Origin: Terriglobia bacterium
Lineage (GTDB): Bacteria; Acidobacteriota; Terriglobia; Terriglobales; Acidobacteriaceae
DNA length: 41,910 nucleotides
Assembly: GCA_021325035.1 (NCBI GenBank)
Contig: JAJPHW010000021.1
Coordinates: 1-41,910 of the forward strand
Direction: 5' to 3'
The translations under genes and the position numbers were made by a program. Below the pieces are notes generated by a model, which had not been told where the DNA came from, did not search any database, and saw only the letters and a list, made by a program, of their open reading frames with translations. Positions 1 through 41,910 of the stretch are shown here, piece by piece. Numbering within the stretch: position 1 is the stretch's first letter; each line of letters starts with the position of its first letter.

Positions 1-14
1 ACGAAATTCCACGT

Positions 15-461
15 ATGAAGAAAAACGATCTCAAAAAACAAGTCGCCGAAGCCATCCAAGCCTGTCAGGAAAAAAAAGCGGAAGAACTTACGATTCTTGA
101 ACTGGAGAAAAATTCCGGCGCTTTTACCGATTATTTCGTGGTGTGCAGCGGCACCAATCCCCGGCAGGTGCAAGCGATCTCCGACGAGGTGGAGCTTCGC
201 CTGAAGAAAAAGCTCGGTCTTTACCCTAATCAGATCGAAGGCTACAAGCAGGCCGAATGGATTCTGCTCGACTACGTAGATTTCGTGGTCCATGTCTTCG
301 CTGAAAAAGCCCGCAAGTTCTACGATCTCGAGCGGCTGTGGAAGTCGGCGAAGCGCCTCGATGCTGTAGAAATGGCTGCCCCGAAGCCAAAGGCAAAGAG
401 TTCCACTGTTCGCACGGCGGCAAAAAAGACTGTCCGTAAAAAATCCAAGCTAACAGCATAG
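15..461 (+). CDS. rsfS: Ribosomal silencing factor RsfS
   Basis: 148 residues, RsfS/Iojap family. Members bind ribosomal protein L14 on the 50S subunit and block subunit joining when nutrients are scarce. The conserved core is clear: the DYFVVCSGTN segment near residues 39-48, then the KKLGLYPNQIEG and EAEWILLDY-like parts (here QAEWILLDYVDFVVHVF), ending in FYDLERLW. After about residue 112 there is a Lys/Ala-rich basic tail of some 35 residues that the roughly 110-residue family does not need; it is probably disordered and could touch rRNA (inference). The start is an ATG close to the window edge, so the upstream gene (often nadD in this neighbourhood) is out of view. The next gene begins 4 bp after the stop, which suggests an operon with the methyltransferase and rlmH. 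Confidence 0.95.
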   Translation: MKKNDLKKQVAEAIQACQEKKAEELTILELEKNSGAFTDYFVVCSGTNPRQVQAISDEVELRLKKKLGLYPNQIEGYKQAEWILLDYVDFVVHVFAEKARKFYDLERLWKSAKRLDAVEMAAPKPKAKSSTVRTAAKKTVRKKSKLTA

Positions 462-465
462 CGCC

Positions 466-1293
466 ATGAATTCTCCCGCCTCTCCTTCGTGGGGATCATC
501 CTTTCGCCTGGTTGCTTCCGAAAAATGGAAAGCGAAATCTGCGGCGATGGGCCGCGATGTAACCAACACGCTTGTCGAATATGCACAACCTCGCGCGGGA
601 ATGAATGTCCTCGACCTTGCCAGCGGGACTGGCGAGCCCGCAATCACGCTTGCATCGGTGGTTGGTCCGGAGGGCCACGTTACTGCGCTCGACCTTAGCG
701 CTGACTTGTTGAAAATCGCCTCCGAGCGCGCTACACAGCGCGACCTGAAAAACTTCTCAGTCAAACAAGCGGACGCGAACCAACTCCCTTTTGCGGACAA
801 ATCTTTCGACCTTGTGACCAGCCGATTCGGAGTGATGTTTTTTAAGGATGAGGCCCTCACAGAGTCTCGGCGTGTTTTGAAACCTGGCGCGCGCGCCTGT
901 TTTCTAGCTTGGGGATCGCCCGGCCAACCTTATTGGGCGAGTACGATGGGCGTGGTTGGAAAATATATAGGTGGCCCATTGCTGCAACCCGGCGGTCCGA
1001 ATCCCTTTAAATTTGCCGAACCGGGCAGCCTGACCGCTGCGCTCACCCGGGCCGGATTTCAAAACGTCGAAGAAGAAACCCGCACTGTGCCCTGGACCTG
1101 GCCGGGCACTCCCGAAGAAGTCTGGGAACAATGTAAATCTGTCGCCACTCCATTTCTGGCCGCCCTGGAAACAGTTCCCGCTGAAAAATGGCCGGCAATA
1201 AATACTGAAGCGTTGCGTGAAATTCAACGCTATGTGCGCGGGGATCAAATCGAGTTTGGCGCGAGCGTCGTGCTTGCTTCTGGGACATACTGA
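466..1293 (+). CDS. Class I SAM-dependent methyltransferase (UbiE/COQ5-like)
   Basis: 275 residues. The class I Rossmann motif I is readable as VLDLASGTGEP (about residues 48-58), followed by an acidic strand end (ALDLSADLL) and a motif around SFDLVTSRFGVMFF (about 108-121), typical of Methyltransf_11/UbiE-like enzymes. The substrate cannot be told from the sequence; quinone, small-molecule or other targets are all possible. The gene is packed between rsfS (4 bp upstream) and rlmH (3 bp downstream), so it is very likely cotranscribed with these two ribosome-maturation genes, but that alone does not show that it methylates a ribosomal component. Confidence 0.88.
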   Translation: MNSPASPSWGSSFRLVASEKWKAKSAAMGRDVTNTLVEYAQPRAGMNVLDLASGTGEPAITLASVVGPEGHVTALDLSADLLKIASERATQRDLKNFSVKQADANQLPFADKSFDLVTSRFGVMFFKDEALTESRRVLKPGARACFLAWGSPGQPYWASTMGVVGKYIGGPLLQPGGPNPFKFAEPGSLTAALTRAGFQNVEEETRTVPWTWPGTPEEVWEQCKSVATPFLAALETVPAEKWPAINTEALREIQRYVRGDQIEFGASVVLASGTY

Positions 1294-1296
1294 ACC

Positions 1297-1737
1297 ATGA
1301 AACTCAAAGTGGCATGGATTGGCAAAACCAAAGAGCCGGCAATCCAGTCGCTGACAGACGAGTATTTAAAAAGACTAAAACACTACGCCGAAGTCGAAGG
1401 CATCTCCCTTAAGGACGAAGCGGCGCTGCTCAAACTCGCGCGCGAGACGCGTCCAGCCAAACATTCCTTGATTCTGCTCGACAGTCGCGGGAAGCAGCTC
1501 TCCTCCGAGGAACTGGCGAAATGGCTGGGCAAATATCAGGATCGCAACCCGTTGCCGCTCTTGTTCGCCATAGGCGGCGCAGACGGATTTTCTGAAGAAG
1601 CGCACAAATCCGCCACGCTCGTCCTCTCGCTTGGAAAAATGACGCTCGCCCACGAGCTCGCCCGCGTGGTTTTGCTGGAACAGCTTTATCGCGCCTTTAC
1701 GATTCTGAAAGGCCATCCTTACCATCTTGGGCATTAG
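1297..1737 (+). CDS. rlmH: 23S rRNA (pseudouridine1915-N3)-methyltransferase RlmH
   Basis: 146 residues, full length for this SPOUT-fold methyltransferase, which methylates N3 of pseudouridine 1915 in helix 69 of 23S rRNA on assembled ribosomes. Visible marks are the N-terminal KLKVAWIGKTKEP strand, LILLDSRGKQLSSEELA in the middle, the SAM-binding loop FAIGGADGFSEE (about residues 90-101) and the C-terminal LLEQLYRAFTILKGHPYH, where the family ends with a conserved HPYH-type tail. It is the third gene of the tight rsfS-methyltransferase-rlmH block; rsfS and rlmH are often neighbours in bacteria. Confidence 0.95.
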   Translation: MKLKVAWIGKTKEPAIQSLTDEYLKRLKHYAEVEGISLKDEAALLKLARETRPAKHSLILLDSRGKQLSSEELAKWLGKYQDRNPLPLLFAIGGADGFSEEAHKSATLVLSLGKMTLAHELARVVLLEQLYRAFTILKGHPYHLGH

Positions 1738-1807
1738 CGGAACCACCTCCGGCACCTTCGTGACTTTTTCTCGTCGCCTTACAGGATTAAATTAAGATGC
1801 AAGTCCC

Positions 1808-1969
1808 ATGAAAAATATTTCTGATGTGATCCACGACAAAGAAGAACAGATAGTCCGTGTAAGAGCGGAAGTCGAAGCTCTGCGAATTGCTGCTCCCTTG
1901 CTAGACGACGAGAACCGTCCCAACGGCGAGGCTAAATTGCTACGGCCTCAGCCGATTCCTCCCAAATAA
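1808..1969 (+). CDS. Small ORF, 53-residue coiled-coil-like peptide
   Basis: A 53-codon ORF from ATG to TAA, in the gap between rlmH and cobO. The peptide starts MKNISDVIHDKEEQIVRVRA and continues with a Glu/Arg/Leu heptad-like helix to about residue 30, then a polar, Pro-rich tail ending PIPPK. From memory, short ORFs with this kind of start (M-x-N-I-x-x-V-x-x-x-K-E) recur in acidobacterial genomes, which is why I call it coding; I could not check. There is no strong Shine-Dalgarno sequence. Function is unknown. Confidence 0.55.
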   Translation: MKNISDVIHDKEEQIVRVRAEVEALRIAAPLLDDENRPNGEAKLLRPQPIPPK

Positions 1970-2023
1970 ATAGTCGGCACGGCGCAGCATTCGCCGAAAG
2001 CAGCTACAATCTAGAATCCGCTC

Positions 2024-2560
2024 ATGTCAGACGTTCGCCGAGGATTGATCATCGTCAACACCGGCCCCGGCAAGGGTAAGACCACGGCCGCCATGGGAAC
2101 GGCTTTGCGCGCTGTGGGTCAGGGGATGAAAGTGCTCATGCTGCAATTTCTCAAAGGCTCATGGCATTATGGCGAACTTGATGCTGTGAAAGCGTTTGGC
2201 GACAAGTTCATCATGAAGCAGATGGGGCGTGGCTTTGTGAAGGTCGGCGGTGAAAAGCCTGATACCGAAGATGTTCGGATGGTTGAGGAAGCCTGGGCCG
2301 AGGCTGAGATGGCGATTCAATCCGGCGAGTGGGATTTAGTCGTGCTCGATGAGATTAATTACGCTATCAGTTACAAGATGCTCGACCCGGAAAAAGTTGC
2401 CGAAAGCCTGAAAAAGAAGCCGGAAATGGTGCATGTCATCTTGACGGGACGCAATGCGCATCCGACAATTGTCGAACTGGCCGATACCGTAACCGAAATG
2501 CGGCAGGTGAAGCACGCCTACGAAAAAGGCGTGATGGCGCAACGAGGAATCGAATACTGA
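2024..2560 (+). CDS. cobO: Cob(I)yrinic acid a,c-diamide adenosyltransferase (CobO/BtuR type)
   Basis: 178 residues. The Walker A loop is NTGPGKGKTT (residues 12-21) close to the N-terminus, followed by VLMLQFLKGSWHYGEL and the Walker B-like DLVVLDEINYAI, which together are diagnostic for the CobA/CobO/BtuR family. The enzyme transfers the adenosyl group of ATP to Co(I) corrinoids, making adenosylcobalamin or its precursors. No other cobalamin gene lies nearby, so it may serve salvage rather than a local de novo pathway (inference). A possible -10 (TACAAT, 2005-2010) lies 13 bp before the ATG. The stop codon shares one base with the accD start, so the two genes are probably translationally coupled. 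Confidence 0.92.
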   Translation: MSDVRRGLIIVNTGPGKGKTTAAMGTALRAVGQGMKVLMLQFLKGSWHYGELDAVKAFGDKFIMKQMGRGFVKVGGEKPDTEDVRMVEEAWAEAEMAIQSGEWDLVVLDEINYAISYKMLDPEKVAESLKKKPEMVHVILTGRNAHPTIVELADTVTEMRQVKHAYEKGVMAQRGIEY

Positions 2561-3411
2561 TGACCTGGTTCAAAAGACAATCCGGCGAGCTGGATACTTC
2601 GGGCGAAAAGAATGTCCGCACCGAAGGTTTGTGGATTAAGTGCGAGAGCTGCCGCCAGATCATCTGGAAAAAAGACATTGAAGAGAATCTGAACGTCTGC
2701 CCCAAGTGCGACAAGCACTTCCGCATTGATGCCCGCACCCGCCTGGCTCAGCTCCTCGATGATGGTCAATACGAAACTTTCGATGCCAACCTGGTTTCCA
2801 CCGATCCGTTGAAGTTTGTGGATCTGAAAGCCTACTCATCCCGCTTGAAGCAGGCGCAATCCGACACAGGATTAAAAGATGCGGTCATCAACGCCAAAGG
2901 CAAATTAAACGGGCGTCCGGTCATTGTCAGCTCGATGGAGTATGCATTCATCGGCGGAAGCATGGGAGCGGTCGTTGGAGAAGAAATCGCCCGCGCGGTC
3001 GAGCATGCCGCTGCGCAAAAAGTCCCGCTGATTATTGTCTCCGCTTCTGGTGGCGCGCGCATGATGGAAGGCGTCATCAGCTTGATGCAACTCGCCAAAA
3101 TTTCAGCTGCGCTGGCGCGACTGGATGAAGCAAAAGTTCCCTACATTTCTCTTCTTACGGATCCCACGACAGGCGGCGTGACCGCTTCTTTTGCCATGCT
3201 CGGCGACTTGAACATCGCTGAGCCGGGGGCGCTTATCGGATTTGCCGGCCCCCGCGTTATCGAACAAACCATCCGGCAAAAACTACCGCAAGGTTTCCAG
3301 CGCAGTGAGTTTCTTCTCGAACACGGCATGCTCGACGCCGTCGTTCCGCGAAAAGAACTGAAAAGCTACATTGACCGCGCGCTGTCTTTCATGGCGCAAA
3401 AGGCCGCCTGA
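2560..3411 (+). CDS. accD: Acetyl-CoA carboxylase carboxyltransferase subunit beta
   Basis: 283 residues. AccD forms, with AccA, the carboxyltransferase that moves CO2 from carboxybiotin to acetyl-CoA to make malonyl-CoA. The N-terminal four-cysteine zinc finger is complete: C28-x2-C31 and C47-x2-C50. The crotonase-like core includes SSMEYAFIGGSMGAVVGEEIARAVE in the middle and SGGARMMEGVISLMQMAK-like residues (here SGGARMMEGVISLMQLAK), which form the acyl-CoA/biotin site. The ATG overlaps the cobO TGA by one base. accA is not in the window. The order accD then folC is common in bacteria. Confidence 0.96.
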   Translation: MTWFKRQSGELDTSGEKNVRTEGLWIKCESCRQIIWKKDIEENLNVCPKCDKHFRIDARTRLAQLLDDGQYETFDANLVSTDPLKFVDLKAYSSRLKQAQSDTGLKDAVINAKGKLNGRPVIVSSMEYAFIGGSMGAVVGEEIARAVEHAAAQKVPLIIVSASGGARMMEGVISLMQLAKISAALARLDEAKVPYISLLTDPTTGGVTASFAMLGDLNIAEPGALIGFAGPRVIEQTIRQKLPQGFQRSEFLLEHGMLDAVVPRKELKSYIDRALSFMAQKAA

Positions 3412-3511
3412 TCCATCTGGTTGTTGAATACTCCATTCAGCCTTTATTCGCTGCATTCTGACGCGTCAATCTCCAGAAAATCCCGCTAAAACTGGTAGTC
3501 TTACTACATTG

Positions 3512-4891
3512 ATGTCCTACGAAACCGCGGTCGCGAACATGTACGCGCTGGGCCATGAATTGGCCAACACGCCCTCGCAGAAGTTCGATTTGGCGCACAT
3601 GCGCGCTCTGCTGGCAGGGCTTGGTAATCCAGAAAAGAAATTCCCCGCCGTTCTCATTGCCGGAACCAATGGCAAAGGTTCGACCGCCGCCACGCTTGCG
3701 TCAATCCTGCAAGCTTCCGGCTTGCGCACCGGACTCTATACTTCTCCTCATCTCATTCGTCTCAATGAGCGCATACGCATCAACGGCGATGCCATCACCG
3801 ATGGCGAATTTGCGTTGTTGCACGATGTGGTGGAGCGTGCCGCCGAGCGTTTAGTCAGCGACGGCGAATTGCCCTGGCATCCCAGTTTTTTCGAGATGAT
3901 GACGGCCATCGCCTTCGAGCATTTTGCGCAAAATAAAGTCGAAATCGCTGTGCTTGAGGTTGGCATGGGTGGCCGTCTCGACGCCACTAACGTGGTCGAA
4001 CCGCGGGTAAGCGTCATCACTGATATTTCGTTCGACCACCAGCAATTTTTAGGGAACACACTTACGGAGATTGCGCGCGAGAAGGCCGGAATTATCCGCC
4101 CCGGTGGAGTAGTTGTGACGCTGCCGCAGCAACCGGAAGCAAATGACGTTATCGGCAATACAGTTCTGGAATTAAAAGCCAACGGGGTTAACGCCGTTCC
4201 CTTTGTCCCGCCGGTTTCACCAGCAAGCGCAAGTTATGAGGCGGTGGATAGCACAGGTCATCCAATTTCCCGCTATCCCTTGCAAGTCATGGGGAAAGAA
4301 ATCCTGGTCGAAACGCCGCTCATCGGCCGCCATCAATTACGCAATGTCGCACTGGCAATTGCCGCAGCGGACGAACTTCGCAAACAGGGATTCGCGATTA
4401 CGCCGGAAGCCATCGAGCGCGGCGTTCGCCAGACTCGCTGGCCGGGCAGGTTTCATGTGCTTCCCGCTGCCAACGTTTCTGCTTCAAACATTGCTGCTTC
4501 AAAGAGTGAACCGGAATATGTCTTCGACGCTGCCCACAACCCTGCCGGAGCGTGGGCGTTACGCTCAGCATTATCCGCCCGCTACGAGGGCCGGCCTTTG
4601 ATTCTGGTTTTTGGCGTGATGCGGGACAAAGCTGTTCGGGAAATCTCCGAAATCTTATTTCCTTTGGTGGACCAGGTGATCGCCACACGTGCTGAGAATC
4701 CTAGAGCAGCGTCACCGGAGGAGATCAAGCAGGCCGCGAGCCGCATTGCAGCGGACATCGAGGAAGCGCCCGATGTCGCATCTGCGCTCCATAAAGCCAA
4801 AATTGCCGCCGGCGAAAAAGGAATCGTCGTCATAGCCGGCTCCATCTACATTGTGGGAGAAGCGATGCGGTTGCTTGATGTCCGCATCTGA
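3512..4891 (+). CDS. folC: Folylpolyglutamate synthase / dihydrofolate synthase
   Basis: 459 residues from the ATG at 3512; a TTG directly before it (3509) would add one residue and is less likely. FolC adds glutamate to dihydropteroate and/or to folates with ATP in the cytoplasm. The Mur-ligase ATP loop is AGTNGKGST (about residues 50-58), followed by the TSPHLIRLNERIRI folate-site segment and VLEVGMGGRLDATN, all hallmarks of the family. The C-terminal domain contains VFDAAHNPAGA and FGVMRDKAV, as expected. Whether it has both activities cannot be decided here. It lies 100 bp after accD and 6 bp before plsC, so plsC is probably cotranscribed. Confidence 0.95.
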   Translation: MSYETAVANMYALGHELANTPSQKFDLAHMRALLAGLGNPEKKFPAVLIAGTNGKGSTAATLASILQASGLRTGLYTSPHLIRLNERIRINGDAITDGEFALLHDVVERAAERLVSDGELPWHPSFFEMMTAIAFEHFAQNKVEIAVLEVGMGGRLDATNVVEPRVSVITDISFDHQQFLGNTLTEIAREKAGIIRPGGVVVTLPQQPEANDVIGNTVLELKANGVNAVPFVPPVSPASASYEAVDSTGHPISRYPLQVMGKEILVETPLIGRHQLRNVALAIAAADELRKQGFAITPEAIERGVRQTRWPGRFHVLPAANVSASNIAASKSEPEYVFDAAHNPAGAWALRSALSARYEGRPLILVFGVMRDKAVREISEILFPLVDQVIATRAENPRAASPEEIKQAASRIAADIEEAPDVASALHKAKIAAGEKGIVVIAGSIYIVGEAMRLLDVRI

Positions 4892-4897
4892 TAACCA

Positions 4898-5695
4898 TTG
4901 CCGACCGACCGCACATTAACGGACGAAATTCAAAGCGCGCCAAAAACCGTGACGGAGCGGCATTACGGCTTTCTCAGCCTCTTGCGCTCATTTTTAATTT
5001 TCGATCCCATCATTTGGGCATTCACTGTAGTTCTTGGCGTTCTCGCTATCCCTGTTTCGCTTTTCGGCGAAAAAGAACGCATTTTGCACAACTTTGCGCG
5101 CTTCTGGTCGTGGCTGATCATGAAGACGATTCAGTCGCCGACTATGGTTACTGGCCTCGACAAAATTGACACGACCAAGCCGCACGTCTATGCCGTGAAT
5201 CACGCCTCGGCGCTCGACATTCCTGTTTTATACGTCTATCTGCCGTTTCAATTTCGTATTGCCTTCAAGAAAGAATTGCTTGCGTACCCGATTGTGGGCT
5301 GGCATTTAAAGCGCTCCGGGCAAATCTGCATTGATCAGCAAAACTCTGCGCGCTCCATCAGCAGCGTGCGCTACGCTCTTAAGAGTCTCAAGCATGGCAT
5401 GCCGTTTGTGATTTTTCCCGAAGGCGGCCGCACACCGGATGGCGACATAAAACCCTTCATGGCGGGAGCATTTTTTCTTGCCATCAAAGCGCAAGTGGAT
5501 GTCGTTCCGGTGGCCCTCGTTGGAACTTATGAGTTATTGCCCATGAATACCTACCACATCAAATCACGGCCTTTGGAAATGCGCGTAGGCGCGCCAATAT
5601 CCACTGAGGGTCTTACGTTGCGCGATATGGAAAGCCTTTCCGCCAAAGTGAAAGCCGCGATGAAAGAGCTTTATTACTCCGAACGAAAGAAATGA
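4898..5695 (+). CDS. plsC: 1-acyl-sn-glycerol-3-phosphate acyltransferase (PlsC family)
   Basis: 265 residues. It carries the acyltransferase motif I NHASALD (H102-x4-D107) and the motif III part FPEGGRTPDGD (about residues 171-181), which bind the catalytic base and the glycerol phosphate. Hydrophobic stretches near residues 30-55 would anchor it in the inner membrane, where it would acylate lysophosphatidate to phosphatidate. The start is a TTG at 4898, 6 bp after the folC stop, with no good Shine-Dalgarno sequence; no ATG lies near. Related families (lysophospholipid acyltransferases) share these motifs, so the acceptor is inferred. Confidence 0.88.
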   Translation: MPTDRTLTDEIQSAPKTVTERHYGFLSLLRSFLIFDPIIWAFTVVLGVLAIPVSLFGEKERILHNFARFWSWLIMKTIQSPTMVTGLDKIDTTKPHVYAVNHASALDIPVLYVYLPFQFRIAFKKELLAYPIVGWHLKRSGQICIDQQNSARSISSVRYALKSLKHGMPFVIFPEGGRTPDGDIKPFMAGAFFLAIKAQVDVVPVALVGTYELLPMNTYHIKSRPLEMRVGAPISTEGLTLRDMESLSAKVKAAMKELYYSERKK

Positions 5696-5699
5696 AAAC

Positions 5700-5749
5700 G
5701 TAGTGGCAGGCGTCCTCACCTGTCGAATCTAAGACCCGCCCTACACAAT
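5700..5749 (+). repeat. Degenerate copy A of the stem-loop repeat
   Basis: Between plsC and the M2 peptidase gene. It starts gtag (5700-5703) and closes ctac (5741-5744). The first arm (ggcaggcg / cacctgtc around a TCCT loop) pairs imperfectly. It resembles the copies at 7587, 12471 and 13099 but lacks a recognisable second arm. Confidence 0.5.
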
Positions 5750-5788
5750 TTCCGTCTTCTCATAGATAATCCTCGGCGGGAGATTTTC

Positions 5789-7582
5789 ATGCGACGACTA
5801 GCCGCTGTTCTTGCAGTTATTGTTCTTTCCGCGATTTCACAAGCGCAAAATTCAAAACCGACTCTTGCCGACGCGCAGGAGTTCATGAAAAACGCTGAAG
5901 CCCGTCTCAGCGAACTCAGCGTCAAAGGCAACCGCGCCGGATGGGTGCAGGAAAACTTCATCACCGACGATACCGAGGCGATTTCCGCCGACGCCAACGA
6001 CGAAATTTCAGCCGCGACCACCGAACTCGTCGAGCAGGCCAAGCGCTTCGACGGGCTGAAGATGCCGCCTGATCTCGCGCGCAAGTTCTTATTATTGCGC
6101 TTATCGCTGACCGCGCCGACGCCCAAAGATCCAGTGTTGCGAAAAGAAATGACGAAGATCGCCGCTTCGCTTGATGCCGATTACGGCAAAGGCAAGTACT
6201 GCAAGGCATCCGGCGAATGCCTCGACATCAGCTCCGTCGAAACCAAAATGGCCGAAAGCCGCGATCCACAGGAGTTGCTCGACCTCTGGAAGGGCTGGCA
6301 TACCATCGGCCCTCCCATGCGCGACCGCTTCGCTCGCTTTGTGGAGCTCTCCAACCAAGGCGCGCGCGAAATGGGATTCAAAGACACCGGCGCTCTGTGG
6401 CGCTCGGGTTACGACATGCCGCCCGATGCTTTCAGTGCCGATCTCGAGCGCCTGTGGAATCAAGTTCGTCCTCTGTATCTCTCGCTGCACACCTATGTTC
6501 GCGCTCAGCTTGTCAAGAAATACGGCCCGAACGTCGTTCCGCCCGATGGCCCCATTCCCGCTGACCTTCTCGGCAACATCTGGGCGCAAGACTGGACGCA
6601 CATCTTCCCCATTCTCGGCCTGCCGGAAAATAGTCGCGGCTACGACCTGACGGAATTGCTGAAAGAGAAAAATCTCGATGCCAAAGGAATGGTGAAATAC
6701 GGCGAAGGCTTCTTCACTTCGATGGGTTTTGCTCCATTGCCCAAAACGTTCTGGGAACGGTCGTTATTTACTAAGCCCGCCGACCGTGATGTCGTTTGCC
6801 ACGCCAGCGCATGGGACATTGATAATCAGGATGACCTTCGCATCAAAATGTGCATTCTCGTGCGCGATGAAGATTTCATCACTGTCCATCACGAACTGGG
6901 CCACAACTTCTACCAGCGTGCTTACAAGAGTCAGCCATTTTTGTTTGAGAACGGGGCGAACGATGGTTTTCACGAAGCCATCGGCGACTCCATCGCTCTC
7001 GCCGTTACGCCCGAATACCTGAAAAAAGTTGGGCTGCTCGACAAAGTTCCACCGCCGGAAGCCGATATTCCTCTGCTCTTGCAGCAGGCGCTGGACCGGG
7101 TCGCGTTTCTTCCTTTTGGATTGCTGATTGATCAATGGCGCTGGAAGGTTTTCTCCGGCGAAATCAAACCCGCCGACTACAACAAAGCTTGGTGGGAATT
7201 ACGCAAGAAATACCAAGGCGTGGCCCCGCCGGTTGAGCGCACCGAAGCAGACTTCGATCCGGGCGCAAAATATCACGTTGCCGCCAACGTGCCCTATACC
7301 CGTTATTTCCTCGCGCACATTCTGGAGTTCCAGTTCTACCGTGCGATGTGCAAAGCCGCCGGATACACCGGCCCGCTCAATCGCTGCACTTTCTATGGAT
7401 CAAAAGAAGCCGGCGCTCAATTCAACAAAATGCTTGAGATGGGGCAGAGCAAGCCCTGGCCGGATGCCCTCGAAGCCGGAACCGGCGAACGTCAGATTGA
7501 TGGCAGCGCAATCATTGAATACTTCGCGCCGCTACAGAAATGGCTTGACGAACAAAACAAAGGCCAAAAGGTCGGCTGGTAA
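5789..7582 (+). CDS. Secreted M2-family metallopeptidase (ACE-like dipeptidyl carboxypeptidase)
   Basis: 597 residues. A short basic start and hydrophobic core (MRRLAAVLAVIVLSAISQAQ) form a signal peptide, so the enzyme is exported. The zinc site is HELGH (H368-E369-x2-H372), and the third ligand is the Glu of GFHEAIGD, 24 residues after the second His, the same spacing as in angiotensin-converting enzyme. Length and the surrounding segments fit one M2 domain; such enzymes remove C-terminal dipeptides from peptides. The natural substrate is unknown; peptide nutrition is a reasonable guess. The ATG has a GGGAG Shine-Dalgarno sequence about 6 bp upstream. The gene seems monocistronic and converges with the next gene. 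Confidence 0.93.
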   Translation: MRRLAAVLAVIVLSAISQAQNSKPTLADAQEFMKNAEARLSELSVKGNRAGWVQENFITDDTEAISADANDEISAATTELVEQAKRFDGLKMPPDLARKFLLLRLSLTAPTPKDPVLRKEMTKIAASLDADYGKGKYCKASGECLDISSVETKMAESRDPQELLDLWKGWHTIGPPMRDRFARFVELSNQGAREMGFKDTGALWRSGYDMPPDAFSADLERLWNQVRPLYLSLHTYVRAQLVKKYGPNVVPPDGPIPADLLGNIWAQDWTHIFPILGLPENSRGYDLTELLKEKNLDAKGMVKYGEGFFTSMGFAPLPKTFWERSLFTKPADRDVVCHASAWDIDNQDDLRIKMCILVRDEDFITVHHELGHNFYQRAYKSQPFLFENGANDGFHEAIGDSIALAVTPEYLKKVGLLDKVPPPEADIPLLLQQALDRVAFLPFGLLIDQWRWKVFSGEIKPADYNKAWWELRKKYQGVAPPVERTEADFDPGAKYHVAANVPYTRYFLAHILEFQFYRAMCKAAGYTGPLNRCTFYGSKEAGAQFNKMLEMGQSKPWPDALEAGTGERQIDGSAIIEYFAPLQKWLDEQNKGQKVGW

Positions 7583-7586
7583 AAAT

Positions 7587-7635
7587 GCTTGTGTAGGGGC
7601 AGGTGTCCTCACCTGCCCATTTTAAAAATTCAAGC
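7587..7635 (+). repeat. One-armed copy B of the stem-loop repeat, possible terminator
   Basis: Begins gcttgtgtagg (7587-7597) and has the perfect first arm ggcaggtg-TCCT-cacctgcc. It is followed by ATTTTAAAA, and a short caagc at 7631-7635 can pair with the initial gcttg. It lies between the convergent peptidase and binding-protein genes, where a hairpin plus T/A run could end transcription from both sides (inference). Confidence 0.65.
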
Positions 7636-7640
7636 AAAAT

Positions 7641-8861
7641 CTATTGCGTTACCACCGTCGCCCAATTTTCAAAGATTTGCGGCTTTCCGCCCCGCACCAC
7701 AGTGGGATAAACGTGACTCAATCCTTTATGGCGTTGCGGGCTAAACTCCAGCTTGGATGAACCAAAACCGATGTCAAAGTCATGCAATGATTCAATGCCT
7801 TGTATGAACTTCTCGCGTGTCGGAGTCGCCCCAGCCCGCTTCAATCCTTCTGCAACGACCATTGCATCCACGAACGCTTCCAGACTGACAAAACTGGGTT
7901 GTGTTCCAGACATATACTTCGTCAAGCTGTCCTGATACAGCTTTACCGTGGGCAAATCGAGCCGGTCGTACGGAGGTACTACCTGCGTAATGACCATTCC
8001 CTCGGAATCCTTGCCTGCCGCGGTAATTAAGGCTTCGGTCCCGACGAAGGAAACGGCTAAAAACACCGGCCTCCAACCCTGCGCATGCGCCTGTTTCAAG
8101 ATTTCAGCCGCGGGCGCATACGGCCCGGCCAGTACCACCGCTTCCGGTTTTGCCGCGCGCACCGCAGTAATTCCTTTACCGACATCAAGCGTGTTACGCA
8201 CAAATGAACCGGTCGCGGCCAGCTCTGCCGAATGTTTGGATAACGCCAGTTTCACGCCATCCAAAATCGCTTTGCCGAATCCATCGTCCTGATAGATGAC
8301 AGCAATCTTATGAACTCCGGCAGACCAAAGATTATCCACCTGTACTCGGGTTTCATCTTCGTAAGAGGCGCGGATATTGAAAATCTCAGGTTTCACTGGC
8401 TCATAGAGAAATTGCGCGCCCGTTAACAGCCCAACAATGGGCACGTGGTCGGCCTCCGCCAGCGGTAAATATTTCGCGGCTGTCGGAGTTCCCACGAAGA
8501 ACCCGCCGGCAAATACCTGTTCTTTCTTGAGGGAGGCAAAACATCCACTGGCTTTCTCGGGATCGTAACTGTCATCGAATGATGATAGGTGCAGCTTGCG
8601 GCCATTCACGCCGCCGTGATCATTGATGTAATTGAAATAGGCCGTTGCTCCCAGAACCATCTGCAACCCAAGCTGACGGGCTGGGCCATCCAGAGCCGAG
8701 CATGACCCAATCTTGATTTCACTTGCGTTAATTCCAGGAGTACTTTGGGCCGCCAATGTTCCTAAGAACCCAAAAGTAGAGAGGAGACACAAAACCGCTA
8801 AATGCGGCCAAATTTCACCTGAATGTTTGAACGTTCGACCCAGACCCGAAGACATGCCCAT
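7641..8861 (-). CDS. ABC transporter substrate-binding protein (Leu/Ile/Val-type, Peripla_BP_6)
   Basis: 406 residues. The start is the ATG at 8861, because an AGGAG Shine-Dalgarno sequence lies 7 bp before it; a longer TTG start at 8882 would begin upstream of that site. After a signal sequence (hydrophobic about residues 14-35, cut near LAAQS) come the family marks EIKIGSCSALDGPARQLG, YFNYINDHGGVNGRKL and VAVIYQDDG-like (here IAVIYQDDGFGKAI), typical of branched-chain amino acid-type binding proteins. No permease or ATPase gene lies beside it, so it is an orphan component, and the ligand cannot be told. It is transcribed away from thrS. Confidence 0.88.
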   Translation of the reverse strand: MGMSSGLGRTFKHSGEIWPHLAVLCLLSTFGFLGTLAAQSTPGINASEIKIGSCSALDGPARQLGLQMVLGATAYFNYINDHGGVNGRKLHLSSFDDSYDPEKASGCFASLKKEQVFAGGFFVGTPTAAKYLPLAEADHVPIVGLLTGAQFLYEPVKPEIFNIRASYEDETRVQVDNLWSAGVHKIAVIYQDDGFGKAILDGVKLALSKHSAELAATGSFVRNTLDVGKGITAVRAAKPEAVVLAGPYAPAAEILKQAHAQGWRPVFLAVSFVGTEALITAAGKDSEGMVITQVVPPYDRLDLPTVKLYQDSLTKYMSGTQPSFVSLEAFVDAMVVAEGLKRAGATPTREKFIQGIESLHDFDIGFGSSKLEFSPQRHKGLSHVYPTVVRGGKPQIFENWATVVTQ

Positions 8862-9074
8862 CGAGAGACTCCTCGATCGCAAAATTTTTTAATAATTTTC
8901 GCAAGTGCCGAAACCAACTGGGCAACGGAAGGCGCCCCATTGCGGCAAGACTACACTTGCCGGCGGAATCATGTCATTGAAATTTTCCTACGCGAGCCAT
9001 ACTTGGCAACAAACGCGAGCGTTCGGTCGCGGGTTTGACCCTCCTTCAAACCCTCCTTTAGACTCGAAATACTC

Positions 9075-11021
9075 ATGTCAGCCAATATTCACATCAAGCT
9101 TCCCGACGGAAGCACCAAAGAAGTCCCGCAGGGGACCACCGCGCTCGATATCGCCAAGTCCATCAGCCCTCGTCTGGCCGATGCTGCTCTGGTCGCCAAA
9201 ACCAACGGCGATCTCATTGACCTCACCAAACCTCTCGAAAAAGACACCGACCTGCGGATTCTGACCGAGAAAGATCCCGAGTCGCTTGCCGTTTACCGGC
9301 ATTCGTCCGCGCACCTTCTTGCCGCTGCGGTGCTCGAATTGTTTCCTGAGACCAAGCTGGGGCACGGTCCATCCACCGAAACCGGATTTTTCTACGATTT
9401 CTATCGTCCCACTCCGTTTACGCCCGAAGACCTGCAAAAAATCGAAGCCAAAATGCAGGAACTCGTCCAGCAAAACATTCCTTACGCGCGTGAATTTCGT
9501 CCGCGCGAGGAAGGACTCGCCGAATTCAAGAACGACGGCGACTTCATGAAGTGCCATTTCATCGAGCAATTCACCAAGCCCGATGAAAAGATTTCCATTT
9601 ATAAAACCGGCAAATTTCTCGATTTCTGCCGCGGGCCGCATATTCCTTCGACTGGAAAAATTAAGGCGTTCAAGTTGCTCAACATTGCCGGAGCTTACTG
9701 GCTGGGCGACGAAAAAAATCCCCAGCTCCAACGCATCTACGGAACTTCGTTCTTTTCGAAGAAAGACCTCGATGCCTACCTGAACAGCCTGGAAGAAGCC
9801 AAGAAACGCGACCATCGCGTGCTGGGCCAGCAGCTCGATCTTTTCTCCATTCAGGAACTTGCCGGCCCCGGCCTGATTTTCTGGCATCCCAAGGGCGGCA
9901 TCATCCGCAAAGAAATGGAAGACTGGATGCGCGCCGAATATCTCAAACGCGGCTATTCGCTGGTTTATACGCCGCACGTCGCGCGCCGCCAGTTGTGGCA
10001 AACCTCAGGGCACGAAGGCTATTACTCGCAAAATATGTTCGACATCATGGAGCTCGACGATGCCGAGTACCGCATGAAGCCCATGAATTGCCCGTTCCAT
10101 ATTTTGATCTACAAAGATTCACTCAAGTCCTACCGTGATTTACCAGTGCGGTTGGGCGAACTGGGAACGGTCTATCGTTACGAGCGCTCAGGAGTGATGC
10201 ACGGCCTGCTGCGTGTGCGTGGCTTTACCCAGGACGACGCCCATATTTTCTGCACTCCCGACCAGATCGAAACCGAAATTGCCAACTGCGTCGAGTTCGC
10301 CATCGATGTCCTCCGCGATTTTGGTTTTGATAAATACGAAGTCGAGCTTTCCACCTGGGACCCGAACGACCGCAAGAGTTTCGTCGGCAGCGAAGAGCAG
10401 TGGAACCTCGCCACCGGTTCGCTTGAAAAAGTCCTGAAAGCGAAGAACATTCCCTACAAGACCATCCCCGGCGAAGCCGCATTTTACGGCCCTAAAATCG
10501 ATATCAAGCTGGTGGACGCCATCGGCCGTCTCTGGCAGCTTTCGACCGTACAGTTCGATTTCAATCTGCCCGCCCGCTTCCAACTCGAATACGTCGCCGA
10601 AGACGGCACCCGCAAGCAGCCGCTCATGGTGCACCGCGCTCTCTACGGATCGGTCGAGCGCTTCTTCGGAGTGCTCATCGAGCACTATGCCGGAGCATTT
10701 CCCGTCTGGCTGTCCCCGGTTCAGGTGGCCATGATCCCCATCGCCGAGCGCCACGTGGATTACGCCAACAAAGTCGCCGCGTCGCTGAAAGAAATCGGCG
10801 TCCGCGTCGAAGTCGATTCTCGCAACGAAAAGATGAACGCGAAAATCCGCGAACACGCCATGCAAAAAGTCCCGTTCCTGCTCGTCGTCGGCGACAAAGA
10901 AGCCGAAGCCGGCAAAGTGAATGTGCGTACTCGTGGCAAAGAGAAGACGGAAGACCTGGCGGCGACCGAATTCGTCGAAAAGATCAAAAAGCTAATCGCG
11001 GAGAAGACAGCGACGTTATAG
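9075..11021 (+). CDS. thrS: Threonyl-tRNA synthetase
   Basis: 648 residues, full length. Domains in order: TGS (about residues 1-62), the N2 editing domain with the HSSAH motif (H76, H80), the class II catalytic core, with the zinc-binding MKPMNCPFH segment and the RYERSG motif 2 part, and a C-terminal anticodon-binding domain (about 540-648). It charges tRNA-Thr and its N2 domain clears Ser-tRNA-Thr. The 213 bp upstream holds a weak promoter candidate only (TTGACC 9035-9040, 17-bp spacer, TTAGAC 9058-9063). I see no T-box specifier or tRNA-like leader. Confidence 0.98.
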   Translation: MSANIHIKLPDGSTKEVPQGTTALDIAKSISPRLADAALVAKTNGDLIDLTKPLEKDTDLRILTEKDPESLAVYRHSSAHLLAAAVLELFPETKLGHGPSTETGFFYDFYRPTPFTPEDLQKIEAKMQELVQQNIPYAREFRPREEGLAEFKNDGDFMKCHFIEQFTKPDEKISIYKTGKFLDFCRGPHIPSTGKIKAFKLLNIAGAYWLGDEKNPQLQRIYGTSFFSKKDLDAYLNSLEEAKKRDHRVLGQQLDLFSIQELAGPGLIFWHPKGGIIRKEMEDWMRAEYLKRGYSLVYTPHVARRQLWQTSGHEGYYSQNMFDIMELDDAEYRMKPMNCPFHILIYKDSLKSYRDLPVRLGELGTVYRYERSGVMHGLLRVRGFTQDDAHIFCTPDQIETEIANCVEFAIDVLRDFGFDKYEVELSTWDPNDRKSFVGSEEQWNLATGSLEKVLKAKNIPYKTIPGEAAFYGPKIDIKLVDAIGRLWQLSTVQFDFNLPARFQLEYVAEDGTRKQPLMVHRALYGSVERFFGVLIEHYAGAFPVWLSPVQVAMIPIAERHVDYANKVAASLKEIGVRVEVDSRNEKMNAKIREHAMQKVPFLLVVGDKEAEAGKVNVRTRGKEKTEDLAATEFVEKIKKLIAEKTATL

Positions 11022-11022
11022 C

Positions 11023-11076
11023 GCTGGTAAATCGCTGATTTGAATGGGACAGGCTTTCCCGTCTGCCAGCATTTTT
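11023..11076 (+). terminator. Possible thrS terminator
   Basis: Directly after the thrS stop an outer pair gctgg (11023-11027) / ccagc (11066-11070) encloses a smaller ggga / tccc hairpin and is followed by ATTTTT. The pairing is imperfect. Confidence 0.35.
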
Positions 11077-11217
11077 CAAGAAACGACAGTACTATGCCTT
11101 TGCGCCTTCGGTAATCTTTTTACTTCGGCTCGTGCCGTGTACCCTCCACCAGAGTTATAAGAACAAATTTCCCCGCACCAATAACCATTTCTTCACAAAA
11201 GTAAGGACTGCGATTAT

Positions 11218-12459
11218 ATGGCTTCTACTCCAAATGTTGCCGCCGCCGGTAGTGTGCCTTCCGCCACCGCAACCACCTCTGCTGCTGCCGCAGCTCCCGC
11301 GCCACAGATTTCGACGCCGGGGCTGTTGACGGCCATGTTGAAGACGTCCGATAAGATCAGCGATTTATTTTTCTCTCCCGGCAAGCCGCCGCTGGTGGAG
11401 ATCAATGGAAAACTGTCCCCCGCCGGCGCAATCCGCCCGCTCACTGCCGAAGAAATTCGCCAGATTTCCAATCATCTAATCGGTACCAACAAGAACGCTG
11501 CCGAAAACTTGAAAGAACACGGCTCCTGCGACGTCTCCTATAGTTTGCCCGGCGTCTGCCGCTTTCGCGTCAACGTATTCATGCAGCGCGCAACCTGCGC
11601 CATCGTCATGCGCGTAATTCCCAGCAAAATTCCTGACTTCAATGCTCTGCATCTTCCCGCAGAACTCGGCAACATCGTCGGATTGCGCAACGGAATCGTT
11701 CTGGTCACCGGCCCCACCGGCTCGGGAAAATCTTCGACGCTCGCGGCCGTCATTGACCGCGTCAATCAAGAAAAGCACTATCACATTCTTACCATTGAAG
11801 ACCCCATCGAATTTCTCCATGCCCACAAGAATTGCGTGATTCACCAGCGCGAATTGCACAGCGATACTACGAGTTTCGCTTTGGCCCTTCGCGCAGCTTT
11901 GCGGCAGGCTCCAAAAGTGATTCTCGTCGGCGAAATGCGCGATAAAGAAACCATCGAAATCGCCATGGAAGCGGCTGAAACCGGCCACCTTGTGCTCTCG
12001 ACCTTGCATACCATCGATGCCTCCAAAACCATCGAGCGCGTCATCGGCGTTTTCCCCATGGCCGAACAGGATGGCATTCGCAACCGTCTGGCGAAGAGTT
12101 TCCGCTACATCATCTCGCAGCGCCTGCTTCCTCGAAAAGACGGCACCGGGCGCATTGCGGCGCTCGAAATTCTGAAATCCACGCTGCGTACTCGCGAATA
12201 CGTTGAAAAAGGCGAGGGCGAAGGAAAGACGCTGCTCGACGCTATGCGTGTCGGCGGCGATGAAGGCATGCAGCACTTCGATGGCGAAATCGAGAAGCTT
12301 ATTCGTTCCGGCGTTGTGGACATGGAAGAAGGCCTCGGCTACGCGACCAATCCCGGCAATCTGCGCTTGGAACTGGCTGACTTCACGGGCGCACCCGCGG
12401 AATCCACGCAGGCCGATGCCGCGCCAAAAGACGAGCTTTTGGAAACAACGCAAGCCTGA
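11218..12459 (+). CDS. Type IV pilus retraction-type ATPase (PilT-like)
   Basis: 413 residues. After an Ala/Pro/Ser-rich N-terminus (about 1-35) comes the PilT/GspE N-domain, then Walker A GPTGSGKSST (165-174), the Asp-box ILTIEDPIEFLH, Walker B VILVGEMRD, and the His-box HLVLSTLHTIDASKTIERVIGVFP. This order and the short N-domain match PilT/PilU retraction ATPases rather than the larger PilB or GspE. It would power pilus disassembly from the inner-membrane base. No other pilus gene is in the window, so the role is inferred from family. The last ~30 residues are a low-complexity tail. Confidence 0.9.
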   Translation: MASTPNVAAAGSVPSATATTSAAAAAPAPQISTPGLLTAMLKTSDKISDLFFSPGKPPLVEINGKLSPAGAIRPLTAEEIRQISNHLIGTNKNAAENLKEHGSCDVSYSLPGVCRFRVNVFMQRATCAIVMRVIPSKIPDFNALHLPAELGNIVGLRNGIVLVTGPTGSGKSSTLAAVIDRVNQEKHYHILTIEDPIEFLHAHKNCVIHQRELHSDTTSFALALRAALRQAPKVILVGEMRDKETIEIAMEAAETGHLVLSTLHTIDASKTIERVIGVFPMAEQDGIRNRLAKSFRYIISQRLLPRKDGTGRIAALEILKSTLRTREYVEKGEGEGKTLLDAMRVGGDEGMQHFDGEIEKLIRSGVVDMEEGLGYATNPGNLRLELADFTGAPAESTQADAAPKDELLETTQA

Positions 12460-12470
12460 TACGAGGCTCA

Positions 12471-12533
12471 GCTTGTGTAGGGGCAGGTGTCCTCACCTGC
12501 CCAGCCGAGGATAGCCAGCTTCTCAGCTACAAT
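12471..12533 (+). repeat. Two-armed copy C of the stem-loop repeat, next to the tgt start
   Basis: Starts gcttgtgtagg and has the perfect arm 1 (ggcaggtg-TCCT-cacctgcc). A second arm agccgag / ctcagct has one mismatch. The outer closure is tgtag (12476-12480) / ctaca (12527-12531). It ends only a few bases before the tgt GTG at 12540, and its last bases form TACAAT (12528-12533). Confidence 0.65.
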
Positions 12534-12539
12534 CCCTGA

Positions 12540-13697
12540 GTGTCCCTGCAATTTCAGATTGATTCGACTTCCGGCCCTGCTCGCCGCGCCCGCCTCATCA
12601 CTCCACATGGCGAAGTCGAAACACCAGTTTTTATGCCGGTGGGAACTCTTGCTTCCGTAAAAGGCATTCCGCAAGACATTCTCGAAGACCTCGGTGTTCA
12701 GATCCTTCTCGGCAACACTTATCACCTCTATCTCCGCCCCGGCGTTGAGCAAGTACGCAAACTCGGCGGGTTGCATGGTTTTATGGCGTGGCCGCGGGCC
12801 ATCCTCACCGACTCCGGCGGGTTTCAGGTCTTCAGCCTCAACGAACTGCGCAAAGTTTCCGAAGAAGGCGTGACGTTTCGTTCTCATCTCGATGGCTCCT
12901 CGCATTTTTTCAGCCCGGAAAGCGCGATGGACGCGCAAATCGGCCTCGGCGCGGACATCATCATGGCCTTCGATGAATGTACGGAGTATCCCGCCGACGC
13001 GAAACGCATGCGCGATTCCATGGAACTGACGCTTCGATGGGCCCAGCGCAGCAAAGATCATTTCGAAGCGCATAAGCACGAAGTACCGTGGAATGTGCGT
13101 GTAGGGGCAGGTGTCCTCACCTGCCCAGCCGAGCACAGCTCGGCCACCCAGACGGGGACGTCTGGGCCTACACAAGCTTTGTTCGGCATCATCCAGGGTG
13201 GCATGGATCTCGCATTACGAAGAGAATCCGCTGAGCGCACCATCGAAATCGGCTTCCCCGGATACGCCATCGGCGGCCTCAGCGTAGGCGAGCCCCGCCA
13301 TCTTACCCGCGAAGTCGTCGAATCTACCCTGCAATTTCTTCCCCAAGACAAGCCGCGTTATTTGATGGGCGTGGGCACTCCCGAAGAAATCGTGGAATAT
13401 TCCAAAATGGGAATTGACATGATGGATTGCGTCCTTCCCACCCGCGCCGCCCGCCACGGCTTGCTGTTTACTTCCGAGGGCAAAATATCCATCAAACAGG
13501 CGCGCTATGCCGCAGATAACGGCCCGCTTGACCCGAAATGCTCCTGCCGCGTCTGCAATCGCTACTCCCGGGCCTATTTGCGCCATCTTTATGCCTCCGG
13601 CGAGGTCCTGGCGCAGGTCTTGAACACCATCCACAATCTGAGCTACTACCTTGACACTATGCAGCGGGTGCGTCATTCTATTGAACTTGGGGGCTAA
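12540..13697 (+). CDS. tgt: tRNA-guanine(34) transglycosylase (queuine TGT) with internal repeat
   Basis: 385 residues. Tgt swaps guanine 34 for preQ1 in tRNAs with GUN anticodons, a step in queuosine synthesis. Evidence: the TPVFMPVGTLASVKG start, LTDSGGFQVFSL with the catalytic-base Asp91, ALFGIIQGG, GLSVGEP, MMDCVLPTRAARHG, and a zinc site CSCRVCNRYSRAYLRHL. The start is GTG with no Shine-Dalgarno sequence, right after repeat copy C. Residues about 186-212 (VRVGAG to SGPTQ) do not belong to the family: they are the translation of repeat copy D, in frame, between the helix ending HKHEVPW and ALFGIIQGG. The enzyme probably tolerates the loop, but activity is not shown. It starts the conserved tgt-yajC-secDF order. 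Confidence 0.95.
   Translation: MSLQFQIDSTSGPARRARLITPHGEVETPVFMPVGTLASVKGIPQDILEDLGVQILLGNTYHLYLRPGVEQVRKLGGLHGFMAWPRAILTDSGGFQVFSLNELRKVSEEGVTFRSHLDGSSHFFSPESAMDAQIGLGADIIMAFDECTEYPADAKRMRDSMELTLRWAQRSKDHFEAHKHEVPWNVRVGAGVLTCPAEHSSATQTGTSGPTQALFGIIQGGMDLALRRESAERTIEIGFPGYAIGGLSVGEPRHLTREVVESTLQFLPQDKPRYLMGVGTPEEIVEYSKMGIDMMDCVLPTRAARHGLLFTSEGKISIKQARYAADNGPLDPKCSCRVCNRYSRAYLRHLYASGEVLAQVLNTIHNLSYYLDTMQRVRHSIELGG
13099..13173 (+). repeat. Complete three-armed cloverleaf repeat (copy D) inside tgt
   Basis: 75 bp, a multiple of three. Outer stem gtgtagg (13099-13105) / cctacac (13167-13173). Arm 1 is ggcaggtg (13106-13113) / cacctgcc (13118-13125), loop TCCT. Arm 2 is gccgag (13128-13133) / ctcggc (13139-13144), loop CACAG. 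Arm 3 is cccagac (13147-13153) / gtctggg (13160-13166), closing further with a g-c pair over GGGA. All stems are perfect. The flank aagc at 13174-13177 matches the reverse complement of the gctt that opens the other copies. Confidence 0.9.
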
Positions 13698-13945
13698 ACC
13701 GTTTTTCTGGTAGTTGGACAGTAGAATTTCAGGTCTCAACGGAAACAGTCCACATCCCGGTTCGCCTAAGAGTAAGTCTGAATTTCGCGCCAGAAACTGA
13801 AGGAATCTCCGGCCTGCACCAGCCAGAACTCCTGCGGTATCAAGCTCGATGAAGCAAGGTTGAAAGCAAGCGCAATCGCGCCCGGCGCGGTTTCGTCCAG
13901 ATTTCAGTAAATCAGGTTAAGTCAAAGTCAGGTTAAGCCAAAGTG
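13698..13945 (+). other. Gap between tgt and yajC
   Basis: 248 bp without a gene. I see no convincing ORF, tRNA or hairpin terminator. Just before yajC there is a 16-bp tandem repeat (listed separately). Confidence 0.6.
13913..13944 (+). repeat. 16-bp tandem duplication before yajC
   Basis: caggttaagtcaaagt (13913-13928) is followed at once by caggttaagccaaagt (13929-13944), one base different. It abuts the yajC start codon. Confidence 0.8.
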
Positions 13946-14272
13946 ATGATAGGCAGTCTCAATCTGTTCGCGCTACAGGCTCCGGGCGGCTCGCTCGGAT
14001 GGCTGGGTTTTGCCCCGCTCATTTTCATTTTCGCCATTTTTTATTTCCTTTTGATCATGCCGCAACAGCGCCGCCAGAAGAAATGGCAGCAAATGCTCAG
14101 CGAGTTGAAAACCGGAGACAAGGTCGTGACGACCGGGGGCCTGCGCGGCACCATCATCGCGCTCAAAGACGACTCCCTGCATTTGCGCGTTCCGCCGGAC
14201 AATTTGCGTTTGGAAGTGAGCCGTGGCGCCATCGCCTCAGTGGTTACCGGGGATGAGGCTGCAAAGTCATAG
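13946..14272 (+). CDS. yajC: Preprotein translocase subunit YajC
   Basis: 108 residues from the ATG at 13946; a GTG at 13943 is an alternative one codon earlier. One membrane helix (about residues 19-37, FAPLIFIFAIFYFLLIMP) is followed by QQRRQKKWQQML and a cytoplasmic beta domain with LKTGDKVVTTGGLRGTI, the family signature. YajC associates with SecDF and the SecYEG channel. It lies between tgt and secD as in many bacteria. Confidence 0.95.
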   Translation: MIGSLNLFALQAPGGSLGWLGFAPLIFIFAIFYFLLIMPQQRRQKKWQQMLSELKTGDKVVTTGGLRGTIIALKDDSLHLRVPPDNLRLEVSRGAIASVVTGDEAAKS

Positions 14273-14325
14273 CAGGATTTGTATTTAGCAGAAATTAGCA
14301 ATCAAGATTGGACAGAATTTTCGTT

Positions 14326-15939
14326 ATGAATAAGAATTTAGGCATAAAACTCATCGTCATCGCCGCAACGCTGCTGGTATTTCTCTTCGGCATCTTTGGC
14401 ATCCCCAAGCAATGGACCGGGCAAGGCTTGCTCGACTCCATGCAGGACCGCATTCATTTGGGCCTCGACCTCAAGGGCGGCACGCACTTGATTCTGCAAG
14501 TTCAGGTGAATGATGCAGTAAACGTGGAAACCGACAATGCAATGGAGCGGCTGAAGGCGGGAATGCGCAGCCACAAAGTCAACTACGCCGACATCACTAA
14601 GCCTGATGTCAATGCGCCGGAACGCATTGTTCTCAAAGGCGTTCCGCCTGAGTCAAGCTCTGATCTGCGTTCCATCGTCAGCGATAATTTGCCTGAATAC
14701 GATTTGGCCTCCGGCGCGGAAAACACCTTTACCGTTACCATGAAGCTTCAGGCCTTGGCAGATTTGAAAAATCGCGCTGTCGCCCAAGCCATTGAAACCA
14801 TTCGTAATCGCATTGACCAGTTGGGCGTCAGTGAGCCGATCATTCAAGAACACGGCTTAGGCGATTATCAGATTCTGGTTCAGCTTCCCGGTGTGGACGA
14901 TCCTGCCCGCGTAAAAGACATCATGCAGTCCACGGCGATGCTTTCCATTCGGCAGTCGCTGGGTGGGCCATATCCGAGTCAGGAAGCGGCATTGCAGGAA
15001 AAAGGCGGAGTTCTGCCGCCGGATGCCGAGTTGCTCCCCGGCAAGAACATCGGAGCCCAGCAAGGCGACAATGGGCCAGTCTGGTATTTGGTTTCACGCG
15101 TGGCTGCTGTCACCGGACGTGATTTGCGTGATGCGCAACCCTCGCGCGACGAAAACGGTACGCCGTCAGTCGCCTTCAACCTGACAAATCAGGGTGGGAC
15201 CAAATTCGCCAGCTTCACCGGCGCGCACGTCGGCGACAGCTTGGCGGTTGTACTCGACAATAAAGTTCAGGAAGTCGCGGTTATCAAGAGTCAGATTCAT
15301 GACTCCGGTACCATCGAAGGGCGCTTTACCGAGCAGGAAACAAAAGATCTTTCCATGGTTCTTCGTTCGGGCGCGCTTCCAGCGGGAATTAAATACCTCG
15401 AAGAGCGCACCGTGGGCCCGTCGCTTGGCTCCGATTCCATCCGTGCCGGCGTTCGCGCCGCGATCATCGGCATGTTGGCGGTGTTGATCTTCATGCTGAT
15501 TTACTATCGCGCCGCTGGAATCAACGCAGACGTCGCGCTGATTCTGAATTTGATCATTCTGCTGGGCTTCCTCGGATTCAGTCAGGCAACATTGACGCTT
15601 CCCGGAATTGCCGGAGTGATTCTGACAGTCGGTATGGGCGTGGACTCGAACGTACTGATCTTTGAGCGTATTCGTGAAGAATTACGCAATGGAAAAACGC
15701 CGCCTTCGGCGGTGGAGCAGGGCTTTGGCCATGCCTGGATCACCATCGTCGATACGCACGTTACGACGATCGTTTCGGCGGTCATCCTGTTCCTGTTCGG
15801 AACCGGCCCGGTGAAAGGGTTCGCAGTGACGCTCAGCTTCGGTCTCTTTGCGAATCTGTTTACCGCAGTCTTCGTGTCGCGCGTAATTTTCGATTGGGTT
15901 TTAAGCCGCAAACAGCGCGGTGAGGCATTAAGCATTTAG
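14326..15939 (+). CDS. secD: Protein translocase subunit SecD
   Basis: 537 residues from the ATG at 14326 (MNKNLGIKLIVIAAT), preferred over a TTG at 14308 because the first membrane helix then starts normally. SecD with SecF uses the proton gradient to pull proteins through SecYEG on the periplasmic side. The signature LGLDLKGGTHL follows the first helix; a large periplasmic P1 domain (to about residue 365) follows, then the five-helix C-terminal part with GMGVDSNVLIFERIREELRNGK and the Asp of the proton path. 53 bp after yajC, 21 bp before secF. Confidence 0.97.
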   Translation: MNKNLGIKLIVIAATLLVFLFGIFGIPKQWTGQGLLDSMQDRIHLGLDLKGGTHLILQVQVNDAVNVETDNAMERLKAGMRSHKVNYADITKPDVNAPERIVLKGVPPESSSDLRSIVSDNLPEYDLASGAENTFTVTMKLQALADLKNRAVAQAIETIRNRIDQLGVSEPIIQEHGLGDYQILVQLPGVDDPARVKDIMQSTAMLSIRQSLGGPYPSQEAALQEKGGVLPPDAELLPGKNIGAQQGDNGPVWYLVSRVAAVTGRDLRDAQPSRDENGTPSVAFNLTNQGGTKFASFTGAHVGDSLAVVLDNKVQEVAVIKSQIHDSGTIEGRFTEQETKDLSMVLRSGALPAGIKYLEERTVGPSLGSDSIRAGVRAAIIGMLAVLIFMLIYYRAAGINADVALILNLIILLGFLGFSQATLTLPGIAGVILTVGMGVDSNVLIFERIREELRNGKTPPSAVEQGFGHAWITIVDTHVTTIVSAVILFLFGTGPVKGFAVTLSFGLFANLFTAVFVSRVIFDWVLSRKQRGEALSI

Positions 15940-15960
15940 TTCTTAAAGGTTGGTGGCAGC

Positions 15961-17163
15961 GTGGAATTTTTTCGTAATCCAAACATCGATTTCTTAAGCA
16001 AGAAGTGGTACTTCATCGCCTTCTCGCTCGTCTTCAGCATTGCTGGACTGCTTTCGATTTTCTTCTGGCATGGAATTCCGTTGGGCGTGGATTTCCGCGG
16101 CGGCACACTGGTGTACGTGAAGTTTGCGCATACCCCGGATGACAATGCCATCCGTGCTGCCATGGATCGCGCCGGCCTTCATAATGTCCGCATCCAGCGC
16201 TTCGGCGAAGCCGCGCGCAATACGGTGCTGATTGATTTGGCGGAGCAGGAAACCAGCGAATCGGCCCTCGATCAGGGAAAAACCCAAATTATCAATGCTT
16301 TGCAAAGCAACGTTCCGGCGGGAAAGATCGATCTAAACAATGCCAGCTCGTTGACGGTGACCAACTACCTGCTGGATAAAGACCCACTGCATGCCGGTCT
16401 CGAAGCCAGCCAGCGTTATGCGGCGGTGACGAAGGCGATTTTGGATTATCGCGACAAAACCAAGGGTGGCGCCTTGGCTTCGTTCGACGAATTAAAGCAA
16501 GCCACTGATCCTGCGGTAGTTGCCAGTCTGCAGGATGGATTTTATCTCTCGGATTTTGGCGTGTATCAGGTGGAAATTGTCGGTCCCCAAGTCGGTAAGC
16601 AGTTGCAAACGCAGGCCAAGCTGGCGGTCTTGTATTCGCTTGCCGGAATGTTGGTTTATCTTGCATTTCGTTTCGAATGGATTTATGGTGTGGCCGCAGT
16701 TGTAACTGTATTTCACGACACACTGATCACGGTTGGAGCATTTTCGCTGACAAATAAGTCGATTTCGCTGACAGTAATCGCAGCGATTTTGACCCTGATC
16801 GGTTATTCAAACAACGATACGATCGTGGTTTTTGACCGTATCCGCGAAAATTTGAAGTTGATGCGGCGGGAAAAGTTGTCAGAAATCGTGAATCGGAGTA
16901 TAAATCAGACCCTAAGCCGAACCATCCTTACAGCGGGGCTCACATTTTTGACAGTGGTGGCGTTGTATCTGTTTGGCGGCGAGGTATTGCGCGGGTTTTC
17001 GTTCGCCCTCGTGATAGGAATTCTGATCGGAACTTATTCTTCGATCGCAATTGCGGCGCCGATCTTGGTGGCGTATCAGGAATGGCGTGGGAATCGTAAT
17101 CTTCCCGCAGCCGCCGCGACCAAGCAGACTGGAACCCGGGAACGGGCGAAAGTGAAGGCGTAA
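15961..17163 (+). CDS. secF: Protein translocase subunit SecF
   Basis: 400 residues, GTG start with a purine-rich GGTTGGTGG upstream. Partner of SecD in proton-driven protein export. The GVDFRGGTLVYVKF signature follows the first membrane helix (about residues 18-40), then a periplasmic domain and five C-terminal helices with IGYSNNDTIVVFDRIRENLK and NQTLSRTILTAGLTFLTV, which are diagnostic. It is longer than E. coli SecF (about 320); the extra lies in the periplasmic domain (about residues 100-200) and in a basic C-terminal tail. Two short hairpins follow (17174-17188 and 17213-17227) before tonB; neither has a T-run. Confidence 0.97.
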   Translation: MEFFRNPNIDFLSKKWYFIAFSLVFSIAGLLSIFFWHGIPLGVDFRGGTLVYVKFAHTPDDNAIRAAMDRAGLHNVRIQRFGEAARNTVLIDLAEQETSESALDQGKTQIINALQSNVPAGKIDLNNASSLTVTNYLLDKDPLHAGLEASQRYAAVTKAILDYRDKTKGGALASFDELKQATDPAVVASLQDGFYLSDFGVYQVEIVGPQVGKQLQTQAKLAVLYSLAGMLVYLAFRFEWIYGVAAVVTVFHDTLITVGAFSLTNKSISLTVIAAILTLIGYSNNDTIVVFDRIRENLKLMRREKLSEIVNRSINQTLSRTILTAGLTFLTVVALYLFGGEVLRGFSFALVIGILIGTYSSIAIAAPILVAYQEWRGNRNLPAAAATKQTGTRERAKVKA

Positions 17164-17245
17164 GAATAAAATTCTCCCGAACTGGGAGCAAAGTAAGAGC
17201 AGGCGGTGTCTAACCCTGAAGTAGGGTCGGTGTAGGGAGAAGCCT

Positions 17246-17977
17246 ATGTTTGAAGACAGCCTAATCGAATCGGGCAACAAGCTAAAAACCAAGCGCGGAT
17301 TGACAACCACCATTTCGGTGGCTTTTCAGTTGATGCTGATTGCCGTCATGGTATTGATTCCGCTGCTGTTTACGGAAGCATTGCCCAAAACGCAGTTGAT
17401 GACTTTCCTGGTGGCGCCGCCGCCGCCACCACCTCCACCACCGCCGCCAGCTGCGGTTGTGCACGTGGTGAAACAGATTCAGACCAACCTTGACAACGGT
17501 CAGCTGCGCACGCCTACGAAGATTCCACAAAAGATTCTGGACATTAAGGAAGACGCGGCCCCGCCAGATATGGGCGGAGTGGTCGGCGGCGTTCCGGGCG
17601 GAGTCCCCGGTGGTTCGATGGGCGGCGTTCTCGGCGGCATTATCGGCAATGCGACCACCGCTGTTCCCAAGGTTGCCACACCGCAACGCGTACGCGTTTC
17701 CGCTGGCGTGACCCAGGGCTTGGTGATCAAGAAGGTGAATCCGGTTTATCCGCCGCTGGCACGTTCGGCCCGTGTGCAGGGTAACGTGGTCCTGCAAGCT
17801 GAAATCAGCAAGACCGGCGACATTCAAAACCTGCATGCCATCAGCGGTCATCCGCTGCTGATTCCAGCCGCGATTGACGCCGTAAAGCAATGGAAATACA
17901 AACCTTACATTTTGAACGGTGAGCCGGTGGAAGTGGATACCCAAATCACCGTGATTTTCTCTCTCTCCGGGGGCTAG
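17246..17977 (+). CDS. tonB: TonB-family energy transducer
   Basis: 243 residues. The order is TonB-like: a cytoplasmic start, one membrane anchor (about 24-44), a periplasmic linker with an 11-proline run (about 58-68), a Gly-rich stretch (GGVVGGVPGGVPGG region, about 110-135) and a C-terminal TonB domain from about residue 155 (VNPVYPPLARSARVQGNVVLQAEI, then AAIDAVKQWKYKPY). It couples the ExbB/ExbD proton motor to outer-membrane receptors. The start has AGGGAG 7 bp upstream. It is followed by exbB and two exbD genes. The partner receptor is not encoded here. Confidence 0.92.
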   Translation: MFEDSLIESGNKLKTKRGLTTTISVAFQLMLIAVMVLIPLLFTEALPKTQLMTFLVAPPPPPPPPPPPAAVVHVVKQIQTNLDNGQLRTPTKIPQKILDIKEDAAPPDMGGVVGGVPGGVPGGSMGGVLGGIIGNATTAVPKVATPQRVRVSAGVTQGLVIKKVNPVYPPLARSARVQGNVVLQAEISKTGDIQNLHAISGHPLLIPAAIDAVKQWKYKPYILNGEPVEVDTQITVIFSLSGG

Positions 17978-18057
17978 ACCCGCGGTTGGAGAAATCTTGC
18001 ATCAAAGCGAAGAGCTAGTCCGCAATTTGAAACGTTCCGAGGAGGGAATAGCAACTC

Positions 18058-18804
18058 ATGATCGTAGCTAATTTGGCAGCACACCTGAGCAACATACACT
18101 ACACCGCCGCCTGGTTGTTGCAGGAAGAAGTCGGCTGGGATCCGCTCTCACTCTGGCATCACATGGGGTGGGTCGCAAGAATCGTTGTCATCATACTCTT
18201 CATCATGTCCGGCTGGTCCATCGGCGTGATGATTGACCGCTATATGGCATTCAATGCAGCACGCAAACAATCACGGGCATTTGCCCCGGCAGTTGCCGGC
18301 GCACTGCGCGACGGCAAAATTGATGAAGCCATCAAAGTTGCCGAGCGCAACAAGAAGAGCCATCTGGCGAAGGTCGTCACGGCCGGCTTGATGGAATTCC
18401 GCGCTCATCAAGATAGCAGCGATATTCCGGGCGAGACCATCGAAGCCTCCAAGCGCGCTCTCGAGCGCACTGAAGCCATCGTTCACGCAGAATTGAAGCG
18501 TGGATTGGGTGGTCTGGCGACGATCGGTTCGACCGCGCCATTCGTTGGACTGTTCGGAACGGTGATGGGCATTCTGAACGCCTTCCAGTCGATCTCGCAA
18601 AACAAGACGACCGGATTGGGCGCAGTCGCAGGCGGTATTTCAGAAGCGCTGGTGACCACAGCCATCGGATTGCTCGTGGCCATCCCCGCCGTCATGATGT
18701 TCAACTACCTTACGGGACGCGTGGAAGCGTTCGACGTGGAGATGGACAATTCCTCGAGCGAACTGATTGATTACTTCCTGAAGCGCCGCGGCGCACGCCG
18801 GTAA
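18058..18804 (+). CDS. exbB: MotA/TolQ/ExbB proton channel protein (ExbB-like)
   Basis: 248 residues with three membrane helices: about 36-60 (RIVVIILFIMSGWSIGVMI), 155-180 and 195-220. The signature ELKRGLGGLATIGSTAPFVGLFGTVMGILNAF and GGISEALVTTAIGLLVAIPAV are typical of ExbB/TolQ. It forms the pentameric part of the inner-membrane proton motor with ExbD and drives TonB. TolQ is the alternative; the tonB gene upstream and the absence of TolA or TolB favour ExbB. A GGAGGG Shine-Dalgarno sequence lies about 12 bp before the ATG. Confidence 0.93.
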   Translation: MIVANLAAHLSNIHYTAAWLLQEEVGWDPLSLWHHMGWVARIVVIILFIMSGWSIGVMIDRYMAFNAARKQSRAFAPAVAGALRDGKIDEAIKVAERNKKSHLAKVVTAGLMEFRAHQDSSDIPGETIEASKRALERTEAIVHAELKRGLGGLATIGSTAPFVGLFGTVMGILNAFQSISQNKTTGLGAVAGGISEALVTTAIGLLVAIPAVMMFNYLTGRVEAFDVEMDNSSSELIDYFLKRRGARR

Positions 18805-18844
18805 TAACACCCCGGAACGGGTGACGGACATGAGTTGCAAGTTT

Positions 18845-18874
18845 GGCGCCGGAGAAAATCCGGCGCCGGATTTT
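18845..18874 (+). terminator. Strong stem-loop between exbB and the first exbD
   Basis: Perfect 9-bp stem ggcgccgga (18845-18853) / tccggcgcc (18859-18867), loop GAAAA, followed by GGATTTT. It may be a partial terminator or an mRNA-processing hairpin; the T-run is short and the operon appears to continue. Confidence 0.5.
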
Positions 18875-18929
18875 CAAGGCATGACGGGCGCAAGAAACAG
18901 CGCGGTCTAGCGCAGGAGACGGGACTTAT

Positions 18930-19385
18930 ATGGCGATTTCGGTACGAAATGAAGGAGCAAAGGTCAACTCCAATATCAACGTCACACCCATGGTGGATGT
19001 GATGCTGGTGTTGTTGATCATCTTCATGGTGATCACGCCGATGTTGCAGCATGGCAAAGAAGTGGATCTGGCGAAGGTAAACAGTCCGGAACAGATGCCG
19101 GATGCCGACAAAGAAGACGCTTTACTGGTGGCCGTGACGCGTGACGGGTCCGTTTATTTTGGCACTGATCGGTCGAGCGTGGACGATTTGACCAACAAAG
19201 TTAAGGACCGTCTTGTCGGACGAATTGATAAACGAGTTTATGTGAAAGCCGATGCCCGCGCGAAGTTTGGCGCAGTGGTATCTGTCGTGGATGCGGTGCG
19301 CGCGGCAGGTGTGGACGACTTGGGGTTGTTGACTGGGGAAAAGAAGCCGCAGGCCAGTCCTCCGCCACCACCCAGCGGACAATAG
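18930..19385 (+). CDS. exbD: Biopolymer transport protein ExbD (first copy)
   Basis: 151 residues. One N-terminal membrane helix with the family signature NVTPMVDVMLVLLIIFMVITPM, including the Asp that carries protons in the ExbB/ExbD motor; the rest is periplasmic. The C-terminus is short and Pro-rich (SPPPPPSGQ region). It lies 125 bp after exbB and 25 bp before a second exbD, and is one of two non-identical paralogues. Confidence 0.94.
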   Translation: MAISVRNEGAKVNSNINVTPMVDVMLVLLIIFMVITPMLQHGKEVDLAKVNSPEQMPDADKEDALLVAVTRDGSVYFGTDRSSVDDLTNKVKDRLVGRIDKRVYVKADARAKFGAVVSVVDAVRAAGVDDLGLLTGEKKPQASPPPPPSGQ

Positions 19386-19410
19386 TCAGTAAGATTTCGA
19401 GGAGACTTTT

Positions 19411-19851
19411 ATGGGAATGGGAGTTAGCACTGGCGGAGGCCAGACAGCAGACATCAACGTTACTCCGTTGATTGACGTCCTCTTGGTGCTGCTGATCATC
19501 TTCATGGTGATCACGCCGTTAACGCCAAAAGGCTTGGATGCGCTGGTTCCTCAGCCGCCGCCGCCGAACCAGAAGCAGCAGACTACGCCTGACCGCACGA
19601 TTGTGGTGCAGCTCATTGATAAGGGCGCGGGATCTGAGCCCGGCCTGAAGATTAACGGAGAAGACGCCTCATGGGACAATCTGGGTACGCGTCTTACCGA
19701 CATTTTTAAAACGCGCGCGGAAAAGGTGATGTTCGTCAAAGGCGACGACAATGTTCCGTTTGCCGATGTGGCCAACGTGATTGACATTGCACACGCTTCC
19801 GGCGTGGATAAGGTAGGACTGATCACGGCAAAGATTGAAGCCGGCGGTTAG
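19411..19851 (+). CDS. exbD: Biopolymer transport protein ExbD (second copy)
   Basis: 146 residues. The helix signature is NVTPLIDVLLVLLIIFMVITPL, nearly the same as in the first copy, but the periplasmic part differs (Pro/Gln-rich linker QPPPPNQKQQTTPD, then VQLIDKGAGSEPGLKINGE). A GAGGAG Shine-Dalgarno sequence lies upstream. Two ExbD subunits beside one ExbB and one TonB occur in several Gram-negative phyla; a heteromeric motor is plausible but not shown. Confidence 0.94.
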   Translation: MGMGVSTGGGQTADINVTPLIDVLLVLLIIFMVITPLTPKGLDALVPQPPPPNQKQQTTPDRTIVVQLIDKGAGSEPGLKINGEDASWDNLGTRLTDIFKTRAEKVMFVKGDDNVPFADVANVIDIAHASGVDKVGLITAKIEAGG

Positions 19852-19878
19852 TCCGGTATAGCCATGGATTTCAAGGGT

Positions 19879-19902
19879 GGAAAGGCGCGGAAGCGCCTTT
19901 CC
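19879..19902 (+). terminator. 10-bp perfect stem-loop with GNRA tetraloop after exbD
   Basis: ggaaaggcgc (19879-19888) / gcgcctttcc (19893-19902), loop GGAA. It is followed by ATTGACTTTTG, not a proper T-run. It could attenuate transcription into, or set the 5' end of, the TPR lipoprotein mRNA. Confidence 0.5.
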
Positions 19903-19970
19903 ATTGACTTTTGAATTGCGCATGGCGAACAAGTTCTGATACGGCTCTGTGATAGGGAGATATTGAGGCA

Positions 19971-20792
19971 ATGAAAAATTGGTTGAAGATCGGTTCGCTT
20001 GCCGGGATGGGATTGCTCCTGTTGGCCACCTCTGGCTGCGACAAACTCAAAGCGCGCGACCAACTGAATAAGGGCGTGGCCTCCTACAAGAACGCACACT
20101 ACGAACAGGCGATTGACCACTTCCAACAGGCGGTGAACCTCGACCCATCGTTGAGCAATGCGCGCCTCTATCTGGCGACAGCATACGCGCAGCAGTATAT
20201 TCCCGGCGTGGACGCTGCGGACAACAACCGCAACGGTGAACAGGCCGTGGAGCAATACAAAGCGGTGCTGCAAACCGACCCAAAGAACCTGGGCAGCATC
20301 AAGGGCATTGCCTACATTTATCTGCAAATGAAGAAATTCGAGGACGCGAAGTCTTACTACCGCAAGGCGATCGAGATCGATCCCAACGATCCGGAGAGCT
20401 ATTACTCCGTAGCGGTGATTGACTGGACGCAGAGTTTTGCCCCGCGCATGGATGCGCGGAACAAGCTTGGGCTGAAGCCGGAAGAGCCGCTAAAGGACAA
20501 GAAGGTGTGCGCTGATCTCAAGACCAGCAACTGGGCCGTGATTACGGATGGAATTGATCAGCTGAACACGGCATTGAAGCTGCGGCCGGATTACGACGAC
20601 GCGATGGCTTACATGAACCTGCTGTATCGTGAAAAAGCCGACGTCGAATGTGACGATCCGGAAACGCGCACGGCCGATCTGAAAACGGCCGATGATTGGG
20701 TGGAGAAGACCATGGCGACCAAGAAAGCCAAAGCTGAAAAGGCGCCGGGTCAGCAGGGCATCGTGATGGATCAACCCAAGGATCAACAATAG
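19971..20792 (+). CDS. TPR-repeat lipoprotein
   Basis: 273 residues. The N-terminus MKNWLKIGSLAGMGLLLLAT is a lipoprotein signal ending in the lipobox TSGC, with the lipidated Cys23. Tetratricopeptide repeats follow: GVASYKNAHYEQAIDHFQQAV (about 38-58), VEQYKAVLQTDPKNLGSIKG, then KKFEDAKSYYRKAIEIDPND (about 122-141), with a further helical pair and a Lys/Gln-rich end. It is likely a periplasmic scaffold; its place at the end of the tonB-exbB-exbD-exbD block suggests a link to that motor, but no function is known. A strong terminator follows 19 bp after the stop. Confidence 0.85.
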   Translation: MKNWLKIGSLAGMGLLLLATSGCDKLKARDQLNKGVASYKNAHYEQAIDHFQQAVNLDPSLSNARLYLATAYAQQYIPGVDAADNNRNGEQAVEQYKAVLQTDPKNLGSIKGIAYIYLQMKKFEDAKSYYRKAIEIDPNDPESYYSVAVIDWTQSFAPRMDARNKLGLKPEEPLKDKKVCADLKTSNWAVITDGIDQLNTALKLRPDYDDAMAYMNLLYREKADVECDDPETRTADLKTADDWVEKTMATKKAKAEKAPGQQGIVMDQPKDQQ

Positions 20793-20811
20793 CGCAGCAT
20801 ATTTCTTATAG

Positions 20812-20846
20812 ACCCTTCCGCCGAAAGCGGGAGGGTTTTTTATTTG
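20812..20846 (+). terminator. Rho-independent terminator
   Basis: Stem acccttccgc (20812-20821) / gcgggagggt (20827-20836), one G-T wobble, loop CGAAA, then a run of six T and ATTT. It closes the tonB block and lies between it and the convergent glycosyltransferase gene. Confidence 0.9.
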
Positions 20847-20848
20847 CG

Positions 20849-22312
20849 CTATTGATACAGAAAGAGATCAATGCCATTAAAAATTGTATGCTGCGCGTTT
20901 CGGCGGCCTTCGCCTGCAAGATTCATCAGCGATGTCGCTTTGAGATCGAAGCCATCCGGCGTTTCGGCGTGAGCAATGACAACCCAGACACGGCGGTATT
21001 GCGGCAATGAATTCGAAATGCGCGCGTAGTCGGGCTTTTCGACGAAATCGAGGAAGGTAATGCGAGGGCCGTGCGAAGGATAGAGGACAGTTGGAGACGC
21101 CATCCCGGCATTGGCCAGCGAATGGTAATACTCGTAGGGCATGCGTCCCATGGGGACGTGAAAAAGTAGCGCATCGCCGGGTTGGGCCTGGGAGAGCACA
21201 TAGGTAGAAGCAGCGCGCCAATCGTCACGTTCGTTGTCGAAATCCTGATGATAGTAAGAGATTGTGCCGCGAAGAGATAGCAGCACAACCAGCAAAAGCG
21301 CTGGAATTTGCAGCCAGCCCGGACGGATTCGGCGCAACCCTGAGGAAACTGGAAGCAGCAAAGCGGGCAGGCAAAAGATGAAATAACGAGGCAGAAAGAG
21401 GGGCCGGGCGAAGGAAAGAACCAGGACAACGAGAATGGGAAAGAAGAGCCAGACAAGTAAAAATTGCGAAGGCCAAAGTTCTTCTCGAGTCGTCGAACGA
21501 ATGATGGGGTAAATACCTACTGCGAACAGGACGGCAATGGCAACCAACAACAGGACTCCATCGTGTCCGGTCATTAAAATGGCAAAGCTCCAGAGGTCTT
21601 TTAGGCCAGGCCGAGGAATCCATTTCAGCGGTCCAGCCCCGGTGGTAGCAACAAAGAGAAGGATGGGGGAAACCACGATGGCGATGGTTCTCCATGTGCG
21701 CTTCCAAGGCCCTGAGGAGGCCTGAAGCGCCGCGAAATATCGCAAAGACAAGTACTGCGCCACGATGAGCAATAACGAATAAAAATGCGCATAAACGGCA
21801 AGTGCGCTGAAAGCTACATAAGCCCTGCGATTCGGAGGAGACTGATTTTCGACAGTCTTTACAAAATAGAGGCTGGAAAGGATGCACAACAACACCATCA
21901 ACGAGTAGCTGCGGGCTTCCTGCGAATAGCAGAGATGAAATGCATTTACGGACAGCAACACGGCTGCAACAAGCCCGGTGCGGGAATCGAACAGGCGACG
22001 GCCCAAGAAATAGATGGCAGGAATCGTGGCGAGGGCAAAAATGACAGAAAGGCTGCGAATGAAGGCCTCGCTGTTGCCGAGCCAGAGCCAGGCGTGCAGC
22101 AAGATGTAGTACAGCGACATATTGGCTTCACGCCGCCAAAGAATGCGCAGGAAGTTATAAGCGTCGAGCCGGGCAATTCCGACGCTGACGCCTTCATCAA
22201 ACCAAAAAGTTTTTGCGCCGAGGGCGTGGAAGCGTAGTGCGGCGGCGCACGCAGTGATGGAAAGCAGCGCGATCGCGTTAGCGGCGCGCCGGGATGTGGA
22301 GGGTTGGTCCAC
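20849..22312 (-). CDS. Membrane glycosyltransferase (GT39/ArnT-like, dolichyl-phosphate-mannose mannosyltransferase superfamily)
   Basis: 487 residues from a GTG at 22312; a TTG at 22369 would add 19 residues. Longer starts would run into accC, which begins at 22391 on the other strand, so they are unlikely. The N-terminal FWFDEGVSVG is the GT-C/PMT motif (acidic DE after the first helix), and about ten membrane helices follow, with a periplasmic C-terminal part (after about residue 370). These enzymes use lipid-phosphate sugars to glycosylate proteins or lipids such as lipid A. Donor and acceptor cannot be told. The gene is alone and divergent from accC. Confidence 0.8.
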   Translation of the reverse strand: MDQPSTSRRAANAIALLSITACAAALRFHALGAKTFWFDEGVSVGIARLDAYNFLRILWRREANMSLYYILLHAWLWLGNSEAFIRSLSVIFALATIPAIYFLGRRLFDSRTGLVAAVLLSVNAFHLCYSQEARSYSLMVLLCILSSLYFVKTVENQSPPNRRAYVAFSALAVYAHFYSLLLIVAQYLSLRYFAALQASSGPWKRTWRTIAIVVSPILLFVATTGAGPLKWIPRPGLKDLWSFAILMTGHDGVLLLVAIAVLFAVGIYPIIRSTTREELWPSQFLLVWLFFPILVVLVLSFARPLFLPRYFIFCLPALLLPVSSGLRRIRPGWLQIPALLLVVLLSLRGTISYYHQDFDNERDDWRAASTYVLSQAQPGDALLFHVPMGRMPYEYYHSLANAGMASPTVLYPSHGPRITFLDFVEKPDYARISNSLPQYRRVWVVIAHAETPDGFDLKATSLMNLAGEGRRNAQHTIFNGIDLFLYQ

Positions 22313-22390
22313 GAAGTCTTTATCGTATCCCGAAAGTCGCCCGGTTTTAGCGAACTCCAGTAGAATCAAAGATTCCGTACCAAGAGAACT

Positions 22391-23892
<1,502 letters not shown>

Positions 23893-23896
<4 letters not shown>

Positions 23897-24390
23897 TTTA
23901 CGACATCACAATTGACGGAAAAGTTCATAAGCTGAACATGCGGCGGAAGGAAAACGGCTGGCAGTGCCAGCTTGATGGCCGGGAAATTGCCGTGGATGCG
24001 GTTTTAATGCAGCCGAATATGCTTTCCATCATCGTAGATGGAAGAGTTTATGAGGTCCAACGGGAAAGCCTCGCCGGCGAAAATCATGTTTGGGTCGCAG
24101 GCATTCGTTACAAAGCGGAAGTCAGCGATCCCAGGTCATTGCGGGGACGCAAAGGCGGCGCTGCCAATGAAAGCGGCCCACGAAAAATCACTGCGCCCAT
24201 GCCGGGCAAAGTGGTGCGCCTGCTCGTTTCCGAAAAGTCAGAAGTGGAAGCAGGCCAGGGCGTGATGGTTGTGGAAGCGATGAAAATGCAGAACGAAATC
24301 AAATCGCCGAAAAAAGGGATTGTTCAGAAACTGACCGCGGTTGTTGGAGCCGCGGTCAATGCAGGCGATGTGCTCGCCGTAATCGAATAA
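23893..24390 (+). CDS. Biotin carboxyl carrier protein (biotin/lipoyl attachment domain)
   Basis: 165 residues from the ATG at 23893, whose ATGA overlaps the accC stop; an upstream GTG (23857) would overlap accC by 40 bp and is less likely. The C-terminal domain has VVEAMKMQNEI with the biotinylated Lys131, and PMPGKVVRLLVSEKSEVEAGQ before it. The first ~80 residues (IDGKVHKLNMRRKENGWQCQ) resemble the linker/beta region of acyl-CoA or pyruvate carboxylase alpha subunits more than the Pro/Ala-rich linker of E. coli AccB, so I leave the symbol empty. The stop lies 5 bp from the convergent SurA-like gene. Confidence 0.9.
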
Positions 24391-24395
24391 CCACC

Positions 24396-25451
24396 CTACT
24401 TCATCGTGCCACTGTCGGCCAGGATTTTCTCGGCAAAATAATTTTCGACTTTGGCCTTGTCACGCAAGACTTCGTAATAAGCGTTCTTCAATAGCTGTTC
24501 GCGGCGGTCGCGAAGTTGGGAGCGGATCGCCTCCTGCACGCGGGGATCGGAAAGATCGCGTTGCCCAGCTGGTTCTTTTGCGATCAGCTTAACGATGCGG
24601 AAGCCCACGACCTGCTTGTTTAGGGGGTTAATCACGGTAATGACTTGCGTGTACTGACCCGGCTTGAGTTTGGAGACTGCATCGCGTGTGGTAGGGTCGG
24701 TGCGTTGCAATGCAGATTCCGGAGTGAAGCCAAGGTCGCCGCCATTGCCGGAGGTTTCCGGGTCTTCCGAATAATTCATTGCCAGAGTGGCGAAATCGTC
24801 GCCGCTGTCCAGACGGTTCATGACCGTCTGAATTTTCTTTCGCGCATCGGCCTCATTTTGCGCCTTGCCGCTCTGGTTGCGGACTTGCGGGTTTGGCGCA
24901 GGCGTGACGAAAATCTGGGCCAGATGGTACTGCGGCTCGACCAGGTTGAACTCAGCCTTGTGGTCGTTGTAGTAGCCACTGATGTCCTGATCGGAGACGG
25001 TAATTTTCGAAGTGACTTCTTTGTTCAAAACTTTTTCGACGGTAAGCGAACGGCGAATGTCGCGCTTGAAGTCATCGAGAGTAATTTTCTTCTCTGCCAT
25101 CCGCTGATTGAATTGCTCCTGCGTAAAGGGAGCCTTGATTTCGTTGAGCTTGCTCTCGACTTCATCGTTGGTTGCGAGCAGCCCCAATTTTTCCGCGCGG
25201 CCCATGACAATTTCGTTGTCAATCATTTCATGGAGAATGTTCAGGCGCAGCGCTTGAGCCTGCTCACCCGTGGGATGTTGATCGGAGCCGGTGGTCTGGT
25301 TTTCGTAATACTTGTCGAGATCGGCATTGTAGATTTTGCGGCCGTCCACGACTGCCGCGGCGTCGCCGCCAGCCTGATGGGAATTGCACCCAAGACTTGC
25401 CGCCAGGGTAGCGCACAGTAAAATCAACGCAAATTGAAATTTAAGCTTCAA
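24396..25451 (-). CDS. SurA/PrsA-like peptidyl-prolyl isomerase lipoprotein (parvulin)
   Basis: 351 residues. The start is the TTG at 25451, fixed by GGAGGG five bases before it, which gives the clean lipoprotein signal MKLKFQFALILLCATLAASL with the lipidated Cys22; a TTG at 25466 would place the site inside the gene. An N-terminal SurA-like chaperone part (residues about 40-170) is followed by a PpiC/parvulin domain (about 180-290: YHLAQIFV, DDFATLAMNYSEDPETSGNGGDLGF) and a basic helical tail. It is likely a periplasmic foldase anchored in a membrane. It is the last gene of the lptD-larE-dsbA-like block on this strand. Confidence 0.88.
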   Translation of the reverse strand: MKLKFQFALILLCATLAASLGCNSHQAGGDAAAVVDGRKIYNADLDKYYENQTTGSDQHPTGEQAQALRLNILHEMIDNEIVMGRAEKLGLLATNDEVESKLNEIKAPFTQEQFNQRMAEKKITLDDFKRDIRRSLTVEKVLNKEVTSKITVSDQDISGYYNDHKAEFNLVEPQYHLAQIFVTPAPNPQVRNQSGKAQNEADARKKIQTVMNRLDSGDDFATLAMNYSEDPETSGNGGDLGFTPESALQRTDPTTRDAVSKLKPGQYTQVITVINPLNKQVVGFRIVKLIAKEPAGQRDLSDPRVQEAIRSQLRDRREQLLKNAYYEVLRDKAKVENYFAEKILADSGTMK

Positions 25452-25498
25452 GCATTCCCTCCACAAATAAACTTTGACTCATGTATGCACCGAGAGCT

Positions 25499-26467
25499 TC
25501 ACTTACTCGGCGTCGTTGTACTTGGCGAGGCCGTTGCCGGAGTGGTCGCAGGCGCTGGCGGCTCCGGATGCACAGGTGGCGTGACACCAGCTTGCAATAG
25601 CGCGCTATCGAGCACAGCGCGGACCTCGCTAATCGAGACTGCGCCGTCGAGCTCCTGCCCATTGATAAACATAGTCGGGGTCGCGCTCACGCCAACGGAT
25701 TCGGCCTCTTTTTCTGATTTCTTGAGTGAGTCTTGGTTTTGCGCCTTGATGCAAGCCTGTAATTTATCGGTATCCACATGATGTTGCTGGCCCTGGGTTA
25801 GTACAAGGCGATCCACGGCAGCCGCCTGATCTTTTTCTCCTGAAACATCGCGCTGATGGGCATGAATGTAATCGGCAAAATCCCAATAGGCGTCGTTGTT
25901 CTGCGCGGCCAGGCAGTTGGCATCGATTGCAGCACGATCGGCCCAGGGATGAATCTCACTCAGCGGGTAATCTTTATAAACAAACATCACCTTATCGCCA
26001 TATTCCTTCAGTATTTCCGGAAATAGCGTCGCATGCATGCGTGAGCAAAAAGGACATTCGAAATCGTCAAAGTTCACCATGACCACTTTCGCGTCTTTGT
26101 TGCCACGCGTCGGGCGGCCGTTCAGGTCAATCTTCTTCATCACGGCTTCGTAAGGATCGGTGGTCAAATCGAGTTTGGTGACGCGGACCAACTGCTTGTT
26201 GTCTTTGGAGAGGAGGAAATCGTAGCTAAGTTTCTTGGCCGCTCCCTCCATGGTGATGGTGAGGGCATCATAATTGGGGAACTCGCTGGGTTTGAGCGGA
26301 CCCACATTGATGGTGACGGCGGCGGGGACGCTGTAGTATGAGCGCACTTCACGCTCGATTCGCCGCGAGACATCCGGCGAAACCGACTGGGCGGAACAGC
26401 CCAAACAAATCAAAAAAATAGCTACAAGCGAACGCCGAAAAAGTGCCACCAGAAACCGCCTATTCAT
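25499..26467 (-). CDS. DsbA-family thiol:disulfide oxidoreductase
   Basis: 322 residues. The N-terminus is a signal sequence (MNRRFLVALFRRSLVAIFLI) with a Cys-containing end (CLGC) that could be a lipobox. After about 95 residues of unknown fold comes a thioredoxin/DsbA domain with the active site CPFC (138-141) in the context VNFDDFECPFCSRMHATLFP, and the helical insert (ADRAAIDANCLAAQ). Near residue 225-250 ATPTMFINGQEL gives the cis-Pro loop. The last ~35 residues are Pro/Thr-rich. It would catalyse disulfide formation or exchange outside the cytoplasm. The gene lies between larE and the SurA-like gene. Confidence 0.88.
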   Translation of the reverse strand: MNRRFLVALFRRSLVAIFLICLGCSAQSVSPDVSRRIEREVRSYYSVPAAVTINVGPLKPSEFPNYDALTITMEGAAKKLSYDFLLSKDNKQLVRVTKLDLTTDPYEAVMKKIDLNGRPTRGNKDAKVVMVNFDDFECPFCSRMHATLFPEILKEYGDKVMFVYKDYPLSEIHPWADRAAIDANCLAAQNNDAYWDFADYIHAHQRDVSGEKDQAAAVDRLVLTQGQQHHVDTDKLQACIKAQNQDSLKKSEKEAESVGVSATPTMFINGQELDGAVSISEVRAVLDSALLQAGVTPPVHPEPPAPATTPATASPSTTTPSK

Positions 26468-26539
26468 GGGAAAACGAGTATGAGAACAACAGTGATTATC
26501 TCATACAGATGCGCTTGGAAGTGATTGGAGATGCTTGTT

Positions 26540-27400
26540 TTACGCAGGAATTGGAGGTTTTTTCGCAGCCGCAATCTGGGCTGCGGGAACCAGCGCGTTC
26601 ATGGAGCCGGAACGGAAGCCTTCGAGGTCCAAACTGACAAACTTAAAGCCAAGTTGCTTAAAAATACGGACAAATTCGGAAGCCATTTCTGGCTTCAGCA
26701 CCTGGTGCATTTCTTCCGGCGCAATCTCAATTCGAACAATGTCTCCATGATGCCGGACCCGAAATTGGCGAAATCCGAGTTGCCGAAGCGCATCTTCGCC
26801 GTTTTCGATCACCGCAAGGGTTTCACGTGAAACTGGACGCCCATACTCAATGCGCGAGGAAAGGCAAGCCGATGCAGGTTTATCCCAGACGGACAAACCT
26901 TCAGCCAGAGCCAAATCGCGAATGTCTTGTTTGGTGAGGCCGGCGTCGAGTAAGGGCGCAGCGACGTGATGCTGTGCTGCGGCCTTCTGCCCGGGACGAA
27001 AGTCGCCTTGATCGTCCACATTGACCCCGTAAGCGATGGCGTTGAAGCCTTTTTCCAGGCGAAATTTCTCCATCACAGTAAACAGCTCATCCTTGCAATG
27101 AAAACAGCGTGAGGCGTCATTGCGGATGTATTCGGGACGATCCAGTTCTTCTGTGTGAATAATATGCAGCGGGATATTTTGTGCCTGCGCGAAATTTACG
27201 GCATCGTTCAAGTGCGTGCGCGCAAGACTCGGAGAATCGGCGATGACCGCCAACATGTTTTCGCTCAGAACTTCATGAGCAGCCCATGCGAGAAAAGCTG
27301 AATCCACTCCGCCCGAATAAGCGACGAGCAATCGCCCCAGAGAGCGGAGCTTTTCCTCCAAGTGAGAGCGTTTCGCAGCGAGATGGGAATGAATTTGCAT
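26540..27400 (-). CDS. larE: ATP-dependent sacrificial sulfur transferase LarE family
   Basis: 286 residues from the ATG at 27400; a TTG two codons earlier (27406) is possible. The PP-loop is SGGVDS (29-34). The RCFHCK pair (C99, C102) and ACLSSR with Cys179 match the LarE family; in Lactobacillus LarE the equivalent Cys (C176) gives up its sulfur to build the nickel-pincer cofactor of lactate racemase. No larA, larB or larC is in the window, so this copy may act on another substrate or with genes elsewhere. It sits 17 bp after lptD, in the same direction. Confidence 0.9.
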   Translation of the reverse strand: MQIHSHLAAKRSHLEEKLRSLGRLLVAYSGGVDSAFLAWAAHEVLSENMLAVIADSPSLARTHLNDAVNFAQAQNIPLHIIHTEELDRPEYIRNDASRCFHCKDELFTVMEKFRLEKGFNAIAYGVNVDDQGDFRPGQKAAAQHHVAAPLLDAGLTKQDIRDLALAEGLSVWDKPASACLSSRIEYGRPVSRETLAVIENGEDALRQLGFRQFRVRHHGDIVRIEIAPEEMHQVLKPEMASEFVRIFKQLGFKFVSLDLEGFRSGSMNALVPAAQIAAAKKPPIPA

Positions 27401-27417
27401 GACCAAAAGAATCCATA

Positions 27418-29850
27418 CTAGAACAATCTGGCGTCACGCCGCAGATTGCCAAAGGCCCCGATATTCGCCAATGCGAATGTGAAGCGGTACTGATTTTCAT
27501 TGCGTACTTCGCCAAGCGCAAACCGGCGATACTCAATGCTCAACCCGCAACAGTCCCAATTGTAGGTCGTTTGCAGGGATGCGTATTGCAAAAAATTGAG
27601 ATTGGCATCAAAGCCTACGTTCGTGGCCGCGCTGAACCCGCGCTTGTTGGGATAACCGTAGCCCAGCAACAAACGAAATTGATTAAAAAGCACGGGCGAT
27701 GTCTCGACGCTCTCGCCGGGGGCTTGCAGAAACGCATCCCCGCCTCCGATGGTGAATGGGCCAGCGCGGTAATTCACCAAAGCCGTACTAGTGTTGATGT
27801 GGCTCAAATGAAAGTCATAGTCCACGTCCCACTCGACATCTGTATGAGATGAGGTTGCAATGCGCAACCGGGAAATCAGAGGTGACAGCCTGCGCGTCCC
27901 ATTGAGAAAAGCGATACCTGTCAGATCCTCGGTTGTCGCCAAGACGTTGGGAAGGCCGGGTATGAGCGCGCCACCAAAGGTAGGATCAATAAAATATTTT
28001 TGCGACAATTCCCAAGTGATGATCTCGCGCACCTGCGGCTCATCGGAGCATGGCGATTCCGCGACGGGACCTTTTTTTTGCCATGGAATCAAGCTGTGCG
28101 ACGGAGCGCCACCGATAAACAGCGTCGGCATTCCCGGCCGATCGCAATCTTTTGCCGGCTGATTCAGGCGCTTGGCGAACAGCCGGTTGACGACGCCATA
28201 TTCCACTTCATTGGTGTCACTCAAAATATCGCGTTGATCGAAACGGATGATGTCGGGGAAATTATTGATGCCGGTTACATAGCGATACGTAACTTTCGGC
28301 TCAATCACATGCTTCCACTTTTGCCCCAAAAACTCACGATCGAAAACCTTATCCAAGGCCGGTGGACGAAGCTCAACTTCTCCGTGGAGCGATTTGCGAT
28401 TCAGTGAGTCAGTTACCGCGCTGCCGGGGCCGCCCGGGACAGCGGAAGGGATTTGCTGTTGGGTGTAGAAGGTATCACGCAGCGAAAGTGCGGGCCGCAG
28501 CGACCAACCGCGCAGCACAAGGGGTAATGAAAGGGTGGGGGTGAAGTCGAAACGGCCAACCAGCGGCGCTGTGCTGAAAGAAGGATCGCTGCGCGACAGG
28601 CCTTCCAACGCGGCGTCATAGGACCAGTAGAAAGGCGAACGGCCAATGCGATGGTCCACGCTGGAAAGCTCAACGCTGGGCGCGTGCAAGATGGTGATGA
28701 CATCGCCGGGCGTTGTGCTTTCAAAGTTCTGATAACGCTGCATGGCGACGTTATAAAAATATCCGTCGGTGGTATTGGAAAGAAATGCAGTCGATTTGAC
28801 TTCCGAGTTCACTGCCTGGGTAAAGACTTCGTTAAAAGCGAGCCGGAAGACGAACGAACTGAGATAGTCAATATCAGCAACGCCGCGGAAGTTATGCCCA
28901 AAAGAGCCTTCGGCGCTCAGCCGCACATCACCGCCGCCCTGGTCCACCGGGGGGCTGCCGATTCCGCGATCCAGAACACTGAAGAAGTTCAGGTCAACAA
29001 ACGATGTATCACTAGGACGAGCGCGAAATTCGCCCTGAGGCGCCCAGCCGCGTAATGAAAAGTACTCCGCGCCAATTGTTGCGTCCATGCTGCGGTTCAG
29101 CGCGAGATAGACGGACTCGCCAAGGATGGTGCCTTTCACCGAAGACTGGCCGATATTGGGAATGAGAAAACCAGATTGGCGAGGGTAACGCTCCGCGGGA
29201 TGCGTCGCAAAAGGGAGATACAGAACGGGAATTCCGTGCAAACGAAAACTGCTGCGATAGATTTTTGCATTTCCGCCAACATCCACGACAACTTTGTGGG
29301 CATGAAATTCCCATTTAGGTTGAGGCAGTTCGCAGGTGGTTACCGTACCGTCGTACACAACGTAGTGATAGGGACTGTCTTTCTCGACTACTTTGCCGGC
29401 AAACGAGAATGGGTTCGACGAAGTGAGCATGAGGCGATTGCCATGCAGTCGAACTCCGATGCCGCCCGCGACGTGCTCAAAGCGCCCAGTCTCACTGTGG
29501 ATGTTATAAGTGCCGTGGTTGGCTTCGATGTGTTCATCATTGGGTCCGCCCTCCAGCACCATATGGCCGTCGGCTGTTACCTGGCCTGAGGCGGAGTCAT
29601 AGACCATTTCATCCGCGCGCACAATGTAGCTCTCATAATCAATTTCTGCGTTGCCATGCAATTTGTAGATGGCGCCATCTTTTTCCTGGGCCAGCGCTTT
29701 GATAGTGACTTCTTCACCAAGCACAGCGGAAGGGGCATCGGGAGTAGATTGCGGGGGATTGTCGCTTGCGCGCGACGGAACGGAAACCGCCAGCACGACA
29801 ATTAACAGACTGCATGTGGCTGTGATAAACAGTCGTGTGCGGAAATTCAT
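27418..29850 (-). CDS. lptD: LPS-assembly protein LptD (OstA)
   Basis: 810 residues from the ATG at 29850, which opens a signal peptide (MNFRTRLFITATCSLLIVVL); a GTG at 29883 would only add 11 residues. An N-terminal OstA/LptA-like jellyroll (about 45-180: GAIYKLHGNAEIDYESYIVRA) is followed by a large outer-membrane barrel ending in F, as barrels do. LptD with LptE inserts LPS into the outer leaflet. Cysteines of the mature part: C173 (TTCELP), C569, C601 and the adjacent pair C767-C768 (WDCCG). C173 and the pair match the positions of the disulfide partners in E. coli; a counterpart to its most N-terminal Cys is missing. Confidence 0.95.
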   Translation of the reverse strand: MNFRTRLFITATCSLLIVVLAVSVPSRASDNPPQSTPDAPSAVLGEEVTIKALAQEKDGAIYKLHGNAEIDYESYIVRADEMVYDSASGQVTADGHMVLEGGPNDEHIEANHGTYNIHSETGRFEHVAGGIGVRLHGNRLMLTSSNPFSFAGKVVEKDSPYHYVVYDGTVTTCELPQPKWEFHAHKVVVDVGGNAKIYRSSFRLHGIPVLYLPFATHPAERYPRQSGFLIPNIGQSSVKGTILGESVYLALNRSMDATIGAEYFSLRGWAPQGEFRARPSDTSFVDLNFFSVLDRGIGSPPVDQGGGDVRLSAEGSFGHNFRGVADIDYLSSFVFRLAFNEVFTQAVNSEVKSTAFLSNTTDGYFYNVAMQRYQNFESTTPGDVITILHAPSVELSSVDHRIGRSPFYWSYDAALEGLSRSDPSFSTAPLVGRFDFTPTLSLPLVLRGWSLRPALSLRDTFYTQQQIPSAVPGGPGSAVTDSLNRKSLHGEVELRPPALDKVFDREFLGQKWKHVIEPKVTYRYVTGINNFPDIIRFDQRDILSDTNEVEYGVVNRLFAKRLNQPAKDCDRPGMPTLFIGGAPSHSLIPWQKKGPVAESPCSDEPQVREIITWELSQKYFIDPTFGGALIPGLPNVLATTEDLTGIAFLNGTRRLSPLISRLRIATSSHTDVEWDVDYDFHLSHINTSTALVNYRAGPFTIGGGDAFLQAPGESVETSPVLFNQFRLLLGYGYPNKRGFSAATNVGFDANLNFLQYASLQTTYNWDCCGLSIEYRRFALGEVRNENQYRFTFALANIGAFGNLRRDARLF

Positions 29851-29970
29851 TGGAACGCGTGAGCTGCCCGCCCAACGGTGCACGGGGTCAAAGGTGACGT
29901 TAGCATGTTGCTACCCCAAGTAGCAAAAAAGCCCACGGCGGGCGCGGCTCGGTGTATTTTTTAATTGCTG

Positions 29971-31071
29971 ATGATGAAAGCTAGATTTCAACCTGAAAGT
30001 ACTCCCCCTGATGGGTTCCCCGGTCTCGAAGGCTTGGATGCGAGTGAAGAGATGTTTGCCGCCAGTCTCAATGCTCCACCGGAGCGGCCAGTTTTTACGG
30101 TAAATGCAGATGAAGAAACTGGGCCCAACCTGTCCGCAAGTGAAAATGAAAATCAATTGGTAGAGCCAGCTGTCGAAGTTTCCGAGCCGGGTGAAGTCAC
30201 GACGAAAGAAAATTCCGTAGAGGATATCACGGACTCCTGGAAGCAGGAAGTTACGGCCCGGGTCAGCCGCTATCGCTCACGACGCCCCCGCACGCCACGC
30301 TATCCATCGTTGCTGTTGAAATTTGAAAATGCACCTCCTGAGATGGAGGCTGAAGAACTACGGGTCGCTGAAATTAATTTGCAGTCCGTGGCTGCGGCGA
30401 TTGTCCCGCAGCCCAATCCAGTTCCGGTGACGCCGGAAATCACCGGCCGAGTGATTGAGTTTCCACGTGCGACGCTGGCTCCGCCCCGGCCACTTGAGGA
30501 ACTGGCCGAGCCGGTACCCGACCGTCCGCGAATTTTGGATGTTCCTGAAGCCCCTGCGCCGCCGCCCGCGCTCGGCGGTATTTTGATCGAGGGCATACAA
30601 AGCGAAGAGCCGCCGCGCCGGCCGGGATTCGAAATTCCATTACAAGCGGCTTCCATGACGAGGCGCATTCTCGCGTCCGTGGTGGATATAGCCTTAATTT
30701 GTTGCGCACTGGTCGAATTTGGCTATATTTTTCTGCGTATTACGCACCTTGTGCCACCGCCTTTGCCGGCTGCGGCCATGCTGGCAGTTCTGAGCGGTCT
30801 ACTTTGGATGGCATACCAATATGCGTTTTTGGTCTATAGAGGGACGACCCCGGGATTGCTCCTCATGCGATTGCGTTTAAGCTGCTTTGATGGCCGTCCG
30901 GTACTCCGAAAAACCCGCCGCTGGAGGGCGCTAACCTCCATGCTTTCTGCGGGTTCAATCGGATTGGGGTATCTGTGGTCTTTTTTAGACGAAGACCAGC
31001 TTTGCTGGCATGATCGCATCACGACCACATATATGGCGCCAAAGCCGGCGCAGACACAAATCTCCAAGTAA
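29971..31071 (+). CDS. RDD-family membrane protein with long N-terminal region
   Basis: 366 residues from the ATG at 29971 (TTG at 29965 and ATG at 29974 are alternatives). The first ~230 residues are acidic, Pro/Glu-rich and probably disordered. The C-terminal part is an RDD domain (from MTRRILASVVDIALIC, about residue 229) with two or three membrane helices and the segment YRGTTPGLLLMRLRLSCFDG. RDD proteins are poorly understood; some act in ion transport. Convergent or divergent partners give no clue: lptD starts 120 bp away on the other strand. Confidence 0.82.
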   Translation: MMKARFQPESTPPDGFPGLEGLDASEEMFAASLNAPPERPVFTVNADEETGPNLSASENENQLVEPAVEVSEPGEVTTKENSVEDITDSWKQEVTARVSRYRSRRPRTPRYPSLLLKFENAPPEMEAEELRVAEINLQSVAAAIVPQPNPVPVTPEITGRVIEFPRATLAPPRPLEELAEPVPDRPRILDVPEAPAPPPALGGILIEGIQSEEPPRRPGFEIPLQAASMTRRILASVVDIALICCALVEFGYIFLRITHLVPPPLPAAAMLAVLSGLLWMAYQYAFLVYRGTTPGLLLMRLRLSCFDGRPVLRKTRRWRALTSMLSAGSIGLGYLWSFLDEDQLCWHDRITTTYMAPKPAQTQISK

Positions 31072-31120
31072 TCCGCCGCTGTGTTAGATTTTTAGTTCGC
31101 CCAGTAGTGAATACCAACGC

Positions 31121-33379
31121 ATGTCTTCCATGGAAAATATGAAGCGTCCCGCTGTGAAGGTCTTTGTGGCCACCACGGTCATGCTGACTTTTATTTCGTT
31201 CTGGCGGGCCGCAGCCATCGTTTTAGCTGATCTGGCTTCTTCGGCCTATTATGCGGGCGGCGATGCGGAAAATGTCATTGGCAAGAGCGCACCCTGGTTC
31301 ATTCTCGCGGTCATGCTGTTCAGCTATGCGGTGCGCGCGTTATACATCGAATCGAGCAGCATGTTCGTGCGGGGCGGTGTGTACCGCGTGGTCAAGGAAG
31401 CCATGGGCGGAACAGTCGCCAAGTTTTCCGTTTCGGCGCTGCTTTTCGACTACGTTTTAACCGGCCCGATCAGCGCAGTCTCAGCGGGCCAATACCTCGC
31501 TGGTTTTATCGAAGACATTGGCCGCTACGCTCACCATCCTCTGGTTTTTTCGGAAGATCATTTTTCGGCGATCTTTGCCTGCATGGTCGTGGTTTATTTC
31601 TGGTGGAAGAACATCCAGGGTATTCACGAATCCAGCGAAAAAGCTCTTCAGATCATGATCATAACCACGGTAATGGTGGTGATCCTGATCCTGTGGTGCA
31701 CGTTCACGGTTCTGCGGGCGCCCATCCATCTACCGCCGAGCCCGCTTACGCCGGGAGTGATTCCGCTTACGAAATCTTCGCTGGGTTGGCTGCACAACAC
31801 TTGGTTTAGCCATCTCACGCTGATCATCATGTTTGTTGGGTTTGGCCACTCTGTGCTGGCCATGAGCGGCGAGGAGACGCTGGCCCAAGTCAATCGTGAA
31901 ATCGAGCATCCGAAACTTAAGAACCTGGAAAAAACCGGGCTGGTGATTTTTGTTTACAGCCTGCTGTTCACTTCGCTGGTTTCGTTTTTTGCAGTGATGA
32001 TCATTCCCGATGGTGTCCGCCCCAGCTATTTCGGCAACCTCATCGGCGGCATCGCCATGTATCTCGCGGGCCCGACGATTCTTAAAGTGTTGTTCCATGC
32101 CTTTGTGGTCGTGGTCGGGGTACTGATTCTGGCCGGCGCGCAGAATACCGCGATTGTGGGTGCGAATGGCGTGCTCAACCGGGTCGCCGAGGATGGCGTG
32201 CTCACCGCATGGTTCCAGAAGCCGCAAGCCCGCTATGGCACGAGTTACCGCATTATCAATCTCATCGTAGGCATGCAGCTTGCGACGATCATTCTCAGCA
32301 AAGGCAACGTCTATACACTCGCGGGTCTCTACGCTTTTGGTGTCATCTGGAGCTTCGCGCTGAAATCATTGGCCGTGTTGGTGCTGCGCTATACCGAGCC
32401 GGAAAACCGTCAGTGGAAGGTGCCGGGAAATCTTCACATCGGGGGCAAGGAAGTCCCGATTGGTTTGATTGTAATTTCCGCCGTCCTGTTGATGACCGCG
32501 CTGGTTAACCTGTTCACCAAATCGGAAGCCACAATCGCGGGGGTGACCTTTAGCCTGGCATTCTTCGCGATTTTCACCTACTCGGAGCATCGGGTTGCTA
32601 AGGAACGAAAAGGCAAACCCGAGAACCTCGACCAGTTCCGCGTGTATGGAAACCAGGAGCTGGGAAGTGGTGCGCTGGGTGTGCGTCCGGGCAATATTCT
32701 TGTTGCAGTACGCGATCCGCGCAATCTCTACTACCTGCGCGAAGTGCTCCGCCGCACGGATACCAATAAGCAGGACGTCGTTGTGATGACTGCTCGGCTT
32801 TACCATCGCGAACCGACGTTCGGCGGCAATGCGGTAATGGACGCGGGCGAGATTTTCGACCACTACGAACAGGAGTTGTTCACGGCTGTCGTTGCTGCGG
32901 CGGAAAAAGAAGGCCGTCCAGTTTCGCTCCTGGTCGTTCCCGCCAACGATGTTTTCGAGGCCATTGTGGTGACCGCACAGCGATTGGATTCAACCCGCGT
33001 GGCCTGTGGACTTTCCAATAAGCTGACTAGTGACGAGCAGGCGAGGCTGACAGGCGCAGCCTGGGAAAAGCTGCCGGAACCACGTCCGCGGTTGACGATC
33101 GAAGTGTTTGCTCCGGACGGCAGCATGAAGGAATATGCGGTAGGGCCGCATACGCCGCGCTTGCGCCCCCAGGATATCGAATTAATGCATAAAGTCTGGC
33201 TGGACATCACGGCTGATTCAAAGTATTGCGGCGCGCATCACTACCATGTAGTAGCTCTCGCGCTGGAAGAATTGCAACGTGAGCTCAATACCAATCAGCG
33301 CCCTGAGTTGCTCGCTAAATTGCTCGATGAAATGCATGATACGCCGAAAGATCCAGACAAACCTCCGCGGTGCGATTAG
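31121..33379 (+). CDS. APC-superfamily permease with C-terminal USP-like domain
   Basis: 752 residues. The first ~480 form an APC-type transporter: about 12 membrane helices (TTVMLTFISFWRAAAIVLADLASSAYYAGG; FVGFGHSVLAMSGEETLAQVNREIEHP, the conserved mid-region of amino-acid permeases). The last ~260 residues are cytoplasmic; PGNILVAVRDPRNLYYLREVL looks like the start of a universal-stress-protein-type nucleotide-binding fold and is followed by a second alpha/beta part. The substrate is not clear; amino acid or other organic cation are possible. The gltX start follows 12 bp after the stop, so they may be cotranscribed. Confidence 0.88.
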   Translation: MSSMENMKRPAVKVFVATTVMLTFISFWRAAAIVLADLASSAYYAGGDAENVIGKSAPWFILAVMLFSYAVRALYIESSSMFVRGGVYRVVKEAMGGTVAKFSVSALLFDYVLTGPISAVSAGQYLAGFIEDIGRYAHHPLVFSEDHFSAIFACMVVVYFWWKNIQGIHESSEKALQIMIITTVMVVILILWCTFTVLRAPIHLPPSPLTPGVIPLTKSSLGWLHNTWFSHLTLIIMFVGFGHSVLAMSGEETLAQVNREIEHPKLKNLEKTGLVIFVYSLLFTSLVSFFAVMIIPDGVRPSYFGNLIGGIAMYLAGPTILKVLFHAFVVVVGVLILAGAQNTAIVGANGVLNRVAEDGVLTAWFQKPQARYGTSYRIINLIVGMQLATIILSKGNVYTLAGLYAFGVIWSFALKSLAVLVLRYTEPENRQWKVPGNLHIGGKEVPIGLIVISAVLLMTALVNLFTKSEATIAGVTFSLAFFAIFTYSEHRVAKERKGKPENLDQFRVYGNQELGSGALGVRPGNILVAVRDPRNLYYLREVLRRTDTNKQDVVVMTARLYHREPTFGGNAVMDAGEIFDHYEQELFTAVVAAAEKEGRPVSLLVVPANDVFEAIVVTAQRLDSTRVACGLSNKLTSDEQARLTGAAWEKLPEPRPRLTIEVFAPDGSMKEYAVGPHTPRLRPQDIELMHKVWLDITADSKYCGAHHYHVVALALEELQRELNTNQRPELLAKLLDEMHDTPKDPDKPPRCD

Positions 33380-33391
33380 CCTGGTGACACT

Positions 33392-34918
33392 TTGACAGTG
33401 ACCTCCGAATCCAAAGTCCGCGTTCGTTTCGCCCCCTCACCCACCGGCCATCTTCATGTCGGCAATGCCCGCACTGCCCTGTTTAACTGGCTTTTCGCCC
33501 GCAAGGCCGGTGGCACGATGATTCTACGCATTGAAGATACCGACCTAGAGCGGAGCCAGACGAAATATGAAGATTTGCTCATTGCTGATTTAAAGTGGCT
33601 CGGTCTTGATTGGGATGAAGGGCCGGACGTGGGTGGCCCGTATGTTCCTTACCGCCAGTCCGATCGGCTGGATGTTTATCGCGAATATGCGGAGAAACTG
33701 CTAAACGAACGCAAAGGATATTTGTGTTTTTGCACTGAGGAAGAATTGCAGAAAGAGCGTGAGCGTGCGCACGCCGAACACCGCCAGCCGATTTATTCGG
33801 GAAAATGCTGGAATCTTGATCCCGAAGAGTCGAAGCGCCGCCGTGCGGCCGGAGAGCATGCTGCGATTCGCTTGCGCATTCCAGAACGCCCAATTCGTTT
33901 TCACGACATCGTTCACGGCGAAGTGGAATTTTCGAATGAAGTAGTGAGTGATCCAATCATTCTGCGGTCAAGCGGAATTCCGGTCTATAACTACGTTGTC
34001 GTGGTGGACGACGCGCTGATGAAAATCACGCACGTTATTCGCGGCGACGATCACCTATCGAATACGCCGAAACAGGTTGCGCTTTACGAAGCGCTGGGCT
34101 GGCCAGTTCCGGAGTTTGCGCATCTTTCGACGATTCTAGGCAGCGACCGGGAACGCTTGTCGAAACGGCATGGCGCGACTTCGATCGCCAATTTCCGAGA
34201 GATGGGAGTTCTTCCCGAAGCTCTCACGAATTATCTGGCTCTGCTGGGTTGGGCACCCAGCGGTGGCACGCGCGAAATCTTTACGCCTGCTGAACTAACG
34301 AAAGAATTCACGCTTGAGCGCGTTACACCGTCACCTGCCGTGTTCGACATGGAGAAGCTGTATTGGCTGAACCGGCATTACATCAAGGAAGCACCGGCTG
34401 CCAAACTTATTCCGCTGGCGCGCAGCTTTTTTCTTAACGCTGGATTATTATCCGATTCTTTAAATATCTCAGCGAATGATTGGTTCGACAAAGTCATCCA
34501 GCTTCTCGTTCCGTCGGTGGATCGCCTCGATCAGCTTCCCGAGCGCGCTGCATTTATTTTCAACTACGACGCTCAAGCCGCGCTCACCGCGTCAGACAAC
34601 GCCGAAGTTCTGGCATTGCCCCAAACAAACGCTGTGTTATCCGCGTTTACGACGAAGATTCTTGGAGACGAATCGGCTCAGGCAGGAAAGCTTGCGCCCG
34701 AGCGCTTCAAACAAATTGTGAACGAAGTCAAGGCCGAAACCGGAGTCAAAGGCAAAGAGCTATTTCATCCCATTCGCATCATTGTGACTGGATCGCACTC
34801 CGGGCCGGAGTTCGACAAGCTAGTCCCCATTCTCGAAGAGGGCAGTCACCTTGCCTTGCCAAAACACGTGCTAAGCGTCTTCGAACGCGCGCAAGCCTTC
34901 GCTAAGGCTCATGCCTAG
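33392..34918 (+). CDS. gltX: Glutamyl-tRNA synthetase
   Basis: 508 residues. The class I motifs are HLHVG (20-24, HIGH) in [25 protein letters not shown] and RLSKR (255-259, KMSKS). The C-terminal alpha-helical anticodon domain covers about 330-508. It charges tRNA-Glu; whether it also charges tRNA-Gln cannot be told. The start is a TTG at 33392, with a GTG two codons later as an alternative. The stop codon directly abuts the stop codon of the convergent epimerase, with no base between them. Confidence 0.97.
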
Positions 34919-35821
34919 TTAGCGCAGAATTTTGTTGAGAGCGGTTTTCAAAGCCGGACTTTCAAACTGATATCCGCTCACCATTAGCTTTGTGCAATTC
35001 ACCCGCTGGCTGGCGAGTAAAAGTTCTTCTCCCATTTGCCCCAACGCCAGCCGAATCGCAAACGCGGGCACCGGCAGAACCGCAGGTCGCGATAAGGCCA
35101 CGGCCAAAGTTTTTGTGAATTCAGCATTCGTCACTGGTTGCGGAGCCACCATATTGACCGGGCCTTCCAGCGACTCTGTTCGCAGCAGGTGAAGAAATCC
35201 GCCAACCAGGTCTTGAATACCAATCCAGCTCATCCATTGACGGCCGCTGCCAATTCTTCCGCCCAATCCCAAACGAAAGGGCGTCAGCATTTGCTTGAGC
35301 GCGCCGCCCAAAGAACTCAGAACCACCCCGATTCTCGGATGGACAATGCGGATTCTCGCCTGAGAGGCAGGTTCAGCAGCTGCTTCCCACGCCCGGCAAA
35401 CTTCTGCCAGGAAACCGCCGCCTGATGAGCTGTTTTCGTTCAGGATTTCGTCGCCGCGGCTGCCGTAGTAACCAATCGCGGAGGCTGACAAGAATACTCG
35501 TGGCGGTTCGGATGTCTGCGCTAACGCCTCGGCGAGATGCCGGGTTCCAACGACGCGGCTGTTGAGAATTCTCTGCTTCTTGGCCACAGTCCAGAGGCCG
35601 AAAATATTTTCGCCGGCGAGATGAATGACGGCCTCAAAGCCGGAAACCGATTCCAAATCCACGGGCTGAGATGGATCCCATCCAATTTGTTGTGCATTCA
35701 CAGGTTTTCCGCGAATGAGTTGAAAAACCTCCCAACCTTCTTTCGTTAACGCAGGAATCAAACCAGAGGCGATAAACCCGGACGCTCCGCTCACAAGAAC
35801 TTTTTTAGGATTGCCCGCCAC
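34919..35821 (-). CDS. TIGR01777-family epimerase (NAD-dependent SDR)
   Basis: 300 residues. The nucleotide-binding loop is GASGFIASG (about 12-20), and the family marks AVIHLAGENIFG, SASAIGYYGSRGDE (with the Tyr of the SDR active site), PRIGVVLS and WISWI-type (here WMSWIGIQDLVGGFLHLL) are all present. These YfcH-like proteins have a conserved DUF1731 C-terminus (PAFAIRLALGQMGEELLLASQRV). The substrate is unknown. The gene converges on gltX with adjacent stops. Confidence 0.92.
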   Translation of the reverse strand: MAGNPKKVLVSGASGFIASGLIPALTKEGWEVFQLIRGKPVNAQQIGWDPSQPVDLESVSGFEAVIHLAGENIFGLWTVAKKQRILNSRVVGTRHLAEALAQTSEPPRVFLSASAIGYYGSRGDEILNENSSSGGGFLAEVCRAWEAAAEPASQARIRIVHPRIGVVLSSLGGALKQMLTPFRLGLGGRIGSGRQWMSWIGIQDLVGGFLHLLRTESLEGPVNMVAPQPVTNAEFTKTLAVALSRPAVLPVPAFAIRLALGQMGEELLLASQRVNCTKLMVSGYQFESPALKTALNKILR

Positions 35822-35866
35822 GAAACCACTCTAGCAGGATTTGTAGAACACAAATTTCCAACGAGA

Positions 35867-36787
35867 TCAACTGTTGCCCAAAACCGCCGAAGAATCGCCC
35901 TGATGAAATTCCTGAACTTTTGCCGAACCGGAATTTAGCCACCAGGTGCGCCATTTCGTGGGATCATTGGGCAGATTGACGTTTGTAATTTCGCGCAGCG
36001 CCTGAAAAACCCACGAGCGGGTGGTTGGGTCGAGTGAATTATCTTCACCGACATCGATCAGACCCGGCACAGCTTTCATCCGCTGCTCGCGAGTTAACAT
36101 GCCTGATTTGGCCAGACTGCATCCGGCGCGCTCACGCACATCCAAAGATGAATCGGTATGCAGCACCTCGACGAAATCTTTGATGGTTTCATCGGTTCCG
36201 AGGTGCGCCAATCCCTCGACTGCCCAAAAGCGCGTTTGCTGATCGGGATCGTGAAGATAATTTTCCAGCACACCGCGCACCCGTTCTAATTCGACGCCGC
36301 GATTGGCCAGCATGCCCATTTCCCAAGCCGCAAATGGGCGATTCTTTACGCTGCGCTCGCCGGCTTTGACCAGATTTTCGATGGTTGCCGGAGATTTCGC
36401 GAGCTTATAAACCGCCAAATTAATTTCGATCGCAGCCGCGCGTACGCGCAAGTCATTGGAGTAAAGCGCCGTATCCTGTAATACCTGCCAGCGGGGAGTG
36501 GAGTGTAATTGCCCAAACCATTCTTCGACCATCTTGTTGATGTAGTCGGTCGCGCCGTGGTCATGGTTCACCGCAGCTTGCAGAAGAAACTCCATTTGCT
36601 CCTGCGGCGGCTGTGTCTTCATCCATTCGATGTTGTGTTCGGATAGCTGCGAGTGATCCGCCGCAACTGGCCGGCCCGGAACCGGGAGCTGCTCGCCTGA
36701 ACTTGGCGGAGGAGTTTGCTGGAATGCGAATGCGCTCAACCCGCAAATCAAGATCATCAAGAAAATTCTAGCGACCGGTTTGCGCAT
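35867..36787 (-). CDS. HEAT-repeat secreted protein
   Basis: 306 residues from the ATG at 36787, six bases after GGAGG; the ATG at 36790 is the alternative. A longer frame up to 36964 would start beyond this Shine-Dalgarno sequence and overlap the rsh start, so I reject it. The N-terminus MRKPVARIFLMILICGLSAFA is a signal peptide. After a Pro-rich linker come helical HEAT-like repeats (about 90-260), e.g. QTRFWAVEGLAHLGTDETIKDFVEVL and DVRERAGCSLAKSGM. Such proteins are usually scaffolds; the role is unknown. Confidence 0.8.
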   Translation of the reverse strand: MRKPVARIFLMILICGLSAFAFQQTPPPSSGEQLPVPGRPVAADHSQLSEHNIEWMKTQPPQEQMEFLLQAAVNHDHGATDYINKMVEEWFGQLHSTPRWQVLQDTALYSNDLRVRAAAIEINLAVYKLAKSPATIENLVKAGERSVKNRPFAAWEMGMLANRGVELERVRGVLENYLHDPDQQTRFWAVEGLAHLGTDETIKDFVEVLHTDSSLDVRERAGCSLAKSGMLTREQRMKAVPGLIDVGEDNSLDPTTRSWVFQALREITNVNLPNDPTKWRTWWLNSGSAKVQEFHQGDSSAVLGNS

Positions 36788-36898
36788 CATTCTCCTCCCA
36801 GCGATGAAGCCATCTGCTGAAAGGCTAGGGTTTCCGCATAAATCGGGCAAATTACGAGCGTCACCGCCCTGAATAGCAGCCGCGGAAGGCCTGCCAAG

Positions 36899-36904
36899 TA
36901 TAAT
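36899..36904 (+). promoter_or_regulatory. Possible rsh -10 box
   Basis: A perfect TATAAT (36899-36904) lies 58 bp upstream of the rsh ATG. No good -35 match stands 17 bp before it, so the call is tentative. Confidence 0.4.
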
Positions 36905-36962
36905 CTTCACAAGAGGTTTCGAATACCAGCCTCCGTTTGCGCCCTGCAGGCTGGCATCCAGC

Positions 36963-39170
36963 ATGGGAACGTTTCGTCAACAGATCGCCACCAACGTCCT
37001 CACGGTCACCAAGTTCCGCGACCTGCTGCAAAACATGCGCGAAAATCGTCCCGCAGACGATCTGGAAATTGTCCGGAAAGCTTACGATTTTTCGCAAAAG
37101 CACCATGCCGGCCAATCCCGCGCCTCGGGCGAACCCTATCTCGTACATCCACTGGAAGTTGCCCTTGTTCTGGCGGAGATGAAGATGGATCCGACCGCCA
37201 TTGCTGCGGGATTGCTTCACGATTCCGTCGAAGACACGTCCGTTACGATCGTGGACATTCGCAAAGAGTTCGGCGAGCAAGTCGCGCACATTGTTGAAGG
37301 CGTAACGAAAATCAGCAAAATTGATTTCGCCACCAAAGAAGAAGCGCAAGCGGAAAATCTGCGCAAGATGATGCTCGCGATGGTGGACGACATCCGCGTC
37401 GTTCTCATCAAACTGGCTGACCGCCTCCACAACATGCGCACGCTGGAGCATCTGGCGCCGGAGCGGCAGCAAAAAATCGCCCGCGAAACGCTGGACATCT
37501 ACGGTCCCATCGCCCACAGCCTGGGCATGGGCAAAATTCGCGGTGAGTTGGAAGACCTGGGCTTCCGCTACCTCGATCCAATCAGTTATCAGCAAGTTCA
37601 CGATGCGGTGGAAGCGCGCCGCAAAGTCGGGCAGCAATTTCTGGATCGTGTGGCAAATACGCTGCGAGAAAAGCTAAAAGATGCGGGAATTACGGCACGG
37701 GTTGAAAGCAGGACGAAGCGCCTCTACAGCATTCACAAAAAGCTCATCCGGCAGAAAATCAGCGTGGAGCAAGTTTATGACCTCTACGCTATGCGCGTGA
37801 TTACAAACTCCGTGCAAGATTGTTACGCAGTGCTGGGAATTGTTCATAATGTTTGGAAGCCAGTGCCGGGCCGCATTAAAGATTTCATCGCGATGCCCCG
37901 GCCGAACTTTTACCAATCCCTCCACACCTCGGTCATCACCGAGCAAGGTACCTCCTTCGAAATTCAAATTCGTACCGAAGAGATGCACCGCACAGCGGAA
38001 GAAGGCATCGCCGCGCACTGGAAGTACAAAGACGGTCCAGTCTCGGCGCAGGACGAGCAGCGCCTCGCGTGGCTGCGGCAGGTGGTCGAATGGCAGCGCG
38101 ATGTCTCCGATCCCAACGAATTTCTTTCGACGTTGAAAATTGATCTTTATCCGGAAGAGGTCTATACCTTTACGCCGAAGGGCAAAGTAGTCGTTCTGCC
38201 GCGAGATTCTACGCCGATTGATTTTGCCTATTCCGTTCATACCGAGGTTGGTCATGCGTGCGTCGGCGCCAAAGTCAACGGACGCATGGTGCCGTTGCGC
38301 CATAAATTGCATAGCGGAGACATCGTCGAAATTCTCACTCAAACGGGACACTCGCCAAGCCGCGACTGGCTGGGCATAGTTAAGTCGTCGCGCGCGCGAA
38401 ACAAAATCAAGCATTGGCTGAACATTCATCAGCGGGAGCGCGCCGTCGAAATCGGCCGCAAGCTGATTGAAAAGGAAGCTCGCAAGTATCGCATCGCCTT
38501 CAAAGACATCAAAGACGAAGACCTGCAACGAGCAGCTTCCGACTATGGCCTGGGCCAGATTGATGACCTCATGGCCGGAATCGGCTACGGCAAATTCGCT
38601 GCACGCCAAGTGCTGGCGAAGCTGACCCCCAACGCTACGGAACCGCCGCCGGAAGAAGAGATCGAAAAACCGGGTGCTTTTACCAGCGTCGTGCGGAGGG
38701 TTTTCGGCGGAGATAAACACAACGCCATTCGCGTCAAAGGCCACGGCGATCTCCTCGTTTATCGCGCACGTTGTTGTAACCCCATCCGCGGGGAAGCTGT
38801 CGTTGGGTACGTCACCCGCGGCAAAGGCGTCGCTGTACATGCCGTAAGCTGCCCAAATGTCACCAATTTAATGTATGAGCCCGAGCGACGCATTGATGTC
38901 GAATGGGGCCATGAAGACGAAACTCCGAGTGCCTATCCTGTCAAAATTACTGTTTTCTGTGACGACCGCTTCGGCATGTTGAAACAGATCACAGCCGTCA
39001 TCGGCGACGCCAAAACAAATATCCGCAATCTCGAAGTGAGATCGGAAAACGGGCAAGCCAATGTGGATGTCGTCCTCGACATCGCTGATTTGAAGCATCT
39101 GGAAAACATCATTAACGGCGTGCGCAAAGTACCGGGCGTGCACGATGTGCAACGCTTGCAAAAACTTTAA
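36963..39170 (+). CDS. Bifunctional (p)ppGpp synthetase/hydrolase (RelA/SpoT homologue)
   Basis: 735 residues. Domains in order: HD hydrolase (about 40-200, HD pair H86-D87 in AAGLLHDSVEDTSVT), RelA/SpoT synthetase (about 230-340, KDFIAMPRPNFYQSLHTSV), TGS (about 390-450, FTPKGKVVVLPRDSTPIDFAYSVHTEVGHACVGAKVNGRMVPL), a helical/zinc-finger region (RARCCNPIRGEAVVGYVTRGKGVAVHAVSCPN) and a C-terminal ACT domain (about 655-735). It makes and degrades the stringent-response alarmone. In the synthetase motif the usual N-G-Y-Q-S reads N-F-Y-Q-S here. It is divergent from the HEAT-repeat gene and followed 12 bp later by ridA. Confidence 0.95.
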   Translation: MGTFRQQIATNVLTVTKFRDLLQNMRENRPADDLEIVRKAYDFSQKHHAGQSRASGEPYLVHPLEVALVLAEMKMDPTAIAAGLLHDSVEDTSVTIVDIRKEFGEQVAHIVEGVTKISKIDFATKEEAQAENLRKMMLAMVDDIRVVLIKLADRLHNMRTLEHLAPERQQKIARETLDIYGPIAHSLGMGKIRGELEDLGFRYLDPISYQQVHDAVEARRKVGQQFLDRVANTLREKLKDAGITARVESRTKRLYSIHKKLIRQKISVEQVYDLYAMRVITNSVQDCYAVLGIVHNVWKPVPGRIKDFIAMPRPNFYQSLHTSVITEQGTSFEIQIRTEEMHRTAEEGIAAHWKYKDGPVSAQDEQRLAWLRQVVEWQRDVSDPNEFLSTLKIDLYPEEVYTFTPKGKVVVLPRDSTPIDFAYSVHTEVGHACVGAKVNGRMVPLRHKLHSGDIVEILTQTGHSPSRDWLGIVKSSRARNKIKHWLNIHQRERAVEIGRKLIEKEARKYRIAFKDIKDEDLQRAASDYGLGQIDDLMAGIGYGKFAARQVLAKLTPNATEPPPEEEIEKPGAFTSVVRRVFGGDKHNAIRVKGHGDLLVYRARCCNPIRGEAVVGYVTRGKGVAVHAVSCPNVTNLMYEPERRIDVEWGHEDETPSAYPVKITVFCDDRFGMLKQITAVIGDAKTNIRNLEVRSENGQANVDVVLDIADLKHLENIINGVRKVPGVHDVQRLQKL

Positions 39171-39182
39171 TCAGGAGAATTC

Positions 39183-39560
39183 ATGCGAGAAGTGATTGCC
39201 ACAAAAGACGCTCCCCAAGCCATCGGGCCTTATTCGCAAGCGATTCGGGCGAATGGATTTGTATTTATTTCCGGGCAGATTGCGATTGATCCCGCCACGC
39301 AGCAGGTTGTTGCGGGCGATGTTGCGGCACAGACAGAGCGCGTCATCAAAAATCTCTCAGGAATTTTGCAAGCTGCCGGTAGCGGCCTTGAAAAAGTTGT
39401 TCGTTCCACAGTCTTCCTGAAAAACATGAGTGACTTTGCCGCGATGAACGAAGTCTACGGCCGTCACTTCCACGTCGCGCCGCCTGCCCGCTCTACCGTC
39501 GAAGTCGCTCGATTACCCAAAGACGTACTGGTCGAGATAGACGTAATCGCGTTAGTCTAG
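39183..39560 (+). CDS. ridA: RidA family reactive intermediate/imine deaminase
   Basis: 125 residues, whole family length. The N-terminal TKDAPQAIGPYSQAIRANGFVFISGQIAIDP and the C-terminal PARSTVEVARLPKDVLVEIDVIA, with the conserved Arg that holds the substrate carboxylate, identify RidA. It hydrolyses reactive enamine/imine by-products of PLP enzymes in the cytoplasm. AGGAG lies 7 bp before the ATG. It is 12 bp after rsh and 37 bp before the FKBP gene; all three may be cotranscribed. Confidence 0.96.
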   Translation: MREVIATKDAPQAIGPYSQAIRANGFVFISGQIAIDPATQQVVAGDVAAQTERVIKNLSGILQAAGSGLEKVVRSTVFLKNMSDFAAMNEVYGRHFHVAPPARSTVEVARLPKDVLVEIDVIALV

Positions 39561-39597
39561 TTCGAGTCCTACCGAAAAATTAAGTCAGGAGAAATAA

Positions 39598-40065
39598 ATG
39601 CAGAAATTTATCGTGATCGCGTTGATTGCGTTTGCGGCAGTTCTTGTGTACGCGCAAACCGCAACCAGAAAGGCCGCGCCTGTGAAAAAAGTAGATACAT
39701 CTGCACCAACCAAAGTGACCGGAGACGGTACCACGACAGCCGATGGGTTGAAGTATTGGGACATCAAGGTGGGCACCGGCGAGACCGCAGCTGCTGGGCA
39801 GAATGTAACTGTTCACTACACCGGATGGCTGACCAACGGTAAGAAGTTCGACAGCTCCGTGGACCGCAACGAGCCCTTTCAATTTGGACTGGGACAGCAC
39901 CAGGTAATCAAGGGCTGGGATGAGGGGGTCGCTGGCATGAAAGTCGGCGGAAAGCGCCAGCTTCACATTCCCGCTGCGCTGGCTTACGGAGATCGCGGCG
40001 CAGGCGGAGTGATTCCTCCGGGCGCTGATCTCATCTTTGACGTGGAATTGCTGAAAGTGCAGTAA
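39598..40065 (+). CDS. FKBP-type peptidyl-prolyl isomerase, secreted
   Basis: 155 residues. The N-terminus MQKFIVIALIAFAAVLVYAQ is a signal peptide, so the enzyme works outside the cytoplasm. A short basic/Thr-rich linker leads to one FKBP domain (about 50-155): VTVHYTGWLTNGKKFDSS, the FQFGLGQHQVIKGWDEGVAGMKVGGKRQLHIP core, and AYGDRGAGGVIPPGADLIFDVELL. These are the classic FKBP motifs. It would speed proline isomerisation in exported proteins. AGGAGA lies 6 bp before the ATG. Confidence 0.95.
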   Translation: MQKFIVIALIAFAAVLVYAQTATRKAAPVKKVDTSAPTKVTGDGTTTADGLKYWDIKVGTGETAAAGQNVTVHYTGWLTNGKKFDSSVDRNEPFQFGLGQHQVIKGWDEGVAGMKVGGKRQLHIPAALAYGDRGAGGVIPPGADLIFDVELLKVQ

Positions 40066-40089
40066 GGGGTGGAAAGTTTCTAAGCTATG

Positions 40090-40114
40090 AGGCCCGAGTT
40101 TACTCGGGCCTTTT
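40090..40114 (+). terminator. Bidirectional terminator between the FKBP gene and rpmB
   Basis: aggcccgag / ctcgggcct around TTTA (stem about 40090-40111), followed by TTTT and preceded on the other strand by a T/A-rich stretch. It lies between the convergent FKBP gene and rpmB. Confidence 0.85.
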
Positions 40115-40119
40115 AAACT

Positions 40120-40308
40120 CTACGCCTTCACCACTTTACCGCTGCGCAGGCAGTTGGTGCAGACGCGAATCCGTTTGCCCTGACCATTCACTTTGGCGTG
40201 AACCGGACGCAGATTGACGTTCCAGCGCCGCCGCGACACGTTGTGCGCGTGGCTGATGTTATTTCCGAACTGCGGCCCCTTGCCGCAAATTTCACATACT
40301 TGTGCCAT
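40120..40308 (-). CDS. rpmB: 50S ribosomal protein L28
   Basis: 62 residues, normal for L28. The start MAQVCEICGKGPQFGNNISHAHNVSRRRWNVNL is the family signature. It keeps C5-x2-C8 and the C-terminal VCTNCLRSGKV pair, so it is the zinc-binding (C+) form. It joins the large subunit near the exit-tunnel side. It is transcribed alone, from the promoter at 40357-40385, with a terminator shared with the convergent FKBP gene. Confidence 0.98.
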   Translation of the reverse strand: MAQVCEICGKGPQFGNNISHAHNVSRRRWNVNLRPVHAKVNGQGKRIRVCTNCLRSGKVVKA

Positions 40309-40356
40309 GATGACTCGAAACTCCAGAGAAGTAGTTGCTCAACCTGTAAAGTCTAG

Positions 40357-40385
40357 ATTTTAGCGGATTTCGCGGATTTTCTCAA
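40357..40385 (-). promoter_or_regulatory. Sigma70-type promoter of rpmB
   Basis: Reading the minus strand: -35 TTGAGA (40385-40380), 17-bp spacer, -10 TAAAAT (40362-40357). A start near 40350 would leave a 40-nt leader to the rpmB ATG. Confidence 0.6.
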
Positions 40386-40396
40386 TTCCTGTAAAA

Positions 40397-40464
40397 CCAC
40401 CACTAAAGACACGAAGAATCAAGCTTTGATTTTCCTCCGTGCTACTTTGTGTCCTTCGTGGTGG
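40397..40464. repeat. 20-bp imperfect inverted repeat with inner hairpin
   Basis: ccaccactaaagacacgaag (40397-40416) pairs with ctttgtgtccttcgtggtgg (40445-40464), four mismatches. The loop holds aatcaa / ttgatt. It lies between divergent rpmB and the DUF971 gene, 27 bp before the DUF971 ATG. I recall similar cacgaagg-acac-type repeats in unrelated environmental genomes, unchecked. Confidence 0.7.
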
Positions 40465-40491
40465 CCTTTTTGCCTGTGCGATACTCAGAAT

Positions 40492-40866
40492 ATGGCTGTC
40501 TCTTCTGATCCCAAGTCGGTCAAAGTCCATCTGACGACCGGGGAAGGCCTCGACATCGAATGGAAAGACGGCCACAAATCCCACTTTTCCTTTGTTTTTC
40601 TTCGAGACGCCTGCCCCTGCGCGCTGTGCGACGACGAGCGTGGGAAAAGCGGCAGAAAGATCGGCCAGCCCGCGAAGTCAGCTCCCGGGACGCTGCCCAT
40701 GTTCAAAGAATCTGCCAAAGCCCTCAAAGCCGAGGGCGTGGGCAAGTACGCTATTCGTTTTGATTGGAATGATGGCCACAATCTGGGAATCTATTCCTGG
40801 AAATTTCTGCGCGAAGTCTGCCCCTGTGTGGAATGTAAGACCACTCCCGTCACTATCGAATCTTGA
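40492..40866 (+). CDS. DUF971 domain protein
   Basis: 124 residues from the ATG at 40492, where the domain starts (MAVSSDPKSVKVHLTTGEGL); a longer frame from 40426 would run through the repeat at 40397-40464 and is rejected. The family marks are VFLRDACPCALCDDE with the two CxxC-type Cys pairs (CPCALC here, and VCPCVEC near the end) and the IRFDWNDGHNLGIYSWKFLRE motif. DUF971 is the N-terminal part of gamma-butyrobetaine hydroxylases and also stands alone near iron-sulfur genes; a metal-binding role is likely but its function is not established. Confidence 0.9.
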   Translation: MAVSSDPKSVKVHLTTGEGLDIEWKDGHKSHFSFVFLRDACPCALCDDERGKSGRKIGQPAKSAPGTLPMFKESAKALKAEGVGKYAIRFDWNDGHNLGIYSWKFLREVCPCVECKTTPVTIES

Positions 40867-40989
40867 TCTGGCTTGGTACTGGCTTAGAAGCATGCCATAA
40901 AACAACGGAATTTATTGCGGCGCCGAATAAAGTAACAAATGAGTGAAACGCCCGAAGCCCTCCGGTCACCATCATTGCAGGAGGGAAAT

Positions 40990-41550
40990 ATGAAATCGCT
41001 TTGTTCCCGGCTCATGTCAACCGCAGCATTGACAGTCGCTATCATCTGCGTCTCCGGATTTGATGGCTGCAACTCCAATGGCACCGCCACTATTACTTAC
41101 CATCAGGTTGGTTCCTGCAATGGCTGGAATGATGGAACCAGCTTGTGGAGTGCTGGGCCTAATGCCGCTTATGTGGTTTTTAAGGTACACAGCATAGACA
41201 ACACGCAGGGCAAAGTGGACTTCAATTTCGACCCTTCGAAAATGGGCGTCTACAACGGAGGTTCACCTACGCCTCACATGGATCCGGGCCTATCTCTGGC
41301 CAAATACATGGGAGTTTTCGCTCTGGTACCCACCACGATTCCCAAGGGTTCGCAGGTTGGCTTGGATGGTTTCTCGGTTGCCGTTGTTCAAACCAGCAAC
41401 CCGAATGGGGCTATTGAAGCTAACCAAACCGCATACTCGCTTATTTACGACCCGAGCACAACCAATCCCGGCGTGATTTATTCGCCCGACCAAACCTGGG
41501 TGCCTCTGGCCAAGCCTACGGAAGACTGTACGACGATTGTTTACAAATAG
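40990..41550 (+). CDS. Unrecognised exported protein
   Basis: 186 residues from the ATG at 40990, five bases after AGGAGGG; a start at 40939 would lie beyond this site. The N-terminus MKSLCSRLMSTAALTVAIICVSGF is a signal peptide; the Cys of FDGCNS could be lipidated but the sequence before it is atypical. The mature part is Gly/Asn/Thr-rich with a beta-rich look (TATITYHQVGSC, AAYVVFKVHSIDN, LDGFSVAVVQTS). Four further Cys are present, including the ones at GSCNGW and EDCTTI. I recognise no family. Confidence 0.75.
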   Translation: MKSLCSRLMSTAALTVAIICVSGFDGCNSNGTATITYHQVGSCNGWNDGTSLWSAGPNAAYVVFKVHSIDNTQGKVDFNFDPSKMGVYNGGSPTPHMDPGLSLAKYMGVFALVPTTIPKGSQVGLDGFSVAVVQTSNPNGAIEANQTAYSLIYDPSTTNPGVIYSPDQTWVPLAKPTEDCTTIVYK

Positions 41551-41577
41551 CCGTCTTCCGCCCACGCCCGTCAATCC

Positions 41578-41600
41578 TGGGCCGTATTTCGTACGGCCCA
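41578..41600 (+). terminator. Stem-loop after the exported protein
   Basis: Perfect 9-bp stem tgggccgta (41578-41586) / tacggccca (41592-41600), loop TTTCG. No T-run follows, so terminator function is uncertain. Confidence 0.45.
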
Positions 41601-41662
41601 CCTGCCTGTCAGCCTCGGTCGTCCTGTAAAATCAATTCATAGCTTCCGGAGCTACTCCCGCA

Positions 41663-41910
41663 TTGTCTTTTCTCGATCAACTCAATCCGCAGCAGCGTGA
41701 AGCTGTCGAAACGACCGAAGGTCCGGTTCTCATTCTCGCCGGCGCGGGCAGCGGCAAAACGCGCGTCATCACGTTTCGCATTGCGCATTTGATTGAAAAT
41801 CTTGGTGTTATGCCGGATTCCATTCTGGCAATGACCTTCACCAATAAAGCTGCCGCCGAGATGGTCGAGCGCGTGGACAAGCTCGTCGGTGGGCTTTCTG
41901 TCGCCAAGCC
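41663..41910 (+). CDS. ATP-dependent DNA helicase UvrD/PcrA (5' part)
   Basis: The frame runs open to the window end; 82 codons are visible. The start is a TTG (41663) giving [16 protein letters not shown]. The Q-motif LNPQQREAV, Walker A GAGSGKT (27-33) and motif Ia [11 protein letters not shown] are exact for superfamily 1A helicases of the UvrD/PcrA/Rep group, which unwind DNA in mismatch and excision repair. A TAAAAT (41627-41632) 30 bp upstream may be its -10. Which of the three it is cannot be decided from the N-terminus. Confidence 0.92.

Follow-up and report, generated by a model that had tools for sequence, protein, structure and literature searches.

A three-armed REP pair lies in frame in a recurrently filled loop of tgt in Acidobacteriaceae

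The DNA cloverleaf at 13099-13173 of the window (the whole stretch of 41,910 nucleotides of Terriglobia bacterium DNA that was analysed) is an inverted pair of GTAG-footed REPs of two types with one shared middle hairpin, that is, a REPIN or BIME in a "clover" fold. It lies within tgt, in a loop that is a recurrent insertion slot in this family. We consider it highly probable that the element is a mobile REP heterodimer which was placed by a RAYT and is translated in frame in tgt, and that the slot has been refilled across the family. The element itself is mostly ordinary, a new example of an already known sort; the tgt loop is the unusual thing beside it, and was overlooked in the preliminary description of this DNA. 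The host gene and the parts of the element are as follows.

12540-13697, plus strand: tgt, queuine tRNA-ribosyltransferase, 385 aa, open through the insert (Pfam and PDB homologues)
13099-13173, unstranded: whole element, a head-to-head GTAG REP pair (types A and B) with one common middle hairpin and a three-armed fold
13099-13104, plus strand: left foot and 5' side of the closing stem, with GTAG at 13101-13104 (sequence and fold)
13105-13126, plus strand: hairpin 1, REP type A, GGGCAGGTG/CACCTGCCC (fold, covariation and covariance model)
13128-13144, plus strand: hairpin 2, the middle stem-loop, GCCGAGC/GCTCGGC
13147-13166, minus strand: hairpin 3, REP type B, foot GTAGGCCC (fold and model match C87:13128-13171, minus strand)
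13168-13173, minus strand: right foot and 3' side of the closing stem, with GTAG on the minus strand at 13171-13168

The element was read from the sequence and then folded, and consists of 75 bases forming three hairpins and a closing stem. In the RNA fold, GTGTAG (13099-13104) pairs with CTACAC (13168-13173) to give a closing stem of 6 bp, and hairpins 1, 2 and 3 have 9, 7 and 8 bp with the loops TCCT, ACA and GGGA respectively; in the DNA fold the closing stem gains a seventh pair, by which hairpin 1 loses. The place and the three-armed shape had been given correctly in the preliminary description, but it gave 7 bp for the closing stem and 8, 6 and 7 bp for the hairpins, sizes that need correcting by about one pair, and loops of 4-6 nt where the fold has 4, 3 and 4 nt. 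Folding of 13080-13190 gave a minimum free energy (MFE) of -61.7 kcal/mol (z -6.15) as RNA and of -34.2 (z -5.99) as DNA, and none of 200 dinucleotide shuffles reached the stability of the element in either fold. The element lies inside tgt, and its RNA is predicted to fold within the tgt mRNA, as had been supposed.

Each half of this structure can be recognised as a REP by itself. The motif GT[AG]G stands at the 5' foot of a palindrome of 20-50 nt both at 13101-13126 and, on the minus strand, at 13171-13147, and the two units are separate covariance-model matches (C87:13101-13144, plus strand, and 13128-13171, minus strand). The left unit is of type A (foot GTAGGGGC) and the right unit, on the minus strand, of type B (foot GTAGGCCC). 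In many other copies a stem-loop of the hairpin 2 type comes after the REP hairpin; here it is common to both REPs. Two inverted REPs in one folded unit, as in a REPIN or BIME, make up 13099-13173, and the closing stem is merely the two GTAG feet of the inverted pair.

Further copies occur in the host genome and were found by BLAST, by pattern search and by covariance model. A 111-base query gave 20 BLAST matches, of which 12 span hairpins 1 and 2. In register, the unit consists of a GTAG foot, a 9-bp hairpin, one base and a 7-bp hairpin of the GTCGAGC/GCTCGAC type; the pattern count in the host genome was 33, compared with 8 for a reversed control pattern. The covariance model gave at least 55 matches at E<=0.01, a number that takes in the model's own 15 rows and is a lower bound since 150 of 2013 first-look candidates were scored.

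The stems of these further copies covary, more weakly when the copies are not chosen by their pairing, and the element thus withstands the check that the preliminary description set for it. Across 15 aligned copies, the rows of which were picked by a pairing filter, 9 of 16 pairs have changed on both sides and the covariation score is 0.377, compared with 0.159 +/- 0.020 after shuffling (reached in 0 of 500 shuffles). The unfiltered retest used 19 of the 20 BLAST matches and left out the twentieth, whose match is to a different stretch of the query. Here the share of cells that pair is 95.3% for helix 1 (mean of the shuffles 91.9, maximum 94.2) and 69.9% for helix 2 (mean of the shuffles 54.9, maximum 65.4), so that the excess of pairing lies above all 1000 shuffles, yet is much weaker than in the filtered set. 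Many dispersed copies with compensatory stem changes are what is expected of a REP of the GTAG super-family, and both are found, the changes less strongly in the rows picked by BLAST.

Three of the four copies in the window lie outside tgt, 2-15 nt past ORF stops.

12475-12527, plus strand: single type A REP, 15 nt past the upstream stop, between a T2SSE-type ATPase gene and tgt
7591-7627, plus strand: single REP, hairpin 1 only, 8 nt past the stop of a Peptidase_M2 gene
5698-5746, plus strand: degenerate REP, 2 nt past the stop of ORF 4898-5695

In the copy at 12475 hairpin 1 is present and hairpin 2 is broken, and only 13099-13173 has three arms. REP matches occur in 30 of 200 family genomes, a count that takes in the host's own and for which mostly 4 candidates were scored in each, and all 21 loci with exact REP matches in a named genome collection belong to Acidobacteria/Terriglobia/Terriglobales MAGs. 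Two more three-armed A/B pairs were found outside tgt, at L232 (genome G063), where the arms have changed and still pair, and at L076 (genome G071), where they are less perfect. In all, 819,660 bases of loci, a set with overlapping loci and rich in tgt, hold 10 distinct head-to-head pairs of 55-170 nt, six of them in tgt.

In relatives as well as in the host genome, RAYT genes adjoin such REPs or are enclosed by them, which makes recognition of the element by a transposase, as had been proposed, plausible. Among three Y1_Tnp matches in the host genome, one is a REP-associated tyrosine transposase (NCBIfam NF047646, 89.7 bits, cut-off 80), the Pfam match of which ends about 150 bp from an inverted REP pair (C50:8458-8501, plus strand, and 8529-8572, minus strand). 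This pair adjoins the gene on one side and has GTGG rather than GTAG feet. The other two host Y1_Tnp genes (L009 and L011, on contigs C51 and C91) appear by eye to be truncated or degenerate. Y1_Tnp matches occur in all 12 relatives examined, which were picked for their REP content, and RAYT ORFs of 161-166 aa reach 81.6 bits (G063), 89.6 bits (G071) and 88.2 bits (G066) against NF047646. One type A and one type B REP enclose the RAYT gene in G063 and G071. In G066 type A REPs are the closest neighbours on both sides, each followed farther out by a type B. Relatives thus hold Y1/HUH RAYT genes flanked by inverted like REPs, the RAYT-REP arrangement or REPtron, and in the host the GTGG-footed pair adjoins the gene on one side. 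Given the order A-RAYT-B in G063 and G071, the window element corresponds to the ends of that unit minus the gene. Judging by published TnpA-REP biochemistry (parts of PMC8266576), we infer that the element arose or moved by RAYT action. In another relative, G080, a RAYT ORF (L156:2876-3262, minus strand, 85 bits) with REPs on both sides was seen directly upstream of tgt, and the tgt loop next to it also contains a REP.

The host gene was identified by Pfam TGT on the ORF 12540-13697 (494.8 bits, residues 14-383 on profile positions 3-341). PDB homologues match the query as far as residue 181 and resume at residue 212, on either side of the insert, which thus lies between two conserved segments. 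Chain 1ozm, of the Zymomonas type, leaves query residues 182-211 unmatched and has three residues of its own between. The element is in frame and adds about 20 residues between HKHEVPW and QALFGI (QALFGIIQGG). An AlphaFold model of Tgt made from 3 sequences had a pLDDT of 38.7 and was unusable.

We compared 101 tgt loci, 100 of which have both halves of the gene, from 96 distinct genomes: 86 of the same family (its own included) and 10 of an order-level outgroup. Four loci from genomes already represented (L086, L090, L156 and L163) and one locus without the second half (L108) were dropped from the counts. All 100 two-half loci are in frame without a stop in the linker, with linkers of 3-85 aa, and the five stops elsewhere are natural gene ends; the loci were drawn from protein matches, so that broken genes without a recognisable match are missed, and 38 of 398 family genomes without a protein match are outside the set. 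Linkers are 3-10 aa long in the outgroup (10 of 10 loci) and 5-85 aa in the family. They reach 20 aa or more in 71 of the 86 family genomes and 31 of 45 genera, counts that are biased to length as most loci were chosen by a match to an insert-holding query or by a long match. The fair sample is a draw of one relative per genus (24 same-family relatives, 22 with both halves), and here 9 of 22 have linkers of at least 20 aa, the only count free of length bias; 19 of these lengths were measured and three (G003, G008 and G022) were judged short from match coordinates only.

What fills the slot differs widely. The inserts include REP pairs, tandem 7-mers and their inverse (for example QYSVPSTQYSV..., SSFQFPVS... 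and VVSGRWSVVS...), SAVSRQ and RFAQDDN types, and others without evident repeats. Along 533 bp 3' of the insert, the sister genomes G349 and G327 have 95% nucleotide identity, and their inserts, of 51 and 25 aa respectively, are unrelated. Two inserts (G349 and G373) were tested for dispersal, and in both the arms are dispersed repeats. A G349 query of flank and insert gave from at least 5 to at least 51 matches per genome in 11 of 11 genomes of g7 and g36, with at most 40 candidates scored per genome; among the matches listed, nearly all of those beyond the tgt locus fall on the REP part. The G373 insert gave 24 matches in G373 and 37 in G341 (tgt copies included), fewer in G370 (8) and G345 (3), and none in G388 and G006, two of the six same-genus genomes searched. 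On a tree of 96 Tgt cores, a three-state insert class changes at least 27 times, at least 25 of them within the family; support is weak at many forks of this tree, with stars on only 23 of its 93 inner branches, and the insert classes are rough.

The REP feet that remain in the slot show considerable order. All 20 family feet (9 of 9 GTAGG and 11 of 11 CCTAC) are in one frame, which for GTAGG is partly forced, as one of the two other frames would read TAG. In 6 of 9 GTAGG linkers (g10, g35, g56 and g57) 12 nt separate the VPW codons from the left foot, and in 9 of 11 CCTAC linkers (g7, g10, g35 and g57) the right foot stands 18 nt before the linker end. In three mosaics (L116, L133 and L107) one REP half is kept and other sequence replaces the other half. 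The constant offsets and the mosaics suggest an old REP pair that has been overwritten or nested into, despite the other offsets and swapped types of the host copy: the feet of the host (G000) are off the commonest offsets by one codon on the left and five on the right, and its A and B stand in the reverse order to those of g10, g57 and L121 of g35. A GTAGG or CCTAC foot is absent from 80 of 96 linkers; the 16 counted as having one include one chance outgroup hit (L065). The first REP classifier, which also gave 16 of 96, was too strict, missing GTGG feet (for example in L146), and includes one chance outgroup hit (L066). Among inserts of one kind, the sisters L119 and L129 were seen to differ, in that one seems to hold a further insert within the first.

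The insert-prone character of tgt was compared with one control gene, ThrS, from the same window. Insertions of 10 aa or more are absent from 16 of its 23 same-family loci, a pattern unlike that of the tgt slot. At residue 42, towards the N-terminus of ThrS, the remaining 7 of 23 loci (L257-L263) have a common insertion of 24-28 aa, similar in sequence and not repeat-like.

Tgt was also considered as the sole gene with such inserts, a notion that we rejected as Pfam spacing suggests REPs inside other genes, where they are likely to occur. On stop-to-stop ORFs and Pfam domains, used in place of a gene caller, host REPs fall inside a domain region in tgt and in a Clp-type ATPase. In the latter (L028:1-1509, contig C202) a REP-like palindrome at 1036-1060 lies in frame within the AAA_2 domain (HVGADAPVRPTAKS), as judged from the Pfam domain position and the translation. 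Relatives have apparent intragenic REPs in MnmE (L167:1096-1120), a PUA/methyltransferase gene (L079:1501-1525) and an M61 peptidase gene (L166:7774-7798), cases that are called by domain position alone, without comparison to empty orthologues. Two of these three hosts are probably RNA-modification enzymes like tgt, and this may be chance. Six further long ORFs were scanned: one is another tgt (L156), two (L158 and L169) have their domains away from the REP, and three (L036, L170 and L171) gave no Pfam match.

Based on these results, we propose that the cloverleaf is a non-autonomous mobile element made of a type A and a type B REP set head-to-head, a REPIN/BIME heterodimer that would have shrunk until both REPs shared one middle hairpin. 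The GTAG feet and hairpins of the folded single strand are probably what is recognised by a RAYT, an HUH/tyrosine transposase that acts on single strands and would once have put such a pair into the tgt coding sequence. As the pair can be read in frame, the ribosome would translate it, giving an intact and presumably active Tgt with a loop of about 20 extra residues, which the loop appears to tolerate. Across the family, various sequences, several being interspersed repeats, would then have filled the slot, overwritten its contents or nested in it, in a way that is probably near-neutral for Tgt, with selection acting mainly for frame and the absence of stops.

The closest competing account is that one ancient REP pair entered the tgt of an ancestor and that only its inside has been overwritten since, without repeated insertion. 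The left foot at 12 nt in 6 of 9 linkers, the right foot at 18 nt in 9 of 11, the single reading frame of all 20 family feet and the one REP half kept by L116, L133 and L107 would all follow from this. It fits less well with the other offsets and swapped A and B of the host element, with the 80 of 96 linkers that have neither foot, and with at least 25 within-family changes of insert class on the Tgt tree, many forks of which are weakly supported; we regard it as possible and on balance doubtful. A bolder view of the slot takes the Tgt loop to be a landing pad across Terriglobales, preferentially entered by palindromic mobile DNA, where translated loops in rapid exchange alter the working or timing of Tgt; entry may be via single-stranded DNA or with the old REP pair as target. 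We think this unlikely. Were it true, the loop would serve as a natural slot for peptide display, supplied by non-autonomous transposable elements.

The remaining alternatives concern the RNA. If the insert were a functional RNA structure kept in the tgt mRNA, such as a pause or attenuator between the protein halves, and no passenger, the stable fold of the element would be expected, as would the MFE z below -3 of 30 of 76 linkers of at least 60 nt (5 outgroup linkers included) and the fact that several unrelated kinds of insert are themselves inverted repeats; but z is -2 or higher in 41 of the same 76, 13 of the 22 one-per-genus linkers are shorter than 20 aa and too short for a multi-hairpin element, and two sister species have unrelated inserts. 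This makes a conserved RNA function very unlikely. Still less probable is that the insert is untranslated, being bypassed by the ribosome as a byp element is, or cut from the RNA like an intron. A strong hairpin within a conserved enzyme gene is all that speaks for it, and the open frame of 100 of 100 linkers of 3-85 aa, which bypass or splicing would not need, favours translation; with every linker examined open and in frame, the intron or bypass reading is disfavoured. Least credible of all is a tRNA-like or tRNA-derived cloverleaf, perhaps a mimic of the Tgt substrate, although it has three arms and a closing stem and its host is a tRNA-modifying gene. ARAGORN found no tRNA or tmRNA genes within the window and Rfam gave no matches at gathering score, ruling out a tRNA or tmRNA gene or a known RNA family. 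Both REP units match the model separately, the same arms occur singly elsewhere, and the closing stem is only the two feet of the inverted pair. Of the two ideas in the preliminary description, that of a transposase is well founded and the tRNA analogy is not.

The mobile REP heterodimer in a refilled tgt slot matters beyond this gene. Palindromes in genes have mostly been reported as scattered cases, whereas here the same few codons of a housekeeping enzyme are refilled across species with different sequences and the frame kept. Such loops form a natural series in which to study whether mobile DNA supplies proteins with new peptide segments, whether an existing REP draws in more elements, and how much a tRNA-modifying enzyme can tolerate. 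In Acidobacteriota, moreover, GTAG REPs of two types are now placed around RAYT genes. The phylum figures in parts of the 2013 and 2018 surveys cited below (PMC3733652 and PMC6006769) with Koribacter tyrosine transposases that have unrelated terminal repeats and with class 3 genes that have CnGA-footed structures in Solibacter. The open-access literature searched, supplements excluded, yielded no publication on tgt insertions, and a limited search of that literature gave no report of a single enzyme loop reused by unrelated repeats.

The comparisons with known systems draw on parts of the papers cited. The layout, described beforehand as rarely seen in bacterial repeats, is not alien to them: a REP-pair "clover" was named by Bertels and Rainey 2011 (PMC3116915), who describe the inverted REP doublet as a mobile unit with clusters that adjoin RAYTs. 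The clover configuration in the legend of their Fig. S11 corresponds to the fold of the tgt element. The REPINs of that paper are given as extragenic, with a single long hairpin as a possible fold; the tgt element joins arms of two REP types, and its MFE fold is the clover. The 2018 survey of HuH endonucleases (PMC6006769) reports in-frame REPs inside tnpA-REP genes and "double foot" REPs, and explains compact REP pairs by central deletion of an inverted dimer; the tgt element differs from "double foot" REPs in its host gene, tgt, and in keeping both hairpins with a third between them.

Two further systems bear on the coding position and on the turnover of the slot. Rickettsia palindromic elements (Ogata et al. 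2000, 2002; reviewed in PMC10969869) are mobile palindromes translated in frame inside protein genes, and the tgt element, an in-frame palindrome with the tgt ORF open through it, would be like them if it is translated. They belong to another phylum and are about 150 bp long, and we do not file the tgt element among them. Tobes and Pareja 2006 (PMC1525189) describe REPs as hot spots for insertion sequences, and an established REP that draws further insertions could explain the mosaic inserts of the slot; their cases concern insertion sequences, whereas the tgt slot holds short sequences, with no transposase tied to the non-REP inserts.

The nearest precedent is Di Nocera, De Gregorio and Rocco 2013 (PMC3733652), where GTAG REP dimers are set head-to-head, some of them intragenic, and in-frame REP inserts code for 20-30 residues in many genes, tRNA pseudouridine synthases included. 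"Queuine" and "ribosyltransferase" are absent from the main text of that paper. The REPs described there are like the tgt element in the GTAG foot, in forming inverted dimers of like or unlike REPs, in their in-frame inserts, and in the stem-loops of some dimer spacers. Those inserts are mostly single cases, with one Xanthomonas species pair that has REPs near the same recB site; in tgt, many genera have refilled one and the same loop. REP dimers in frame were thus known already, and what is new is one conserved enzyme loop that unrelated sequences refill again and again.
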